From: Phycisphaerales bacterium | Lineage (GTDB): Bacteria > Planctomycetota > Phycisphaerae > Phycisphaerales > UBA1924 | DNA: 64,000 nucleotides | Direction: 5' to 3' | Assembly: GCA_040221175.1 (NCBI GenBank) | Contig: JAVJVK010000004.1 | Location: forward strand, 728,268 to 792,267 | Shown: positions 1-64,000 of the stretch, piece after piece | Layout of the letters: every line of letters starts with the position of its first letter | Position numbering within the stretch: position 1 is the stretch's first letter | Made by a program: the position numbers and the translations under genes | Notes under the pieces: generated by a model | Told to the model about the DNA's origin: nothing | Database searches by the model: none | The model's input: the letters and a program-made list of their open reading frames with translations, nothing else

Positions 1-2315
1 CCGATCTCGGCCTGGGCGAGGCTGTTGATCCAGTCCGAACCCTCGAAGGCGCTCTCGCTGGACTCGGCCGACTCGATGGCTTCTTCGCCGGCGTTCTCGG
101 CAACGATGGTCTCGCGAGCGCTTGCGAGTTCGGTCTCTTCGAAGCTGTCATCGGCCGCGGCGATCGCCTCGGCTTCGGCGGCGAGGGGGTCGACCGGCTC
201 GAGTTCTTCGGTGGTCTCGTTGACGCCCTCGCTTGCCGTGGCGATCGTGGCCCCGGTTTCGACGTCGGTATCGGACGCGTTCTCAGCGTCGGTCCCGGTC
301 ACGGTCTCGGCCTGGGCCACGGCAGTGTCGCCTTCACCGGCCTCTGTCGTGGATTCGTCGGTGGCATCTTCGTCCGTGGTGTCGCTCTCGGCGGCTTCGA
401 CGAGCGTGTCGATCTCGCCCTCGAGCGAGGCGCCCTCGTCGATCATGTCGACCTTGGTGGGCACGTACATCTCACCGTGCTCATCGAGGTAGAGGTCCAT
501 CTCGGTGTGGAAGGTGCTCTGGAGGATGCTCTGCATGGGCCAGTCCTGGGTCTTGGTCGTCAGCCGCTCGAGCAGCAGACGGGCCTGGGGCTGGTTGGGG
601 TTGAGCGAGAGCGAGCGGCGAACGCAGTAGAGGGCCTTCTTGGTGTTGCCATCTGCGGCGTGCTGCTGGGCTTCGACGAGCAGACGCGAGGCCTGCTTGT
701 CGCGGCTGAAGGGCAGCAGCCCTTCCCGTGTCCCGGCCACGGCGCTATCGATGAGGCTCTTGGCGCGCTCGGCGTGCTCGGAGACGATCTGGTCGTTCAC
801 GATCGTGGGCGTGATCATGAAGATGATCTCGGCGCGATCGGTGCTGTCCTCGCGACCACGGAACGGAGCGCCGATGAACGGCAGGTCGGCGATCCAGGGC
901 ACCTGGCGGCGGGTGTACTGCGTCCGCTCGCGGAACAGGCCGCCCAGGACGATGGTCTGGCCGTCGCGGACCATGACGTTGGCGGTCAGTTCATTGGTGG
1001 TCTCGTCGGGGATGGTTACGGCGGCGCCGCCCGAATCGGTGGCGTCGCGGATGACGGCCTCGGAGACCTGCGGCTTGAGTTCCATGCGGATCAGGCCATC
1101 GCGTGAGACGAAGGGTCGGAAGTAGAGCTGGGTACCAGTATCCAGGAATTCGACGGTCTGGGTCGTGCCCGTCTGCGTCGTGGTGCTGCTCAGGTAGCCG
1201 ACGCGCTCACCCACGAGCACGCGGGCGGGCTGGCGGTTGAGCGTGAGGACCTTGGGCCGCGCGATGATGGTGGTGTCGGTCACCTCGTCGAGCACGCGGA
1301 GGAAGGCGGCAAAGTCGCCGTCGACGTAGCCGACCTTCAGCGAGGCGGGGCCGGCGGTGCGGCCGACGCTGGACACGGCGCCGTTGGCGCTGCCGTTGTT
1401 CGAGCTGGGCAGGGCGGTGGGCGAGCCGGCGACGTTTTCGCCCTGACCGTCGATCAGGTTGTTGACGGCGTTGAGCGGGCCGCCCAAGAAGTCGCCGAAG
1501 TTCATGTTGCCGATGATCGAGAAGTCGACGCCGAAGGCGTTGTTCTCGGTCAGTGCGGCCTGGAGGATGGTGGCTTCGACCAGCACCTGGCTTGGCTTGG
1601 TGTCGATCTGCACCAGCAGGTCGCGGATGGCGTCGACGTTCTCCTCGAAGTCGACGACGACGATGAACGCCTCGGTGGCCAGGTCATCGGCGCCCACGGG
1701 GGCGTTATCGGGAATCTGGAAGGGCGAGGTCTTGCCCGGGGCCTTGATCTGCCCGTTCTCGCTGAGCAGGGCCTGGGCGAACTCGGCGGCGTCGCTGGAG
1801 TTGATGTAATCCAGCGGAATGACCGCGGTGGTGCGCTCGCGGCTGCTCTCGATGAGGGTCTTGATCTCTTCGGCCGTATAGACGTAGATGAAGTTGCCTT
1901 CTTCGACGTAGCCGAAGCCGTTGACATGGAGGATGGCGTCGAGAGCCTCGTAGAAGGTCACGCCGTAGAGAGTGGCGGTGACGTTCGCGGCCACGTTCTT
2001 GCTGGCCACGATGTTTCGCTGGCTCTGGATCGAAAGGAGCTGGAGCACGTCGGCCAGGTCCTCGTCGACGACGTGCAGGTCAACGATGAGATGCTCATCC
2101 ACCTTGATCTCGCCCTCGATGGGCACGCGGGCCTGGTCACCCTTCTGGGTGGTGTCGGCGGAGATGAGCTCGGGAGCCTTCTCGAGCGAGAATGCGTCGC
2201 CCGACTGCGCGAGCGCGGCTGGGCTGCCGGCCAGCGCGCCAAGCGCCGCGGCCGAGGCGGTGGTCAACGTCGTGTTCTTGCTCGACGCGGTCTGCTTGTT
2301 GCTGTGAACCGTCAT
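1..2315 (-). CDS. Secretin-family outer-membrane channel protein (GspD/PilQ-like), C-terminus beyond left edge
   Basis: Forms the gated outer-membrane ring of a type II secretion or type IV pilus machine. The ATG at 2315 follows a GAGGG box 8 bases upstream, and 771 codons stay open to the window edge. A signal peptide ends near residue 37 (ALAQS). Next come N-domains, including 'VDEDLADVLQLLSIQS', and a segment with 'PSQVLVEATI' near residue 240. The secretin core carries 'RDGQTIVLGGLFRE' (about 447) and 'VPWIADLPFIG' (about 475). After the core there is a TPR-like stretch (about 530-585) and a long Ser/Thr/Glu/Asp-rich tail from about 620, which is unusual for the family. It lies downstream of three prepilin genes on the same strand. 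A terminator-like hairpin separates it from the preceding small gene, so it may also have its own promoter. GspD and PilQ cannot be told apart from this alone. Confidence 0.9.
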   Translation of the reverse strand, partial: MTVHSNKQTASSKNTTLTTASAAALGALAGSPAALAQSGDAFSLEKAPELISADTTQKGDQARVPIEGEIKVDEHLIVDLHVVDEDLADVLQLLSIQSQRNIVASKNVAANVTATLYGVTFYEALDAILHVNGFGYVEEGNFIYVYTAEEIKTLIESSRERTTAVIPLDYINSSDAAEFAQALLSENGQIKAPGKTSPFQIPDNAPVGADDLATEAFIVVVDFEENVDAIRDLLVQIDTKPSQVLVEATILQAALTENNAFGVDFSIIGNMNFGDFLGGPLNAVNNLIDGQGENVAGSPTALPSSNNGSANGAVSSVGRTAGPASLKVGYVDGDFAAFLRVLDEVTDTTIIARPKVLTLNRQPARVLVGERVGYLSSTTTQTGTTQTVEFLDTGTQLYFRPFVSRDGLIRMELKPQVSEAVIRDATDSGGAAVTIPDETTNELTANVMVRDGQTIVLGGLFRERTQYTRRQVPWIADLPFIGAPFRGREDSTDRAEIIFMITPTIVNDQIVSEHAERAKSLIDSAVAGTREGLLPFSRDKQASRLLVEAQQHAADGNTKKALYCVRRSLSLNPNQPQARLLLERLTTKTQDWPMQSILQSTFHTEMDLYLDEHGEMYVPTKVDMIDEGASLEGEIDTLVEAAESDTTDEDATDESTTEAGEGDTAVAQAETVTGTDAENASDTDVETGATIATASEGVNETTEELEPVDPLAAEAEAIAAADDSFEETELASARETIVAENAGEEAIESAESSESAFEGSDWINSLAQAEI

Positions 2316-2451
2316 GTGCTGTTCCCTCGATCCGTGGTGTGTCAGTGCATTGCCTGATGGTCACGGCCCCTGCGGCTCGTCCACGGCAACATACCCCCTA
2401 TTCCTCGACACTCTGCCAAACGCACTTCTTGATCCAGCATCCCAAATTGAA

Positions 2452-2495
2452 ACAACCGGCCAACCTGTGCCGCGTGGGCAAGGCCTGCCGGTTGT
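2452..2495 (-). terminator. Terminator-like hairpin between the small membrane protein gene and the secretin gene
   Basis: A 9-bp perfect stem (2452-2460 with 2487-2495) encloses a 26-base loop that can itself fold (TGCC/GGCA). Read on the minus strand it is followed by TTTCAATTT. It would end or reduce transcription from the pilin genes before the secretin. Confidence 0.5.
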
Positions 2496-2514
2496 GCGGG
2501 GTGCGACGGCTGGT

Positions 2515-2760
2515 TCAGCGGGCGTCGGTGGATGCATCGCCCGCATCGCTTGACGACAACGCGCGACCATCGGTCTGCGACTGCCGGGCCTCGGGCACGG
2601 CATAGGCCTGGCGGGGCACGTCGGTTACCAGACGGAGGCGCAGCCAGATGAGGGCGGTAAAGAGCAGGACGGCCATAGCGAGGCCGAATCCCGATCGTCC
2701 GAGAAAGGCGATCGTCGGACTGCGAGCGGGAACGGAGCTGGTGTGGTCAGGGGTCGCCAT
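2515..2760 (-). CDS. Small single-pass membrane protein of the pseudopilin operon
   Basis: 81 residues, not recognised as a named family. A hydrophobic segment at about residues 22-43 ('FGLAMAVLLFTALIWL' and following) predicts one transmembrane helix. The N-terminus is polar and the C-terminal half is Ser/Asp/Arg-rich and probably disordered. There is no prepilin cleavage motif. It lies 80 bases downstream of the FimT/GspH-like pseudopilin gene and upstream of the secretin gene on the same strand. An accessory inner-membrane role in the same machine is plausible but is inferred only from position. Confidence 0.6.
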   Translation of the reverse strand: MATPDHTSSVPARSPTIAFLGRSGFGLAMAVLLFTALIWLRLRLVTDVPRQAYAVPEARQSQTDGRALSSSDAGDASTDAR

Positions 2761-2840
2761 TTAGAGAATGCCTCCGACCGAATATGTCGGGCAACGGGGC
2801 ACTGCAATTGAGTAGAAGTATCGGCCTGCGCCGCGACGGC

Positions 2841-3365
2841 CTACTCGCGCTCGACCAGGACGCGGCCGGTGTAGGCCTCGACGGTGATGCGGAAGGTCTG
2901 GCCGATGGCATCGCGGATGCGGATGGTGCCGCCCGAACTGGGCCGGTCGCCGGTGGCGGTCTCGACCGGGCCGCCCAGTTCGTCGAAGATCAGGATGTTG
3001 TCGCCGTCGAAGTCCACCTCGATGATGGCGGCGCCGGCGGTGCGGTCTTCATCGAAGACCACTTCGTAGCGGGCGCCATCGCGAGTTGCGTCGAACAAGG
3101 CGTCCACGTCGGGATCGATGACCGAACCGCGGACCTCGCACAGGACGTACCGGCCCTCGCCCTCGTAGAACACGATGGCTCGCCTGGACTGGTACGCGAC
3201 GGCATCGCTCTGGGCGAAGGTGATATCGGACACGAGCTCTCGAACGGCGGCCTGGACGCGCAGGTTGCCGGCCGAGCTCATGGACGGCACCACCATCGCG
3301 GCGGCCGTGCCCAGGATGGCAACGACCACGAGCACCTCTAGAAGCGTGTAGGCGCGGGCGCGCAT
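2841..3365 (-). CDS. GspH/FimT-like minor pseudopilin
   Basis: 174-residue prepilin. The N-terminus 'MRARAYTLLEVLVVVAILG' is a class III prepilin signal: a short basic leader, predicted cleavage Ala|Tyr, Glu at +5 and a hydrophobic helix. The rest is a globular, beta-rich domain. I chose the ATG at 3365 because AAAGGA sits 5 bases upstream and the leader is then short. An upstream ATG at 3380 overlaps the stop of the preceding gene (TAATG). The residue before the cleavage site is Ala instead of the usual Gly, as in its two neighbours. It probably acts as a minor pseudopilin of the pilus or type II secretion machine. Confidence 0.88.
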   Translation of the reverse strand: MRARAYTLLEVLVVVAILGTAAAMVVPSMSSAGNLRVQAAVRELVSDITFAQSDAVAYQSRRAIVFYEGEGRYVLCEVRGSVIDPDVDALFDATRDGARYEVVFDEDRTAGAAIIEVDFDGDNILIFDELGGPVETATGDRPSSGGTIRIRDAIGQTFRITVEAYTGRVLVERE

Positions 3366-3379
3366 GGGGTGTCCTTTCA

Positions 3380-3823
3380 TTACGGCAGACGAGGCAGGGG
3401 GAAGTCCTGGTCGTCGAATCCGCCTGCCCAGACGCGGCCGGTGGCGGCGTCGTAGATCCATGCATGGTCGGTCTGATACGCCGCGTCGGGCGTGTCACGG
3501 AAGATGATCACCCGGCGGTTGTCGCCACCCACGTAGGAGTTGACCGGCGGAGACATGAGGTAGCTTGTCGTGTCGCCAACAATCTCGCCCCAGGTGCCAT
3601 CGCCCTCCGCGATGGTGGGGAAAGCGTCTTCACGCGAGCGATAGACCACGATGTGTCGGCGGATCTTGCCCAGGTCGTAGAGCGTGGAGTTGACCTGCGA
3701 CTCCTCCTGGGCCCCCACCATCTGCGGCACGACGATCGCTGCCAGCAACGACAGGATCACGACCACGATGAGGATCTCAATCAGAGTGAACGCGGTTCGA
3801 ACCGCGGAGACGCCATGGGTCAT
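3380..3823 (-). CDS. Prepilin-type N-terminal methylation protein (pseudopilin)
   Basis: 147 residues beginning 'MTHGVSAVRTAFTLIEILIV', a prepilin signal with Ala at -1, Phe at +1 and Glu at +5. The C-terminal part ends in 'WIYDAATGRVWAGGFDDQDF', closely matching the end of the upstream pilin ('WVYDEATGRIWMNGFDEVNG'), so the two are paralogues. Its stop overlaps a possible start of the next gene (TAATG), implying co-translation. It probably assembles into the pseudopilus or pilus fibre. The GspG-like C-terminal pattern is suggestive only. Confidence 0.88.
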   Translation of the reverse strand: MTHGVSAVRTAFTLIEILIVVVILSLLAAIVVPQMVGAQEESQVNSTLYDLGKIRRHIVVYRSREDAFPTIAEGDGTWGEIVGDTTSYLMSPPVNSYVGGDNRRVIIFRDTPDAAYQTDHAWIYDAATGRVWAGGFDDQDFPLPRLP

Positions 3824-3864
3824 GCTCGATTCCTCCGTCGAGTCCCTGCAACCGCAAAGCCCGA

Positions 3865-3882
3865 CCCGGGTGTTACCCCGGG
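3865..3882 (-). terminator. CCCGGG/CCCGGG hairpin after the first pilin gene
   Basis: Two CCCGGG arms, each self-complementary, flank a 6-base loop in the 88-base gap after the first pilin gene. No good T run follows on the minus strand. It could partially terminate or stabilise the upstream mRNA, giving more of the first pilin than of the following gene products. Confidence 0.35.
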
Positions 3883-3911
3883 GCGGACGAGAATCATGAA
3901 ATCAGGACGAT

Positions 3912-4370
3912 TTACGGCTCGATCCACTCGCCGTTGACCTCGTCGAAACCGTTCATCCAGATGCGGCCGGTGGCTTCGTCGTAGACCCAACCGTCATCGC
4001 CGGCGGCGACGGCAGCGGCGGGAGCCGCAACACCGGCAACCACGGTCGAGGTGCCGGTACGGGGGTTCTGGGGAGCCACCCGGAGGTAGTCCGGGTTGAC
4101 GATGCTGATCCAGCCACCGGCGGGCTCGGCCAGGAGGCCGGCGTCACCGGTAAAGATGTCGGCCAGAGCCGGCGAGGTGCCGTTGTTGCGAACGCGGAAC
4201 AGCTCGATCTGGTTGCGAACCGTCTGGAGCTGGCTCTCCGCGCTGCTCACCTGAGCATCCTCGCTGGCGCTGGTGAACTGGGGGATGACGATCGCGGCCA
4301 GGATGCCGAGGATCACCACAACGATGAGAATTTCAACGAGCGTAAACGCCTTACGAACCTGTGCGCGCAT
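3912..4370 (-). CDS. Prepilin, probably the major (pseudo)pilin of the operon
   Basis: 152 residues beginning 'MRAQVRKAFTLVEILIVVVI', a canonical prepilin signal with Ala|Phe cleavage and Glu at +5. The start at 4370 is supported by an AGGAGG box 9 bases upstream. Between the helix and the C-terminus lies an Ala/Val-rich stretch and then 'WVYDEATGRIWMNGFDEVNG', shared with the next gene. It is first in the operon, has the best ribosome binding site and is followed by a hairpin, all consistent with being the most abundant subunit (inference). The leader would be cut by a prepilin peptidase, which is not encoded in this window. Confidence 0.9.
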   Translation of the reverse strand: MRAQVRKAFTLVEILIVVVILGILAAIVIPQFTSASEDAQVSSAESQLQTVRNQIELFRVRNNGTSPALADIFTGDAGLLAEPAGGWISIVNPDYLRVAPQNPRTGTSTVVAGVAAPAAAVAAGDDGWVYDEATGRIWMNGFDEVNGEWIEP

Positions 4371-4698
4371 GATGCGTGCCCTCCTAGGTACCCGCCGCCC
4401 GAGCTCTCGCCGAACCATTCGGCATCGCGTCGTCACGCTCGCGCGGGCGACCATCTGTCACGGTCCCCGGCTGACACCATGCCTGCCGCGGCCATACACA
4501 GCATCGGATTCGTGCCTGTGGCAATCCCGCCCGCAGGCGTCGTCGTGCGGGAATCGGTGTGGGCTGTGACGTTTGTGCGTTCTGCGTCGCGCCGCGGGCG
4601 GCAGACCGGGGTTATCGAACCGTGATTGACGCACAATGCGCAATGAAAAGCCCGGGCTTGGGCCCGGGCCGTGCTGGTGCGATTATCGTGAGGCTTCT
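4371..4698. other. Intergenic region upstream of the pilin operon
   Basis: 328 bases with no credible gene. It holds the terminator of the upstream HEAT-repeat gene (4646-4669) and must contain the promoter of the pilin operon (minus strand). I see no convincing sigma-54 (GG-N10-GC) or strong sigma-70 element. Short open frames here lack ribosome binding sites and family resemblance. Confidence 0.5.
4646..4669 (-). terminator. Intrinsic terminator of the HEAT-repeat gene
   Basis: On the minus strand GCCCGGGC, a CCAA loop and GCCCGGGC are followed by TTTTCATT, 30 bases after the stop of the HEAT-repeat gene. Stem (4650-4657/4662-4669) plus T run (4646-4649) is a standard rho-independent signal. 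Confidence 0.75.
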
Positions 4699-6867
4699 TT
4701 AGGAGCCGCGGCCGTCGAGGATCAGGCCGGCCAGGTCTTCGCTGGGCACGCCCAGGGAGCCGAGCAGGCCGGCAGCGGCGATGGCCTCGGCGTCGTTACC
4801 GGCCCGCGCGATCTGGAGCAGACGCTGGATCTGGCGTTCGAGGAGGTGGTTGCCGTTGCGGCGAGCGGAGTTGGCCGTGTGTCCGAGCAGGGCGACGCGC
4901 TGGGCGCCCTGGGCCTGGATGGCTCGATCAAAGATGGCCTGCTGGGCGGTGGCCTGATCGATCCACGACAGCAGTTCGGCAAGACGCAGTTCGAGGAGGC
5001 CCTCGTCGTTCTCCAATGCCTGCACAAGTTGGCTGGTGGCGTCGGACGCCACGATGACCTGGTTCTGCGAGATCGCCAACTCGAGCAGCGCATCAATGGC
5101 TTCGGCGGCGTAGATGGTGGCCTCTTCTTCGGAGATCGGACCACCCAGGGTGCGGGCGGAGAGATCTTCGATGGTCGCGCGCATCTGCTCGCTGCGGATG
5201 CCCGCCGTGCGGACGGCCACGGAACGATCGCTGCCGTAGCGGCGGCTCAGTTCGATCTCATCGGCGCCCTCGGAGAGCAGCAGGAGCGGCGCGGCCATCA
5301 GGCGGTTGGTCGCATCCTTCTGGGCTACCAGACCGACGGACTGATCGAGCGGGAGGCTTGCGACGATCAGGTCGACGCTCGCTGCGGTTTCGTATTCCTG
5401 CTGGAGCGCGGTGAGCGATTCTCCGGCGGGGCTGACGCGGTAGCCCATGCCCTCGAGCATGCGCTGCAGGCCGCGACCAACCTCGGGATCGCTGGAGACG
5501 ACGAGTGCGTACCGATCGGTCGCGCCACGGATGGACGAGGCGAGGATCGGAGCGACCAGGTCGCTGCGCTCGAAGGGCTGGTTGGGCTGCGCGTTCGCGA
5601 ACGCCAGGGCCGCCTCGTATTGCACGCGGCGGTTGGGATAGGTCAAGGACTGGACCAGTGGCTGGGCATTGCCGGTCGAACCGACCCAGAGGTCCTGGCC
5701 GCCGGCGGTCTTACTGATCGCCTCGATGGCCTTCCGGGCCAGTTGGGTGTTGCTCGTGGCCAGCGCCCGCGACAGGACGTTCTGGGCGATGGTCGAGCCG
5801 GCGGCGACGGCGTAGTACATGGGCTCGCGCAGGCCCAAGTCCAGGTTCGCATCCTGCGGCCGCTCGATGTCCAGACGCAGGTACGAGGCCACCCAGAGGG
5901 CGGCGGCCGAGGCGTTGGGGCGGCGGACCAGGCGGAGCGAGTCTTCGCTCAGTCGCATGGCCATCAGTTCGTGGTAGACCGGGGTGGGCACCGATTCGAA
6001 GAGCAGGCCGCCCGCGGTCGGTTGGTAGCGCCACACGGGCTGGGTGGCTTCGCCCTGGAAGCTGGTGACGGCGGCCTCTTCGGACGAGAAGTTCTCGGCC
6101 ACGGTGATGTACAACTCGTGGGCGGGCGAACCCTGGCCGGCGCCGACGCTGTTGAGCGCGCGCTGGGCGGCCTCACGCACCTGGGCGTTGCTGGACGTCT
6201 GAGCGACTTCCGCCAGGAACGGCGCGGCGGTGTCGTAGCCGATCTGGCCCAGCAGATCGGCGATGGCGCGCTGGGTCTGCGGCGGGGTCTCGCGGAGCGC
6301 GACGCTCAGGGGCATCACGGCCTGCTGGCCGAGTTGGACGAGCACAGCGCGGACTTCGCGGACCAGGGCCGGATCGCCGCCCTCGTCGATGACGCGGAGC
6401 AACTGGGGCACGGCGTATTCGCCTGCAGCCACCAAGCGGTCCTTGGCGATCAGACGCCCGCGAAGCGGGCCGGTGAGCATGGCGATGTTCTCGGCGATCT
6501 CCTGAGGATCGCGAGCACGCTGGAGGCGGCCCTCGCTGTAGAGCTTCCGCAGCGCCGCGGCCTGGCTTTCGGCCAGACCCGAACGGATGGCTTCGCTCAC
6601 GGCGCGATCGAACCGGTCTTCGAGGCCGGCGTTCTCGACCAGGTCCACGAACTCGCGGGGATCGATGCTGCGTCCCAGAAGCTGGGCGGCGTAGTCGGCC
6701 GCGACGTCGTCGCGATCAATAAAGACGAAGTGAATGAACTCGTCCAGCAACTGCCGGTCGGTCAGGCGGTCGGGACCATCCTGAGCAACGGCCGGAGCGG
6801 CCAGATGGGTGGTGAAGGCCAGTGCCAGGCAGCCGGCGAAGGTGGGCAGGGTCGATCGCGAGAACAT
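4699..6867 (-). CDS. Exported HEAT-repeat protein with an embedded receiver-like segment
   Basis: About 722 residues from ATG 6867; 6894 is an alternative start 9 codons upstream. The N-terminus 'MFSRSTLPTFAGCLALAF' through 'APAVAQD' is a signal peptide, so the protein is exported. Helical HEAT-like repeats follow, for example 'AVPQLLRVIDEGGDPAL' and 'AIADLLGQIGYDTAAPFLA'. At about residues 450-560 comes 'YALVVSSDPEVGRGLQRMLE' with 'VDLIVASLPLDQS' and 'PLLLLSEGADE', which looks like a response-regulator receiver fold. The position of the phospho-Asp is not acidic, so phosphorylation is unlikely. Further helical repeats close the protein. It may be a periplasmic scaffold, but no function is known. 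It has its own terminator. Confidence 0.85.
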   Translation of the reverse strand: MFSRSTLPTFAGCLALAFTTHLAAPAVAQDGPDRLTDRQLLDEFIHFVFIDRDDVAADYAAQLLGRSIDPREFVDLVENAGLEDRFDRAVSEAIRSGLAESQAAALRKLYSEGRLQRARDPQEIAENIAMLTGPLRGRLIAKDRLVAAGEYAVPQLLRVIDEGGDPALVREVRAVLVQLGQQAVMPLSVALRETPPQTQRAIADLLGQIGYDTAAPFLAEVAQTSSNAQVREAAQRALNSVGAGQGSPAHELYITVAENFSSEEAAVTSFQGEATQPVWRYQPTAGGLLFESVPTPVYHELMAMRLSEDSLRLVRRPNASAAALWVASYLRLDIERPQDANLDLGLREPMYYAVAAGSTIAQNVLSRALATSNTQLARKAIEAISKTAGGQDLWVGSTGNAQPLVQSLTYPNRRVQYEAALAFANAQPNQPFERSDLVAPILASSIRGATDRYALVVSSDPEVGRGLQRMLEGMGYRVSPAGESLTALQQEYETAASVDLIVASLPLDQSVGLVAQKDATNRLMAAPLLLLSEGADEIELSRRYGSDRSVAVRTAGIRSEQMRATIEDLSARTLGGPISEEEATIYAAEAIDALLELAISQNQVIVASDATSQLVQALENDEGLLELRLAELLSWIDQATAQQAIFDRAIQAQGAQRVALLGHTANSARRNGNHLLERQIQRLLQIARAGNDAEAIAAAGLLGSLGVPSEDLAGLILDGRGS

Positions 6868-7308
6868 GGGCACGAGCTGCACTCCTCTAATCATCAGTTC
6901 GGTGAGGCCTGACACGACTCCACGCCGATCCCATGGAGCCCCGATTGGGGCCCGCGCGGGGTCGTGAGGATAGACCAGCGCCAGCCCGAAGGCAGGCTCG
7001 GGCAAAACGGACCTGGCCCTGGTGGGTGACCGTACGGGCCGCAGGCCTGATGGATGCATCCACCGGCGGTCTGCTCGCGATGTGCTCGGCCCGATTGTGG
7101 GTGGCCTGGTTAGAGCCGATAGCCATCGGCGCGTCGTCCCAGAACGGCGACTTGGGGCCGCTATGTCCGCCTAACCCACAGAAACCACAGAACTTACGGC
7201 ACATCTCTCGCTTCCGGTGTCAAGCGACCGACCCGTGCCGCCGATCTCACTGGCGTCCGCAGCAGGCCGCAGCGCTCGGGGCGCTGGGAAGGGATGTGAG
7301 GTGTAGCC
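6868..7308. other. Divergent intergenic region between the HEAT protein and the response regulator
   Basis: 441 bases with no supported gene; it must carry promoters for both flanking genes. Seen: a possible minus-strand -10 (TATCCT, complement of 6967-6972) and a short direct repeat CCACAGAA at 7176-7183 and 7185-7192, about 120 bases before the response-regulator start, which could be a binding site. Neither is strong evidence. Confidence 0.35.
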
Positions 7309-7884
7309 ATGCCGTTCGAGAAGGACGTGCTGACGACGGGTGAAGTGGCGGAGATCTGCAAGGTCGCCCCGCGCACGGTGAGCAAGTGGTTTGATTCTGG
7401 CGAGTTGGAGGGTTATCGGATCCCCGGGTCGAAAGACCGGCGCATCCCGCTTCCGTCGCTGGTCAAGTTCATGAAGAAGCATCGAATGCCGCTGGACGGC
7501 TTGAAGACCACCGGCACGCGCGTGCTGCTGGTCGACAGCGATCCAGCCGTCATCGAGGGACTGGGAAGCATCATCGCCGAGCAGACCGACTACGAGGTCT
7601 CGACGGCGACCACGAGCTTTCAGGCGGGCATGCTCTGCGAGAAGCTCCGACCCCACGTGCTCTTGTTGGACATGCACCTGGGCGAGAACGAGGCCCAGCA
7701 GGTGGTGCAGATGGTTCGCTCCAATGACCACCTGGCGATGACGCGAATCGTGGCACTGAGCAACCGCCTGACCGATGGGCAGGCCCAGGGGCTCAAGAGC
7801 CAGGGGTTCGACGCCTTCCTGCGGAAGCCCTTCCCCGCTCGCGAGGCCCTGCGGATCATCGAGGCGATGACCTCCATGATCTGA
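7309..7884 (+). CDS. Response regulator with N-terminal excisionase/MerR-type HTH and C-terminal receiver domain
   Basis: 191 residues; the ATG follows a GAGGTG box. Residues about 8-60 ('VLTTGEVAEICKVAPRTVSK', 'IPGSKDRRIPLPSLVKFM') match the helix-turn-helix/DNA-binding fold of the excisionase/MerR/BldC group. Residues about 70-190 form a receiver domain with acidic 'LLVDSDP', phospho-acceptor Asp in 'VLLLDMHL', Ser in 'VALSNR' and the conserved Lys in 'FLRKPF'. All key receiver residues are present, so phosphorylation-controlled DNA binding is likely. HTH-before-receiver is the reverse of the usual order. No histidine kinase is adjacent. It is divergent from the exported receiver-like HEAT protein. 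Confidence 0.85.
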   Translation: MPFEKDVLTTGEVAEICKVAPRTVSKWFDSGELEGYRIPGSKDRRIPLPSLVKFMKKHRMPLDGLKTTGTRVLLVDSDPAVIEGLGSIIAEQTDYEVSTATTSFQAGMLCEKLRPHVLLLDMHLGENEAQQVVQMVRSNDHLAMTRIVALSNRLTDGQAQGLKSQGFDAFLRKPFPAREALRIIEAMTSMI

Positions 7885-7913
7885 CATGGCCCGATATGCG
7901 GACGCGAATCGAA

Positions 7914-7941
7914 CGAGCCCACGTCGAATCACGTGGGCTCG
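7914..7941. terminator. Bidirectional hairpin between convergent genes
   Basis: A perfect 11-bp stem (7914-7924/7931-7941, CGAGCCCACGT with ACGTGGGCTCG) with a 6-base loop lies between the convergent response regulator and M42 peptidase genes. The T runs on either side are weak. Confidence 0.55.
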
Positions 7942-7972
7942 CGTCGTTTCGGTACCGTCGAGCGTGGGTGAT

Positions 7973-9076
7973 CTACAGCGTGCTGAGCGCCGCGGCGACG
8001 ATATCTCGGGCAGCGGCAAGGTCCCGGCGATCGATCATCTCGGTGACGGTGTGGATGTAGCGCGTGCCGCAGACGATGCCCACGGCCTTGGCGCCCGCGG
8101 CGGCCTGCTGGGCGGCGGCGCCGTCCTGCCCGCCGCGGGCAAGGATGGTGCGCTGATAGGCGATACGCTTCTTCTTGGCGATCGATTCGATCTGGTCGAC
8201 GAGTTCGTAGTTGGCGATGAAGCTGGCGTCCTGGATGTGCAGGCCGAAGCCCTTGCCGTGCTGGTTGACCGCTTCGGGCTCGGGCACGCCGGGGGTGTCG
8301 CAGGCCAGCGAAACGTCGATGCCCAGGCCGATATCGGGCTTGACGGCGTAGCTGGCGGTCTTGGCGCCGCGCAGGCCGACCTCTTCCTGCGTGGTAAAGG
8401 CGACGACGACCTCGCACGAATGTCCGTTGCCGCTCTTATGCAGCTTGCGGACGCTCTCGATGCCCAGCCAGCAGGCAAAGCGGTTGTCCAGCGCCTTGCT
8501 GACGACCTTGGTGCCGATCTCGATGAGCGGCTCGTCCATGACGACGTAGTCGCCGATGCGGACCTTCTCCTTCACCTCGTCGGCGGGCATGCCGGTGTCG
8601 ATGAAGAACTCCTTGACCTCGGGGACCTTCTTTCGTTCCTCTTCGCCCGAGATGTGCACGGGCCGGCCGCCGGGGTTCATGACGGCCTTGAGGTCTCCGC
8701 CGCTGGTGCACACGAGCACGCGTCGGCTGAAGAGGTTGCGCGTGTCGAAGCCGCCGGCGGGGTTGACGCGGATGAAGCCCTTGTCATCGATGTGGCTGAC
8801 GTAGAAGCCGATCTCGTCCATGTGGCTGAGGATCATGACGCGCGTGGCGTCGCCCTTGCTCGAGCTGGCCTTCTTCTTGCTCGATTTCTTGCCCGAGCCG
8901 CCCTTGGGCCGCGGGTGGCGCGTGCAGATGAGCGAGCCCATCGCGTCGACGTACATCTCGTCGAACAGGTCCTTGACCTCCTCTTCGATCAGGGCGCGGA
9001 CACGCTCCTCGCGGCCCGGCACGCCGGGGGTCTCGCACAGTCGCTTGAGCAGGTCGATGTTCAGGTCGTCTTTCAT
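7973..9076 (-). CDS. M42 family metallopeptidase (glutamyl aminopeptidase/endoglucanase-like)
   Basis: 367 residues, a cytosolic di-metal aminopeptidase of clan MH. Metal-ligand and catalytic motifs are visible: 'ILSHMDEIGF' (His), 'SKALDNRFA' (Asp), 'TTQEEVGLRGA' (Glu-Glu), 'LGIDVSLACDTPG' (Asp) and 'TRYIHTVTEMI' (His). These proteins trim N-terminal residues from peptides, usually as large tetrahedral complexes. The start at 9076 gives 'MKDDLNIDLLKRLCETPG', the normal family N-terminus. Odd: residues about 58-77 are a Lys/Ser-rich insertion ('GGSGKKSSKKKASSSKG') between two core strands, not usual for the family. It is divergent from the ygfZ-like gene with 85 bases between them. Confidence 0.93.
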   Translation of the reverse strand: MKDDLNIDLLKRLCETPGVPGREERVRALIEEEVKDLFDEMYVDAMGSLICTRHPRPKGGSGKKSSKKKASSSKGDATRVMILSHMDEIGFYVSHIDDKGFIRVNPAGGFDTRNLFSRRVLVCTSGGDLKAVMNPGGRPVHISGEEERKKVPEVKEFFIDTGMPADEVKEKVRIGDYVVMDEPLIEIGTKVVSKALDNRFACWLGIESVRKLHKSGNGHSCEVVVAFTTQEEVGLRGAKTASYAVKPDIGLGIDVSLACDTPGVPEPEAVNQHGKGFGLHIQDASFIANYELVDQIESIAKKKRIAYQRTILARGGQDGAAAQQAAAGAKAVGIVCGTRYIHTVTEMIDRRDLAAARDIVAAALSTL

Positions 9077-9161
9077 GGGCAATGCTCCGTCTGACGGGGG
9101 TTTTCGCGGCCGGCAGGGCCCCACTGTACGGGCCCCGGACCGGGCGGGTGTAGCATGTTGC

Positions 9162-10325
9162 ATGGCCACGCAAAGCCCCATGACCGACCTCTATAAGGAC
9201 CAGCATGCCGCCCTCCAGCCCTACGGCGACCCCCAGCGTGGGCTGCTCGTGCCCATGGCCTTCGAGCACGTCGAACTCGAGTACGCGGCCATCCGCAAGG
9301 GGTGTGCGCTGGTCGACCTGCCGCAGTCGGGCACCATCGAGGCGACCGGGGCCGATCGCGTCGGCTTCCTGAACAATCTGCTGACCCAGGAACTCAAGAC
9401 GCTCGAGCCGATGGCCTCGGTCCGCAGCTTCTGGCTGAACCGCAAGGGCCGCATCGACGCCGACCTGCGTCTGATGGACGACGGCCAGCGGCTGCTCATG
9501 GCCACCGACGCGCTGGTGGCCGGCGCGACCGCCGAGGCGCTGGCCGAGTTCGTATTCGCCGAGGACGTGCAGCTCCGCGACGCGACCGAGTCGCTGCACC
9601 GCCTGGCGCTGCACGGCCCGCGGGCGGCGCAGGCGCTCATGGCCATCGCCGACACCGACGAGCACGTGGCGCTCGAGCCCGGGCGGGCAATGACCGTCAT
9701 GGTCGCGGGCGCGAGCGTGCTGGTCGAACGCGAGGACAGCGCGAGCGAGCCGGGCCTCGTGCTGACGATGCCCGCCGAGCACGCACGCGCGGTGTACGAG
9801 CGGCTTGCGGGCGTCGATGGCCTGCGCCCGTGCGGCTGGCTGGCGTACAACATCGCTCGGATCGAGGCGGGCTGGCCGATCTTCCAGATCGACTTCACCG
9901 GCGACAACCTGCCGGCCGAGACGGGCGTGCTGCACGACCGCGTCTCGTTCACCAAGGGGTGTTACCTGGGCCAGGAGGTCGTCGCGCGGATGCAGAGCCT
10001 GGGCAAGCCGAAGCAGGTGCTCGTGTCGCTGCGGCTGGCCGAGGGCGCACAAGCCAGGCTGCCCGAGGAGCGGGCGCTGGTGTACGCCGACGCCGAGAGC
10101 GACAAGACCATTGGCACGGTGACCAGCTCGACCATCGCGCCCATGCTCAGCGCCACGCCCATCGCGCTGGCGCAGGTGCGGACGGCCCACGCCGAGGCGG
10201 GGACGACGCTCTACGTCCAGGCCGAGGGCGATCGCGTGGCGTTCACGGTTCAGCCGTCGCTGGCGTCGTGGCCGGCGCCCGGGGTTTCTTCGTCGGCGTC
10301 CTCGTCCGCGCCCGAGCGGCAATAG
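9162..10325 (+). CDS. ygfZ: YgfZ/GcvT-like folate-binding protein
   Basis: 387 residues from ATG 9162 (9180 is an alternative). The YgfZ signature 'KGCYLGQEVVARM' is intact, and the N-terminal GcvT-like region ('RGLLVPMAFEHVELEYAAIR') and an arginine-rich substrate pocket are recognisable. YgfZ/Iba57 proteins bind tetrahydrofolate and help assemble or repair certain Fe-S enzymes. That role is known for the family and not shown here. The C-terminus is Ser-rich ('SSSASSSAPERQ'), and its last 76 bases overlap the end of the convergent ribD gene, so the two C-termini are encoded on opposite strands of the same DNA. Confidence 0.9.
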   Translation: MATQSPMTDLYKDQHAALQPYGDPQRGLLVPMAFEHVELEYAAIRKGCALVDLPQSGTIEATGADRVGFLNNLLTQELKTLEPMASVRSFWLNRKGRIDADLRLMDDGQRLLMATDALVAGATAEALAEFVFAEDVQLRDATESLHRLALHGPRAAQALMAIADTDEHVALEPGRAMTVMVAGASVLVEREDSASEPGLVLTMPAEHARAVYERLAGVDGLRPCGWLAYNIARIEAGWPIFQIDFTGDNLPAETGVLHDRVSFTKGCYLGQEVVARMQSLGKPKQVLVSLRLAEGAQARLPEERALVYADAESDKTIGTVTSSTIAPMLSATPIALAQVRTAHAEAGTTLYVQAEGDRVAFTVQPSLASWPAPGVSSSASSSAPERQ

Positions 10326-11458
10326 GTCAGCTCCACGTCCTCGCCCACGCGTCGCACGCGGCCCAGTCGCAGCTTGACCCCCGAGGACAAGGCGGGCGAC
10401 ACACGCCCCACCGCCACGGGCTTGGCTTCTTCATCGGCCAGCAGCATGGGCGCGACGTAGGCGATGGCGGTGTCGACCACGCCCGCCTCGAAGAGCGCGC
10501 CGAGCAGGCCGGCGCCGCCCTCGACCAGCACCGTCGTGATGCCGAAGGTGGAATACAGCTTCCGCATCGTCGCGGGCAGGTCCAGCCCGCCCTTCGCGTC
10601 CGTCGCCGCCGGGCACGGCAGGATGCGCACGCCCGCCTTGGCCAGCTCGGCCCGCCTGGTTTCGCTGATGCCGTTGCCGGCGAGCTTTTCTTCGCAGCAG
10701 ACGACCGTGGGAATCGCCTTGGCCGTGCGCACGAGCTGGCGGTCCAGCGGCATCTCCAGGTCCGGGTCGAGCACGATGCGCATGGGCGTGGTGCGCGGGC
10801 GGCCGTGGCGGACGGTCAGCGAGGGGTCGTCGGCCATCACCGTGCCCATGCCGGTGAGGATGGCGTCGACCCTTCCCCGCAGCGCGTGCACGCGGCGGCG
10901 CGAGCTGGTGCTGGAGATCCACTGGCTCTCGCCCACGCGCGTGGCGATGCGGCCGTCGAGCGTCTGCGCCCACTTGGCGATGACCCAGGGCCTTCCCTCC
11001 ACCACGCGCTGGCGGAACGGCGCGCTCACGGCGACGGCCAGTGCGCTGGCGTCGCTCCTGCGGACCGCGACGCCCGCCTGTTCCAGCGCCTCCGCCCCGC
11101 CGCGGGCGAGTTCGTTGGGGTCGCTGGCGGCGTAGACGACCTCGGCCAGTCCGGCGTCGATCAGCGCGGTGGTGCACGGCGGCTGCTTGCCCGTGTGGGC
11201 GCAGGGCTCGAGCGTGACGTAGGCCGTCGCGCCGCGCACGTCGTGGCCATTGCTGAGCGCGCCGGCGAGCGCCCGCGTTTCGGCGTGCCGCCCGCCGAAG
11301 CGCCGGTGGGCGCCCATGCCCAGGACCCGGTCCCCCCGCGCGATGACGCAGCCGACGAGGGCCCCATCGCCCACGCGGCCAAGGCCCAGCAGCGCGAGCC
11401 GCGCCGCGGCGTCGAGGAAGCGGGCGTCGCGCCGGGTGATGGGGTCGTCGGTGTGCAC
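10250..11458 (-). CDS. ribD: Bifunctional riboflavin biosynthesis protein RibD
   Basis: 402 residues with a likely GTG start at 11458 ('HTDDPITRRDARFLDAA' follows). The N-terminal deaminase domain has the zinc site 'GGRHAETRAL' and 'TLEPCAHTGKQPPC'. The C-terminal reductase domain has 'WVIAKWAQTLDGRIATR' and 'VLVEGGAGLLGALFEAG'. It converts diaminohydroxyphosphoribosylaminopyrimidine to the ribitylamino-uracil precursor in riboflavin synthesis. No other rib gene is adjacent. The frame stays open far upstream into the divergent beta-helix gene region, but family alignment supports the GTG. No clear Shine-Dalgarno sequence is seen. The last 76 bases overlap the ygfZ 3' end. Confidence 0.93.
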   Translation of the reverse strand: MHTDDPITRRDARFLDAAARLALLGLGRVGDGALVGCVIARGDRVLGMGAHRRFGGRHAETRALAGALSNGHDVRGATAYVTLEPCAHTGKQPPCTTALIDAGLAEVVYAASDPNELARGGAEALEQAGVAVRRSDASALAVAVSAPFRQRVVEGRPWVIAKWAQTLDGRIATRVGESQWISSTSSRRRVHALRGRVDAILTGMGTVMADDPSLTVRHGRPRTTPMRIVLDPDLEMPLDRQLVRTAKAIPTVVCCEEKLAGNGISETRRAELAKAGVRILPCPAATDAKGGLDLPATMRKLYSTFGITTVLVEGGAGLLGALFEAGVVDTAIAYVAPMLLADEEAKPVAVGRVSPALSSGVKLRLGRVRRVGEDVELTYCRSGADEDADEETPGAGHDASDG

Positions 11459-11711
11459 GCGTGCAGGGTAGGGAGCGGGCGCACGGCCCTCGGAGCCTTC
11501 GCGTGTCCAATCAGAATCGGTGGAGGCGGTGGTGGTGAACGACGAGGCATGCCAAACACGCCCCGGAGACTCGTGCAAGAAGATTGGATGCGCCGGTGGT
11601 CGGACACCGGATCGGCGGTAAGGTCCTAAAAGCGGGTGCGAAAGCACCGCGGGGCGATCGTGCGCCCGGCGTTCGCATTGGCAAGGCCAAGGGGCACAGG
11701 GAGCGTCGAAC

Positions 11712-13550
11712 ATGCGTGGAGCCATCGCCGTCTTTCTCTGCGCCCTCTCGCTGCTGGTGGCCGGCCCGGCCCTCGGCCAGACGCCCGTGGGCGGCACGAT
11801 CGACACCGATACCACCTGGTCGCGGCTGGACAGCCCGTTCAGCGTCACCGAGACCATCCGCGTGACCAACGGGGCGACGCTGACGATCCGCGCGGGCGTC
11901 GAGGTCGAGTTCGAGCCGGGCACGTCCCTGCGCGTCGAGGACGGCACGCTGGCCGCCCTGGGGGTATCCGCGGGAGCCGGGGATCGCATCGAGCTGCTCC
12001 GCGGCGAGGGCATCGTGCTGACCGCCGGCGCGACCGACGCCGTGCTGGACCCCGCGACCGGCGCGTACGTCTCGGGCACGGTCCTCCAGCACGTCGAGAT
12101 CCGCTACGTCGACGCGGGGTTCGGCGCGGCGCTGCAGGTCGATTCGAGCGTGCCGCTGCTCCGCAACGTGCGCGTGCAGGACATCGCCGGCGGCGGCATC
12201 GCGATGGACCTCTGGGCCCGGCCCGATGCGGACGTGCGCCTCGAGGACGTCACCGTGTTCGTCGCCAGCCGGCGGGGCCTGAGAATCGAGGGCGGCAACT
12301 CGGTCACGCTCGAGCGCGTCCGCGTGGGCGACATCGCCATCGCCGACCGCCGCGGGGCCGCGCTCGAGATCGAGCTCGATGGCCGGTCCTTCCCCACGCC
12401 GGCCGAACCGGACATCGAGCTGATCGACGTCGAGGTCTTCGACGTCTCGGCCCGCTGGGGCATCGTGTGCGATGGCGGCTGGGCCCGCGCGACCAACCTG
12501 CGCGTGGAGAACTGCGACAGCATCGGCTACCTCGCCAACGTCCGCCGCTTCGACATCATCGGCGGCGAATTTACCGACAACGGCTTCCTGCACGTGGACA
12601 TCTTCAACGCCCGCGATGGCGGCGCCGTCCGCTCGGCGACGTTCACCGGCGGCGGCGGCGTCCAGCTCGAGGGCCAGTGCGAGGTCGTCGGCTGCCGGTT
12701 CGAGGGGATCACCAACGGCCCGGCGCTCTCGGGTCGGACCGCCACCATCCGCGACTGCGTGTTCCTGAACAATGCCGCTTCCGGCGACGGCGGCGCGCTG
12801 GAGTTCGCCTTCGGCTCGCTGGAGCTCTACGACAGCTACTTCGATGGCAACAGCGCCGTACGCGGCGGAGCCCTCTTCTCCAACGGCGTCGTGACCTCGG
12901 CGGGCAACACCTTCGTACGCAACCGGGCCCAGTACGGCGGGGCGGCCTGGCTCGACGAGCGCGCCATGGGCTCGGCCCTGGGCGAGCCCGGACGCCCGGA
13001 CGTGTACCTGGACAACACCGCCTCGGAGGCCGGCGGCGCCGTGTACATCGCCGCCGACGAGGTGGATTTCGTCGCCAACGAGTTCGAGGGCAACGAGGCC
13101 ATCTTCGGCGGGGCCATCTCGGTGGATCCCTCGGGCTCGGCGCTCGACCTCAACCGGCCCGGGGGCGGCCTGGGCAACCGCCTTGTGGCCAACCACGCCC
13201 TCTTCGGCAGCGACATCTACCTGTTCCGCCCCGACCCGGCCTTCCCCGCCGCAGACACGGACGCCCGGTGCGTCGACTGGGGCACGAGCGACCCAGCCGC
13301 CATTGCGGCACGCATCTACGACGCGGCCGACGAGCCGGGCCTGCCCGAGGTGCTCTACCTGCCCGTGGGCCCCTGCGCCGGATGCCCGGCCGACTTCGAC
13401 GGCGACGGCGCGCTCACCATCTTCGACTACCTGCTGTTCGCCAACCTGTTCGACGCCGGCGACGCCCGCGCCGACCTGGACGGCGACGGCGAGCTGACCC
13501 TGTTCGATTTCCTGGCGTTCCAGACCGCCTTCGACGCCGGCTGCTCATAA
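11712..13550 (+). CDS. Secreted parallel beta-helix protein with GC-type dockerin C-terminus
   Basis: 612 residues. GGGAG lies 8 bases before the ATG. A signal peptide is cut near residue 22 ('ALGQTPVGG'). The body is a right-handed beta-helix with repeats of the chlamydial polymorphic-membrane-protein type, such as 'SYFDGNSAVRGGALFSNG' and 'NTFVRNRAQYGGAAW'. The last ~55 residues are two Ca-binding loops, 'ADFDGDGALTIFDYLLF' and 'ADLDGDGELTLFDFLAF', ending AGCS. The dockerin-like tail probably tethers or sorts the protein at the cell surface, and no cohesin partner is in the window. Its substrate or ligand is unknown. The FG-GAP dockerin gene follows directly on the same strand. Confidence 0.9.
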   Translation: MRGAIAVFLCALSLLVAGPALGQTPVGGTIDTDTTWSRLDSPFSVTETIRVTNGATLTIRAGVEVEFEPGTSLRVEDGTLAALGVSAGAGDRIELLRGEGIVLTAGATDAVLDPATGAYVSGTVLQHVEIRYVDAGFGAALQVDSSVPLLRNVRVQDIAGGGIAMDLWARPDADVRLEDVTVFVASRRGLRIEGGNSVTLERVRVGDIAIADRRGAALEIELDGRSFPTPAEPDIELIDVEVFDVSARWGIVCDGGWARATNLRVENCDSIGYLANVRRFDIIGGEFTDNGFLHVDIFNARDGGAVRSATFTGGGGVQLEGQCEVVGCRFEGITNGPALSGRTATIRDCVFLNNAASGDGGALEFAFGSLELYDSYFDGNSAVRGGALFSNGVVTSAGNTFVRNRAQYGGAAWLDERAMGSALGEPGRPDVYLDNTASEAGGAVYIAADEVDFVANEFEGNEAIFGGAISVDPSGSALDLNRPGGGLGNRLVANHALFGSDIYLFRPDPAFPAADTDARCVDWGTSDPAAIAARIYDAADEPGLPEVLYLPVGPCAGCPADFDGDGALTIFDYLLFANLFDAGDARADLDGDGELTLFDFLAFQTAFDAGCS

Positions 13551-13586
13551 CCGCTCGAACCCGCGATGTTCCAAGGGGACCGCACG

Positions 13587-15350
13587 ATGCCAAGACTCGC
13601 GATCCTGCTCGCCACGCTCGGAATGATCACGTTCTGGACTGCCAGCGCGGCCGGACAAGCGTGCACCGAGCCCGACACCATCTGCCTGGTCCACCTCGAC
13701 GGAACGATCGGCGTGCGCTACGACGCGGCCGATGCCGCCGGCCAGGCCGGCCATGCCGTGGCCTTCGCCGGCGACCTCAACGGCGACGGCATCGACGACC
13801 TGGCCGTGGGCGAGTACGAGGCCGACGGCGGGTACGGCGGGCCCGGCGCTGTGTACCTGGTCTACGGCAAGGCCGCTCCATTCGGGGCGCGCGAGTCGCT
13901 CGTTGCCCTTGGCCAGGGCGAGGGCACGCGCCTGACTCCACCGCCCGGCGTGAGCGGCTTCGGCTTCGAGCTGGCGCGCCTCGGCGATCTGGATGGCGAC
14001 GGGTACGACGACCTGGCGATCGGCTGCTACGACCGTTATGGCGGCGTTGGCCGGGCCTACGTGCTGTTCGGGCGTGCGGGCGGCTTCCCGGCAAACGCCA
14101 GCCTGGACGACCCCGGCGTTCGCTCGCTCGCGCTCACCGCCGCCACGCCGCTCTCGTACGCGAGCGTGGCCGTCTCGTCGGCGGGCGACTTCAACGCCGA
14201 CGGCCGGCCCGACCTGGCTATCGGCGCGCCGTACGCCGGCGCGGGCGGCGAGGCGTACGTGCTCTGGGGCCGCGATGTGCCCGGTGGGGCCGAGCCCTTC
14301 CCCGAGGCGCTCACCCTGGGCGCCTGGCCCGCGTCGGTGGGCCTGACGCTGCGCGGCGGCCCGGGCCAGGCGGCGGGGTCCTCCGTCGCTGGCGCGCCCT
14401 TCGGACGCACCGGCGACGCCAACGGCGACGGGATCAACGACCTGCTCGTCGGCGCACCGCTGGCCGCACCCGCCGGTCGATCCCGGGCCGGCCGTTTCTA
14501 CCTGGTCTACGGCTCGACGGCCCACGGCACGGGCGGCCGCACGATCGACCTGCCCGCCATGCCCGCGGGCGTGGGCGTTCGGTTCGACGGGCTCGAAGAA
14601 CGCCAGTATGTGGGCTCGCGTGTGGCCTTCCTGGGCGACCTCAACGCCGACGGTCTGGACGATTTCGGCACCTTCTCGCCCGCGGCCGGGCCCAGCGGCT
14701 CGGTCGACGGCCGCGGGTGGATCCGCTTCGGCCGCGCCCCGGGCGACGGCTTCCTCCCCATCGAGCCGCTCTGGGCCGACGATGCCGGCCGCGGCTTCGA
14801 GCTTCGGGCCGATCGCGCCCTGTCGCGCTACTTCGGCGTCGGCGCGGCGGCGATCGGAGATTTCGACGGCGACGGCATCGACGACGCCCTCATCGGCGCC
14901 TCGCTCACCTCGTACTGGCCGCCCTACGAGGCCGGCCGCGGCTTCATCCTCCAGGGCGCCCGCTCGTGGCCGGCCCGCGTCGAGCTGGGGTCCAGCCCCG
15001 AGCGATACATCCCCATCGACGGCGACTCGGACGACCAGGAAGCGGGCGCCTCGGTCGCCGGCCTGGGCGACCTCAACGGCGACGGCCTGGCCGACCTCGT
15101 GCTGGGCGCCCCGGGCCAGGTGGGCGACGCGGGCCCCCCCGGCGCGGCCTACGTCGTCTTCGGCGGCGCGATCGCGAGCGCCTGCCCGGCCGACGTCGAC
15201 CGCGACGGCGCGCTGACGGTCTTCGACTTCCTGGCCTTCCAGAACCTCTTCGGCGACGGCGATCCTCGCGCGGACCTGGACGGCGACGGCGCACTCACGC
15301 TCTTCGACTTCCTCGCGTTCCAGACGGCCTTCGACGCGGGGTGCGGATAA
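13587..15350 (+). CDS. Secreted FG-GAP (integrin-alpha-like propeller) protein with GC-type dockerin C-terminus
   Basis: 587 residues from ATG 13587; an in-frame ATG at 13566 would add a polar heptapeptide before the signal peptide 'MPRLAILLATLGMITFW'. Seven Ca-binding FG-GAP motifs are spaced along the body, for example 'GDLNGDGIDDLAVG', 'GDLDGDGYDDLAIG', 'GDFNADGRPDLAIG' and 'GDANGDGINDLLVG', predicting a seven-bladed beta-propeller. The C-terminus carries two dockerin-like loops ('ADVDRDGALTVFDFLAF', 'ADLDGDGALTLFDFLAF') and ends AGCG. It is likely an extracellular adhesion or structural protein. It lies 36 bases after the beta-helix gene and is probably co-transcribed with it. Confidence 0.9.
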   Translation: MPRLAILLATLGMITFWTASAAGQACTEPDTICLVHLDGTIGVRYDAADAAGQAGHAVAFAGDLNGDGIDDLAVGEYEADGGYGGPGAVYLVYGKAAPFGARESLVALGQGEGTRLTPPPGVSGFGFELARLGDLDGDGYDDLAIGCYDRYGGVGRAYVLFGRAGGFPANASLDDPGVRSLALTAATPLSYASVAVSSAGDFNADGRPDLAIGAPYAGAGGEAYVLWGRDVPGGAEPFPEALTLGAWPASVGLTLRGGPGQAAGSSVAGAPFGRTGDANGDGINDLLVGAPLAAPAGRSRAGRFYLVYGSTAHGTGGRTIDLPAMPAGVGVRFDGLEERQYVGSRVAFLGDLNADGLDDFGTFSPAAGPSGSVDGRGWIRFGRAPGDGFLPIEPLWADDAGRGFELRADRALSRYFGVGAAAIGDFDGDGIDDALIGASLTSYWPPYEAGRGFILQGARSWPARVELGSSPERYIPIDGDSDDQEAGASVAGLGDLNGDGLADLVLGAPGQVGDAGPPGAAYVVFGGAIASACPADVDRDGALTVFDFLAFQNLFGDGDPRADLDGDGALTLFDFLAFQTAFDAGCG

Positions 15351-15452
15351 CGGGGCGGCTCTCCCGCGGGCCAGTGCTTCACGGGACCCCGAGCAACCGC
15401 GACGGCGCGGGCTGGCGCGGTGGTGTCGCGGGGCGGCGCGGCGACGGTGCGG

Positions 15453-15704
15453 GCCTGCGCGGTCGTTCCGTGGGCCTGCGCAGTCACTCTGGAGGCCTGC
15501 GCCGTCATTCTGGAGGCCTCCACCGCGGCGCTGTGGGCCCGCGCCGTCATTCTGTGGGCCTGCGCCGTGACTCTGTGGGCCTGCGCGGTCATTCTGTGGG
15601 CCTGCGCCGTCGTTCTGTGGGCCTACAGAATCATTCTGGAGGCCTGCAGAATCGTTCTGTTGGCCGTGCGCAGCGTCCGGTTCGCCGTTATGCACGTCCG
15701 CCCG
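15453..15704. repeat. Degenerate 21-bp tandem repeat, about 12 units, exact phase
   Basis: Units beginning GCC recur at 15453, 15474, 15495, 15516, 15537, 15558, 15579, 15600, 15621, 15642, 15663 and 15684, with no insertion or deletion between them. The best units read GCCTGCGCCGTCATTCTGTGG with substitutions, and the ends are most diverged. It occupies the 471-base gap between the FG-GAP gene and the LamG-like fragment, where no gene is supported. All six frames are open across it, so coding status cannot be decided from openness alone. On the minus strand one frame reads as heptapeptides of the AGPQNDG type. Confidence 0.85.
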
Positions 15705-15821
15705 AGTCGCACCCTCGCGCGGAATGCCGAGAAGATGGGCGTTTCTGGCTCGTTCGAATAATCGTTGGGGGTTGCATGGGTGGTGTTCGGGTGGGCGGTG
15801 GTTTGTTCCGAGAAGGCCGGG

Positions 15822-16079
15822 CTAGGCAGCCCTCGATCTACGGTCCGCGGCAGTCCGGATGCCCGTGGTGCCGCGCCGGGCCTGGAGGGCGAGGTAGTTG
15901 TCGCCGGTTGCGCCTACCTCGCCGAACCACCACAGCGTCCAGGTGTCGCCAACTTCGGGCCGGTCGTCGTCGCCGAAGTAGAGCCAGCAGGTGACCGAGA
16001 TGGGCAATCCACCAGGCTTGGGCGTGCTGCCAATATATCGCGCTTCGAGTGCCGCCCCATCTTGAAATCGCACGCTCAT
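15822..16079 (-). pseudogene. Truncated LamG/concanavalin-like domain ORF
   Basis: 85 residues from ATG 16079, 3 bases after the stop of the upstream dockerin gene. The start ('MSVRFQDGAALEARYIG', 'PISVTCWLYFGDD', 'GDNYLALQARRGTTG') resembles the first strands of LamG-type jellyroll proteins, which are normally over 180 residues. The reading frame then ends in 'RTAADRRSRAA'. I find no continuation of the fold in any frame downstream, where the 21-bp repeat begins. It is therefore called a 3'-truncated remnant. It could still be translated by coupling with the upstream gene. The LamG assignment rests on pattern only. Confidence 0.45.
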
Positions 16080-16082
16080 GGC

Positions 16083-16943
16083 TCAGCACCCCGACTCGAA
16101 CAGGTTGAAGAACTCCAGGAAGTCGAAGACGTCGAGCATTCCGTCGTAGTCGAAGTCGGCGAAACCGGACGAGCCGCCGCTATCGAATCGGTTCTGGAAC
16201 TCGAAGAAGTCGAAGACGGTCAGGTCGCCATCGGCGTCGAGATCGGCCGGGCAGCCGAGCAGCCACTCGAGCTGCCGTTCGGCGGTGAGGATGCCAGATT
16301 CCCAGTAGTCCCAGTGCTGGCCGTTGACGATTACCGCGCCGTCCCGTGAAACGACGATGGCTCCGGTCGAGTCGTCGACGAACTCGGCGATCACGGAGGC
16401 ATCTCCGCCTGGTTCGAGCCAATCGCCATAGTCGCTGGTTGGCGGCAGGAACGGGTCGTCGTTTACGCGCCACCCAAGCTGGCGAAACGCCGGGTGCCGC
16501 CGCGTCGGATCGTCCCGCCCATGAACGGTGAATATATCTTGGAGCGGCTCTTCGACATCCACCGCCGCATCAATGCCGAGGATGGGCCACACTTCGGGCT
16601 GCTCGTCGAGCTGCGCCATCGAGAACATGAGCTTCCCGCCGCCGTCGACGTGCGAGGCCAGCTCGGCGATGATGTCGCCCGCCAGCGGTCCCTCGAACGC
16701 GTCGAACCACCGGATGATCACCAGGTCCCACGGGCCGTCGCGCAAGGCCGGCAGCAGCAGGTCCTCACGCTGGAAGACGAGCGTGACGTGATCGAGCAAG
16801 CCGAGATTCGAGAGTGCGCTGCCGATCGGAAAACTCTCGAACCCGCCTTGGCCGCTGAACAAGATGCGCGGATCATCTTGGGCCGTCGCGTTGGGAGATA
16901 TCAGCGGCAAGGTTCCGCACGCGAGCAAAATTATGAACCTCAT
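16083..16943 (-). CDS. Secreted protein with GC-type dockerin C-terminus
   Basis: 286 residues with a signal peptide ('MRFIILLACGTLPLISPNA'). The central part ('DLVIIRWFDAFEGPLAGDII', 'DGGGKLMFSMAQLDEQPE', 'GAIVVSRDGAVIVNGQHWDY') has the look of an alpha/beta glutamine-amidotransferase-like fold as in ThuA/DUF4350-type proteins, but no catalytic Cys-His pair is evident, so no activity is assigned. The C-terminal dockerin-like pair is the most divergent in the window: 'ADLDADGDLTVFDFFEF' and 'ADFDYDGMLDVFDFLEF', with a longer linker, ending SGC. It lies among genes of unknown family on the minus strand. Confidence 0.8.
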   Translation of the reverse strand: MRFIILLACGTLPLISPNATAQDDPRILFSGQGGFESFPIGSALSNLGLLDHVTLVFQREDLLLPALRDGPWDLVIIRWFDAFEGPLAGDIIAELASHVDGGGKLMFSMAQLDEQPEVWPILGIDAAVDVEEPLQDIFTVHGRDDPTRRHPAFRQLGWRVNDDPFLPPTSDYGDWLEPGGDASVIAEFVDDSTGAIVVSRDGAVIVNGQHWDYWESGILTAERQLEWLLGCPADLDADGDLTVFDFFEFQNRFDSGGSSGFADFDYDGMLDVFDFLEFFNLFESGC

Positions 16944-16973
16944 GTCGTTCCTCTCTTGAGCGGGGCGGTGTCG

Positions 16974-17648
16974 TTACATGAATCGATACATGAACCCAAG
17001 ACCTGTCGCCGGCCCCGTATCGGCGTTGCCCCATGCATAGCCGCCGGGACGAGCTTTCGATGAGTTGGCCGGCTGCACGCAGCGGAGCTCGACTACCATG
17101 CGGCTGTACCCGAACGAATCGACGACCAGCACCGGGCTTGAATCGCCCTGCACGTTCGTTGTACGGAACCCCGGAATCATCGACCGATCGTGGCGAATGG
17201 TGGCGCGCCTGGAGAAAGAGCCGTCGGTCGGGAGCACCGTCGTACCGCTGCCGATCTCGTCGTAGCCGATGGTGATATCGAATTGGCCGAGGTACTCTCC
17301 GACGTACTCGTTCGTGCCGGCGTTGAGCTCGCTCACGCCCCAGATTGCACCGATGCCCATGGCGATGTCACCGCCTGGGTCGGAACCGGTTGGCTGGGTC
17401 GAACCGGGCTTGCCGATGAACTTGAACATCGCGTTGTTCGCGTTGCTATCCACCGGTATCACCAATCGCTGGTCCGCAATATCGCCGAGCTGGTCCGCCC
17501 AGAGGTTCTCTGCGTGCGCATACGCGTCCGGCGCGCTCAACCCCATCGCTTCCGGCGTCGTGCCGTGGGGCACGAAGTACTTTCCACCAGCGCCGTCGGT
17601 CGCAAGCGTCCACGCGATCTTGCTCGTTGTGGTATATTGGGTGGTCAT
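16974..17648 (-). CDS. Unknown-family protein, intact paralogue of the broken neighbour
   Basis: 224 residues, family not recognised. No signal peptide or membrane helix. It aligns along its whole length with the translated upstream pseudogene: 'DAYAHAENLWADQLGD' against 'ETYAHTDTFSDW', 'WGVSELNAGTNEYVGEYLG' against 'WGVSELNGATEYVGDYLG', and C-terminal 'LGFMYRFM' against 'LGFLYRYL'. A soluble, beta-rich, repeated protein next to a LamG-like fragment recalls virion or tail-type structural proteins, but that is only an impression. It sits 30 bases from the dockerin gene and 18 bases from the pseudogene, all on the minus strand. Confidence 0.7.
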   Translation of the reverse strand: MTTQYTTTSKIAWTLATDGAGGKYFVPHGTTPEAMGLSAPDAYAHAENLWADQLGDIADQRLVIPVDSNANNAMFKFIGKPGSTQPTGSDPGGDIAMGIGAIWGVSELNAGTNEYVGEYLGQFDITIGYDEIGSGTTVLPTDGSFSRRATIRHDRSMIPGFRTTNVQGDSSPVLVVDSFGYSRMVVELRCVQPANSSKARPGGYAWGNADTGPATGLGFMYRFM

Positions 17649-17666
17649 GGGCTAAGGCTCCTGCGC

Positions 17667-18284
17667 TTACAGGTACCTGTAGAGGAACCCGAGGAAGTCG
17701 GCCGAGTTGGTCGTCTGCAGCGACGTGGTGACGACGGCACGCCGCATCTCAACGATGACGTAGGTGTAGCCCATCGTGTCGACGACCAGAACGGGCGCCG
17801 CTTCGCCCTCCTGTCCGACGACACGCATGCCCGGGAACAGAGACCGATCGTCTTGGACGCCAACCTCCCGGGCCCAGAAACCTGGGTTCGTATCCCCGCT
17901 GTCGGGCAGGACCGCCGAAGAGTCGATCTCTTTCTCGCCGAGAACGATCTTGGCCTTGCCAAGATAGTCTCCGACGTACTCGGTCGCCCCGTTGAGCTCG
18001 GACACGCCCCAAAGGCCCACCAGCCCGGTCCGGGCAACCGTGCTCGTCGTCGCAGGATTGCCGTAGAACTTGAGCAACAAGTTGTTGCTCTCCACGCTCG
18101 TCAGGTCGAGGCGGACGCGTTGCGTCTGGCCGGTGGTTAAGACGGATTACCAGTCTGAAAAGGTATCGGTATGAGCGTACGTCTCGGGATCACTGAGGGC
18201 GCCGGATTGATCAAAATAGTCATTGGCCGGGTCTTGGACGGTCCAAGCGACTTGCTGGCTGACGGGCGTAACGGCTGTGGCCAT
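17667..18284 (-). pseudogene. Paralogue of the 16974-17648 gene interrupted by an in-frame TAA
   Basis: From ATG 18284 (GAGGGAGA 5 bases upstream) the frame reads 'MATAVTPVSQQVAWTVQD' to 'YAHTDTFSDW', then TAA at 18147-18149 (codon 46), and continues in the same frame for 159 residues to the natural stop at 17667. Both halves align with the intact paralogue downstream, so the TAA splits one ancestral gene by a single nonsense change. The second half has an internal ATG at 18095 that might restart translation. Upstream on the minus strand are TATATT and TTGACA, so it may still be transcribed. Sequencing error or recoding cannot be excluded. Confidence 0.75.
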
Positions 18285-18668
18285 GGGGTCTCCCTCTGGT
18301 TCTGGGTCGATCTGGAGCTAGCTCTTGTCAATATACCCGAAGATGCGCCAACCCGTCGCATCTTTGACGTGAAGATCCTGCCAACCTCCGAGAACCCCCC
18401 CCAATCTGGGGCTTCGGGGCCCCCAAGGGCCTTGGGAGTGGCCGATTCTTGCCCAACCCGCACAACCGGCCGTTTTCTGCGGCTCGCACGCACCCAACTT
18501 TCAAACGCCTTGTCAACTCCCCCGATGAACACGCAGGCCCCGGGCGTCTGGGGCGTTGCACCAAGCCTTCTCCGCTGGACCGCCAGCGCGCAGGGGGAGG
18601 CGGACATACGAGGCCGGGCACGGGCGCTCCTTCGAGCACCCACGCGCGGCCGCGACGGAGGCGCTGCC
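18285..18668. other. Divergent intergenic region between the unknown-family pair and the Fn3-like gene
   Basis: 384 bases without a supported gene. Near 18335 the minus strand has TTGACA next to TATATT, which could belong to the promoter of the pseudogene cluster. Around 18400-18435 there are C-rich and G-rich runs (GGGGCTTCGGGGCCCCC) that can fold. No good promoter for the plus-strand gene is evident. Confidence 0.35.
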
Positions 18669-19406
18669 ATGAGCAGACGACCGCGTGACGAGCAGGCCCT
18701 CCTGGCCTGGAGCAAGGCCCGGGCACTGCAGTGGAAGGGTGGCCAGGCCGGCGTGCCGGATATCGGAATCACCCAGGCGATGGCCGACGCCTTCGACCTG
18801 GCCGTTTCCGAGGCAGAATCGGCATTCCTGGCGATGCAGAGTGCAAGGCAGTTGGCCGAGAACCGCACGAGCGAGAAGGACGACAAGTTCGAGGCGATGC
18901 TCGACCAGCTCGAGTTCCTCGTGCCGTCGATCGACGCCTACGCCAAGGCAACCGGCGATGCGAGCGTCTACACCCGCGCGGGGATCGACGCGCCCAAAAA
19001 GCCCGCCAAGCGCGGCGCGCCGCCCACCCCCACCGACATGCAGGCCGAGCTGACCAACGGCGGCGACGTCGTGATCCGCTTCGCCTGCGCCACCGGGGGC
19101 GGGGCGTTCTTCGAGATCCAGCGCCGCCTGACGGCCCTGGACGGCATGGTCCAGACCTGGCAGCCGCTGGTGACCGTGACCGAGAAGACCTATACCGACG
19201 AGGCGGTGCCCCGCGGCTACCGCAGCGTGGACTACCGCGTGCGGGCCACGCGCACCAACGGCAAGGCCAGCGAGTACAGCGAGAGCGCGACGGCCTACTT
19301 CGGCAGCTCGGCAAGCGAGCAGCCCGCACCGGCGGGCGTCACCATCGAGGACGCCCAGCGGCTCAGGGATGCCCAGACGGCCAAGGGCAAGGGCCAGGCC
19401 GGCTGA
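18669..19406 (+). CDS. Fibronectin type III-like domain protein of unknown function
   Basis: 245 residues without a signal peptide. Residues about 1-100 are helical ('LLAWSKARALQWKGGQAGVP', 'AMLDQLEFLVPSIDAYAKA'). A Pro/Lys-rich linker ('KKPAKRGAPPTPTD') follows. Residues about 120-220 have a fibronectin type III pattern ('VVIRFACATGGGAFFEIQRR', 'GYRSVDYRVRATRTNGKAS'). The C-terminus is basic. I recall similar helical-plus-Fn3 proteins in planctomycetes, but no function is known. It has its own terminator and stands next to the phage-like patch, with which it may share an origin (inference). Confidence 0.75.
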   Translation: MSRRPRDEQALLAWSKARALQWKGGQAGVPDIGITQAMADAFDLAVSEAESAFLAMQSARQLAENRTSEKDDKFEAMLDQLEFLVPSIDAYAKATGDASVYTRAGIDAPKKPAKRGAPPTPTDMQAELTNGGDVVIRFACATGGGAFFEIQRRLTALDGMVQTWQPLVTVTEKTYTDEAVPRGYRSVDYRVRATRTNGKASEYSESATAYFGSSASEQPAPAGVTIEDAQRLRDAQTAKGKGQAG

Positions 19407-19443
19407 GATAGGTCTGGCTGACAAGAGGCTGGCACCACACCAC

Positions 19444-19479
19444 GCGCGCCGCCGGGGACACCGGGCGGCGTGCTTTCTT
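19444..19479 (+). terminator. Intrinsic terminator of the Fn3-like gene
   Basis: A 10-bp GC-rich stem (19444-19453/19464-19473, one G-U pair) with a 10-base loop is followed by TTTCTT, 37 bases after the stop codon. Confidence 0.7.
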
Positions 19480-19508
19480 GCGCGCAAACCGCCGCGTCGC
19501 GCATCGCG

Positions 19509-20510
19509 TTACGCCAATCTTACAAGAACCCGCCGCTCGTCGGCCGAGATCGCCCCTTCCATGTCGGCCAGCCAGCGGCGGGCGTCGGTGGTGTAGCCGG
19601 CGGTGGGCTTGACCTCGGGGCGGCGCTCGCGCCAGTAGGCGTTGAAGCGCTCCATCGTCAGCTCGCGCACCAGCTTGGCCTGCATCGACGCGAGCGCCAC
19701 GGGCAGGTGGGCCTCCTCGGCCCTGGGCTGCACGCGGATGCGCGCATTGGGCACGTCCACGAACTGGTAGGTGCTGGCCTCTGGCGCCTCGGCCAGCGTG
19801 CGGAGGGGGCGGCCGAAGACGCGGGCCAGGGCGTCCTGGTAGCGCGTGCGGCCGCCCTGGCGGTCGAGGACGATGCGGGTGTGGACGTTCCCCTCGCCGT
19901 GCTCGCGCTCGTGTTCAAGCCGGGTCCGCTCGATCAGGTCGAGGATGGCCGGGGCGTGCTCGGCGATGGCGGCCAGCGTCGTGTTGGCCTTGGATCTTCC
20001 GCCTTCGAGCTGGGCGTTGAAGCGGGCCTCGTCGGTGCGGGCGACGCGCTGGAGCGTGCAGGCCACGCCCGCGCGGGCCATGGCGCGCGCCAGCGTGTTG
20101 GCGGCGATGCCCGCCTCGGCCGCGTCGGCGTGGCCCGGGCAGGGCAGGGGCTGGCCGCCGTACCAATGGAGCGCGCACGGCCCGACCGCCAGGCACTCGA
20201 ACAGGGCCGCGTCGGTCGCGGGGATCGACCCCGTGCGGGCCCGCACGAAGGCCAGCACGCTCCGCTCGGCCTCGGCCAGGCGACCGGCGCCCATCGCCAT
20301 CGGCTTGCACAGCTTCTTGCTGTCGGCGACGGCCAGGCGGCGCTTCTTGTCCCCGGGCTTGCGGCAGACGGCCGAGCGCAGCAGCTTCCAGGCGTTGGGG
20401 GCCGGCTGGCTGGGCTCCCAGTCGTCGATGCGCAGGGCCGCCAGGCCCACGCACAGGGGGCCCAGCATGGGTCCGTAGCCCGCCTCGTCGATGCCGATGT
20501 AGAGGAGCAC
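19509..20510 (-). CDS. Divergent ribonuclease HII-like protein
   Basis: About 333 residues from a proposed GTG at 20510, directly before 'LLYIGIDEAGYGPMLGPLCV', the RNase HII signature with catalytic Asp and Glu. Also seen: 'LAVADSKKLCKP' (family ADSKKL), 'RIVLDRQGGRTRYQ' (third acidic site) and 'VALASMQAKLVRELTMERF', matching the ASxxAKxxRDxxM motif but with Glu where the fourth Asp normally lies. The family is usually about 200 residues; here an extra middle region of more than 100 residues is inserted. It could act on RNA-DNA hybrids or be a divergent relative with another substrate. It is divergent from ispG. An ATG further upstream would start inside ispG, so it is rejected. Confidence 0.75.
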   Translation of the reverse strand: MLLYIGIDEAGYGPMLGPLCVGLAALRIDDWEPSQPAPNAWKLLRSAVCRKPGDKKRRLAVADSKKLCKPMAMGAGRLAEAERSVLAFVRARTGSIPATDAALFECLAVGPCALHWYGGQPLPCPGHADAAEAGIAANTLARAMARAGVACTLQRVARTDEARFNAQLEGGRSKANTTLAAIAEHAPAILDLIERTRLEHEREHGEGNVHTRIVLDRQGGRTRYQDALARVFGRPLRTLAEAPEASTYQFVDVPNARIRVQPRAEEAHLPVALASMQAKLVRELTMERFNAYWRERRPEVKPTAGYTTDARRWLADMEGAISADERRVLVRLA

Positions 20511-20586
20511 CGACCATCGTTGCCGGCTCCCCCACCACCGGGCAAGGGACCGACCCTGTCGGTTGTCAACAACGTACGATGCGTCG

Positions 20587-21879
20587 ATGCAAGAGCGACG
20601 CCCCACACGGCCCATCTACGTTGGCAACGAGAAGACCGGCATCGTCCAGATTGGCGGCGGCCTGCCCGATTCGTCGGGCAAAGCCACCAGCCCCGCGCCG
20701 GTGAGCGTGCAGACCATGACCGCCGGGTATACGCACGACGTGGACAAGTGCGTGGCGGAGGTCCACAAGCTCCAGGCGGCCGGGGCCGACGTGGTCCGCG
20801 TAGCGGTGCCCGAGAAGAAGGACACCGAGGCGCTCAAGGAGATCCTCGCCCAGACCAGCGTGCCGATCGTGGCCGACGTGCACTTCCACTTCAAGCGGGC
20901 GCTCGAGGCCGTCGAGGCAGGGGTGCACAAGATCCGCCTGAACCCGGGGAACATCAACGACCGCGAGCAGGTGATCGAGGTGATCAACGCCTGCAAGGAC
21001 GCGGGCCTGCCCATCCGCGTGGGGGTGAACGAGGGCTCGATCATCGAGCGGCGCGACAAGCAGAAGCGGGCGAAGGAGCTGGGCGCCTTCTTCAGCGACC
21101 ACAAGCACGGCTACATGCTGGCCATCATGATCGCCAAGCTTGAAGAATACCTGGACATCTTCTACGAGCAGGACTTCCACGACGTGGCCATCAGCGCCAA
21201 GAGCATGGACGCCACGATGGTGATCGACGCGTACACCGAGATCAGCAAGCGCTTCGACCACCCGCTGCACCTGGGCGTGACGCACGCGGGGCCCAAGGAA
21301 ACCGGCTGTATCCGTTCCGTGGTGGCGCTCGGAACGCTGCTGGCCAATGGCATCGGCGACACGATCCGCATCAGCTACGCGAACGACCCGATCTACGAGG
21401 TCGAGGACGGGCTGGAGTTGCTCTACTCCCTCGGCCTGCGCGAGCGCATCGGGGCGGAACTGATTGCCTGCCCCACGTGTGGCCGAATCCAGGTCGATCT
21501 GTTCAGCCTGGTGCAGGAGGTTCGCGCGAAGCTGGCCAGCGACATCCAGGTGCCCATGAAGGTCGCCGTGATGGGCTGCGTCGTGAACGGGCCGGGCGAG
21601 GCCGAGGGCGCCGACGTAGCCGTCTTCGCCGGCGACCGCCGCGGCATCATCTACGTGCAGGGCGAGAAGGTCGCCAACGTGAACGAAGACGAGATCCTCG
21701 ATCGCCTGCTCAAGGAGTGCCTGGCCTTCCAGGACGCCGTCCGCGCCGGCACGGCCAAGCTGGGCGAGAAGAAGGTGGACATCGTGCCGCCCGACCCGCT
21801 GGGCGAACTCGGCAGCGGGTGGGAGAAGATGGCGGCCGAGCGGCTGAAGGGCGCGGACCTGACGATCGGGCAGTCTTGA
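20587..21879 (+). CDS. ispG: 4-hydroxy-3-methylbut-2-enyl diphosphate synthase (IspG/GcpE)
   Basis: 430 residues from ATG 20587; 20563 is an in-frame alternative. It performs the penultimate step of the MEP isoprenoid pathway, reducing MEcPP to HMBPP with a [4Fe-4S] cluster. Seen: '[16 protein letters not shown]' N-terminal TIM-barrel motif, '[20 protein letters not shown]', 'KIRLNPGNI', and the cluster cysteines in '[14 protein letters not shown]' and '[16 protein letters not shown]'. It is the short (non-plant) form. The MEP enzyme dxr is also in this window, at 53986. Convergent with the SDR gene, 15 bases apart. Confidence 0.95.
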
Positions 21880-21894
21880 GCCTCTCTGGGGAAC

Positions 21895-22683
21895 TTACTT
21901 TTTCAGCTGCGCCGCTATGCCCGCGGTCAGGCCGCCATCGACGGCGAATTCGGCGCCCGTCACGTATGCGGACTCGTCGCTGAGCAAGTACACCGCAAGA
22001 CTCGCGACGTCTTCGGGCGAACCCAGGCGCCGCAGCGGCACCTCGGCGGCGAACTCGGCGATGGCGGCCTCGCGATCGGGCGCGTGCTCGAGCAGCGCCT
22101 CCCACATGGGCGTGAGGATCGCGCCGGGCGAGATGGCGTTGCAGCGCACCGGATAGCCGCGTTCGGCGCAGCAAAGGGCGACCGAGCGGGTGTGGTTGAT
22201 GACCGCGGCCTTGCTGCTGGCGTACGCCGCGGCGCCACCGACGCCAACCTTGCCGCTGCGCGAGGCGATGTTGACGATCGAGCCACCGCCTGCCTTCATC
22301 GCGGCGATCGCGTGCCTGCAGCCCAGGAAGACGCCGTCGAGGTTGATCGCGTGCACGGCCCGCCAATCTTCGAGCGAGCAGTGCTCGGCGTCTTGGGGGC
22401 CCAGTTGGGGCACGCCGAAACCGGTGATGCCGGCGTTGTTGACCAGGCCGTGGAGGCCGCCGATGGATTCGAGGGCGGACGCCCAGTCCGACTGCGAACG
22501 GACGTCGAGATGGAGGTACGTCGCGCCGATCTCGGCCGCGGCCTTCGCACCCTCTTCGTCGCGGATGTCGCTCAGGTAGACCGTCGCGCCTTCGTCGAGG
22601 CACGCCCGCGCGATCGCCAGGCCGATGCCTTGGGCGGCGCCGGTGACGAGGATGCGTTTGCCTTCCAGTCGCCGGCCCGCCAC
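21895..22683 (-). CDS. SDR family NAD(P)-dependent oxidoreductase
   Basis: 262 residues, classical short-chain dehydrogenase: '[17 protein letters not shown]' (TGxxxGIG cofactor loop), 'LVNNAGITG' (NNAG), 'IVNIASRSG' (catalytic Ser) and '[17 protein letters not shown]' (YxxxK). The C-terminal '[16 protein letters not shown]' is the usual end of the family. An acidic residue after the second strand ('[10 protein letters not shown]') suggests a preference for NAD(H). The substrate cannot be read from sequence. It follows the fRMsr gene with one base between them and is last in the DUF1573-to-SDR run. Confidence 0.9.
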
Positions 22684-22684
22684 G

Positions 22685-23188
22685 TCAGAAGACCCTCGCG
22701 GCCGGCGGCGTGTCGCTGGTCAGCCCCCCCGCCGCCAGGCACTCGTGCAGTGCGTCGGCATCGCGGGTGGTGAAGGCGCCGCGGCTGAAGCTGTCAAGAT
22801 CGAATACGCCCCAGCACTGCCCGTGCGCGTCGAAGAGCGGGATGACCAGTTCGGCCAGGTCCTTCGGGTCGCACGCCACGTAGCCCTCGCCCAGCGCCGC
22901 GACGTCGCGCACGACGAGGGTGATGTGCTGGCGGAACGACTGGCCGCACGCGCCGTGCATGCCAATGGGCGAGCAGGCGGGCTTGTCTCTCCGTGGGCCC
23001 AGCAGCATCTGCAGGTCGTCGTCGGGGTCGGGCAGGTAGAAGCCCAGCCACGACACGTCTTCGCTTGCCAGCGCGTCCCACGCAATATCGACAAGGCCCG
23101 CCATCCGCGTTGCGCGATCGCCGGTAAGGCGACGGCATGCGGAGAGCAGGCCCGTGTAGTCGCGAACTCGCGACGTGGTCTCGCTCAT
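22685..23188 (-). CDS. GAF-domain free methionine-(R)-sulfoxide reductase-like protein
   Basis: 167 residues, a single GAF domain of the fRMsr type. Seen: '[20 protein letters not shown]', '[20 protein letters not shown]' and '[20 protein letters not shown]', placing three cysteines at the positions used by this family, then '[20 protein letters not shown]'. The enzyme reduces free L-methionine-(R)-sulfoxide in the cytosol. Assignment is by family pattern. It starts 7 bases after the bS18 gene and touches the SDR gene, so all three are probably on one mRNA. Confidence 0.85.
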
Positions 23189-23195
23189 GTGGAGA

Positions 23196-23441
23196 TCAGA
23201 GCGTCGCGGAGGTGTAGGGCAGCAGGCCCATGAAGCGGGCCCGCTTGATCGCCTGGGCGATCATGGCCTGCTCCTTGGCGGTGGTGCTCAGACGCTTGCG
23301 GCCGTAGATCTTGCCGTTGGGGCTCATCATGCGGCGCAGGTTGTCGGCGTCCTTCCAGTCGACGTAGGTCACGCCGTTGCCGGAAGTCTTGATCACGCTC
23401 TTCTTGTTGGGTCCGCCGCCGAAGCGGGAAAAACGGCTCAT
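23196..23441 (-). CDS. rpsR: 30S ribosomal protein bS18
   Basis: 81 residues: 'MSRFSRFGGGPNKKSVIKTS' followed by the bS18 core 'VTYVDWKDADNLRRMMSPNG', 'KIYGRKRLSTTAKEQAMIAQ' and 'AIKRARFMGLLPYT'. Binds 16S rRNA with bS6 in the small subunit platform. No bS6 or bL9 gene is adjacent, which is their common neighbourhood elsewhere. The start at 23441 removes an upstream extension that lacks homology. The bS18 family often has zinc-binding cysteines; this copy has none. Confidence 0.96.
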   Translation of the reverse strand: MSRFSRFGGGPNKKSVIKTSGNGVTYVDWKDADNLRRMMSPNGKIYGRKRLSTTAKEQAMIAQAIKRARFMGLLPYTSATL

Positions 23442-23519
23442 GCTGGCCTCCGTCGTGGTCCATGGCGCCCGGGCGAGACCTCCTCGCAATGGGGCGCGAC
23501 GGTGAGTTTGGGTCGAATC

Positions 23520-24179
23520 TCAGTCCCAGCGGGGCTTGGGCGGCGCATCGGCCGATGGCTGCCCCGAGGGCGGAGATGATAGCGGGGCTGGCCGGGCCGG
23601 GTCCACCGCGGTGGAACCTTCGCCCTTCGCCCGGGCGGGGGCCGCGGATCGCCGATCGGCCTCGCTTGGCTCTCCAGCCTCGCTGGCAGGCCTGCTACGG
23701 CCGCAGAAGCGGTCGAACGAGGCCCTCCCGCCGCCGCGGATGACCAGGAACAGGCACCCGGCGGCCAGGACGCCGTTGCGGTACATCTGGCACATGCCGA
23801 TGGTGTCGTCGCAAGGGAAGCTGAAGTCGCCGAAACAGCCGCACTGGACGTTCATGTCGCGGGCGATGGCGGTGTAGATGGCGTACATGAACACGCCCAG
23901 AGCGCTGAGCATGGCGAAGGCCGCCGCCCGCGTCCAGAGCCCCAGCAGGATGAGCACGGCACAGATGGCTTCGAGCCACGGCACGGCGAAGGTCGAGACG
24001 ACCACGACGTGGTGGTGATCGAAGCGATCAAGCAACTTGAAGGCCTGAATCGACTCGGCGAAGGCCTGCGCCGCGTCCGGGCTGCGCAGCTTCATGAATG
24101 CGGCAAAGCCGAACACGCCCGCCAGGAACAGGCGGACGAAGACGGTGAACACCACGTCGATGCGCTGACCGGTGGTCAC
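23520..24179 (-). CDS. DoxX/MauE-family membrane protein
   Basis: 219 residues with a GTG start at 24179 that abuts the TAA of the rhodanese gene (TAAGTG). Four hydrophobic segments lie in the first ~155 residues, for example 'VFVRLFLAGVFGFAAFMKL', 'AICAVLILLGLW' and 'AFAMLSALGVFMYAIYTA'. The 'VQCGCFGDF' CxCFG motif and nearby cysteines are typical of MauE-like members, which handle redox or disulfide exchange in the membrane. The C-terminal ~60 residues are Pro/Ser/Ala-rich and probably disordered. Coupling to the rhodanese and DUF1573 genes suggests one envelope redox unit (inference). Confidence 0.85.
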   Translation of the reverse strand: MTTGQRIDVVFTVFVRLFLAGVFGFAAFMKLRSPDAAQAFAESIQAFKLLDRFDHHHVVVVSTFAVPWLEAICAVLILLGLWTRAAAFAMLSALGVFMYAIYTAIARDMNVQCGCFGDFSFPCDDTIGMCQMYRNGVLAAGCLFLVIRGGGRASFDRFCGRSRPASEAGEPSEADRRSAAPARAKGEGSTAVDPARPAPLSSPPSGQPSADAPPKPRWD

Positions 24180-24806
24180 TTAGCCACCCCCCGCCGGCTC
24201 GGTCGGATGGCCGGCGGCCTTCCAGGCACCGAAACCCTCGTGCATGATGTAGACTTCGGTGTAGCCGCGGCCGATGAGCCGCTGGGCGACGTTCTCCGAG
24301 GCGTCGCACTCGCCGCCCCCGCAGAAGATGATGACCGGGAAGGCGCGATCGACCTGGGCGAGCACCTGGGCGCTCATCCCGCTGATGAAGTCGCGCGTCT
24401 CGAGGTGAAAGGCGCCCTCGATCGTGCCGTCGGTTCGCTCGGCGTCGGTGCGGGCATCGATGAACGCCATGCCGTCTTCCCAGTACTCGTACGCGCGATC
24501 GACGGAGATGTAGTAGTCGGGCAGGTCCGCTTGCTCTTGGACGCCCTGATCGGGAACGGGAATCGGATCGGCCACGGTGGGATCGACGCCCAGTTCGGGT
24601 TCTTCGACGGTCGACGCCTCTGGTTCGGGCGCTGGCTCGGGGTCGCTCGCAGACGCCGACTCGCCGCCGGTTGAAGGCTGGGAAGCGCGTCCCTGGCGTT
24701 CGAGCGCGTCGGCGACGTCGCGGGTGATGGGCCACTGCATGGAGTGGGCCACGGCGGCGCCGACCGCCACGATCAGGATGATGGCAAGTCGACCGAAAAA
24801 CCGCAT
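24180..24806 (-). CDS. Membrane-anchored rhodanese-like domain protein
   Basis: 208 residues. An N-terminal hydrophobic helix ('LAIILIVAVGAAVAH') anchors or exports it, a Pro/Glu/Ser-rich linker follows (about 40-90), and a rhodanese domain fills the rest: 'YISVDRAYEYWEDG', 'FIDARTDAERTDGTIEGAFH' and the active-site loop Cys in 'IIFCGGGECDASENVAQRL'. Such domains carry persulfide or act as redox sensors. It starts 3 bases after the DUF1573 gene and is immediately followed by the MauE-like gene without any gap. Confidence 0.88.
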   Translation of the reverse strand: MRFFGRLAIILIVAVGAAVAHSMQWPITRDVADALERQGRASQPSTGGESASASDPEPAPEPEASTVEEPELGVDPTVADPIPVPDQGVQEQADLPDYYISVDRAYEYWEDGMAFIDARTDAERTDGTIEGAFHLETRDFISGMSAQVLAQVDRAFPVIIFCGGGECDASENVAQRLIGRGYTEVYIMHEGFGAWKAAGHPTEPAGGG

Positions 24807-24809
24807 GGA

Positions 24810-25967
24810 TTACTCGCCCGAGCGGGTGTCGACCACGCGGCCCACGTAGGGCAGCATGACCTGCTCTTCGAGGGGCACGTCGGTGTGGACCACGAAGTTG
24901 CCGCGAATCCGGCCGGCCTGCTCGATGCTGGGCAGCACGAGCTTGACACGGTACGCATCGACGGCCTTACCGTTGGAGCCCGCCTCGGCGTCGATCGGTT
25001 CAACGGTGTACTCGATCTTCATCGGGGCCATGCCGGCCGGCTGCAGCGGGCGAAGCTCGACGCCGGTGATCTTGAACGGCTCGTTGCGGCCGTGACGAAC
25101 TTCGACGATTTCTTCGAGTTCGCGGCCGACGCTCAGCGTGCCCAGGGACATACGCAAGGGGTTGATCGAAACGTCGCCCTCGACCTGGGCGCCCACCGGA
25201 ACGGTGACGAGCTTGCGACGATCGTCGTTGGTGCGGATGGTCGCCAGCGCCTGAGCGCGACCGGGAGGCGCGTCTTCGCGGAGCGTGACGAGGATGTCGG
25301 TCCGAGCGACGGACTCGCCTTCCTGCTCGAGGCGGTCGGTGCCCAGGATGTCGACGTTGAAGTACTTCGCGCCTTCGCCCACGAGCGTGACGTGGAATGC
25401 CTCGAAGTCTTCGTGCGAGCCGGTCAGGCTGATGAGCGTCTCCTTGCGGGTGTGCTTGGTGACTTGGCCCAGGTTGACCTGCATGGGTTCGATCGAGATG
25501 AGCGGCTTGACGAATGCACGGACCTTGACGGCCACCATCGGGTTGGCCGGGTCGCTGGTGCGGAACGTCACCGTCTGCTCGTGGCGGCCCGCGGTCTTTC
25601 CGCGAGGATCAAACTCCACTTCGAGCTCGACCGATTCGCCCGGGGCGAACTCGTTCTTGGGTAGCTCGGCCACCGTACAGCCGCAGGTGGTGCTCACGCT
25701 GGGCACCATCAGGGCGGTGTTGCCCGTGTTGCGGAAGCGGATGGTGCCTGTTGCTGGCTCGGTGTCCAGGATCGTGCCCAGGTCGATGATGGGCGTTTCC
25801 AGATCGAAGGTGGCCTGGCCGTTCTGGCCGTCCTCTTCCTGCTGCTGGCTGCCTGGCACCACGACCGCGCCACCGGCCTGCTGGGCGAGCGTGGCGGCGG
25901 GCGAGAGGGTGAGGCTCGCGCCCAGGCCAAGGACGGCCAGGATGGTCAAGCGAGAGTTGCTGGTCAT
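24810..25967 (-). CDS. DUF1573 domain-containing exported protein
   Basis: 385 residues from ATG 25967 (GGGGAAAGAGC precedes it). Signal peptide ends near 'ATLAQQ'. After a Gln/Glu/Gly-rich linker, the DUF1573 immunoglobulin-like domain shows 'FDLETPIIDLGTI', 'TIRFRNTGNTALMVPSVSTT', the cysteine pair 'TTCGCTVAEL' and 'VEFDPRGKTAGRHEQTVTF'. Two or more further beta-sandwich segments follow. The family is common in planctomycetes and Bacteroidetes and has no established function. It is first in the run with rhodanese, MauE-like and bS18 genes and has a plausible promoter at 26092-26097. Confidence 0.9.
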   Translation of the reverse strand: MTSNSRLTILAVLGLGASLTLSPAATLAQQAGGAVVVPGSQQQEEDGQNGQATFDLETPIIDLGTILDTEPATGTIRFRNTGNTALMVPSVSTTCGCTVAELPKNEFAPGESVELEVEFDPRGKTAGRHEQTVTFRTSDPANPMVAVKVRAFVKPLISIEPMQVNLGQVTKHTRKETLISLTGSHEDFEAFHVTLVGEGAKYFNVDILGTDRLEQEGESVARTDILVTLREDAPPGRAQALATIRTNDDRRKLVTVPVGAQVEGDVSINPLRMSLGTLSVGRELEEIVEVRHGRNEPFKITGVELRPLQPAGMAPMKIEYTVEPIDAEAGSNGKAVDAYRVKLVLPSIEQAGRIRGNFVVHTDVPLEEQVMLPYVGRVVDTRSGE

Positions 25968-26091
25968 GCTCTTTCCCCTATCTCCTCGCCCGCTGGGGGC
26001 GACCTCGCGGAGCCTGCAACAGCACCACCGATCCGATCGGGTGGCCCGCAGGCACGCCTGCATCATTGTTCGGCCGCCGGGGGCCGCTGTC

Positions 26092-26099
26092 AGCATACC
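26092..26099 (-). promoter_or_regulatory. Possible extended -10 element for the DUF1573 operon
   Basis: On the minus strand TGGTATGCT (TG-N-TATGCT) lies about 125 bases upstream of the DUF1573 start in the 240-base gap after the glutamate dehydrogenase gene. The -35 position is poor. It is offered because no better candidate is visible there. Confidence 0.3.
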
Positions 26100-26207
26100 A
26101 CAGGTCGCCGACTTCGCCCACCATGAAGCGCCAGCCGACACAAGCTGTCACGTCCGTCCGCTATTTCCGCGCCCCGCGATTCGAATACCAGACACAGACT
26201 GAACAAT

Positions 26208-27431
26208 TCACTCCATGGCTTCCGCGAGCCTATTCAGGGCGTGGGCGTAGCAGGCGGTCCGCATCGGGATGTTCTCGGACTGCATGAGGTCGTACACCTG
26301 GCCGAAGGACTCGGACATGATCTCGCCCAGGCGCTTGTGCACGGTCTCCAGGTCCCAGTAATAGCCGCTGATGTTCTGCGTCCATTCGAAGTAGCTGACC
26401 GTGACGCCCCCGGCGTTGGCCAGGATGTCGGGCACGACCAGCGTGTCGCCCTTGGAGAGGATCTCGTCGGCTTCCTTTGTCAGCGGGCCGTTGGCCAGCT
26501 CGATGAGCACCTGGGCCTTGATCTTCTTGGCGTTGTCCTTCCGTACGGCGTTCTCGAGCGCGGCGGGCACGAGCACGTCGACCTCCAGTTCCAGCAGATC
26601 CTCGTTGCTGATCTTCTTGCCGGCCTCGGGCAGGCGTCCGGAATCGACCTTGGTGGCAATGGTTTCGCGAACGTCCAGCCCCGAGGCGTCATAGATCCCG
26701 CCACGGGAGTCGCTGACCGCCACGACCTTGTAGCCGGCCTTGTCGGCCAGCTTGGCGAAGTGCTGGCCTGCATTGCCGAAGCCCTGGATAGCCACGGTAA
26801 TGTCCTTGGGGTCCCAGCCGCGCTTCTTCTCGACCTGCTGGAGGCACACGAAGCCACCGCGACCGGTTGCATCGTCGCGGCCCAGCGATCCTCCGACGGC
26901 GACTGGCTTGCCGGTAATGACGCCCGGGTATCGTCCGCGCTTGATGACGTCGAATTCGTCGCTCATCCAGCCCATGATCTTCGCATTCGTGTACACGTCC
27001 GGGGCGGGCACGTCGATGTCCGGCCCGAGCACATCGGCCATGCCGCGCATGTAGCCGCGGCTGAGGGTTTCGAGTTCGCGCTCGCTGAGCTTGCGAGGAT
27101 CGACGACGACGCCGCCCTTGCCGCCACCGAAGGGAATGCCCACGGTGGCGCACTTGAACGTCATCCAGAACGCCAGGGCGCGAACTTCGCCCGGCGTGAC
27201 ATCGGGGTGGTAGCGGATGCCACCCTTGGCCGGCCCGCGGACGGTGTTGTATCGGCAGCGATAGCCGGTGAAGACCTCGAGCGAGCCGTCGTCTTTTTTG
27301 ACTGGAATGGCGACTTCGGAGAACCGCTCGGCGTGCCGGAGCCGCTCGACCGTGTCCGCGCTGGCGGAACTGTGCTTGGCGGCGGACTCCAAGCGGGGCA
27401 GGGCTTCGTCCACGAACACGTCTGAGGCCAT
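26208..27431 (-). CDS. Glu/Leu/Phe/Val family dehydrogenase, probably glutamate dehydrogenase
   Basis: 407 residues from ATG 27431 with AAGGAG 6 bases upstream. Catalyses reversible oxidative deamination of an amino acid, most likely glutamate. Seen: 'RGPAKGGIRYHPDVTPGEV' and 'WMTFKCATVGIPFGGGKGG' with the catalytic lysines, 'ADVLGPDIDVPAPDVYT', 'GKPVAVGGSLGRDDATGRG', and the Rossmann motif 'VAIQGFGNAGQHFAKLA' with Asp-Ser after it ('VAVSDSRGG'). Length and motifs fit the short bacterial hexameric type (RocG/GudB-like). It links carbon and nitrogen metabolism. Exact amino acid and cofactor specificity are not certain. Confidence 0.92.
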   Translation of the reverse strand: MASDVFVDEALPRLESAAKHSSASADTVERLRHAERFSEVAIPVKKDDGSLEVFTGYRCRYNTVRGPAKGGIRYHPDVTPGEVRALAFWMTFKCATVGIPFGGGKGGVVVDPRKLSERELETLSRGYMRGMADVLGPDIDVPAPDVYTNAKIMGWMSDEFDVIKRGRYPGVITGKPVAVGGSLGRDDATGRGGFVCLQQVEKKRGWDPKDITVAIQGFGNAGQHFAKLADKAGYKVVAVSDSRGGIYDASGLDVRETIATKVDSGRLPEAGKKISNEDLLELEVDVLVPAALENAVRKDNAKKIKAQVLIELANGPLTKEADEILSKGDTLVVPDILANAGGVTVSYFEWTQNISGYYWDLETVHKRLGEIMSESFGQVYDLMQSENIPMRTACYAHALNRLAEAME

Positions 27432-27518
27432 CGGCTTCTCCTTGCTTTGCACGCTCGTCGTGCGGGCAGTATCCGCCGCAAGGATCGGCCCAAGGCGAAG
27501 AACGACGTTGCATTCGGG

Positions 27519-28373
27519 TCAACCCGAAGTTGCATAAGCCGCGACGGGCGCGGCAAACGCCAGCCTCGTGTATGCCAGCCTGAATCCCAAGCGAGCGGCA
27601 TTGCGTTCGGTCGGAATGCCGGGCTCGCACTCGATGACGGCGAGAGCGCAGCCTTCTTCCTGGCCCTGCCTCAAGCGGTGGGCGATCAGTGCTTGCTGGA
27701 TGCCCCGGCGGCGGAATCGCTGGTCCACCGTCGCGCCCCACAGCGAGGCGACCTTGATTGGTCCCTGGCCCGGCATCGGCGATATGGACACGACTTCCAT
27801 GCCGCATGTGGCGGCCGGCTCACCATCGACGAACGCCCAGAAACCCCTGGATCGAGGATGCTTCTGGCTGCGGATCATGGCCTCGACCTGTGCGGCCGGC
27901 GCAGGCTTGCCGGGCTCGGCGAAGCCATCCATCGTAAATCGCGCAATCGCCTCGACCGCGGCCCCATCCGTTGCATCCAGCCGCTCGATGGTCAGGCCGG
28001 AGACCTCCGGTGTGTGAATCGGCATATCGAGGCCCCTGGCCAGGACACGCTCTACTTCCTCGAGCACCAGGCTCGTCCGAGCCAATGCAGCGAACTCGGG
28101 TTTGGTGCTCTGGTCGGTCAGGACGATGCGGGGCCGACCGCCCCGGGTAGCGATGTAGCTCGCGATGGCCTGAGCGCCCTCGTCGGTAAGCACCGACTCG
28201 AGCCCGCAGCCGATCGCCGAGCACAGCCAGGGCGCACCGGCCATGAATGCCACGACGCCACCGCCCTGACTGGCTGGTCGAACTTCGTGCTCGTCGGCCA
28301 GTTCGGCGATGACCGCCATCTGCCGGCGTTCGTTCAGGCGCATGATGGTGGTCGAGCCAAGCGTTGTGCTCAT
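27519..28373 (-). CDS. GNAT family N-acetyltransferase
   Basis: About 284 residues from ATG 28373; 28394 and 28391 are alternatives and no start has a clear ribosome binding site. The C-terminal half is a GNAT domain: 'IARFTMDGFAEPG', 'GFWAFVDGEPAATCGMEVVS', 'VASLWGATVDQRFRRRGIQQ' with the acetyl-CoA loop (RRxGI), and 'NAARLGFRLAYTRLAF'. The N-terminal half may be a second degenerate GNAT fold. The acceptor is unknown. It lies between a dockerin gene, from which a strong hairpin separates it, and the glutamate dehydrogenase gene. Confidence 0.85.
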   Translation of the reverse strand: MSTTLGSTTIMRLNERRQMAVIAELADEHEVRPASQGGGVVAFMAGAPWLCSAIGCGLESVLTDEGAQAIASYIATRGGRPRIVLTDQSTKPEFAALARTSLVLEEVERVLARGLDMPIHTPEVSGLTIERLDATDGAAVEAIARFTMDGFAEPGKPAPAAQVEAMIRSQKHPRSRGFWAFVDGEPAATCGMEVVSISPMPGQGPIKVASLWGATVDQRFRRRGIQQALIAHRLRQGQEEGCALAVIECEPGIPTERNAARLGFRLAYTRLAFAAPVAAYATSG

Positions 28374-28400
28374 CGCCAAGTGTAACCGCATCATGGCAAA

Positions 28401-28442
28401 CGCCGGACGCGAACGCCAAGGAGAGAGCGTTCGCGTCCGGCG
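28401..28442 (-). terminator. Perfect 16-bp inverted repeat after the dockerin gene
   Basis: CGCCGGACGCGAACGC (28401-28416), a 10-base loop (CAAGGAGAGA) and the exact complement (28427-28442). It lies 26 bases beyond the dockerin gene stop and just before the GNAT start. On the minus strand only TTT follows the stem. It may be a terminator, an mRNA-stabilising hairpin or a binding site. Confidence 0.6.
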
Positions 28443-28468
28443 AATTGGGGTTCCTGGCGTTCGCCGCG

Positions 28469-29437
28469 TCAGCACCCGCCAGCGAAGGCGTTCTGGAAGC
28501 AGAGGAAGTCGAACAGGGTGAGGGCGCCGTCTCCGTCGCAGTCGGCGATGGCGTCGCCGGTCGCGAAGGCGTTCTGGAAGGCGAGGAAGTCGAAGATGTT
28601 CAGCCGGCCATCGCCGTCGAAGTCGGCATAGCACGAGGTCGTGTCTTCGAAGGTGAATGCACCGGTCACCAGGCCGTCGCCCGTGGCTGCATCGACCTGC
28701 CAGCGCCCCTCAAACGTGATGTGGTTGGAGCGATTGCCGGCGATCTCGCCGTTGCCGGCGACGACCACGACGACCTGGTCGTCCGCGATGGGCGGGCTCA
28801 TCTCGACCAGGATGTCGCCGCCCGGGCGAGCCGGCGGATCGGCCGGCGGGGCGACCTTGGAGTCGATGGCGTTCGAGATGTTGACCGCCGCACCGGCTCC
28901 GACTACGGTGCCGGCGCCCACGCCGCCCACGCTACCGAGCGCGCCGCCGATGAGGATCTCGCCGGCATAGACCCACCACTTGGGCTTGAAGCTGCCGCCG
29001 TCGTCGGCGATCTCGACGTAGTCGAGCGTGGTCAGGTTGCCGTCGGCGTCGGTGTTCCAGATGCCCTCGATGGCGCTGTTCCACTGCTCATCGAGGATGG
29101 TGCCGAAGCCCTGGGCACGGGACTCGTAGCCGTCGGGCGTGGCCACGAGATCGCCGAAGTAGTCCAGGCTCATGACGCCGCCGCAGACGCTTCCCTGGCC
29201 AACGGCGCTCCAGTTCTGATCGTTGAAGCGAACCTCGATCTGCAGTGCGCCGCCCGAACAGGTCTCCCAGCCAGAACCCTCGGTCTGCATGTGCAGGCCG
29301 TGCAGGATGCTCTCGATGGCCATTTGCACGTTGGCGTGCTGGGCAACCTCCAACTGCTGATCCTGGGCGCTGGCGACCGTGCCGGCCAGCAGGGACAATC
29401 CAATGAACGACTTCAAAGCGATAGCGCGAGTCCGCAT
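28469..29437 (-). CDS. Secreted protein with GC-type dockerin C-terminus
   Basis: 322 residues from ATG 29437 with GGAGGTG close upstream. Signal peptide 'LKSFIGLSLLAGTVASAQ'. The body has no recognised fold; it contains 'GALQIEVRFNDQNWSAVG', 'SLDYFGDLVATPDGYES' and a Gly/Ala-rich hydrophobic stretch 'IGGALGSVGGVGAGTVVGA' that might sit in a membrane or hairpin. The dockerin-like pair 'ADFDGDGRLNIFDFLAF' and 'ADCDGDGALTLFDFLCF' ends GGC and has two extra cysteines not seen in the other four copies. It is a single-gene unit bounded by a divergent promoter region and a hairpin. Confidence 0.85.
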   Translation of the reverse strand: MRTRAIALKSFIGLSLLAGTVASAQDQQLEVAQHANVQMAIESILHGLHMQTEGSGWETCSGGALQIEVRFNDQNWSAVGQGSVCGGVMSLDYFGDLVATPDGYESRAQGFGTILDEQWNSAIEGIWNTDADGNLTTLDYVEIADDGGSFKPKWWVYAGEILIGGALGSVGGVGAGTVVGAGAAVNISNAIDSKVAPPADPPARPGGDILVEMSPPIADDQVVVVVAGNGEIAGNRSNHITFEGRWQVDAATGDGLVTGAFTFEDTTSCYADFDGDGRLNIFDFLAFQNAFATGDAIADCDGDGALTLFDFLCFQNAFAGGC

Positions 29438-29625
29438 GGGACACCTCCACAAACTTGTTTGAAAACCTGGACCGCGTGGCTGGCCGCGCCGCTGACTGCG
29501 GCGCTGTGATGCCAGGCACCTGCTCGCCCACGATGAAAGCGAGCAGGATCCCCAATACTCACGCGCTCGTTTAACAAATCTTCGCACGTTCTGCTCTGAT
29601 TGCACAGAAGTCCCTAGCCTCGGTC

Positions 29626-30630
29626 ATGCCTGACGCCACGCACCTTGCCAGTCCGATGACCTATCGCTGCACCCTCCTGCGGGCCGGCCGGCTCTTGCTT
29701 GACGCCGGCGGCATGTTCGGGCTGATCCCCCGCGTGGTATGGGAGACGATGGTGACGCCGGACGACCGCCATCGCGTGGAACTCCACCACAATTGCCTGT
29801 GGCTTGTTGGAACCGAGGACGACCCCGAGTTGGGCCGGCCGCGGCAGGTCATCATCGAGGCGGGCACGGGCGACAAGCTCGACCCCAAGATGGCCGGCAT
29901 CTTCGGGCTTGACGGCCGCACCGTGGAAACGGCGCTGACCGAGGCTGGCGGCGATCCGACAAGGATCGATGACGTGGTCATCAGCCACCTGCACTTCGAT
30001 CACGCCGGGGGCCTGACCCGACGCCTGCGCCCTGGCGAGAGCCCGGACTGGTCGGCCGGGCCCGGGCAGGCCAGCGGCGATGCCAGCCAGGTGAAGCTGA
30101 CCTTTCCCAACGCAACCGTGCACGTGCAGGAGAAGGAGTGGAAGACCGCCTTGGCGGGCGATTCGGTGATGACGCGAACGTACTACACCGACCACCTGGC
30201 GCCGATTGAGTCCCGGCTGAAGCTGCACGATTCGCCCCGCCCCTTCGAACCCGGGCGCGTGCCCCACAAGGACGAGCACCCCGCCCTTCGCTGGGAGCGG
30301 CGGACCACCACGATCCTGCCGGGGATCAAGGTCTTCCTGACGCCCGGGCACACCTGGGGCCAGCAGGCCACGTGGTTCACCGAAGATCGGGATCGCGCCA
30401 TCATCTTCGTGCCCGACGTGATGCCGACCGCCTGGCACGCGGGCAAGGCCTACAGCCTGGCGTACGACGTGGAGCCGTACACCAGCATGGTGAGCAAGTC
30501 GTGGCTGCTGCGGGAGGCCAGCGAGCGGGGGTGGACCCTGATGCTGGACCATGAGCCATCGGACCCGTGGCGTCGCGTGGAGCCGAACGGGAAGGGCTGG
30601 TACGCCCTGAAGCCGGTAGATGGCCGCTGA
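29626..30630 (+). CDS. MBL-fold metallo-hydrolase
   Basis: 334 residues. Metallo-beta-lactamase fold with the zinc motif 'ISHLHFDHAGGL', a later 'FLTPGHTWGQQATWF' His, Asp in 'VPDVMPT' and His in 'LMLDHEP', so both metal sites look complete. The layout resembles quorum-quenching lactonase-type MBL proteins (N-acyl homoserine lactonase group), but substrate prediction is not safe. It opens a plus-strand run of five closely spaced genes (29626-36958) that ends with nuclease and ATPase genes. Confidence 0.88.
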   Translation: MPDATHLASPMTYRCTLLRAGRLLLDAGGMFGLIPRVVWETMVTPDDRHRVELHHNCLWLVGTEDDPELGRPRQVIIEAGTGDKLDPKMAGIFGLDGRTVETALTEAGGDPTRIDDVVISHLHFDHAGGLTRRLRPGESPDWSAGPGQASGDASQVKLTFPNATVHVQEKEWKTALAGDSVMTRTYYTDHLAPIESRLKLHDSPRPFEPGRVPHKDEHPALRWERRTTTILPGIKVFLTPGHTWGQQATWFTEDRDRAIIFVPDVMPTAWHAGKAYSLAYDVEPYTSMVSKSWLLREASERGWTLMLDHEPSDPWRRVEPNGKGWYALKPVDGR

Positions 30631-30667
30631 TCGACCCGATTCGCGGCCGGGGGTCTACCATCGGGCC

Positions 30668-31357
30668 ATGCCCCCCGCGGTGAACGACACCACGGCTTCC
30701 AAATCCCTACCGCAGGCCGAGATCGAGGCCTCGACCGATGCGCGCGCGCCGGTCGAGGAAGGGCAGGACCCCGGGCCGAAGGGCCAGCCGATCGACGCCC
30801 CGAAGTCTCGGGCCACCTCGAAGAAAAAACGCCGGCGGACGCTCTGGGAGCGGGCCGAGGCGTTCGTGAGCCAGTTGAGCACGCGGAACCACTTTTGGCA
30901 CCGCGTCTGCTCGCTGATCTGGCTGCCCTACGCATTCCACAGCGGCATCAAGATGAAGATGGTTGATGCCCAGACGTTCCAGGCGGTGCTGCCATTCCGG
31001 CGGTTCAACCGCAACTGGTACAACGCGATGGCCGGAGCCGCGCTGCTGGGCAATGCCGAGATCGCTGGCGGTTCGTACATCTTCAAGGTGTGCGGCGTGG
31101 ACTACACCGTGGTGTGCAAGAAGCTTGAGTACCGCTTCCTGCGGCCTTGCCTGGGACCGGCGGTCTACCGCATCGAGCCCGAAGAGGACATCGAGGCTCT
31201 GGTCGCCACGGGCAAGGAGTTCAACTTGACCATCACGATGAACGTGGTCCAGCAGATCCGCCGGCCCAGCGATCGTGAGAAGCGTGTCGGCGTGGCAACA
31301 GCGACCTTCCACGTAACGCCCAAGGCCCACCAGCGCAGCCGCGGCCGGCTCAAGTAA
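30668..31357 (+). CDS. DUF4442/hotdog-fold thioesterase-like protein
   Basis: 229 residues from ATG 30668, 37 bases after the MBL gene. Residues 1-60 are acidic then very basic ('SRATSKKKRRRTLWERA') and probably disordered. The remainder ('AFHSGIKMKMVDAQTFQAVL', 'RNWYNAMAGAALLGNAEIAG', 'YTVVCKKLEYRFLRPCLGP') matches the DUF4442 branch of hotdog-fold acyl thioesterases. Members are predicted to act on acyl-CoA-type substrates. The basic N-terminal tail is unusual and may bind nucleic acid or membrane. Assignment is by motif pattern. Confidence 0.7.
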   Translation: MPPAVNDTTASKSLPQAEIEASTDARAPVEEGQDPGPKGQPIDAPKSRATSKKKRRRTLWERAEAFVSQLSTRNHFWHRVCSLIWLPYAFHSGIKMKMVDAQTFQAVLPFRRFNRNWYNAMAGAALLGNAEIAGGSYIFKVCGVDYTVVCKKLEYRFLRPCLGPAVYRIEPEEDIEALVATGKEFNLTITMNVVQQIRRPSDREKRVGVATATFHVTPKAHQRSRGRLK

Positions 31358-31363
31358 GCGCTC

Positions 31364-32551
31364 ATGGCCGGGCCATCCGCTCCCATCGCCCAAACTCGAA
31401 CGTCGCCGCTGGCCACCCTGGGCTGGGGCTTCTACCTGGCCGTCTCGTGGACATGGGTCATCGGCATGATCCTGCCGGCGCTCATGCTGAGAGACTTTGG
31501 CTGGTGGGGTCTGGCGGTCTTCCTGGCGCCCAACGCCATTGGTGCGGCGGCGATGGGCACGGTCCTGCGAAACGGGGACGCTGCCCGGCGAATGCGCCTG
31601 GTACACGACGCGGCGATCCGCCGGTTTTCCATGGTCACGATCGCGTTCCACCTGTACGTGCTCGGCGCGATCGGCCTTGCGGTCGAGGGCTTCCACACCA
31701 TCCCGGGACAACTCGGCGTGCTGGCATTCGGGGCCATCGCGGCGGTTGCATTCCTTGCCCTGCGGCGATGGCTGCTCACGGCCCTGCTCGTCTGGGCGGC
31801 CAGCGTCGGGCTCGGCGTTGCATACGCCATGTCCGCCGAGACCGGGTGGGCGATCGAATGGTCAGCGACGTCGTCCGGGCCTTCGCGTGACCTGTTGATG
31901 CTTGCGCCGGTCGTGGTGTTTGGCTTTGCCCTGTGTCCATATCTGGACGCGACTTTCTTGCGAGCGAGGGCCGCCACCGGCCCTGTGGCGGGCAAGGCCG
32001 CGTTCGCGTTTGGCTTCCTCGGACCGTTTGTCGTCATGATTGCGTTTACGGCCTTGTATGCAGGCGCAATCGTGTCCGGCCAGGCAACGGGCTGGGTACT
32101 CGTGCTGGTGCACTTGGCCCTGCAAGCCGGGTTCACGCTGGCCGTCCACCTGCGCGAGGCGAAGCTCTCGATCGCCGAGCGTGGCTTGACGCTTGGTCTG
32201 ACGATCGCCGCGATGGCGGGTGCTCTGGCGCTGCCCGTCGGACCGATCGCCTGGGCCGACGGCATGCTGGCGTGGGAAGTGGGCTACCGGCTGTTCATGT
32301 CGGCGTACGGGCTCTTCTTTCCGGCGTACGTGCTGTACGCGATGATGCCCACGGCCCTGAATATGGGCCCCATGACCCGGGGCGCGCGGGCGGTGACCAC
32401 GATTACGATGGCGACCGTTTTGCCGATGTACGCCCTGGGCTTCATTGCCCGAGAAGAGCAGTGGTTGCCGCTCGCCTTCGGGCTCGTTCTGGCGGGAGCG
32501 TTCGTCACGTTCATCATGCGACGCCGAGCGGCGGAGCAATCCGATGGCTGA
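31364..32551 (+). CDS. Polytopic membrane protein, possible transporter
   Basis: 395 residues with about 11-12 hydrophobic segments and almost no soluble domain. The first helices ('GWGFYLAVSWTWVIGMILP', 'WWGLAVFLAPNAIGAAAMGT') have the small-residue, broken-helix look of LeuT-fold transporters such as the sodium:solute symporters, but the match is weak and no substrate can be proposed. It starts 6 bases after the hotdog protein gene and its end overlaps the start of the nuclease gene by 8 bases, so it is almost certainly co-translated with its neighbours. Confidence 0.75.
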   Translation: MAGPSAPIAQTRTSPLATLGWGFYLAVSWTWVIGMILPALMLRDFGWWGLAVFLAPNAIGAAAMGTVLRNGDAARRMRLVHDAAIRRFSMVTIAFHLYVLGAIGLAVEGFHTIPGQLGVLAFGAIAAVAFLALRRWLLTALLVWAASVGLGVAYAMSAETGWAIEWSATSSGPSRDLLMLAPVVVFGFALCPYLDATFLRARAATGPVAGKAAFAFGFLGPFVVMIAFTALYAGAIVSGQATGWVLVLVHLALQAGFTLAVHLREAKLSIAERGLTLGLTIAAMAGALALPVGPIAWADGMLAWEVGYRLFMSAYGLFFPAYVLYAMMPTALNMGPMTRGARAVTTITMATVLPMYALGFIAREEQWLPLAFGLVLAGAFVTFIMRRRAAEQSDG

Positions 32552-33800
32552 AGCCCGCTTCCTGGCCGCGGCAGACCTGCACCTTGGCCGGCCGATCGCC
32601 AGCCTGCCAGAAGCGCTGCGCGATCGTTCGCGCGAGCTTGGGCCATTCGGGGCCCTGGAGCAGTTGATCGAACTTGCTCGCGACGAGAACGTCGATGCGG
32701 TACTGCTGGCTGGCGACGTGGTGGACGACGACGGGGCGTACTTCGAGGTGTTCGCCGCACTTCAAGGCGCGATATCGAAGCTCGATGGCATTCCACTGCT
32801 GGCTATCACCGGCAATCACGACGCGCGCGTCTTACCAAAACTGGCCGAGGCAATAGATGGCTTGACGCTGCTGGGTCTTGGCGGCGTCTGGCAGTCACGG
32901 ATCATCAACACGGCGCTGGGCGGCGTGGAAGTGCTGGGCTGGGGCTTTCCGAGTACGCACTGCACCACGTCTCCATTCGAGGCGCCCCCACCGTCGCGTT
33001 CGGGCCCGCGCGTCGGGTTGCTCCACGGCGACCTCGACGCGACTCGAAGCGTGTACGCACCATTCACCAGCGCCGACTTGCGCGAGCACGCCGCCGATGC
33101 GTGGCTGCTCGGACACGTGCACAACCCATCTCATGAACGTCTGTGCAACGCGTCGCCCGCGGGGTATCTGGGCAGCGTTTGCGGGCTTGACCCGGGCGAG
33201 CCCGGGCCGCGCGGCGCATGGCTCGTGCGAATGGACGGCTCGGGCACCAGGCTGGACCATCGCCCGCTCGGCCCGATCGCCTGGGCGACCATCGAAGTCG
33301 ATTGCCACGACATCCGTCCAGAAGCCCTCGATGGCGTACTGCGCGAGCGAGCCGAGCATGTCGCGGATGGTCTGGAGTCCGCACGGGCCGTGGGCGTTCG
33401 CGTGTCGCTGGCGGGCGAACACGCCGCGTGGCAGGCGTTGAACGCCCGGGCCGCGGGCATCGAGACGGGACACCCATGGCAGCACCGCGACAAGGCGGTG
33501 TTCATCGAAAGACTCGATGCCCGCGTGACGCCACCACTGCCACTGGAACGACTGGCCTCGGAGCGATCGGCGGCCGGTCGCATTGCCGGCCTGATCCTCG
33601 AGCTTCGGGCAGGCAAGGCCACGGAGGTTGTCGAGGAAGCGAGCGATCGCTTTGCGGCCATCGCGACCAACCGCAACCTGCGCCCGCCCGACCTGGGAGA
33701 GCACGAATTCCCGCTGCCCGACCCGCGCGAGACCCTGGAGCGGGAAGCTCGGCTCGTGCTCAGCGAAATGCTGGCCCAGCGTGAATCGGAGGATGGCTGA
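32544..33800 (+). CDS. Mre11/SbcD/YhaO-like metallophosphoesterase (DNA repair exonuclease)
   Basis: 418 residues. All calcineurin-type metal motifs are present: 'FLAAADLHLGRP' (Asp, His), 'VLLAGDVVDDDG' (GDxxD), 'AITGNHDARV' (GNHD), 'VGLLHGDLD' and 'LLGHVHNPSH' (GHxH). It should be a dinuclear-metal nuclease partnering the ATPase encoded next, as Mre11 does with Rad50 and SbcD with SbcC. The gene begins 8 bases before the end of the membrane-protein gene and its TGA overlaps the ATG of the ATPase gene (TGATG), so stoichiometric synthesis of a complex is likely. Confidence 0.9.
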   Translation: MAEARFLAAADLHLGRPIASLPEALRDRSRELGPFGALEQLIELARDENVDAVLLAGDVVDDDGAYFEVFAALQGAISKLDGIPLLAITGNHDARVLPKLAEAIDGLTLLGLGGVWQSRIINTALGGVEVLGWGFPSTHCTTSPFEAPPPSRSGPRVGLLHGDLDATRSVYAPFTSADLREHAADAWLLGHVHNPSHERLCNASPAGYLGSVCGLDPGEPGPRGAWLVRMDGSGTRLDHRPLGPIAWATIEVDCHDIRPEALDGVLRERAEHVADGLESARAVGVRVSLAGEHAAWQALNARAAGIETGHPWQHRDKAVFIERLDARVTPPLPLERLASERSAAGRIAGLILELRAGKATEVVEEASDRFAAIATNRNLRPPDLGEHEFPLPDPRETLEREARLVLSEMLAQRESEDG

Positions 33801-36800
33801 TGCACATCGAGCGCATCGACATCCTCAGCAGCGTTGGCATCAATCCCGGCTTTTCGGTGCAGGGGTTCGATGCGCACCTGACGGTCATCGAAGGGCGCAA
33901 CGAGTCTGGCAAGAGCACGCTGGCGGGCGCCATCCGCGAGTTGCTGTGGCCCGATCGACATCCAACGCTCCAAGCGCGTGGCACGTTCGTGGCAGGCGAT
34001 CGCACGTTCCATGCGTTCGTTGATGCCCATGCGGGTGGCTGGCAGGGCGACCGGCCGGTCCTTCCCGATGCCAACGCTGGTCGGTGCCTCATCGTCGGCA
34101 TCGGCGATCTCTGGGTCGAGGATCCGTACGATCAAGCCATTCGCCAAGCGATGATCCGCGAGTTGCACGGCGGCTTCGATCTCACGATCCTGCATGATGC
34201 AGCCGAGCCTCGCAACCCCACGGGCCCACGGCGCGACGCCCAGGAATGCGAGCGCGCCTTGTCGCGTGCCCGCACCGAGGCGCAGGCGCTGATTGCCCAG
34301 GAATCGAGGCTTCCGGACCTGCGTTCGAGTGCCGCCAGTTGTCGCAAGCGGGCCGCTCGCAAGGCGACGATCACCGACGCAATTGAGCGCATCGACGTGG
34401 TCGAGAAGCTCGGCCAACTCCGCAACGAACTTTCCGGAATTCCCGACGGCGCCCTGCGGGTGACGGGCGATGAAGACCGTCGGCTTCGGGACCTCCGGCA
34501 GCGCATTGACGAGGATGAGTCGGCCATCGCGCAGGAGCATGCCTCGGCTGCAAACATACGAGAACGATTTGAACGGCTCGGGCTTCCAGCAGATGGCGTC
34601 GATGCGAGCGACTTGCAGGCGCTCGCCGGCATCGAGAGCGACCTGGTGGGCCTCGAACGCCAGTTGAGCGAGGCACAGCGACGGGCAAGAGAACTGCAAG
34701 CCGAGATCGAAGCGGCGCCTCCGGCGTTGCGGACGTTCGACACCGAGACCCTCGCCCGGCTCGAGTCGGCACTGAACGCGGCGCACGAGGCTCGTGAGCG
34801 TCGGGCGCGCGATCTGGCCGCGGTCGAAGCCCCCGCTGCGACGAAGGTTCGTGCGCCGTCGCGATTGCCAGGGCTGCTGGCCGCGGTGGTTGTGCTCCTG
34901 TCGGGTCTGGCGGCTGCGTTCAAATCCGCCTGGATCGCCGCGGGGCTGGCCATCGTTGCGCTCGGCCTTTGCATCGCGGCGGTCGTGCGACGCCCCACCG
35001 CCAGTCATGACGCATCCGCCGGGATCCGCGAGCAGGCGGACCGTAGCAATCAGGCCTATCAGAAAGCGCTGCAGGCCGTGCGCGACATCGCCGGCGACGA
35101 CGACACGCTGACCTCGACCCTGGCGATCGCAACGGCGGCGGACCGAGCCCGACGCCTCGATGCGGTTCGCATCGAGTTCCAGGGAGCCAAGGCAGGTGTC
35201 GAGTCGCTCGTCGAACAACGCGGCACGCTTCTGTCCCGGGCCAGCATGATTGTTTCCATCTACGGCATCGACGCGTGCGAAAGCGCAGAAGACCTAACAA
35301 GGGCGCGCACGGATCTCGATGCACGAAATCGCGAGCACCGGCAGCTGACCGAGGCCCTCGAGCAGGCCCGCCGGCTTGCCAACCAGTGCGAGCGGCGGCT
35401 CGATCAGGCCCGCCGGCAACGGGAAGACCTGCTGAGCCAGTTGGGATTGAGCGAAGACCGTCTTTCCGAGCTTGCCGAGTGGCTGCGATTGCGGGAGCGA
35501 GCGGGCACGCTGACCGATCAAATCCGCCGGGGCGAGGCTGTGCTGCAACGGCTGGACGCGTCGATCGCCAGCGCGCCCTCGCTGGCAGGCATGGATCGCG
35601 CCGCCCTGGAAGAAGAGCGCCAGGCATGTGAGGCCGCGGGCATCGAAGCAGACCGGTTGCACGCCGAAATCGGCGACATCGAGGGCCAGATCCGCACTGC
35701 GCGCGGCAAGGCCGACGTCGGTTCGGCATTGGCCGATCTCGAACGGGCGGCCGGGAGTGTCGTGGACGCGCGCGACGCGGAATGTGCCAAAGCGGCGCGA
35801 CGGTTGATCCTCGAGCAGGCCATCGACGGCGTCCAGAGCGACGACCTCCCGGTGATCATCCGTCGTGCCGACACGCTGATGGCACGCTTCACGGCGCGGG
35901 CCTACGGCTTGCGAATCGAGCGCGGCCAGCCGGAGGTCTATGACTTGCGCTCGGGCCAGCACAAGCCCTATGAATCCCTGTCGACGGGCACGCGTGCCCA
36001 GGCGCTGCTCGCGATGCGGCTGGCCGGCGCCATCGACGCGGAGCAGCGGTCTGGTGCATCAACCCTTCCGCTCGTGCTCGACGAGCCGCTGGCGACGACC
36101 GACGACGTGCGATTCGAGGCCATCGCTCGCGCGGTGTTCGAACTGGCTCACGACGGACGGCAACTGGTCTACCTGACCTGCGATCCCGGCCATGCCGCCC
36201 GGCTGCAACGGCTCGCTCAAGATCAGGACGTGACGTGCACGCGCTTGAACCTGGACGAAATCCGCGGCCGACAAGCGACCCAGCACGTGCCGCCGGGAAT
36301 GCTGCTCGAGCCCAAGGCCGGCCCCGACCCCGAGCGCATGTCGCGCGAGGCCTACCTCCGCGCAATCGGCCTGCGACCGCTCGATCCCTGGCGGGGCACG
36401 GCTGGCATCGACCTGTACTACGTGCTGCGGGACGACCTCCCCAGGCTGCACGCGCTGCGATTGCGCGAACTCTGCACCGTGGGTCAGGTGCTCGCGCATC
36501 CCGAATGGGCCAATGACCCCGAGGTCGCCCAGGCGTGCAGGATGGCACGACGGCTGGTGCGGGCATGGCGACGCGGCCGAGCGCGCCCGGTCACGACAAG
36601 CGACATCGTGGCATCGGGGGCGGTCTCGCCAACGTACGAAGCCCGCGTCGTGGAACTGAACGACCAGGCGGCCGGCTCTGCTCGCAAGCTCATCGACGCT
36701 CTCTCGAGGGGCGAAGCCAAGGGCTTCCGCAGCAACAAGATCGAACAACTGCAGGCGTACTTCGAGCAAGAGGGCCTGCTCCCGGACGGTGCCCCATTGT

Positions 36801-36958
36801 CCAGGGCGGAGGTGCTCGCAGAGGCGCTGCGGGGCGAAGTTATAGGGACTTCTGACCAGAGTAGTTCCCCGACGTTGCGATCGGCCACGGAGCTGTTGGA
36901 CGCACTTGAGGCGGTGAATCGGACCGGCGATGAAGCGCTGGCCGACCAACGGGCGTAA
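33800..36958 (+). CDS. SbcC/YhaN-like AAA ATPase with central membrane hairpin and extra C-terminal helical domain
   Basis: 1052 residues. Walker A 'EGRNESGKST' (31-40), coiled coil, then two adjacent transmembrane segments (about 356-397, 'GLLAAVVVLLSGLAAAF' and 'GLAIVALGLCIAAVV'), more coiled coil, ABC signature 'YESLSTGTRAQALLAMRLAG' (about 723-742) and Walker B 'LPLVLDEPLATTDD' (about 753-766). The membrane hairpin within the coil is characteristic of YhaN-type proteins as opposed to SbcC. Residues about 810-1052 form an added helical domain with 'LHALRLRELCTVGQVLAH' and 'GFRSNKIEQLQAYFEQEG' that resembles helix-hairpin-helix/alpha-CTD folds and may bind DNA (inference). It works with the preceding nuclease. 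Confidence 0.88.
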   Translation: MHIERIDILSSVGINPGFSVQGFDAHLTVIEGRNESGKSTLAGAIRELLWPDRHPTLQARGTFVAGDRTFHAFVDAHAGGWQGDRPVLPDANAGRCLIVGIGDLWVEDPYDQAIRQAMIRELHGGFDLTILHDAAEPRNPTGPRRDAQECERALSRARTEAQALIAQESRLPDLRSSAASCRKRAARKATITDAIERIDVVEKLGQLRNELSGIPDGALRVTGDEDRRLRDLRQRIDEDESAIAQEHASAANIRERFERLGLPADGVDASDLQALAGIESDLVGLERQLSEAQRRARELQAEIEAAPPALRTFDTETLARLESALNAAHEARERRARDLAAVEAPAATKVRAPSRLPGLLAAVVVLLSGLAAAFKSAWIAAGLAIVALGLCIAAVVRRPTASHDASAGIREQADRSNQAYQKALQAVRDIAGDDDTLTSTLAIATAADRARRLDAVRIEFQGAKAGVESLVEQRGTLLSRASMIVSIYGIDACESAEDLTRARTDLDARNREHRQLTEALEQARRLANQCERRLDQARRQREDLLSQLGLSEDRLSELAEWLRLRERAGTLTDQIRRGEAVLQRLDASIASAPSLAGMDRAALEEERQACEAAGIEADRLHAEIGDIEGQIRTARGKADVGSALADLERAAGSVVDARDAECAKAARRLILEQAIDGVQSDDLPVIIRRADTLMARFTARAYGLRIERGQPEVYDLRSGQHKPYESLSTGTRAQALLAMRLAGAIDAEQRSGASTLPLVLDEPLATTDDVRFEAIARAVFELAHDGRQLVYLTCDPGHAARLQRLAQDQDVTCTRLNLDEIRGRQATQHVPPGMLLEPKAGPDPERMSREAYLRAIGLRPLDPWRGTAGIDLYYVLRDDLPRLHALRLRELCTVGQVLAHPEWANDPEVAQACRMARRLVRAWRRGRARPVTTSDIVASGAVSPTYEARVVELNDQAAGSARKLIDALSRGEAKGFRSNKIEQLQAYFEQEGLLPDGAPLSRAEVLAEALRGEVIGTSDQSSSPTLRSATELLDALEAVNRTGDEALADQRA

Positions 36959-37131
36959 CCATCAGGAACCACGTACTCGATCCGCACCGGCCGTGGCCGG
37001 GCTGCGGGGACGTGGTACTTTGACACCGCGGGCTTGCCCGCGACCGGCTCCGTTCATGAGCAAAACCCGAACGCGGATCCGAACCGCTTCGGGCTCGTGC
37101 CCGTATCGAGCCAATCCAGGGAGGTATCGAC

Positions 37132-39975
37132 ATGCATTCGAAGATGGGACTCTTGCTGGCGTGCGGATTGGCGATCGGTCTGGCTGCGACGGGGCACGTC
37201 CATGCCGACCAGGCGTCGTCAACGCCCGCCGTGGCCGTGCAGCGGGCAGCGGACGATGCGCCCCCGACGCTGACCTTCAACGGGCGCCCGTTCCACGAGG
37301 CGGCCGGCTCGGTGCTCGATCTCGAGCAGGCGCGCGTTCCCGGCAGTGATGCCGTGCTTGTTTCCTGGAAGGAAGCGACTTCGCGCGGCCAGATCGGCTA
37401 CAGCGCCATCTCGCTACGAGGCGAGCGGATCGACCGCGTGGCACCCAGCGAGAACACCATTCGTCTGCGGTATGCCGAGTTCGACCCCGACGTGTTCACG
37501 CCCGCCATTCCCGGCGAACTGGCGGCGGTCCCGGGCAATGATGCCTACATCGTGCAGTTCATCGGCCAGCCCGTGTGGGCGGCTGATCAGGCACTCGAGG
37601 CCGCCGGCGCCACGATCCTCCGCCCGCTGCACGACCACGCACGCATCGTGCGGATGGAGCCCGACGCGAAGGCAGCCGTCGAGGCGATGGGCATCGTCCG
37701 CTGGGTTGGCGCGTATCACCCGGCGTACAAGCTCGAAGAAGAGATCCTCCAGCCCCTGATGCTCGGTGGCACGTTTGCGGGTACGGCCTCGCGCTATTCC
37801 ATCGAGTTGTTGACCGACGGCAATGCCGCCATGGACCGCATGGTGCGCATCATCGAGGGCATGGGCGCCACGGTTGAACTGACCGTGCCGCAGGTCGGCC
37901 GGCTCGAGGCCAACCTCACGCCCGCTCAGATCTTCTCGGTTGTTGCGGACAGCGACGTGCTGTTCATGGACCGCTGGCAGGCTCCCGAGACGGACATGAG
38001 CATCGCCCGCGCCATCGGCGGAGCAAACTACATCGAGGGCATCACCGGCTTCTCGGGCGAGGGCGTACGCGCCGAAGTCATGGACAGCGGCATCCGCCAG
38101 GATCACCAGGAGTTTTCGGCACGACCTCCGTTGATGCACACGAGTTCGAGCATCGACAGCCACGGCACCAGCACGTACAGCATCAACTTCGCCCAGGGCG
38201 CCTCGGGCGTTGCGCGGGGCATGGTGCCCGATGCGCAGGGAATCTTCGCGAGCTACAACTTTGCCGGCAACCGGTACTCGCACACCGCCCAGTTGATCAA
38301 CCCGACGTTGCCCTTCCGAGCCGTCTACCAGTCCAACAGCTGGGGCAGCGGCCTGACGACCAGCTACACCACCAGCAGCAGCGAGATGGACCGGATCATC
38401 TTCGATCAAGACATCCTCATCACCCAGAGCCAGTCCAACCAGGGCAGCCAGCAGTCGCGTCCGCAGGCCTGGGCGAAGAACATCGTGTCGGTCGGCGGCG
38501 TGTTCCACCGCAACACGCTTTCCAAGTCCGACGATTGCTGGTGCGGCGGCGCAAGCCGTGGGCCCGCCTCCGACGGACGCATCAAGCCCGACCTGACGCA
38601 CTTCTACGACTTCACCCGGGCGGCGACCAGCTCCAGCCGCACCGCGTACACCGAGTTTGCCGGCACCAGTGGCGCCACGCCCATCGTGGCGGGCCACTTC
38701 GGCCTGCTGTTCCAGATGTGGAGCGAGGGCGTCTTCGGCAACCCGACCTCGGGCGGCGACGTGTTCGATGAGAAGCCTCGCTTCACCACCGCCAAGGCCA
38801 TGATGATCGCCTCGGCGGAACCATACAACTTCAGCGGTTCGAGCATCGCCAACGACAAGGCTCGCGTGAAGCAGGGCTGGGGCATGCCCGATCTGGCGGC
38901 GCTCTACGACAGCCGCGACAGCGCGTTCATCGTGAACGAAGACGACGTCATCCAGGAACTGGACGTGGCGACCTACCCGCTGAAGGTGGCCGCCGGAACG
39001 CCGGCTTTGCGCGCCACGCTCACCTGGGCCGATCGCCAGGGCACGACCTCCAGCACCGTGCACCGCATCAACAACCTGGATCTGCGCGTGACTTCGCCCA
39101 GCGGCCAGGTGTACTGGGGCAACGCCGGGCTGAACGCGGGCATCTGGAGCACGACGGGCGGATCGGCCAACACGGTCGACACTGTCGAGAACGTGTTCAT
39201 CCAGAATCCCCAGGCCGGTACGTGGACCGTGGAGGTCATCGCCGCCGACCTGAACACCGACGGTCACATCGAGACGGGCACGCGCGATGCGGACTTCGGC
39301 TTGGTGGTGCTGGGCACCGACGGCCTGGCTGCAGCGTTCGAGCTTCCCTTCGAGGACGACTTCCCCGAACTCGCGCTCGACACCGAAAAGTGGATCGAGG
39401 TATCGGGCAGCGTGGCGCCGACGTCGCTGGGCCAGAACCCGCCGAGCGAGCCCTACAGCGTGCTGCTGCTGAACGATGCGACGATGGCCTCGACCCGGAT
39501 CAACGTGCCCGCGTCGCTGCTGCCGTCCATGCCCGTCGAGGTCGCCTTCCACAGCCAGCATCGTGGAGTGGAGAGTGGCAAGGTGCTCGACGTGGACTAC
39601 TACAGCGGCTTCTTCGGAGAATGGCGCGACCTGACCGAGATCGTGTCTGACGGCAACGATCAGTCGACCTTCGTCGCAAGCGCGACCGAGATTCCACTGG
39701 ATGCTTACGGCGATGAGTTCCGCGTTCGCTTCGCGACGCCCGGGAGCGATGCCACCGACCAGTGGTACGTCGACGACGTGCGTGTCCGCGTCATCAGCGA
39801 TGACCCGACCTGCCGGGCCGACCTGGATGGCGACGGCAATCTGACCATCTTTGATTTCCTGGAGTTCCAGAACCTGTTCGACCAGGGCGACCCGCTGGCC
39901 GACTTCGATGGCGACGGCGTCCTGAACATCTTCGACTTCCTGGCATTCCAAAACGAATTTGCGATGGGCTGCTGA
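37132..39975 (+). CDS. Secreted S8 (subtilisin-like) serine peptidase with GC-type dockerin C-terminus
   Basis: 947 residues; GGAGGT lies 7 bases before the ATG. A signal peptide (about 1-25) and a propeptide-like N-terminal region come first. The S8 triad is visible: Asp in 'RAEVMDSGIRQDH' (about 317), His in 'SIDSHGTSTYS' (about 343) and Ser in 'FAGTSGATPIVAGH' (about 512). A beta-sandwich P-domain-like region follows ('LRATLTWADRQGTTSSTV'), then another beta domain. The C-terminus has the dockerin-like pair 'ADLDGDGNLTIFDFLEF' and 'ADFDGDGVLNIFDFLAF', ending MGC. It is an extracellular protease, probably tethered at the surface. It is monocistronic with a strong terminator. The 173-base leader has a CGCGGGC/GCCCGCG hairpin near 37028-37043. 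Confidence 0.93.
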   Translation: MHSKMGLLLACGLAIGLAATGHVHADQASSTPAVAVQRAADDAPPTLTFNGRPFHEAAGSVLDLEQARVPGSDAVLVSWKEATSRGQIGYSAISLRGERIDRVAPSENTIRLRYAEFDPDVFTPAIPGELAAVPGNDAYIVQFIGQPVWAADQALEAAGATILRPLHDHARIVRMEPDAKAAVEAMGIVRWVGAYHPAYKLEEEILQPLMLGGTFAGTASRYSIELLTDGNAAMDRMVRIIEGMGATVELTVPQVGRLEANLTPAQIFSVVADSDVLFMDRWQAPETDMSIARAIGGANYIEGITGFSGEGVRAEVMDSGIRQDHQEFSARPPLMHTSSSIDSHGTSTYSINFAQGASGVARGMVPDAQGIFASYNFAGNRYSHTAQLINPTLPFRAVYQSNSWGSGLTTSYTTSSSEMDRIIFDQDILITQSQSNQGSQQSRPQAWAKNIVSVGGVFHRNTLSKSDDCWCGGASRGPASDGRIKPDLTHFYDFTRAATSSSRTAYTEFAGTSGATPIVAGHFGLLFQMWSEGVFGNPTSGGDVFDEKPRFTTAKAMMIASAEPYNFSGSSIANDKARVKQGWGMPDLAALYDSRDSAFIVNEDDVIQELDVATYPLKVAAGTPALRATLTWADRQGTTSSTVHRINNLDLRVTSPSGQVYWGNAGLNAGIWSTTGGSANTVDTVENVFIQNPQAGTWTVEVIAADLNTDGHIETGTRDADFGLVVLGTDGLAAAFELPFEDDFPELALDTEKWIEVSGSVAPTSLGQNPPSEPYSVLLLNDATMASTRINVPASLLPSMPVEVAFHSQHRGVESGKVLDVDYYSGFFGEWRDLTEIVSDGNDQSTFVASATEIPLDAYGDEFRVRFATPGSDATDQWYVDDVRVRVISDDPTCRADLDGDGNLTIFDFLEFQNLFDQGDPLADFDGDGVLNIFDFLAFQNEFAMGC

Positions 39976-40002
39976 TTCCAACCGACATCACGCGATTCTT
40001 CG

Positions 40003-40032
40003 GGGCCCGGTCGCACAGCCGGGCCCTCTTTT
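40003..40032 (+). terminator. Intrinsic terminator of the S8 peptidase gene
   Basis: GGGCCCGG (40003-40010), an 8-base loop and CCGGGCCC (40019-40026) are followed by TCTTTT. It lies 27 bases after the protease stop and reaches the end of the convergent DUF2254 gene. Confidence 0.8.
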
Positions 40033-41351
40033 CATGGCTCAGCCGAGATCGCCAGGCGGCGGCGCAATGCCTCGACCGCCGCGTCGATGTCACGCCGATC
40101 CTCGAGTTGCTCGATCGTCGCCTCGGCCTTGCGAGCGAACAAATCGAGTTGACGCCTGATCGCCGAGATGCGGTCCGGCTCATCGGTGCGGTCAGCCACC
40201 ACCGCCAGACCCTCCACCAGAGCCCGGAGCGTGGCGACGTTTCCGCCAGCATTCTGCCGGATCTGATCGAAGGCGTTACCAAGCAGGGTCTCGAAGTCCG
40301 GCCGTATGGCGATGAAACGAACCTGTCCGTTCTCGGCACGGTACTTCGAGGGCATCTTCCGCCCGGCAATCTTGGCCATGATTGCCGTCAGGTGCTCCGT
40401 GCAACTGACCGCCGTCGTGGTGTCGTTGATCCCCGGGCTCAGGGCCTTGATAGCCATATCCACGATCTGCCGGATGCCATAGCTTGCGTCCTGCACGATC
40501 GTGCGCTGCCCGCCGATGACGAAGTACCCGTTGATCGTCTTGCGGGTCTCGTCGTCGGGTTCGGCGGCATTGGCGAGCGATACGAGCGGCGAACCCTCCA
40601 CGATGAAGTGCCCGACGGGGCACTCCATGCGGACGACACACCCACGATCGCAAGCATGCTTCACCAGGCCGTCGCCATCCACGGATTGGAGGTAGCCCGT
40701 CTTGGGCGCTGCAATCGACCGCCACGTGGTGTCGTCGGCCGGCAGAGGCGGTCGCACGGCCTCGGCTGGCTGAGCAACACGCTCGGGGAACAGGCGGTCG
40801 ACCGCCGCAAGCGTCTCGCTCGTGGCCGCAAGGATGATGTGCTCGGCCTGGATGGCCTGGGCGATGTGGTGGATGAAGAAGATCAGGCACGCGATGCCCA
40901 CCAGCGCGAGCAGCACGGCGGCCAGGATCGCGAAGATCGGTACGAAGCTGTAGTCGTCGCCCTCGCTGATGGTCCTCAGCACCCACAGGCAATACACGAA
41001 GATGCCCACGAACGCGCCCAGGACGGCCTGGTTCGCCCGGTCGCGCATGAAGTTGCGCAGGATCCGGCTGGTGTACTGGCTCGACGCCAGGGTCAACGCG
41101 ACGATGGTGATGCTGAAGGCAACCCCTGCGACGGAGATCATCGAACCGGCAATCGTCGCCAGCAGGCTGCGGGCCCCCGACGGCCCGACGGCGAAGAGCC
41201 GGGGCAGTGCCTCCTCGAACCGCTCGATCGGCAGGAGGTGATCGAGTTCGATCATCCCCTGAGCCAGCAGGATGGCCCCCAGCACGAACAGCGAGGGTAC
41301 GAACCACAGGCTGGAGCGAAGGGCGTCCCAGAGCAGGCGAAGGTGTCGCAT
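40032..41351 (-). CDS. DUF2254 domain membrane protein
   Basis: 439 residues. The N-terminal ~180 residues have four hydrophobic segments ('LWFVPSLFVLGAILLAQG', 'GVAFSITIVALTLASSQYTS', 'AFVGIFVYCLWVLRTI', 'LLALVGIACLIFFIHHIAQA'). The soluble part has 'GYLQSVDGDGLVKHA', 'GQRTIVQDASYGIRQIVDMA' and 'ALSPGINDTTTAVSCTEHL', matching DUF2254, a widespread family of unknown role. The start at 41351 is the first in-frame ATG and lies about 95 bases from the short ORF upstream of the lys operon, so the two are divergent and may share a promoter region. Confidence 0.88.
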   Translation of the reverse strand: MRHLRLLWDALRSSLWFVPSLFVLGAILLAQGMIELDHLLPIERFEEALPRLFAVGPSGARSLLATIAGSMISVAGVAFSITIVALTLASSQYTSRILRNFMRDRANQAVLGAFVGIFVYCLWVLRTISEGDDYSFVPIFAILAAVLLALVGIACLIFFIHHIAQAIQAEHIILAATSETLAAVDRLFPERVAQPAEAVRPPLPADDTTWRSIAAPKTGYLQSVDGDGLVKHACDRGCVVRMECPVGHFIVEGSPLVSLANAAEPDDETRKTINGYFVIGGQRTIVQDASYGIRQIVDMAIKALSPGINDTTTAVSCTEHLTAIMAKIAGRKMPSKYRAENGQVRFIAIRPDFETLLGNAFDQIRQNAGGNVATLRALVEGLAVVADRTDEPDRISAIRRQLDLFARKAEATIEQLEDRRDIDAAVEALRRRLAISAEP

Positions 41352-41463
41352 CGACGCAACGGTACACCGGCCGACCCACCGGATGAGGCCGCCGCGTTCA
41401 TGCCAGCCGCAAACTTCCGCTCAACCGCTTGACTCTCCTGAGCCGATGGGGATCATTGAGCAC

Positions 41464-41547
41464 ATGAGCCGCCGCCACGCCATTTCGCTGAAAGCCAAAG
41501 CCAAGGGGAACAAACCCTCCGGCGACGGTCGCGTGCGCGTCCGCTAG
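41464..41547 (+). CDS. 27-residue Lys/Arg-rich ORF upstream of the lysW operon, candidate leader peptide
   Basis: ATG 41464 encodes 27 residues: 'MSRRHAISLKAKAKGNK', then 'PSGDGRVRVR' and a TAG stop. It has four Lys codons within eight (AAA GCC AAA GCC AAG GGG AAC AAA) and five Arg codons, in a peptide followed 25 bases later by a terminator and then the lysine/arginine-type LysW operon. An in-frame ATG at 41446 would add six residues. The ribosome binding site is weak, and TTGACT at 41429-41434 is a possible -35 without a good -10. It may be a regulatory leader peptide or a small basic protein; translation has not been shown. Confidence 0.5.
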   Translation: MSRRHAISLKAKAKGNKPSGDGRVRVR

Positions 41548-41583
41548 ATCCACCTTGCAATCGAAATCGCAAGGCTCGCCGGA
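41518..41583 (+). promoter_or_regulatory. Candidate antiterminator pairing in the lysW leader
   Basis: TCCGGCGA (41518-41525, inside the short ORF just after its Lys codons) is exactly complementary to TCGCCGGA (41576-41583) in the 5' arm of the following terminator. This pairing would destroy the terminator stem. Another small hairpin (41554-41573, CTTGCAAT/ATCGCAAG with one mismatch) lies between. The layout matches ribosome-mediated attenuation. The 8-base match could be chance in GC-rich DNA. Confidence 0.45.
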
Positions 41584-41604
41584 ACCCTTCCGGCGAGCCT
41601 TTTT
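41573..41604 (+). terminator. Strong intrinsic terminator directly before lysW
   Basis: A perfect 12-bp stem (GGCTCGCCGGAA with TTCCGGCGAGCC), a 3-base loop and a T5 run end 36 bases before the lysW start. The gap holds the lysW ribosome site (AAGGAG, 41628-41633) but no room for an ordinary promoter, so lysW expression appears to depend on read-through. Confidence 0.85.
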
Positions 41605-41640
41605 CGTCGTGTCTTTCTGCATTTCTGAAGGAGCCTCAGC

Positions 41641-41862
41641 ATGTCCCAGGTCACCACACCCACCACGCCCCCCACCACGCCGGCGCCCGAGACCATCACC
41701 GCCACCTGCCCCGAGTGTGGCTCGACCATCACGTTCGCCCGGGCGCCACGCCGCCACGAACTCGTCCGCTGCCCGGACTGCGGAGCCGAACTTGAGGTCA
41801 CCGACGTGTCGCCCATCACGCTGGCGCTGGCCCCCGAAGTCGAGGAAGACTGGGGCGAGTAA
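41641..41862 (+). CDS. lysW: Amino-group carrier protein LysW
   Basis: 73 residues. The N-terminal zinc-ribbon pairs 'ATCPECGSTITFARAP' and 'VRCPDCGAELEV' are intact, and the protein ends in the diagnostic 'EDWGE', whose terminal Glu gamma-carboxylate carries the alpha-amino group of the growing intermediate. It protects aminoadipate (lysine) or glutamate (arginine/ornithine) during synthesis. An unusual Thr/Pro-rich N-terminal extension ('VTTPTTPPTTPAPET') precedes the ribbon. AAGGAG lies 7 bases upstream. First of five genes lysW-X-Y-Z-K and placed directly behind the terminator. Confidence 0.95.
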   Translation: MSQVTTPTTPPTTPAPETITATCPECGSTITFARAPRRHELVRCPDCGAELEVTDVSPITLALAPEVEEDWGE

Positions 41863-41890
41863 GCACGACCCGAGCACCCGGAGCCCCGCC

Positions 41891-42766
41891 ATGCATTTGA
41901 CACTCCTACACACCCGCATCCGCATCGAAGAACGCCTGCTTCTCGACGAGTTCGAACGTCGTGGCATCGACGTCGAACTCGTGCACGCCGACGAGGCCGT
42001 CATCGACCTCACCCGGCAGCATGAGCCCGCCAGCGAACCCCACGTACTCCTGGACCGCTGCCTCAGCCATGCCAGGGCGTTCGCCATCGTGCGAGCCTAC
42101 GAGAGCCGTGGCGCGATCTGCCTGAATCGATCGAGCGTCACGCACGCTTGCGGCGACAAGCTGCAAACGACACTCGCCCTGACCGACGCGGGGGTCCCCT
42201 CACCACGGACCGTTGCGGCGTTCGGAGCCGACGGGGCCGTTCGGGCAGCCGACGCGCTGGGCTACCCCGTCGTCATCAAGCCCTGCGTTGGCTCGTGGGG
42301 ACGCATGGTGGGCCGATTGAATGATCGGGACGCGCTCGAGGCGGTGCTCGAACACAAGCTGGCTCTCGGCGGACCGCAGCACGGGGTGGTGTACCTCCAG
42401 GAGTTGGTGCGCAAGCCCGATCGCGACATCCGTGCGTTCGTCGTGGGCGGGCAGACCATCGCCGCGATCATGCGGCACAGCCAGCACTGGATCACCAATA
42501 CCGCCCGTGGTGGACGCGCAGAGGGATTGCCCGTCACGCCCGAACTCGACGACATCTGCCAACGCGCGGCTTGTGCGGTGGGTGGCGACGAGCAGAGCCT
42601 GCTGGCCATCGACCTGATGGAATGCCCCGAGCGCGGCTTACTCGTGTGCGAGGTCAACTCAACCATGGAGTTTCGCAACTCGATCGACACCACCGGCGTC
42701 GATATTCCGGGACGGATCGTCGATCAGGTCGTGCGCGTGGCCGAAGCCCGGGCGGTGGTGGCGTGA
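41891..42766 (+). CDS. lysX: LysW ligase LysX (ATP-grasp)
   Basis: 291 residues, RimK-like ATP-grasp ligase joining alpha-aminoadipate (or glutamate) to the LysW C-terminus. Seen: 'VIKPCVGSWGRMVGRLND' (ATP-binding loop), 'QELVRKPDRDIRAFVVGG' and 'NTARGGRAEG' near the active site, 'LLVCEVNSTMEFRNS' (metal-binding Glu/Asn). Start ATG 41891 lies 28 bases after lysW. The stop overlaps the GTG start of lysY (GTGA). Motifs that separate LysX (lysine) from ArgX (arginine) were not decisive to me, so substrate remains open. Confidence 0.93.
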   Translation: MHLTLLHTRIRIEERLLLDEFERRGIDVELVHADEAVIDLTRQHEPASEPHVLLDRCLSHARAFAIVRAYESRGAICLNRSSVTHACGDKLQTTLALTDAGVPSPRTVAAFGADGAVRAADALGYPVVIKPCVGSWGRMVGRLNDRDALEAVLEHKLALGGPQHGVVYLQELVRKPDRDIRAFVVGGQTIAAIMRHSQHWITNTARGGRAEGLPVTPELDDICQRAACAVGGDEQSLLAIDLMECPERGLLVCEVNSTMEFRNSIDTTGVDIPGRIVDQVVRVAEARAVVA

Positions 42767-43791
42767 GCGTTCGCGTCGGCATCATCGGAGGCGCGGGATA
42801 CACGGGAGGAGAGCTCCTGCGACTGCTGACGATGCATCCTCACGCCACCATCGCCTGGGCAACGTCACGCGGCCGGGCCGGCTGGCCAATATCGGCCGTC
42901 CACCCGAACCTCCGGGGCGTACTCGATCTTTCGCTCTGCGACCCAGCGGATGTTGAACCGGTCGACGTCGTCTTCTTGTGCCTGCCGCACGGCGAAACGG
43001 CGGGCAACATCGAGGCATACGCAAGCCTTTCCCACCGCGTGATCGACTTGAGCAGCGACTTCCGACTTCGCAGCGCCGACTCGTACGAACGCACGTATGG
43101 CCAGGCCCACGCGGCGCCGGCGTGGCTCGATCGCTTCGTGTATGGATTGCCCGAGGCGCATCGCGAGCAACTCGCAGACGCCCGATACGTCAGCGGCGTG
43201 GGATGCAACGCCACGGCCATGAACCTGGCGTTGCTTCCACTGGCACGAGCCGGCGTGATCGATCGCGTCATTGCCGACGTCAAGGTCGGTTCGAGCGAAT
43301 CGGGGGCCGAGCCGAGCGCCGCGAGCAATCACGCCGAGCGAAGCCACGCCCTGCGCACCTTCGCCCCGGTATCGCACCGACACGCGGCCGAGGTGGAACA
43401 GGCTTGCGGCACGTTTCCGCTGCACGTGACGGCGACGACCACGGATTTGGTTCGCGGCGTGCTCGCCACGTGCCACGTCCTGACCAGCCGTGAACTGACC
43501 GAACGCGACGCGTGGCAGCTCTATCGGGATGCGTATGCCGACGAGCCATTCGTACGCATGGTGAAGGAACGTCGCGGCCTGTATCGCCTGCCCGAGCCAA
43601 AGATCCTCGCGGGCACCAACTATGCCGACGTCGGCTTTGCCATCGAACCGGGCGCCAATCGCATCGTCGCGCTGTGCGCGATCGACAACCTGGGCAAGGG
43701 CGCCGCCGGCAGCGCCATCCAATCCATGAACCTGGCCTGCGGATTCGATGAAACCGCGGGCCTGACGTTTCCCGGGTTGCACCCGGTCTAG
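42763..43791 (+). CDS. lysY: LysW-linked phosphate semialdehyde dehydrogenase LysY (ArgC-like)
   Basis: 342 residues with a GTG start overlapping the lysX stop. Homologue of N-acetyl-gamma-glutamyl-phosphate reductase: NADP-binding 'VGIIGGAGYTGGELLRLL', catalytic Cys in 'YVSGVGCNATAMNLAL', 'FAPVSHRHAAEVEQACG' and C-terminal 'AIDNLGKGAAGSAIQSMNLA'. It reduces the LysW-bound acyl phosphate to the semialdehyde. Next to lysW and lysX it belongs to the carrier-protein pathway and not the acetylated one. Confidence 0.93.
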   Translation: MSVRVGIIGGAGYTGGELLRLLTMHPHATIAWATSRGRAGWPISAVHPNLRGVLDLSLCDPADVEPVDVVFLCLPHGETAGNIEAYASLSHRVIDLSSDFRLRSADSYERTYGQAHAAPAWLDRFVYGLPEAHREQLADARYVSGVGCNATAMNLALLPLARAGVIDRVIADVKVGSSESGAEPSAASNHAERSHALRTFAPVSHRHAAEVEQACGTFPLHVTATTTDLVRGVLATCHVLTSRELTERDAWQLYRDAYADEPFVRMVKERRGLYRLPEPKILAGTNYADVGFAIEPGANRIVALCAIDNLGKGAAGSAIQSMNLACGFDETAGLTFPGLHPV

Positions 43792-43800
43792 GAGCGCACG

Positions 43801-44601
43801 ATGATCGTGATCAAGATCGGTGGAGCCGAGGGAATCGGCCCCCGGCACGCATGCGAAGACATCGCAGCGCTCGCTGCAACGGGCCAGCCCATAGTCGTAG
43901 TCCACGGTGGCTCTCATGAGACCAACCAACTTAGCGAGAGGCTCGGGATCGAGCCCCGCTTCATTACCAGTCCCAGCGGACACGCGAGCCGATACACCGA
44001 CGAGGCGGCCATCGACGTATTCCAGATGGCCTGCTGCCGGCTGAATGCTCGCATCGTTCGCATGCTGCGTGAGATGGGCGTCGATGCCGTCGGCCTGAGC
44101 GGCATCGACGGCGGGCTGTGGGCCGCGCGACGCAAGGGCGCGATCCGGGCGATCGAGAACGGCGTCACCACCGTCATTCGCGACGATCACAGCGGAACGA
44201 TCGAGCGCGTCGACTCGGCCATGCTCGAAGCCCTCTTGCGGCTTGGCAAGACGCCGGTGCTCTGCCCACCGGCCATCGGCCGGGAATGCGAGCCGTTGAA
44301 CGTCGACGCCGATCGGGCCGCGGCGATGACGGCCGCGTCGCTCCGCGCCGACTCGCTCGTGATCCTCTCCAACGTGCCGGGACTGCTGCGCGCGTTTCCC
44401 GACGAGTCGTCGCTCATTCCCAGCCTGTCGCGAGGAGAGTTGGAGAGCGCCATCGAACTGGCCCAGGGTCGGATGAAGCGAAAGGTCATCGCCGCGGGCG
44501 AAGCAATTGACGCCGGTGTCTCGCGCGTTATCTTGGCCGATGCACGCCGGGAACGTCCGATCACGCATGCCCTGCAAGGGCAGGGGACATGTGTTACATG
44601 A
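43801..44601 (+). CDS. lysZ: LysW-aminoadipate/glutamate kinase LysZ (ArgB-like)
   Basis: 266 residues, amino-acid kinase family. Seen: 'MIVIKIGGAEGIG' (phosphate-binding Lys-Gly-Gly), 'IVVVHGGSHETNQLSERLG', 'VGLSGIDGGLWAARRK', 'LNVDADRAAAMTAASLRAD' and 'GRMKRKVIAAGEAI'. Phosphorylates the gamma/delta carboxylate of the LysW-bound substrate. Nine bases follow lysY, and its last 4 bases (ATGA) overlap the lysK start. Confidence 0.93.
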   Translation: MIVIKIGGAEGIGPRHACEDIAALAATGQPIVVVHGGSHETNQLSERLGIEPRFITSPSGHASRYTDEAAIDVFQMACCRLNARIVRMLREMGVDAVGLSGIDGGLWAARRKGAIRAIENGVTTVIRDDHSGTIERVDSAMLEALLRLGKTPVLCPPAIGRECEPLNVDADRAAAMTAASLRADSLVILSNVPGLLRAFPDESSLIPSLSRGELESAIELAQGRMKRKVIAAGEAIDAGVSRVILADARRERPITHALQGQGTCVT

Positions 44602-45692
44602 ACATCGTAAACGAACAGCACGCGATCGAACTGCTGCAAGACCTCGTGCGCACGGCAAGTCCGTCCGGACATGAACACGAGGCCGTCCTGCTGCTCGTGC
44701 AGCGCATGTCGGCCCTGGGCTTTCGCGCCGGCATCGACCCAGCCGGCAATGCCGTCGGCGTGATCGGAAGCGAGGCGCCCGACGCCACGGAGATCCTGCT
44801 GCTCGGACACATCGACACCGTGCCGGGCCACATCCCGATTCGCGTTGAAGATGGCGCGCTCTGGGGCCGAGGCTCTGTCGATGCGAAGGGCCCCCTTTGT
44901 GCATTCGCTGTTGCGGCGGCCACGGCGAAGATCGCCCAGGACACCCGCCTGGTTGTCATCGGCGCCGTCGGAGAAGAAACGCCTTCTTCGCCCGGCGCGT
45001 CGTACGCCCGCGATCACTACCGACCCGACGCGTGCCTGATCGGCGAACCCAGCGGATGGGAGCGCTTCGCCATTGGCTACAAGGGCCGCCTGATCGTCCG
45101 CGCGCTGTTCGAGCAGGCGGCGGGCCATTCCGCGGGTCCGGTCGGCTCGGTCGCCGAGGCCGCAATCGACTGGCATCGCCGAATGACATCGTCGATCGCA
45201 GAATGGAACATCGGCCACGAAGGGCTGTTCGAAACGATCCAGCCAAGCCTCCAGGCGTTCAACACCAATTCGGATGGCCTGCGCGACTCAGCGAGCCTCA
45301 TCCTGGGCCTGCGTCTGCCCACGTGGGCGAAGCCCGAAGACATCGAGGCACGGATCCGCCGAAGTTCACCGGACGTGTCGCTCTCGTTCCACGGCCACGC
45401 GGCCGCGCACCGCGGCCCGCGCACGGGCGAAGTCCCCAGTGCGCTTTCGGCTGCCATCGGGTCGCTCGGCGGACGCCCCACCGCAACGGTGAAGACCGGC
45501 ACGAGCGACATGAACACGGTTGCAACCACGTTCGGCTGCCCCATCGTGGCGTATGGCCCCGGGGACAGCACGCTCGACCATACGCCGCACGAACGCCTGG
45601 ACCTACCCGAGTATCTTCGTTCCATCGAGGTACTGCGTCACGCGATCCCTCAAATCGCAGCCGCCTTCAGCCCCGAACGCTGTGCATCATGA
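44598..45692 (+). CDS. lysK: LysW-lysine/ornithine hydrolase LysK (M20 family)
   Basis: 364 residues from ATG 44598, which overlaps the lysZ stop as ATGA; ATG 44589 is possible. Zinc-dependent hydrolase that releases the finished amino acid from LysW. Seen: 'LLGHIDTVPGHIPI' (His, Asp), 'LWGRGSVDAKGPLCAFAVAA' (bridging Asp), 'VIGAVGEETPSSPGASY' (Glu-Glu), 'CLIGEPSGW' and 'VAYGPGDSTLDHTPHERLDL' (His). The aminotransferase step (LysJ) is not encoded in this window. The last 26 bases overlap the convergent pdxJ gene. Confidence 0.92.
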   Translation: MNIVNEQHAIELLQDLVRTASPSGHEHEAVLLLVQRMSALGFRAGIDPAGNAVGVIGSEAPDATEILLLGHIDTVPGHIPIRVEDGALWGRGSVDAKGPLCAFAVAAATAKIAQDTRLVVIGAVGEETPSSPGASYARDHYRPDACLIGEPSGWERFAIGYKGRLIVRALFEQAAGHSAGPVGSVAEAAIDWHRRMTSSIAEWNIGHEGLFETIQPSLQAFNTNSDGLRDSASLILGLRLPTWAKPEDIEARIRRSSPDVSLSFHGHAAAHRGPRTGEVPSALSAAIGSLGGRPTATVKTGTSDMNTVATTFGCPIVAYGPGDSTLDHTPHERLDLPEYLRSIEVLRHAIPQIAAAFSPERCAS

Positions 45693-46416
45693 GGCGCTTC
45701 ATGTCGGCGACGGCGGCTCGGAAACCGGAGTAGATGGATCGACTCACGATCGCGTGGCCGATGTGTAACTCCTCGACGCCGGGAAGAGCTGCGATCGGTC
45801 CGACGTTGTGGTAATTCAGTGCATGGCCGGCGTTGAGCCGCATTCCCTTGGCCGAAATCTGTGCGCCCGTCTGGGCGACCGCCTCGAGCGCAGCGCTAAG
45901 CTCGGGCCGGCGAAAGTCGCCTCCACACCGCGCCCACGCGTGCGCATACGGCCCGGTATGAACCTCGCACACGTCAAAGCCCGCGGCGTGCGCCGCCTCG
46001 ACCTGAGGAAGAGTCGGATCGATGAACGCGCTGACGATCAGGCCCGCGCCCTTCAGGCGTTCGACCACACCCCGCATGGCGTCAAGCTGACCGGCAACAT
46101 CGAGCCCGCCCTCGGTGGTCACTTCCTGGCGGCCCTCGGGCACGAGCATCGCCGTATGCGGCTTGAGGTCGCAGGCGAACTCGATCATGGCGTCGGTCGC
46201 CGCCATCTCCAGGTTAAGCCGAACGTTGACGGTATCGCGCAACCGGCGCAGGTCGTGGTCCTGAACGTGCCGGCGATCCTCGCGGAGGTGGGCGGTGATG
46301 CCGTCGGCCCCGCCCAGTTCGGCTTCGTGCGCCGCGCGCACCGGGTCTGGCTCCACGCCGCGGCGAGCTTGCCGGACCGTGGCCACGTGATCGACGTTGA
46401 CGCTCAGTTGCACCAT
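45667..46416 (-). CDS. pdxJ: Pyridoxine 5'-phosphate synthase PdxJ
   Basis: 249 residues from ATG 46416 (46422 adds two residues). Condenses 1-deoxy-D-xylulose 5-phosphate with 3-amino-2-oxopropyl phosphate to form pyridoxine 5'-phosphate in DXP-dependent vitamin B6 synthesis. Seen: 'LSVNVDHVATVRQARRGVEP' (catalytic His and Asp), 'GITAHLREDRRHVQDHDL', 'VCEVHTGPYA', 'LNAGHALNYHNVGPIAALPG' and 'ELHIGHAIVSRSI'. Length matches the family. Convergent with lysK, overlapping by 26 bases. Confidence 0.95.
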   Translation of the reverse strand: MVQLSVNVDHVATVRQARRGVEPDPVRAAHEAELGGADGITAHLREDRRHVQDHDLRRLRDTVNVRLNLEMAATDAMIEFACDLKPHTAMLVPEGRQEVTTEGGLDVAGQLDAMRGVVERLKGAGLIVSAFIDPTLPQVEAAHAAGFDVCEVHTGPYAHAWARCGGDFRRPELSAALEAVAQTGAQISAKGMRLNAGHALNYHNVGPIAALPGVEELHIGHAIVSRSIYSGFRAAVADMKRLMMHSVRG

Positions 46417-46438
46417 GCCCAAGCCTATGCCCGGCGCG

Positions 46439-47371
46439 TCAGCGTTCGGCCTCGAAGCTCAGGCTCAGCACCGCCAGCGCCAGCACGTGCCGCCGATCAA
46501 CCCAGGCCTCGGTCTCGACGCCTGAATCGAACGCGTCGGCGATCTCCAGGTGCATCGCGTTGCCGTCATCCAGCTTGTGGCCGGTGGCGACCACCCGGCC
46601 GCCCCGCTTGAACTCCATCCGCTTCCAGGGACCGCTGAACGCGAGCGCCAGCCCGATGGGCCCGGACACGAGCCCGCCCACCACGGACGCCAGGTTCAGA
46701 TAGTCTCGAACGATGGTCACGGACAGTTCGGGCGCGGATCCCTCCGGCGCTGGCTCGTCCTCGGCCATCGCCACGCTCCACGCGTAGAGCGCGCCGGCGA
46801 GGTTCGAGGCCTTGGCCGCCTCCGCGGCGGCTTGTTCATCGTCGCTGGGCGGCGGCGGCTCGATGGCTTCGAAGCCACGGACCCTCCACTTCCCAAGTCG
46901 TCGCGAGACGTCGCCGAACATCCATCCACGCTCGTCCCGCAGCGCATACCACGATTGCTGGCCGCTGCGCTCGGAGAGCACCATCAACGGTGGGCGATCG
47001 AGCCCGCCCGGTAGATCGTCGTGGAAGCGATACTCTCGCGTGGGCTGGGCCATCAGCACGACCACGAGCCCGACCAGGCCCACGGCAACGGCCATGGCGA
47101 AGCCCAACAGCGGCGGCAACCCGATGCCCACCGGGATGAGGAACGCCAGCGCGATCGTCAGCAACACGCCCGCAAGCACCACGAAGAAGCGGGCTCGGTT
47201 CACCCGTGGGCGCACGGCCAGCAACAGACGAACCGTCGAGTCCCGCACGCCGATGCGGATTCGCTCGCCGGCCTGATCCTGGACTCGGACCAGCAGGAAC
47301 TCGTTTCCATCGACCAGCAGGTCGAGCCCGTCGACCGGCGGCACGAGTTGCACTTGGCCGGTGGTCGCCAT
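46439..47371 (-). CDS. Hypothetical membrane protein
   Basis: 310 residues, not recognised. Two close transmembrane segments at about residues 61-110 ('FFVVLAGVLLTIALAFLIP', 'LLGFAMAVAVGLVGLVVVLM') separate an N-terminal ~60-residue region from a C-terminal ~200-residue cytosolic or periplasmic domain. The latter contains 'SWYALRDERGWMFGDVSRRL' and a hydrophobic stretch 'LASVVGGLVSGPIGLALAF'. It lies 10 bases downstream of rho and 16 bases upstream of pdxJ on the same strand, so it may be co-transcribed with rho, but a functional link is not evident. Confidence 0.75.
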   Translation of the reverse strand: MATTGQVQLVPPVDGLDLLVDGNEFLLVRVQDQAGERIRIGVRDSTVRLLLAVRPRVNRARFFVVLAGVLLTIALAFLIPVGIGLPPLLGFAMAVAVGLVGLVVVLMAQPTREYRFHDDLPGGLDRPPLMVLSERSGQQSWYALRDERGWMFGDVSRRLGKWRVRGFEAIEPPPPSDDEQAAAEAAKASNLAGALYAWSVAMAEDEPAPEGSAPELSVTIVRDYLNLASVVGGLVSGPIGLALAFSGPWKRMEFKRGGRVVATGHKLDDGNAMHLEIADAFDSGVETEAWVDRRHVLALAVLSLSFEAER

Positions 47372-47381
47372 GGCCGCGTGT

Positions 47382-48635
47382 TCAGGCCGGGCTGGCCGAA
47401 CGGTTCATCCCGATCAGGGCTTCGTTGGTCTCGAAGCGCTTCAGGGCGCCCAGGAGTTGCTCGATCTGCTGGGGCGGGGGCATTGAGAGAAGGCGACGCC
47501 GAAGGGCGTTGACCGTCTCGAGTTCCTGCTTGGGCATGAGCAGGTCTTCCTTGCGCGTGCCGCTGGCAGCCAGGTTGATCGCCGGGAACAGCCGGCGCTC
47601 GGCCACCTTGCGGTCGAGGATCAACTCCATGTTGCCGCTGCCCTTGAACTCCTCGAAAATTACCTGGTCGCCTTGCCCACCGGTGTCAACCAGCGCGGTG
47701 GCGATGATGGTCAGCGAGCCCGCTTCCTCGGTCTGTCGGGCCGCGCCGAAGATCTGCCGCGGCACTTCCAGCGCCTTGCTGTCGATACCGCCGCTGAGCG
47801 TGCGACCGCTGCTCGAATACTCACGCGAGCGATTGAACGCCCGGCCGAGCCTGGTCAGCGAGTCGAGGATGATCACCACGTCCTTGCCCAGTTCGACCAG
47901 CCGCTTGCACCGCTCCATCGTCACCGTGGCGACCTGGATGTGCCGCTCAGCATCGTGGTCGGCGCTCGAGGCCACCACCGTCACGCGGGAACTGTCCCAG
48001 GGGCGATCGGGATCGCCGGGCCCATGGCCGGTCAGCGAGCGGCGGAAATCGGTGACCTCTTCGGGACGCTCATCAACCAGCAGGACGAACAGTTCGGTGT
48101 TCTCGTGGTTGTGGAGGATGGCGGTGGCGATGTCCTTCAACAGCGTCGTCTTGCCGGCCTTGGGTGGGCTCACCACCATCGCACGCTGCCCGAAACCGAT
48201 GGGACAGAACATATCGACCAGCCGGCACGATGCAGGGCAGCCTCGATATTCGAGTTGCATCCGCGGGCTCGGATCGACCGTGGTCAATTCCTCGAACGGC
48301 GTGGGCTGCGGAGCGTCATCGGGGTGCACGCCCTCGATGCTGATCACGCGCTCTGCGAGTGGTGCTTTCGCGCCGCGGTTGTCTTGCGGGCGTCGATTGC
48401 GACGGTTCCGGTTTCGCCCGCCGCCTTGGCCATTCTGGCCCACGGTGGCCTGCTTCTCGCCCAGGCGCACCTCGACCTGCATCCCGGGCTTGAGCCCGAA
48501 GCGATCGACGAGCGATCGCGGCAGGATTGGGTCGTCATCGCGGAATTGCACGGTATCGCCCGCCAGGGGCCGAAGCCGGACATCCCCGCGCCGTGGTTGG
48601 TCCACCAGGCCGGAAAAGGTCGTCATGTTGTCCAT
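47382..48635 (-). CDS. rho: Transcription termination factor Rho
   Basis: About 417 residues from ATG 48635 (48638 and 48626 also possible). Hexameric RNA helicase ending transcription. Seen: RNA-binding fold 'GDVRLRPLAGDTVQFRDDD' and 'ILPRSLVDRFGLKPGMQVEV', Walker A 'VSPPKAGKTTLLKDIA' (about 153-168), Walker B 'FVLLVDERPEEVTDF', Q/R-loop regions 'SGGIDSKALEVPRQIFGAAR' and 'FKGSGNMELILDRK'. The N-terminal helix bundle is absent, so it is a short Rho. A basic Gly/Asn/Arg/Gln-rich insertion ('GQGGGRNRNRRNRRPQDNRG', about 67-88) splits the RNA-binding domain. Divergent from ptsI. Confidence 0.95.
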   Translation of the reverse strand: MDNMTTFSGLVDQPRRGDVRLRPLAGDTVQFRDDDPILPRSLVDRFGLKPGMQVEVRLGEKQATVGQNGQGGGRNRNRRNRRPQDNRGAKAPLAERVISIEGVHPDDAPQPTPFEELTTVDPSPRMQLEYRGCPASCRLVDMFCPIGFGQRAMVVSPPKAGKTTLLKDIATAILHNHENTELFVLLVDERPEEVTDFRRSLTGHGPGDPDRPWDSSRVTVVASSADHDAERHIQVATVTMERCKRLVELGKDVVIILDSLTRLGRAFNRSREYSSSGRTLSGGIDSKALEVPRQIFGAARQTEEAGSLTIIATALVDTGGQGDQVIFEEFKGSGNMELILDRKVAERRLFPAINLAASGTRKEDLLMPKQELETVNALRRRLLSMPPPQQIEQLLGALKRFETNEALIGMNRSASPA

Positions 48636-48947
48636 CATCCGCTGGATCCACGCGCTAGAGAGCCAGACGAGGCTCCGCTCGCGCAGATCGGCTTTCTGTG
48701 GTATCGGTCCGCCGGGGGGCAACGCTTTGGGCCGCTCGGCGTGACCGGCGTATCAGAGGCTTCCAGAGCCTCGATGTCAATCCAACCGCGTTGAGCAATC
48801 GGGCATTCCCAGCCCGCGGTGCCCCATCGCACAGATACGCATGGCCAGCCCCACCGGATTCGGCTATGCTCGGCGTTTGCAGGGTGCGGGGTTATCGGTA
48901 GCCCGCCACGCCACCCCCGCCTCACCCTTCCGGAGCCCATCCCCGCC
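48636..48947. other. Divergent region between rho and ptsI
   Basis: 312 bases without a supported gene. It must hold the promoters of both genes. A TGGCCA-N17-TATGCT pair for ptsI is listed separately. Nothing convincing was found for rho; rho leaders often carry autoregulatory sites, but none is recognisable here. Confidence 0.4.
48842..48870 (+). promoter_or_regulatory. Possible sigma-70-type promoter of ptsI
   Basis: TGGCCA (48842-48847), a 17-base spacer and TATGCT (48865-48870) would start transcription near 48877, about 70 bases before the ptsI ATG. Four of six -35 and four of six -10 positions fit the consensus. Confidence 0.35.
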
Positions 48948-50702
48948 ATGGAGGTCCTTCGCGGCATCGCGGTTTCGCCCGGGCTGGTCATCGGCCGCAT
49001 CTTCCTCTTGGAAGACGAGGACCGTCGCGTAGTCCGCCGGTTCACCCCCGCCGCAGGTTCGGACGAGGAAGCCGCCCGGGCCAAGGCCGCGCTGGAGGCC
49101 TCGGTCGCCGACCTTCAGGACGTCAAGCATCGCGCCGAGAAGGAGATGGGCGAGGAGGCCGCCAAGATCTTCCTCTTCCACATCGGCGTGCTCCAGGACG
49201 CCTCGCTGCGCGGCCCCATCTTCGAACGCATCGAGAACGAGCACATGGCCGCCGAGCATGCCGTCGAGGTGACCTTCGGCGAGTGGGCCAGCAAATTCTC
49301 GAAGATGGGCGACTCGGCGTTTACCTCCAAGGTCGACGATCTCGAGGACCTTCGCAATCGCGTGCTGGGCCACCTCATGGGCGAGCACAACCGCACGCTG
49401 GACGAACTCAAGCATCCCGCCATCGTGGTCGCCGACGACCTCACGCCTTCCCAAGCCGCGGGCTTCAACCGCGAACTGGTCCAGGCGTTCGTCACCGACC
49501 GCGGCGGACGCACCAGCCACACCGCCATCGTCGCACGGGCCCTGAACATCCCGGCCGTGGTGGGCCTGCGCGACATCGCGCGCATCGCAGAAGAAGACAC
49601 CACCATCATCGTCGACGGGCTCGAGGGCGTGGTCATCCTCGACCCCACCGACGAGCAACTCGATCGCTATAAGGAACGCCAGGTCCGCATGGAGCGGCGC
49701 CAGACCGTGTGGAAGGAGCAGGCCTCCGAGCCCAGCATCACCACGGATGGCCAGCACGTCCGCCTGCTCGGCAACATCGAGTTTCCCGACGAAATCTCCC
49801 ACGTGCTGGAGGTGGGCGGCGAGGGCATCGGCCTCTATCGCACCGAGTTCCTCTACCTCACCAGCGACACGGAGCCATCCGAGGAAGAGCACTATCAGGC
49901 CTACGTTCGCTGCATCCGCCAGCTCGAAGGGCGCGAGTTGGTCATTCGCACGGTCGACCTTGGCGCCGACAAGTACACCCAGCACAGCTTCGAGCTTCCC
50001 GAGCGCAACCCCTTCCTGGGCAACCGCTCGATCCGCTACTGCCTGAGCAACCTGCCGATGTTCAAGCGCCAGCTTCGCGCGCTGTTGCGAGCGAGCGCCG
50101 AAGGGCCGCTCAAGATCATGTTCCCCCTGATCACGACGGTGCAGGAACTCCGGCAGGCCAAGGCCATCGTCCGCGATGTGATGGAAGACCTGGAGGAGGA
50201 AGGCGTGCCCTTCGACGCCGACGTGCCCATGGGCATGATGGTCGAGGTGCCCGCCGCCGCCGTCATCGCCTCCAGCTTCGCCCGCGACGCGGCATTCTTC
50301 AGCGTGGGCACCAACGACCTGGTCCAGTACACCCTGGCCGTCGACCGCACAAACGAGCGGGTGGCCGACCTGTTCACCGCCATGCACCCGGCCGTCCTCA
50401 GGCTGGTCCGGGACGTCATGCGGGGGTCCAAGAGCCGGCAGATCCCCGTCTCCTGCTGCGGCGAATCGGCCGCCGAGCTCGATTTTGCCGTCTTGCTGAT
50501 CGGCCTGGGCGTGCGTACCCTCTCGGTGGGTTCGTACTCGATTCCGCAGGTCAAGCGGCTGGTGCGGAGCGTTTCCGCAGAGGAATGCACCCGCATCGCC
50601 CGGCGGGCCCTCTCGCTCGAATCGCCGTCGGACGTCACCGCGTACGTCCGAGAGCGTGTCCGCAAGGTCATGCCCGGCGTCTTCGATTCGGGGGAGGATT
50701 AG
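48948..50702 (+). CDS. ptsI: Phosphoenolpyruvate-protein phosphotransferase (PTS enzyme I)
   Basis: 584 residues, a full-length enzyme I without an N-terminal GAF domain. It takes phosphate from PEP and passes it to HPr. Seen: N-terminal 'LRGIAVSPGLVIGRIFLLE', active His in 'TDRGGRTSHTAIVARALN' (about 190), 'GEGIGLYRTEFLYLTS', 'IRTVDLGADKYTQ', 'MMVEVPAAAVIASSFARD', 'FSVGTNDLVQYTLAVDR' and catalytic Cys in 'PVSCCGESAAEL' (about 500). No HPr or enzyme II gene is adjacent, so in this organism it may serve regulation more than sugar transport (inference). Confidence 0.95.
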   Translation: MEVLRGIAVSPGLVIGRIFLLEDEDRRVVRRFTPAAGSDEEAARAKAALEASVADLQDVKHRAEKEMGEEAAKIFLFHIGVLQDASLRGPIFERIENEHMAAEHAVEVTFGEWASKFSKMGDSAFTSKVDDLEDLRNRVLGHLMGEHNRTLDELKHPAIVVADDLTPSQAAGFNRELVQAFVTDRGGRTSHTAIVARALNIPAVVGLRDIARIAEEDTTIIVDGLEGVVILDPTDEQLDRYKERQVRMERRQTVWKEQASEPSITTDGQHVRLLGNIEFPDEISHVLEVGGEGIGLYRTEFLYLTSDTEPSEEEHYQAYVRCIRQLEGRELVIRTVDLGADKYTQHSFELPERNPFLGNRSIRYCLSNLPMFKRQLRALLRASAEGPLKIMFPLITTVQELRQAKAIVRDVMEDLEEEGVPFDADVPMGMMVEVPAAAVIASSFARDAAFFSVGTNDLVQYTLAVDRTNERVADLFTAMHPAVLRLVRDVMRGSKSRQIPVSCCGESAAELDFAVLLIGLGVRTLSVGSYSIPQVKRLVRSVSAEECTRIARRALSLESPSDVTAYVRERVRKVMPGVFDSGED

Positions 50703-51107
50703 TCTCGATCCATCGGCGAGAACCGCCGATAAGACTCTTGGCGGGCCCAATTGGGGCCTCAGGCCAAACCCCACCCCCACGAGGGCCGTAGATGTTCGTG
50801 GGACCGGTTGGGGCGCTTGATGAATCGCGCAACGACGGCCCTTGCACCCGCCGCGAGCCACTGGTCCCCGGCGGAGACTTGAGACAGATAACTTCGACGC
50901 CCGCCAGAGGCCGCGGATTGGCCAGGCCCGGCCGGCGTCCACCAGGCACGATCGACTCCGATCACTGCCGTTCACACATTGCGGAGCACGCCGAAGTGAC
51001 CCCCCGAACCCCTCTCGCAGGCCCGACCGCCGCCCATGGGTGTGGCGTCGCCGGCCGCGTGGCGGTGGCGGGCGGCCCGGCACTCCCTGCACGAGAGCGT
51101 CCACATC
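50703..51107. other. Long intergenic leader upstream of the RNase E/G gene
   Basis: 405 bases without a supported gene. A 7-bp hairpin (ATCGGCG/CGCCGAT, 50712-50730) lies just after the ptsI stop but has no T run. A second GGGCCC/GGGGCC/AGGCC cluster near 50743-50765 can also fold. In proteobacteria the RNase E mRNA leader is the site of autoregulation; a long leader here would allow the same, but this is only analogy. Confidence 0.4.
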
Positions 51108-53981
51108 ATGGCACGAAAGCCCAGCACCTCCGACAACGGATCGACCTCCAAGGCTGACTCGACCGACACCGATACGACGAATACCTCCAAGAAGTCCTCC
51201 GGCAAGAAGTCCTCGCGCGGCTCCTCGGGTCGCGGCCGCGGTCGCTTCCAGAGCGATGCCATCGAGTCCAGCGGCGGCGCCCCTGGCGCGTCCCGCATGC
51301 TCGTCAACTACATCCCGGGCGACGAGTGCCGAATCGCCTTCGTCGAAGACGGCAAGCTCGAGGAATACCACGCCGAGCCAACAGCCTCGACCAGCCGCGT
51401 CAACAACATCTACCTGGGCGTGGTCCGCAACGTCAACACCGCCGTGCAGGCGGCGTTCGTCGACTTCGGGCTCGAAGAGCACGGCTTCCTGCACACCACC
51501 GACGTCCACCCCCGCTACTTCCCTAAAAACGAGGACGCCGCCGAGCGTGTGGGCATCAAGACCCCCCGCCGCGACCGCCCGCCGATCCAGAAGTGCTTCA
51601 AGCCGGGTGACCGCATCATGGTCCAGGTCTTGAAGGAAGGCGTGGGCACCAAGGGCCCCACCCTCACCAGCTACATCTCCATCCCGGGCCGATACCTGGT
51701 CATGATGCCCGGCATGGACAACGTGGGCGTCTCGCGCAAGGTCGAGGACGAGGACACCCGCCGTGCGATGCGCAAGGTGCTCGACCAGCTCGACCTGCCC
51801 GAGGGCTTCGGCTTCATCCTGCGCACCGCTGGCATGGAGCGCACCAAGACCGAACTGAAGCGCGACCTGGCCTACCTTAAGCGCCTCTGGAGCGACATGG
51901 AGAAGCGCCAGAAGAGCAAGAAGGCGCCCCAGGCCCTGTACGCCGAGAGCGACCTGCTCCTCCGTGCCCTGCGAGACCTTGCCGGCACCGAGGTGACGGA
52001 CATCATCATTGATGATCCGGGCGCGCTCGCCCGTGCCGAACGCTTCATCAAGATCGCCTCGCCCCGCAGCCGACCCCAGCTGCGCCAGTACACCGGCCAG
52101 GCGCCGATCTTCGCGGCCTTCGGCATCGAACAGCAGATCCACAACATCCACTCGCGCGAGGTGCCGTTGCCCAGCGGCGGGCGGCTCATCTTCGACGAGA
52201 CCGAAGCGCTGGTGGCCATCGACGTCAACAGCGGCCGCAGCCGCAGCGCGCGAGACGCCGAGAGCAACGCCTTCAACACCAACATGGAAGCGGCCGACGA
52301 GATCTGCCGCCAGCTCCGCCTGCGTGACATGGGCGGCCTGGTCATCAATGACCTGATCGACATGCGGCACGCCAGCAACCGCAAGGCCATCGAACAGCGA
52401 TTCGCCGAGCGACTGGGCCGCGACAGGGCCAAGAGCACCATCCTGCCCATCAGCGAGTTCGGCCTGCTCCAGATGACCCGCCAGCGCATGCGCTCCAGCC
52501 ACGAGCGCACCCACTTCGCCGAGTGCCACCTGTGCAAGGGTCGCGGCGTCATCCGCCGGCCCGATAGCGTCGCCGCCGAAGCACTGCGCGATCTCTCGCT
52601 CATCGCCAGCTACGAGAAGGTCGCACGTGTGGAGATGGTCGTCTCGGCCCAGGTCGCCAGCCACCTGCTCAGCGGCCGCCGCAAGCAGCTAAGCCGCATC
52701 GAGCGTGTCAGCGGCGTGATTACCGAGGTCCGCGTCAGCGAGAACATGGCCGCCGAGCGCTTCGTGCTTCACGCCTACGACAGCAGCAACAACGACATCA
52801 ACATCGAGAAGCTGCCCAAGCTGCCCGAGCCCGAGCAGTTCCTGGTCGAGGCACAGGGGCTTACCGAGACCGATGCCGGGCTGGCCGAATCCGTCGAGGG
52901 ACACGACACCGAAGCCGACCGGTTCGACGAAGAGGTCGATGACGTGCAGGCCGTCCAGGCCCACCCGATCGAACTTGACGCCGACTTCGACGATCAGGAA
53001 GAGGGCGAGGAACGCAGCGGCCGTCGCCGGCGCCGGCGGCGGCGTCGCCGCCGTGGTGGCGGTGGTGACGAAGCCTCGCAGCAGGAAGCTGCCCGGTCAC
53101 ACGATGACGACAGCGAAGATGACGAGAACGTCGAACCACAGGACGAACGACGGGCCGACGCCGACGAGCGCAACGCACACGAGCGAGAATCCGACGATGA
53201 AGACCGTCCGCGCCGCCGCCGCCGACGTCGCCGCCGTGGTGGGCGGGGTCGCTCGGGCGCCGACGCACAAGGCGGCGACCGCCGCGAGAGCGACGATCAC
53301 GAGGAGGCGCGCGAGCCCGATTCGCTCGCCCGCCGGCTCGCCAGCGCCCTTTCCACGCCCCTTCCCGAGTCACACGCGGAAGAAGAAGCAGACGAGGACG
53401 AAGCGCCGGAAGGCCGCCAAGACGACGAAACTCGCGACGAGCAGCACGACGAGCACGACGAAGATCGGCCCCGCCGGCGTCGTCGGCGCCGCCGTCGCCG
53501 GGGCGAGCGTCGCGACGACGAGGCCTCGAGCGACGCCACGAACGTCGATGAGTCCGAGGCAGAATCGGTCGAGCCGGTCGCCGAGTCCGACGAGCCATTG
53601 GATCAAGACGAATCGGACGAGCAGGAGTCCGATCGCCCTCGCCGCCGACGCCGGCGCCGCCGTGGCGGACGCAACCGCGATCGCGCCGAACACGTCGAAG
53701 AAGCCGGCGAGATCGAGGACGCCGAAGAGGCCCACGAACACGACGAAGACGAAGCGGCGGAGGAAGACGAAGCCCCGACCGTCGAAGTCGTTGCCTCGCA
53801 CGAGGAGCCCGAGCCCGAGCCGGCCGGCATGATCGAGCCGCGTCCCAAGCGTGGCCGCCGTTCGCGTCGCGAAGACGACGAGGGCGACCAGACCGACGAG
53901 CCCAAGGCCGAGCAGAAGCCCCGCCCGCGGTTCCTCTACTCGGCCCATCGCCGGACCAAGCCCGGCGGCCCGGGGGCCTGA
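51108..53981 (+). CDS. rne: Rne/Rng family ribonuclease with four-arginine-block disordered C-terminus
   Basis: 957 residues. The basic Ser/Lys-rich N-tail (about 1-60) is followed by the S1 domain ('NIYLGVVRNVNTAVQAAFVD'), RNase-H-like region, catalytic Asp in 'ETEALVAIDVNSGRS' (about 370) and 'GGLVINDLIDMRH' (about 414), and the zinc link 'CHLCKGRGV' (about 472). From about residue 600 the protein is a disordered tail in which four runs of 8-11 Arg (near 640, 700, 790 and 845) alternate with Asp/Glu-rich spacers. It initiates mRNA decay and rRNA processing. The tail probably binds RNA and partners. Start ATG 51108; an upstream ATG at 51036 lacks homology. dxr follows after 4 bases. Confidence 0.94.
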   Translation: MARKPSTSDNGSTSKADSTDTDTTNTSKKSSGKKSSRGSSGRGRGRFQSDAIESSGGAPGASRMLVNYIPGDECRIAFVEDGKLEEYHAEPTASTSRVNNIYLGVVRNVNTAVQAAFVDFGLEEHGFLHTTDVHPRYFPKNEDAAERVGIKTPRRDRPPIQKCFKPGDRIMVQVLKEGVGTKGPTLTSYISIPGRYLVMMPGMDNVGVSRKVEDEDTRRAMRKVLDQLDLPEGFGFILRTAGMERTKTELKRDLAYLKRLWSDMEKRQKSKKAPQALYAESDLLLRALRDLAGTEVTDIIIDDPGALARAERFIKIASPRSRPQLRQYTGQAPIFAAFGIEQQIHNIHSREVPLPSGGRLIFDETEALVAIDVNSGRSRSARDAESNAFNTNMEAADEICRQLRLRDMGGLVINDLIDMRHASNRKAIEQRFAERLGRDRAKSTILPISEFGLLQMTRQRMRSSHERTHFAECHLCKGRGVIRRPDSVAAEALRDLSLIASYEKVARVEMVVSAQVASHLLSGRRKQLSRIERVSGVITEVRVSENMAAERFVLHAYDSSNNDINIEKLPKLPEPEQFLVEAQGLTETDAGLAESVEGHDTEADRFDEEVDDVQAVQAHPIELDADFDDQEEGEERSGRRRRRRRRRRRGGGGDEASQQEAARSHDDDSEDDENVEPQDERRADADERNAHERESDDEDRPRRRRRRRRRGGRGRSGADAQGGDRRESDDHEEAREPDSLARRLASALSTPLPESHAEEEADEDEAPEGRQDDETRDEQHDEHDEDRPRRRRRRRRRRGERRDDEASSDATNVDESEAESVEPVAESDEPLDQDESDEQESDRPRRRRRRRRGGRNRDRAEHVEEAGEIEDAEEAHEHDEDEAAEEDEAPTVEVVASHEEPEPEPAGMIEPRPKRGRRSRREDDEGDQTDEPKAEQKPRPRFLYSAHRRTKPGGPGA

Positions 53982-53985
53982 GTCG

Positions 53986-55185
53986 ATGTCTATCGGCACG
54001 CGGCGGCTGATCGTCCTGGGCAGCACCGGCTCCATCGGCCGGCAAACACTGGACGTCGTCGCCCATGTCGCTTCGTTCGCCAAAGCCAGAGGCCAGCCCC
54101 CACCCATCGAGGTGGTGGGCCTGGCCGCCGGCCGGCGTGCGCACGAGTTGCAGGAGCAGGCCGCAGCACACAGTGTGGCGCACACAGCCCTGTGCGAAGG
54201 CGACGGCGGATCGGCAACCTTCATCGGCAGAGACGCCACCGAGCGCCTCGTGCGCGAGGTCGACGCCGACATCGTCATGGCCGCCGTGGTGGGTGCGGCC
54301 GGTTTGCCCGCCACGCTCGCCGCGGTCGAACTCGGTCGCGATGTTGCATTGGCGAACAAGGAGACCCTCGTCGCCGCCGGCGCCGTCGTGGTTCCGGCCG
54401 CCGCGCGCTCAGGCTCCAAGCTGCTCCCCGTCGACAGCGAACACTCGGCGCTCTGGCAGTGCCTGCATGCCATCGCCGGCCCCGACGCCGCGCCGCCGAT
54501 GGAGCCGCCCGCGCACGTCTCGCGCCTGGTTCTCACCGCCTCGGGCGGGCCCTTCCGCACCGCGTCGGCCGACGAGGTCTACAACGCCACTCCCGAGCAA
54601 GCGCTCGCCCACCCCACGTGGGACATGGGCCCCAAGGTCACCATCGACTGCGCCTCGCTCACCAACAAGGCCCTCGAAGTCATCGAGGCCCACTGGCTCT
54701 TTGGCTTCCCATCTGCGCAATTGGGCGTGCTCGTACATCCCCAGTCCATCGTGCACTCGCTCATCGAGACCGTCGACGGCTCGGTGCTCGCCCAGCTGGG
54801 CGTCAGCGACATGCGCCTGCCCATCCAGCTCGCGCTCACCCACCCCCGCCGCATGCCGGGCAATACCCCGCCGCTGAACCTCGCCCAACTCGCCCGCCTG
54901 GACTTCGAGGAGCCCGACGAGGCCCGCTTCCCCGCCCTGGCTCTGGCACGCTGGGTCATCGACACCGGCGGCACCGCCGGGGCCATCTTCAACGCCGCCA
55001 ACGAGGCCGCCGTCGAGGCCTTCCTGGCCGGCCACGTCCCCTTCGGCCGCATCGGCGAGCTGACCCGGGACGCCTGCGAATCCCTCGACGTCTCACCGCT
55101 CCGCACGCTCGAAGACGCTACAAACGCCGACGCAAGGGCCCGCGAATACGTCGAACGCCACATCGCCGCGGCCATGCGGTCATAA
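53986..55185 (+). CDS. dxr: 1-deoxy-D-xylulose-5-phosphate reductoisomerase
   Basis: 399 residues. First committed MEP-pathway step, converting DXP to MEP with NADPH. Seen: 'LIVLGSTGSIGRQTLDVV' (NADPH loop), 'VALANKETLVAAG', metal ligands in 'LLPVDSEHSALWQCL', the flexible substrate loop 'LTASGGPFRT', 'HPTWDMGPKVTIDCASLTNK' and 'IFNAANEAAVEAFLAG'. It begins 4 bases after the RNase E stop, so the two genes are probably co-transcribed. ispG, a later enzyme of the pathway, lies 33 kb away. Confidence 0.96.
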   Translation: MSIGTRRLIVLGSTGSIGRQTLDVVAHVASFAKARGQPPPIEVVGLAAGRRAHELQEQAAAHSVAHTALCEGDGGSATFIGRDATERLVREVDADIVMAAVVGAAGLPATLAAVELGRDVALANKETLVAAGAVVVPAAARSGSKLLPVDSEHSALWQCLHAIAGPDAAPPMEPPAHVSRLVLTASGGPFRTASADEVYNATPEQALAHPTWDMGPKVTIDCASLTNKALEVIEAHWLFGFPSAQLGVLVHPQSIVHSLIETVDGSVLAQLGVSDMRLPIQLALTHPRRMPGNTPPLNLAQLARLDFEEPDEARFPALALARWVIDTGGTAGAIFNAANEAAVEAFLAGHVPFGRIGELTRDACESLDVSPLRTLEDATNADARAREYVERHIAAAMRS

Positions 55186-55225
55186 GGACCGCAACCTGCC
55201 AGGGCCGCGCTGGTACTCTTACGGC

Positions 55226-56779
55226 ATGCTCGATCTCACCGCTCACCGCCGCGGCGGCGTATACAAGAAGCTCATGCTCGCCATCGCCATCATCCTGGGC
55301 CTGGCGATCGTGCTGATCGTGCTGGAGTACTTCGCCGGCGCGTCGGCCAAGCCCGTCATCACCGATCGCTACAGCGCCGAACTCGAACAACGCTCGCTCG
55401 ATCGGCAGGCCGCGTACACGGGCGAGGGCCCCAACGCCTACGAGCAGTTCGGCGCCATCGTGATGGAAGCCAAAGCCGCCAATGACGAGCTGTTCGATGC
55501 ACTGCTCGAGCGTCTGGACCAGCAAGACACCGACGAGGACGATCCCTGGGCGTACGACGCGTTCGAGCCGCTTTACTTCGTGCCCGACGAGGGCACACCC
55601 GAGCAGTTCGAGCGCGCCCGCCAGCGCGGCGTGCAGGCCCTTCAGGACTGGGAAGCCCGCGGCATCTTCGCCCGCACCGCCGCCCTACCCACCCTGGGCC
55701 CCGTCGCCCGGCCGCCCACCGACAGTGTGGTCGAGGACATCATGGTGCCCTTCATGGGCGCTGCGCGCATGCTCGCCCGCACCCAGGCCGCCCGCGGCCG
55801 GGTTGCCGCTCAGGCCGGCGACCACGCCACCCTCGTGCAAGCCACCGACGAAACGCTCGCCCTGGGCCGGCACATGGGCAACTTGGGCTACCTGATCGAT
55901 TGGCTGGTGGGCGTCGCCGTGCAGGAACTGGCGCGATCATCCATGCTCGACTCACTGTTGCTGCATCCGACGAGCGACCAGGCAATCCTGCAAGAACTCG
56001 ATGCCTCAATCGAGCGGGAGATGCAGGAACGCATGCCAACCCTGGCCGACGCCCTTCGAGGCGAACGGCTCTATCTACTCGACTCTCTTCAACACTACTT
56101 CACCGACGACGGCAACGGCGGCGGCCGCTTCCTGCCCCTCCAGTACGTCCGACTCGTCGAGAGCGAGTTTTTCCCGGTCGACTCCACCCTCACCCCCTTC
56201 GGCGATCGCACGCTCTCGAACATTCATGGCCGGCTGTACCTCGGCCGACGCGAGACGACCCAATGGTTCGAAGGGCTCTTCCAGCGGTACATCGCCGCCG
56301 CCGAAGCCACCAGCGCCGACGCCCCGACCCGTGCAGCCGAAGTCGGCCGCTACGTCGACACCGCAACCTGGCGGAACCCGGTCGCCCAGAACTCCAGCAT
56401 CTTCTTCGGCACCTCGCTGCAAGCCGAACGCCGCCGCCAGATCCAGTCCGCCGGCACACGCGTGCTGCTGGCGATCGAACGATACCGCCTCCAACACGGC
56501 GCCCCGCCCGCCACGCTCGAAGACCTGGGCGACCTGCTGCCGCAGGATCTGCGCACCGATCCCTACACCAGCCAGCCCTGGCACTACGAGCCCACGCCCG
56601 CCACCATCACCGCCGACGGTCAGCCGCTACTGCCCGGCGCGCACGCCTGGCCCTACACGCTCGCCAGCCGGCCGCTACCCGGCCGCACGCCCAACCCGAC
56701 CGAAGACCGCGGCATCGACCCGCGCACGGGCGTGCTCATCACCGTGCCGATCCAGGGGCCCCAGTATGACACGCCGTAA
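55226..56779 (+). CDS. Membrane-anchored protein A of a paralogue cluster, pseudopilin-like C-terminal motif
   Basis: 517 residues, unknown function. One N-terminal transmembrane helix (about 16-38, 'LMLAIAIILGLAIVLIVL'). The long helical body includes 'GAARMLARTQAARGRVAAQA' and 'FGDRTLSNIHGRLYLGR'. Near the C-terminus 'RVLLAIERYRLQHGAPPATL', 'EDLGDLLPQDLRTDPYTSQP' and 'WHYEPTP' recalls the end of GspG-type pseudopilins (Y-x-x-x-x-G-x-x-P...L..DPxxGxPxxY). No prepilin cleavage site is present. The next gene, its paralogue, overlaps it by 14 bases. Confidence 0.78.
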   Translation: MLDLTAHRRGGVYKKLMLAIAIILGLAIVLIVLEYFAGASAKPVITDRYSAELEQRSLDRQAAYTGEGPNAYEQFGAIVMEAKAANDELFDALLERLDQQDTDEDDPWAYDAFEPLYFVPDEGTPEQFERARQRGVQALQDWEARGIFARTAALPTLGPVARPPTDSVVEDIMVPFMGAARMLARTQAARGRVAAQAGDHATLVQATDETLALGRHMGNLGYLIDWLVGVAVQELARSSMLDSLLLHPTSDQAILQELDASIEREMQERMPTLADALRGERLYLLDSLQHYFTDDGNGGGRFLPLQYVRLVESEFFPVDSTLTPFGDRTLSNIHGRLYLGRRETTQWFEGLFQRYIAAAEATSADAPTRAAEVGRYVDTATWRNPVAQNSSIFFGTSLQAERRRQIQSAGTRVLLAIERYRLQHGAPPATLEDLGDLLPQDLRTDPYTSQPWHYEPTPATITADGQPLLPGAHAWPYTLASRPLPGRTPNPTEDRGIDPRTGVLITVPIQGPQYDTP

Positions 56780-58337
56780 TCCGACTTGCGCGTTCCTCAG
56801 CCGCCGAGGCGGCATCCTGGGCAAACTGCTCATCACCATCGGCATCGCGCTGCTGGTCCTCGTCGTGCTGGCCGCGTCCGAACTCATCGCCGCCATGACC
56901 GCCTCGCCCAGCATCACCACCAACTATGGTCAGCACACCTACGACCGAATCCTTGAACGCCAGCGCTCGGTGCACGGCGACGGCCCCAACCAATGGCCAC
57001 GCTTTGCCGAGATCATGGAAAAGGTCGAAGAAGGGCGCAACGACCTCGACCGCCGCAACCAGGCGTACCAGCCCGGCGCCGTCGACCCATTCCCGGCTAT
57101 TGATTTCTACATCATCCGTGGACCCTACGACGACCCGGCTGCGTACAACCTGCCCGATCTTGCCGCCCACTACGCCCGCGCTCGTGAGCGCGGCATCGAG
57201 GCCTACAACCACTGGCGAGACATCGGCGTCTTCAAAGAATCCGCAGATCTCCCGGGCCTGCAACCAATCACCTCGCCCGACATCACGGCCCCGGGCGTTG
57301 AGGTTCCCCTCGAGCAGTTCGGGCTGGCACGGTCTCTTGCACGCGCCCAAGTGGCGCGCATGCGGTTGGCCGCCGAGGCGAACGACCCCGGCGAACGCAT
57401 CGTCGCGCTGGAAGAGGGTCTCGCCCTCTCGCGCATCATGGCCGACAGCGGAACGATGCTTGGGTGGCTGACCAGCATTGCCATAGATGGCCTTGCCGTC
57501 ACTTCGTTCCTCCACGACGCATACCTCTTCCCCCTCGACGACGCCACCCTCGCCGCCGCCGACGCCGCGATCGAGCGCGAACTGGTCGACAACTTCCCCA
57601 CCCTCGCCGACGTCATGGCCAGCGAGCGCGACGCCGCCCTCGACCACATCCAGCGGGTCTACACCGCCCGTGGCCGCTTCATCCCTCTCGCCCACGCGCG
57701 CCTCAGCTATACCTACGACATCAACCAGGCGCCAGACGAGCTCCTGCCCTTCGGCGATTCGAAGTTCTCGAACATTCATTCACGCTTGTTCATCGATCGC
57801 GACGCCGCGACGGCGTGGATCAACGACGCCTACGACCTGGCCGACGCCGCCTCGATCGCCACCGGCGCCGACGCCATTGCTGCCGACGCCGCGCTCGAAG
57901 CACACTACGCCGCGCCCACGTGGCACAATCCGGCCAAGGACATCGGCCTGGAGCCCCACCGCGTCATCGACTCAGCGCGCCGGCGCGACATCCAGATCGC
58001 CGGCTGGCGCGTCATGCTCGCCATCGAGCGCTACCGACTGGCCCACGACGGCGCCCCGCCGCAGACCCTGGCCGACCTGGGCGACCTGCTGCCCAACCAC
58101 CTGCGCCTCGACCCCTTCACCGCCCAGCCCTGGCACTACGAGCCCGTCGCCCCCACCACCGGCTGGAACAACGAACCCATCGGCAGCCACGAGACCATCT
58201 GGCCCTATACCCTGGCCAGCCGCCCCCTGCCGGGCTTCGAGACCGCCACGCCCGAGTTTCCGAACCACCCGGATACCGTTGTGCAGATCACCATGCCAAT
58301 CGAACTGCCGGTGGAACGCTGGCCCAACGGCCCCTGA
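56766..58337 (+). CDS. Membrane-anchored protein B of the paralogue cluster
   Basis: 523 residues, paralogue of the preceding gene: an N-terminal transmembrane helix ('LLITIGIALLVLVVLAASEL', about 20-40), 'LARSLARAQVARMRLAAEA', 'FGDSKFSNIHSRLFIDRD' and the C-terminal 'RVMLAIERYRLAHDGAPPQT', 'LADLGDLLPNHLRLDPFTAQ', 'PWHYEP' and 'WPYTLASRPLPG'. The ATG at 56766 lies inside the end of the previous gene, pointing to coupled translation. Function unknown. Confidence 0.78.
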   Translation: MTRRNPTCAFLSRRGGILGKLLITIGIALLVLVVLAASELIAAMTASPSITTNYGQHTYDRILERQRSVHGDGPNQWPRFAEIMEKVEEGRNDLDRRNQAYQPGAVDPFPAIDFYIIRGPYDDPAAYNLPDLAAHYARARERGIEAYNHWRDIGVFKESADLPGLQPITSPDITAPGVEVPLEQFGLARSLARAQVARMRLAAEANDPGERIVALEEGLALSRIMADSGTMLGWLTSIAIDGLAVTSFLHDAYLFPLDDATLAAADAAIERELVDNFPTLADVMASERDAALDHIQRVYTARGRFIPLAHARLSYTYDINQAPDELLPFGDSKFSNIHSRLFIDRDAATAWINDAYDLADAASIATGADAIAADAALEAHYAAPTWHNPAKDIGLEPHRVIDSARRRDIQIAGWRVMLAIERYRLAHDGAPPQTLADLGDLLPNHLRLDPFTAQPWHYEPVAPTTGWNNEPIGSHETIWPYTLASRPLPGFETATPEFPNHPDTVVQITMPIELPVERWPNGP

Positions 58338-58360
58338 GCCGCACGCCCCTATCCTGCCCA

Positions 58361-59770
58361 ATGCGCACGCTCCTGGCTTCGCTCTTGATCGCACTGCCGA
58401 CACTGGCACAAGATGCCCCAACGGTTGATCCCTCGCCCGCGGCCGCGACGGACGACCGCAGCCAGTGGGCCCGATACGAAGCGATCATGGCCGATCTCGA
58501 GGCGTTCGTCGAAGAAGCCAGGGCCGCCGAGCGCGACGTCCGGCAGGAAGACAACGACTGGGCGGGCACTGGATTCTCGGCTTACTACTGGCAGCCGGGG
58601 TATGGCCGCCGCGTACACCGTGCTCGAGAGCGGGCGCGTTTGGCAGCTGTGCTCGACGACTGGACCGCGCGCGGCGTGTTCGAGCACACCGCGGCCCTCG
58701 CCAACCTCCATGGAATTAAACCACCGCCGACCAGCCCCGGGGATCCGCCGGCGTTCTCGCTGAGACTCATTCGAGAGCTTGCACGCATCCAGATTGCGAG
58801 GATGCATCTGGCCGCCGAACGCGGCGACGACGAGACGCGGCTCACTGCCTTCGAGGAGCTCTTGTCGATGCATCGCTTACACCTGTGGCACGACCACATG
58901 ATTGCATGGGGGGTCGCCGAGTCAGGCGCGCGGGATGCCTGCGCCGAACTGTTGCGCACGCAGTTGCGTTTTCCGATGACCCAGGACATCGCGCTGGCAC
59001 GCGCAGACACGGCCATCGAGCGCGAAGCGGTTGAACGATGGATGAATGCCGAGGGCGTGGCGGCGATGATCCGCGACGACCTGCTGCACATCATCGCCCA
59101 GACCTACACCGACGGCGGCGAAGGCGACGGTGTCTTCCACCCCGAAGCATACGACGACTTGCTGCGCGGCGCCCCCCGGCGCGTCGACCTTGAGGAATAC
59201 CGCGGGCCATTCGAATCACATAGCGAGGCGAGGGCGTGGAGCGACACCTTTTTGGCCCTGGTGTCCACGATGCTCCAGTCATCCGGACAGGCATACATCG
59301 ACGCCGAACGCGCAGCACAGTCGCTGATAGACGAAGCCTCGCCAGCAATACCGTTGGCTGGCGATTTTGGACCTGTGTATCTGTTCATCGTTCGCAACGA
59401 ACGCCGGAGAGGGGTACTCGTTGACGGCTCGCGCGTCGTCTTGGCTATTGAGCGGTACCGCGTGGCAAATGGCGGCGCCTCTCCCGCGACGCTCGCCGAT
59501 CTCGGTCCATTGCTGTCGCAGGAACTGCGCACGGATCCGATGAGCGGCGAGCCATGGCTGTATTCTCCCGAGCCGTTGCAGACGGACGAGTACGGGAGGC
59601 CACTGCTTCCCGGAGCCGCGGTCTGGCCCTACACCCTGCGCGGCCATGTCCTGCCGGGCGTCGAGTCGCCGGTGGGCTACGCCCGCGATGCGACCGAAGG
59701 CCTGCTGATCAACCCGCCCATCCAGGGACACGATTTTGACCCCGAGCCTGACGAAGCGGAGGGGAACTGA
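58361..59770 (+). CDS. Exported protein C of the paralogue cluster
   Basis: 469 residues. In place of an uncleaved helix it has a signal peptide ('MRTLLASLLIALPTLAQDA'). The body follows the same plan: 'LRLIRELARIQIARMHLAAE', then C-terminal 'RVVLAIERYRVANGGASPAT', 'LADLGPLLSQELRTDPMSGE' and 'VWPYTLRGHVLPG'. More diverged than the first two; the 'SNIH' motif is absent. It begins 23 bases after gene B and ends 3 bases before gene D. Function unknown. Confidence 0.76.
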   Translation: MRTLLASLLIALPTLAQDAPTVDPSPAAATDDRSQWARYEAIMADLEAFVEEARAAERDVRQEDNDWAGTGFSAYYWQPGYGRRVHRARERARLAAVLDDWTARGVFEHTAALANLHGIKPPPTSPGDPPAFSLRLIRELARIQIARMHLAAERGDDETRLTAFEELLSMHRLHLWHDHMIAWGVAESGARDACAELLRTQLRFPMTQDIALARADTAIEREAVERWMNAEGVAAMIRDDLLHIIAQTYTDGGEGDGVFHPEAYDDLLRGAPRRVDLEEYRGPFESHSEARAWSDTFLALVSTMLQSSGQAYIDAERAAQSLIDEASPAIPLAGDFGPVYLFIVRNERRRGVLVDGSRVVLAIERYRVANGGASPATLADLGPLLSQELRTDPMSGEPWLYSPEPLQTDEYGRPLLPGAAVWPYTLRGHVLPGVESPVGYARDATEGLLINPPIQGHDFDPEPDEAEGN

Positions 59771-59773
59771 CCA

Positions 59774-61549
59774 ATGCGCACGCTCTTGGCTTTGCTCGTG
59801 CTCGCCCTTCCCGCGTACTCGCAAGACGCACCCCCCACCGGCCAACCCGCCTTCGACGCCTTCGCCCGCGCCCGGGCCATCGTGCTGGGCGGGGAACCGG
59901 GCGAAGGCGACCTCCCGCCCGTCTGGGGCGTTGCCGTCACCGTTCGCGAAGACGGTCGTCGGTTCATCGCCGACGCGCTCGCCTTCGATCGACCGCGCGC
60001 ATCGCTCATCGACGCCGTCGCGCGCGAGGCGCGTACGCCCACCACCGACGCCGCACGCCTGACGGTTGAACTGGCCGGCCGGCCCTCTGCCATCGAGGGC
60101 ACGCGCGGTCTGGCCGACGTCGCGCTCGCGATCCGCCCGGGTCTCGACGCCGTCGCCGTGCGCGCGGGCGAGGCGGTCGCTGTCGTGTTCCCCGACGCTG
60201 CGCTCGCCGGGGGCATGCTGCCCAGCGACATGATCTCCGCGGCATTGCGCGAAGCCCTGGAAGACGACCTGCCCGCCACCGTCGAGCCCGGCCCGGGCGC
60301 ATGGACCCGCTACGCCGATGCCGCGCTGCGACAAGACGAGGCCACCGTGTACCGCGCCCCCGTCACCATGCTCGCTCAGCCGCCCGACGCGACCGCCCCC
60401 ACGCTGGTCCACCGCGGTGGCCGCGTCGTCGGCCTCATGGAACTCACCCCACCGACCCTGATCGAATGGGCAGGCGACATGGCCGCACACCTGCAACGCC
60501 GCCGCCACGCGGGGCTGGAGCCCTACGGCCTGACCGGTACGCTCGACGCACGCACCGGCCGCACGCTCTCGCCCATCGACGAGCCGTTCAACCAGGCGCT
60601 TGCGGCTCACGCCCTTCTGCGGTACGGCACCTCGAACTGGGCCCCCGAGGACAAGGCCGCCCAGGCTCGCACCACCGCGGTCGTCCTGCTTCGCCAGCTC
60701 GCGCTCATCACGCCCGTGCGCATTGGCGCCATGGCCGACCTGGGCGACGAGGCTCCGCTCGAGCCCGAGCCGTGGTCCGACGTCACCTCGGCGGCGATGG
60801 TCCTGATCGCCATGGAGCCGCTCGGGCCCGAAGCCTTCGAGGCCTACCCCGAGTTGGAAGCGATGCGCGAGCGCTGCGCCGCGGTGGTCCGACCCCTCCT
60901 GGGGCTCTCGATCACCGGCTCGGCCGTGTTCGCCCCCGAAACGCCCGCGGGCGCATACGCCCTCATCGCACGGGCCCGCGTCGCCCTGGGCGCTTCGGAT
61001 ATCGCCACGGTCGAGGACACCCAGATCGGCCGCGCTGGCGCCCGGGCCGTGCTGACCCGCGTCGACCCCGAGGTGCTGGTGAGCCAGATGCCCTGGGCCC
61101 TCACGGCGCTGGGCGACCAAGAGCCGCTGGCCGGCGGCGACGCACTGCGCCAGATGCGCACCCTCGTCTGGGAACACCAACTCACGGGCCCCGCCGTTGA
61201 GGGAGATGATCGCGATCTGGCCGGCGGTATCGTCTTCACCCGCGGTGGCCCCCCGCTGCCGACGTGGCAGACCGCGCGCGCCGCCACGGCCATGGGCGCA
61301 GTGCTGCTCGACGAACGCCTGACACCCCCCAACGAGCGGGCCGGCGAGTTCCTCAATCTGCTGCGAACCCTGCGGTTCCTGCGCCAGCTCACCGTGGACG
61401 AAAGCATGGCCCACCTGCTCGCCGACCCCGGCAAGGCCACCGGTGGCGTGCGCGCCGCCCCGTGGGACCTGCGCCAGCCGTCAATCGCCACGAGCCTCAC
61501 GCTGCTGGCCGTCTGCGACGCACTCGACACGGCCTATCAGCCCCGCTGA
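59774..61549 (+). CDS. Exported protein D, unknown, all-helical C-terminal part
   Basis: 591 residues with a signal peptide nearly identical to that of gene C ('MRTLLALLVLALPAYSQDA'). Not homologous to the other three beyond that. Residues about 45-180 look alpha/beta ('VWGVAVTVREDGRRFIADAL'). The rest is regularly helical ('NQALAAHALLRYGTSNWAPE', 'AARTTAVVLLRQLAL'-like repeats), reminiscent of alpha/alpha-toroid proteins such as terpene-cyclase or GH-type folds, but no catalytic motif is visible. Last gene of the four-gene cluster, with a terminator overlapping its stop. Confidence 0.75.
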   Translation: MRTLLALLVLALPAYSQDAPPTGQPAFDAFARARAIVLGGEPGEGDLPPVWGVAVTVREDGRRFIADALAFDRPRASLIDAVAREARTPTTDAARLTVELAGRPSAIEGTRGLADVALAIRPGLDAVAVRAGEAVAVVFPDAALAGGMLPSDMISAALREALEDDLPATVEPGPGAWTRYADAALRQDEATVYRAPVTMLAQPPDATAPTLVHRGGRVVGLMELTPPTLIEWAGDMAAHLQRRRHAGLEPYGLTGTLDARTGRTLSPIDEPFNQALAAHALLRYGTSNWAPEDKAAQARTTAVVLLRQLALITPVRIGAMADLGDEAPLEPEPWSDVTSAAMVLIAMEPLGPEAFEAYPELEAMRERCAAVVRPLLGLSITGSAVFAPETPAGAYALIARARVALGASDIATVEDTQIGRAGARAVLTRVDPEVLVSQMPWALTALGDQEPLAGGDALRQMRTLVWEHQLTGPAVEGDDRDLAGGIVFTRGGPPLPTWQTARAATAMGAVLLDERLTPPNERAGEFLNLLRTLRFLRQLTVDESMAHLLADPGKATGGVRAAPWDLRQPSIATSLTLLAVCDALDTAYQPR

Positions 61550-61560
61550 ATCGGGGTTTT
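61541..61560 (+). terminator. Terminator overlapping the stop of protein D gene
   Basis: CCCCG (61541-61545), a 6-base loop and CGGGG (61552-61556) are followed by TTTT. The stop codon TGA (61547-61549) lies inside the loop, so a terminating ribosome would mask the hairpin. Confidence 0.6.
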
Positions 61561-61655
61561 CAACGCTCGGCCGACCTAGAATCCACCTCGCCCACGGTGC
61601 CCATTTGCAAGGCATCTGTTCGGCAAATTCTTGACCGGCTTCGGAGGGCTGCTGC

Positions 61656-64000
61656 TTGGCCGACGAGCATGATCAGGCTGGAATCTCGGACGACGGCGAT
61701 CAGGGCGAGGGGTCGCAACCGCCGGTGATCGGCGGCGGCCGCATCGTCGACCTTGAGATCGACCGCGAGCTCCAGGAAAGCTACCTCACCTACGCCATGA
61801 GCACCATCATGGACCGGGCCCTGCCCGACGTCCGCGACGGGCTCAAGCCCAGCCAGCGACGCATCCTCGTCGCGATGAACGACAACAACTTGCGCCCCGG
61901 CCGCAAGCACCTCAAGTGCGCCAAGATCGCCGGCGACACCAGCGGCAACTACCACCCCCACGGCGAGAGCGTGATCTACCCCACCCTCGTCGGGCTGGCC
62001 CAGAAGTGGCGCATGCGCGTGCCGCTCATCGACCCGCAGGGAAACTTCGGCTCCATCGAGGGCGATCCGCCCGCGGCCATGCGATACACCGAGGCCCGCA
62101 TGCACCACGCGGCCGTCGACATGCTCCAGGACATGGACCTGAGCACCGTCGACATGCAGCCCAACTACGACGAGCGTCTGCTCGAGCCCAAGGTGCTGCC
62201 GGGACGCTTCCCGAACCTTCTGGTCAATGGATCGCTGGGCATCGCCGTGGGCATGGCCACGAGCATGCCGCCGCACAACCCCAGCGAGATTCTCGACGCC
62301 ATCACGCGCGTCGTTGACAATCCCGACATCGAACTGCTCGAACTCATGCAGGACGAGGTCGACGCCGAGGGCAATGTGACGCGCCTGGGCGTCAAGGGCC
62401 CCGATTTCCCCACCGGCGGCGTCATCGTCGGGCGGCGCGGTATCGGCGAGGCCTACGCCAACGGCCGCGGCAAGGTCTACCTCCGCGGCGTGTGCCACGT
62501 CGAGGAACTGAACAAGGACCGCCAGCAACTCGTCATCGACGAGATTCCCTACAACCTCAGCCAGCGAAACCTGGTCGAGAAGATCGTCGAGGCCGTCCAG
62601 GACGAGCGCATCAAGGACATCAGCGACATCCGCAACGAATCCGGCCGCCAGGCAATGACGCGCGTAGTCATCGAACTCAAGCGAGGCGCCGACCCGGCCG
62701 TCGTCGAGAACCAGCTCTACCAGTTCACGCCCCTCCAGCAGACCTTCAGCATCATCAACATCGCGCTGGTCGGCCGCCGCCCGGTGACGCTCGGCCTCAA
62801 GGAACTCATCGAGCACTACATCGACCACCGCGTCGAGGTCATCCGCCGCCGCACCGAGCACCTGCTCCGCGAGGCCCGCCGCAAGGCCCACCTGCTCGAG
62901 GGCCAGATCTACGCCGTCATCGATATCGACGAGATCGTCAAGCTCATCCGGAGCAGCTCGACCCGCGAGGAAGCGATTCAGAAGCTCATGGATCGGCGCT
63001 ACCGCATCCCGCCCGAGCACCCCGCCGCCAGGCAGATCCCCCAGCGCCTGCTCGACCACGTGGCGAAGTTCGAGGACCTCGGCGGCGTCGCCCTGACACG
63101 CCACCAAGCAGAGCAGATCGGCTCGATGCGTCTCATCCAGCTCGTGGGCCTTGAGATCGAGCGCCTCGTCGACGAGTACACCAAGCTGGTGGGCGAGATC
63201 GAGGACTACGAGGAGATCCTCGCCAGCCGCCCCCGCGTATTGCAGATCATCCGTGACGACTGTGAGGCCATGAAGGCCCGCTACGGCGATGCCCGCCGCA
63301 CCGCCATCGAAGATGCCGTGGGCGAGATCGACATGGAGTCGCTCATCCGCGAGCACGACGTGGTGGTCACCATCAGCCGCGGCGGCTACGCCAAGCGCGT
63401 GCCCGCCGAGACGTATCGCGCCCAGGCGCGCGGCGGCAAGGGCATCCGTGCCGGCACGAGCAAGGACGAGGACTTCGTCCAACACCTTTTCGTCGCCAGC
63501 ACGCACGACCACCTGCTGTGCTTCACCAACACCGGCCGCGTCTTCAAGATGAAGGTCTACGAGTTACCCGAGATGGCGCGCACCGCCAAGGGCCGCGCCA
63601 TCGTCAATCTGCTCGACCTGAAAGAAGGTGAGAAGGTCTGGGCCTTCCTGACGATCAAGGACTTCGAGGCGAACAGCCAGTTCCTCACCTTCGCCACGCG
63701 CGGCGGCATCGTCAAGCGCACGCCGCTCCGGGCCTACCGCAACGTCAACCGCTCGGGACTCATCGCCGTGGGCCTGAAGGAAGGCGACGAGCTCTACGAC
63801 GTTGCACTCACCAACGGCAACGACGACATCCTGCTGGTCACCAGCAATGGCATGGCCATCCGCTTCGCCGAAGACGATGTCCGCGTCATGGGCCGCTCGG
63901 CCGCCGGCGTCAAGGGCATCGATCTGGCCGACAGTGCGCGCGTCATCGGCTTGGTCGCCATCCCCATGGTCGAGGACGAAGACGGCGACCTGATGACCGA
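61656..64000 (+). CDS. gyrA: DNA gyrase subunit A, C-terminus beyond right edge
   Basis: 781 codons are visible from a TTG start at 61656, chosen because GGAGG lies 9 bases upstream and no in-frame ATG or GTG precedes the conserved core. Catalytic subunit that breaks and rejoins DNA for supercoiling. Seen: '[20 protein letters not shown]', '[18 protein letters not shown]', '[17 protein letters not shown]', active Tyr in '[14 protein letters not shown]' (about 142), '[20 protein letters not shown]', and the GyrA box '[14 protein letters not shown]' (about 590) that marks gyrase over ParC, then the start of the beta-pinwheel. A charged '[20 protein letters not shown]' N-tail precedes the core. 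Confidence 0.96.

Follow-up and report, generated by a model that had tools for sequence, protein, structure and literature searches.

Bacterial amino-acid genes may lie under a conditional terminator, as they do with the lysine riboswitch and the T-box. A Lys leader-peptide attenuator has reportedly been described for the lys cluster of Thermus thermophilus (Tsubouchi and others, in 2005); in that system a Lys-coding leader is reported to stand before lysine genes of the alpha-aminoadipate/LysW type, and in this it is like the locus described here. The trp, his, leu and thr leader attenuators of enteric bacteria are alike as well, with a short ORF in which codons for the regulated amino acid stand in a row, with three pairings that overlap, with a terminator before the first gene, and with a strong codon bias (PMC1183508); our locus differs from them in that the amino acid would be lysine, not Trp, His, Leu or Thr, and in that it belongs to another phylum. 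The histidine leader peptides of hisS and hisZ in bacilli are likewise a find of comparative genomics outside the Proteobacteria, although the amino acid, the genes and the phylum are different; the 2010 survey that reports them states, in its available text, that leader-peptide systems were previously found, besides its own finds, only in Proteobacteria and Actinobacteria (PMC2965389). We found no description of a lysine leader attenuator for lysW operons or for Planctomycetota in the literature that we searched: this kind of attenuator is already known, and its lysW-operon, planctomycetal case is without an earlier description in that literature.

We analysed a stretch of 64,000 bases (the window) and found, upstream of a lysWXYZK operon, what is very probably a lysine-specific, ribosome-mediated transcription attenuator. 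The putative switch shows, in sequence, three features of a leader-peptide transcription attenuator (a cluster of codons for one amino acid, a predicted terminator and a conserved antiterminator pairing), and the original prediction, which had read the region in this way, is supported by a Lys run that recurs in the family, by the terminator, and by pairing that is specific to each locus. Such a switch would give the Planctomycetota a codon-sensing attenuator, along with an extensive natural collection of leaders that covary. The operon (forward strand) comprises lysW, for the amino-group carrier protein (41641-41862; TIGR01206, 68.5 bits, cut-off 53.2); lysX, for the LysW ligase (41891-42766; TIGR02144, 316.7 bits; motif EVNSTMEF); an argC/lysY reductase gene (42760-43791, start approximate; TIGR01850, 348.9 bits); lysZ, for [LysW]-aminoadipate kinase (43801-44601; NF010659, 354.6 bits, cut-off 223); and lysK, for [LysW]-lysine hydrolase (44589-45692; NF003367, 401 bits, cut-off 363). 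Upstream of the leader there is a DUF2254 gene in the opposite direction. The window also contains, at 37132-39975, secreted-protein genes that share a C-terminal tail of the DGDG..FDFL.FQ..FD.GC type, and in G132 and G083 (L033 and L034) the end of a gene for a secreted protein with a DGDG tail lies close upstream of the leader.

The leader ORF (forward strand) runs from the ATG at 41464 to the TAG at 41545-41547 and has 27 codons (MSRRHAISLKAKAKGNKPSGDGRVRVR); four Lys within eight codons, plus five Arg, can be read directly in the sequence, as had been predicted. The putative regulatory Lys codons, AAA GCC AAA GCC AAG, are located at 41491-41505, and a further AAA is located at 41512-41514; in the family comparison described below, Lys is the amino acid in clear excess. 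A search of the whole 3.44-Mb genome for a second Lys leader, using the pattern AARGCNAARGCNAAR (one spelling), returned a single occurrence, at this leader, and none besides. The ORF had originally been started at another in-frame ATG, at 41446; we rejected this start as probably unused, since that ATG falls within the predicted promoter, between its -35 and -10 boxes, and is replaced by ATA in G083 and G134. The predicted promoter is sigma-70-like (41429-41456, forward strand), with a -35 box TTGACT (41429-41434) and a -10 box GATCAT (41451-41456; by consensus match) that ends 7 nt before the ATG at 41464, and it is the sole promoter-like site in 41300-41700. Among 61 relatives, the best-match promoter scores at least 9 in 25 (compared to 2.6% of shuffles), and 11 relatives were left without an acceptable promoter in the same scan. 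In 22 out of 48 measurable cases, 7-12 nt separate the -10 box from the first ATG or GTG in frame, so the message may be leaderless or nearly so; in contrast to the enteric attenuators, there would probably be no 5′ untranslated stretch, or a very short one. The ribosome site of the ORF, which had been noted as poor and held against it, may simply reflect such a start, judging from the spacing to the predicted -10 box.

A predicted terminator hairpin (41571-41604, forward strand; loop CCC) follows the ORF, its arms being assigned from the fold and from the comparison of hairpins in the family: segment 3 is the 5′ arm (41571-41584), and segment 4 (41588-41604) consists of the 3′ arm (41588-41601) and the T tract (T5, 41600-41604). 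The stem, first described as a perfect 12 bp, has 14 pairs when A-U pairs are counted, and the T5 run is present as described; a simple consensus scan missed this 14-bp hairpin and reported, as the sole terminator-like site, a weaker 7-bp variant at 41591-41609. The distance from the T tract to the lysW ATG is 36 nt (41605-41640), exactly as predicted, and includes the lysW ribosome site (AAGGAG, 41628-41633), which is outside the hairpin. Segment 2, the putative antiterminator strand (TCCGGCGA, 41518-41525, forward strand), is the exact complement of TCGCCGGA in the terminator 5′ arm (41576-41583); the original prediction had this eight-base match right, and had also worried that it could be due to chance, a worry that is borne out for the window alone, where the pairing is not significant (shuffle P = 0.115), but not for the family, where the locus-specific pairing exceeds chance (see below). 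The evidential weight for the proposed switch is in the family comparison, not in the window sequence alone. A weak predicted hairpin (41504-41518; four pairs, -4.7 kcal/mol) spans segment 1 and reaches into the beginning of segment 2. With the ribosome stalled, CCTTGC at 41553-41558 is predicted to pair with GCAAGG at 41569-41574, and this second stem, conserved among six aligned genus members except for one base in G023, would make the foot of the terminator arm part of the antiterminator. The whole leader folds slightly better than its shuffles (z = -1.55; 16 of 200 shuffles are equally good).

In the mechanism that we infer, which extends from the promoter and start through stalling, termination and read-through to the response to lysine, the promoter just upstream would drive the leader, and the leader's ribosome would meet the AAA/AAG Lys codons. 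When Lys-tRNA is ample, the ribosome would cross segment 2, or its release would let the hairpin form over segment 2; with segment 2 so occupied, segment 3 would pair with segment 4, and transcription would end before lysW. When Lys-tRNA is scarce, the ribosome would stall on the Lys run, covering about 10 nt beyond it and leaving segment 2 free; the free segment 2 would then capture segment 3 ahead of the synthesis of segment 4, and the polymerase would read through. A weak point raised originally was that 41518-41525 would not be directly covered once the ribosome has reached the stop codon. This need not be fatal: the segment is inside the ORF, about 12 nt past KAKAK, so an unstalled ribosome would translate across it, and a released one would permit the hairpin over it.

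We compared the leader with other lysW loci of the same family. Of 93 genomes, 92 were counted as lysW-bearing (79 above the cut-off; G120, with a partial lysW match of 22.5 bits, was dropped), and the upstream DNA covered 88 of them, leaving out G046, G052, G140 (missed by the LysW pattern), and G153. The first set had 62 loci, genus members included, with dinucleotide shuffles as the control, and the 26 further loci, mostly from genera already seen, served as a held-out set. An upstream ORF with at least three Lys in eight codons precedes lysW in 83 of the 88 loci examined: 60 out of 62 in the first set, compared to 4.8% of the dinucleotide shuffles, and 23 out of 26 in the held-out set. The loci that lack the run are G045 and G089 (one genus) and G133, with two Lys; G125 and G126 fail the test because they are cut by contig ends. 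In the 62 loci the mean number of Lys codons is 3.48 (about 1.2 in shuffles), that of Arg codons is no higher than in shuffles (2.53 versus 2.63), and Ala codons are mildly raised (3.05 versus 2.19), because Lys and Ala codons alternate; of the lysine/arginine sensing suggested at the outset, the lysine part is thus supported and the arginine part is not. Outside the Lys run, the length and the residues of the leader vary across the family, and conservation is poor. A predicted hairpin with a U-tract (-15 kcal/mol or better, at least five T in the next 10 bases, and no more than 180 nt from lysW) is found in 60 out of 62 loci and in 4.2% of the shuffles; at -20 kcal/mol, the corresponding values are 45 out of 62 and 0.6%. 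The end of the terminator is 34 to 108 nt from lysW (median 54 nt). Conservation in relatives, on which the original prediction had staked itself, is seen for all three elements: the ORF, the terminator and the locus-specific complementarity recur family-wide. The locus of G133 (L139, same genus) has a degenerate leader with two Lys codons and yet a strong hairpin before lysW.

For the pairing tests we used 61 of the 62 loci (L063, without a terminator, was left out); in each, the stretch of RNA that follows the final Lys codon was scored for pairing with the terminator 5′ arm of the same locus and of other loci. Complementarity to the own arm peaks 12 nt past that codon, at -13.5 compared to -10.4 for exchanged arms; at other distances the score is near -7 for own and exchanged arms alike. 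When arms were permuted among 36 loci, one for each genus, the own pairing scored -17.68 and the permuted pairing -14.05 (sd 0.48), none of 20,000 permutations reached the own value, and two subsets of 18 loci behaved alike. The held-out set (24 of 26 loci entered) gave -17.51 for own and -12.70 for permuted arms, again reached by none of 20,000. Leader choice gives AAA a weight of 1.2, so Lys-rich frames are favoured by design; the permutation test is independent of this weight. A weaker test, based on shuffles of the individual segments, gives P of 0.05 or better in 32 of 61 loci and of 0.01 or better in 13; a run of seven pairs is found with own arms in 46 of 61 loci, and with exchanged arms also in 32% of cases. 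The paired strands change together, being TCCGGCGA/TCGCCGGA in the window, CGTCCAAGG/CCTTGGATG in G031, GGCCCGGG/CCCGGGCC in G055, and GTGTCCGGG/CCCGGACAC in G017.

The antiterminator strand starts at a median of 12 nt past the run's final Lys codon (within 9-15 nt in 38 of 57 cases). A ribosome whose A site holds that codon would shield about 10 nt downstream of it, so that the strand stays free while the RNA just in front of the strand is covered. The stop codon is located at a median of 45 nt past the Lys run, so segment 2 is inside the ORF, which distinguishes these leaders from the enteric attenuators. With the ribosome masked to +10, the predicted folds contain a helix between segments 2 and 3 of at least 5 bp in 61 of 61 loci (39 of 61 when the ribosome is left out), and with segment 2 hidden they contain the terminator in 61 of 61, in a comparison that ran without a shuffle control. 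A stem of at least 5 bp that would hide segment 2 is predicted in 38 of 61 loci and in 28.5% of shuffles (the window has 4 bp only), and a hairpin hiding the antiterminator strand has only moderate support in the family. At the level of sequence, then, the family has a Lys run, a predicted terminator, and locus-specific complementarity between segments 2 and 3 at a fixed distance.

Four other readings of the locus were weighed. The ORF could encode a small functional basic protein with a terminator of its own, and lysW could have another promoter: identity of the peptide is 69-82% in four out of five matched genus members (84% in the fifth, over a shorter stretch), and genes commonly end in hairpin terminators. 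We rejected this reading, which is very unlikely, because a Pfam search of the peptide matched no family and because the family keeps the Lys run only, while length and other residues vary; the locus-specific RNA pairing kept beside the Lys run also argues against it, as does a consensus scan that found no promoter-like site in the 36 nt before lysW. Nor is it at all likely that the switch acts mainly on translation or through Rho instead of by intrinsic termination, a reading for which G338 (L151), outside the family, speaks: there a short ORF with five Lys in eight codons is located 51 nt before lysW and no terminator was found, possibly with another mode of control. Within the family, the hairpin and U-tract in 60 out of 62 loci, and a lysW ribosome site that in the window is outside the hairpin, make it highly improbable.

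The remaining two readings concern the signal. The switch could answer arginine, given the five Arg codons in the leader, three of which close the peptide in five out of six aligned genus members, and given that LysW pathways can make ornithine; argG is present in this genome and argJ was not found there. Arginine sensing was nevertheless rejected and seems extremely unlikely, since the family as a whole shows no excess of Arg codons, the terminal Arg codons follow segment 2 (stalling there would hide segment 2 and favour termination), and LysX carries a LysX-type motif. A metabolite- or tRNA-binding RNA (lysine riboswitch or T-box) could also control a terminator through an alternative pairing, the ORF being incidental; however, Rfam covariance models gave no family at gathering score in the 64,000-base window, for which we rejected this possibility, and it would account neither for the in-frame Lys run (83 of 88 loci) nor for the 12-nt spacing to segment 2, so that we give it almost no credence. 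The attenuator proposed here, unlike those RNAs, would sense lysine through the codons of an ORF that is translated.

The evidence on what the operon makes points both ways. The LysX motif EVNSTMEF is close to the EVNHTMEF of a solved lysine-biosynthesis enzyme (1uc8, 3vpd) and unlike the ELNDVPEF in 3vpb, which is named as ArgX in the available text of PMC10433800. Counting genomes by lysW and lysA, we found both genes in 12, lysW only in 80, lysA only in 34, and neither in 37; lysA is thus rarer with lysW (12/92, compared to 34/71 of the others; Fisher p = 1.3e-6, ignoring kinship). An operon for arginine only was considered and set aside as the less likely case: the LysX motif and the distribution of lysA both speak against it, though not decisively. 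The lysW, lysX, lysZ and lysK models and the LysX motif all fit lysine; however, we sought homocitrate synthase, isopropylmalate synthase, lysA and argJ in this genome and found none, and its only PF00682 (HMGL-domain) protein is an HMG-CoA lyase (G000:C7:80656-81522, L125). With a recognisable homocitrate synthase and lysA absent, it is therefore not certain that the operon makes lysine. Among the 92 lysW-bearing family genomes, homocitrate synthase is over the cut-off in 19, and neither homocitrate synthase nor lysA is over the cut-off in 61, including this one; in G057, homocitrate synthase is encoded directly after lysK, which favours lysine as the product. Four of those 61 genomes (G009, G019, G042, and G070) have argJ, and LysW is therefore not needed for arginine there. 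The leader and LysX nevertheless look lysine-type, and we offer only tentatively the idea that the attenuator guards a lysine route without a recognisable homocitrate synthase, with alpha-aminoadipate coming via a novel enzyme or from outside, or that an operon which by now makes ornithine has retained its lysine sensor. The proposed switch also points to an unexplained gap in the lysine metabolism of the family. A second aconitase-family protein, of about 659 residues, is encoded in this genome (G000:C15:779-1981; L130 and L131).

We also looked for the leader beyond the family. The named relatives among the matches listed are metagenome-assembled Phycisphaeraceae and Phycisphaerales. From 392 genomes sampled from the phylum, 17 extra-family lysW loci were fetched and 16 scanned (L149 was not parsed): the Lys run is absent in 14 of these 16, and the whole leader arrangement is present in G492, which belongs to another family of the order. 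A wider set consisted of the best 80 of 574 lysW loci, of which 11 were not parsed and nine were of the window's own group. In the other groups, mostly Chloroflexota, 17 out of 60 parsed loci have at least three Lys in eight codons (8.8% expected), and 12 out of 60 have at least four (1.5% expected). Several of the 17 Lys-rich ORFs are probably chance occurrences, as 5.3 are expected, and the one in L216 reads the end of lysW out of frame. For 15 other-group loci with a Lys-rich leader before a terminator, the own pairing scores -15.96 and the permuted pairing -13.83, and 11 of 20,000 permutations reach the own value.

The leaders and the genes of the family differ in their choice of Lys codon. 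Ten genes in the window use AAA three times and AAG 73 times, and lysX-like ORFs use AAA 15 times and AAG 118 times, whereas the Lys codons of the leaders are 198 AAA and 18 AAG when the leader frame is chosen without weights (205 and 7 when the choice slightly favours AAA). Chloroflexota leaders, in contrast, prefer AAG (59 AAG, nine AAA); AAA is therefore not required by the proposed mechanism. A strong codon bias in attenuation leaders has been explained, in the available text of PMC1183508, by selective charging of tRNA isoacceptors, and the opposite preferences seen here, AAA in the family's leaders compared to AAG in its genes and in the Chloroflexota leaders, would provide a sharp test of that theory. 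Chloroflexota leaders with a run of AAG Lys codons before a hairpin terminator are found in L185, L207, L223, L229, L234, L235, L245, L249, L253, and L256.
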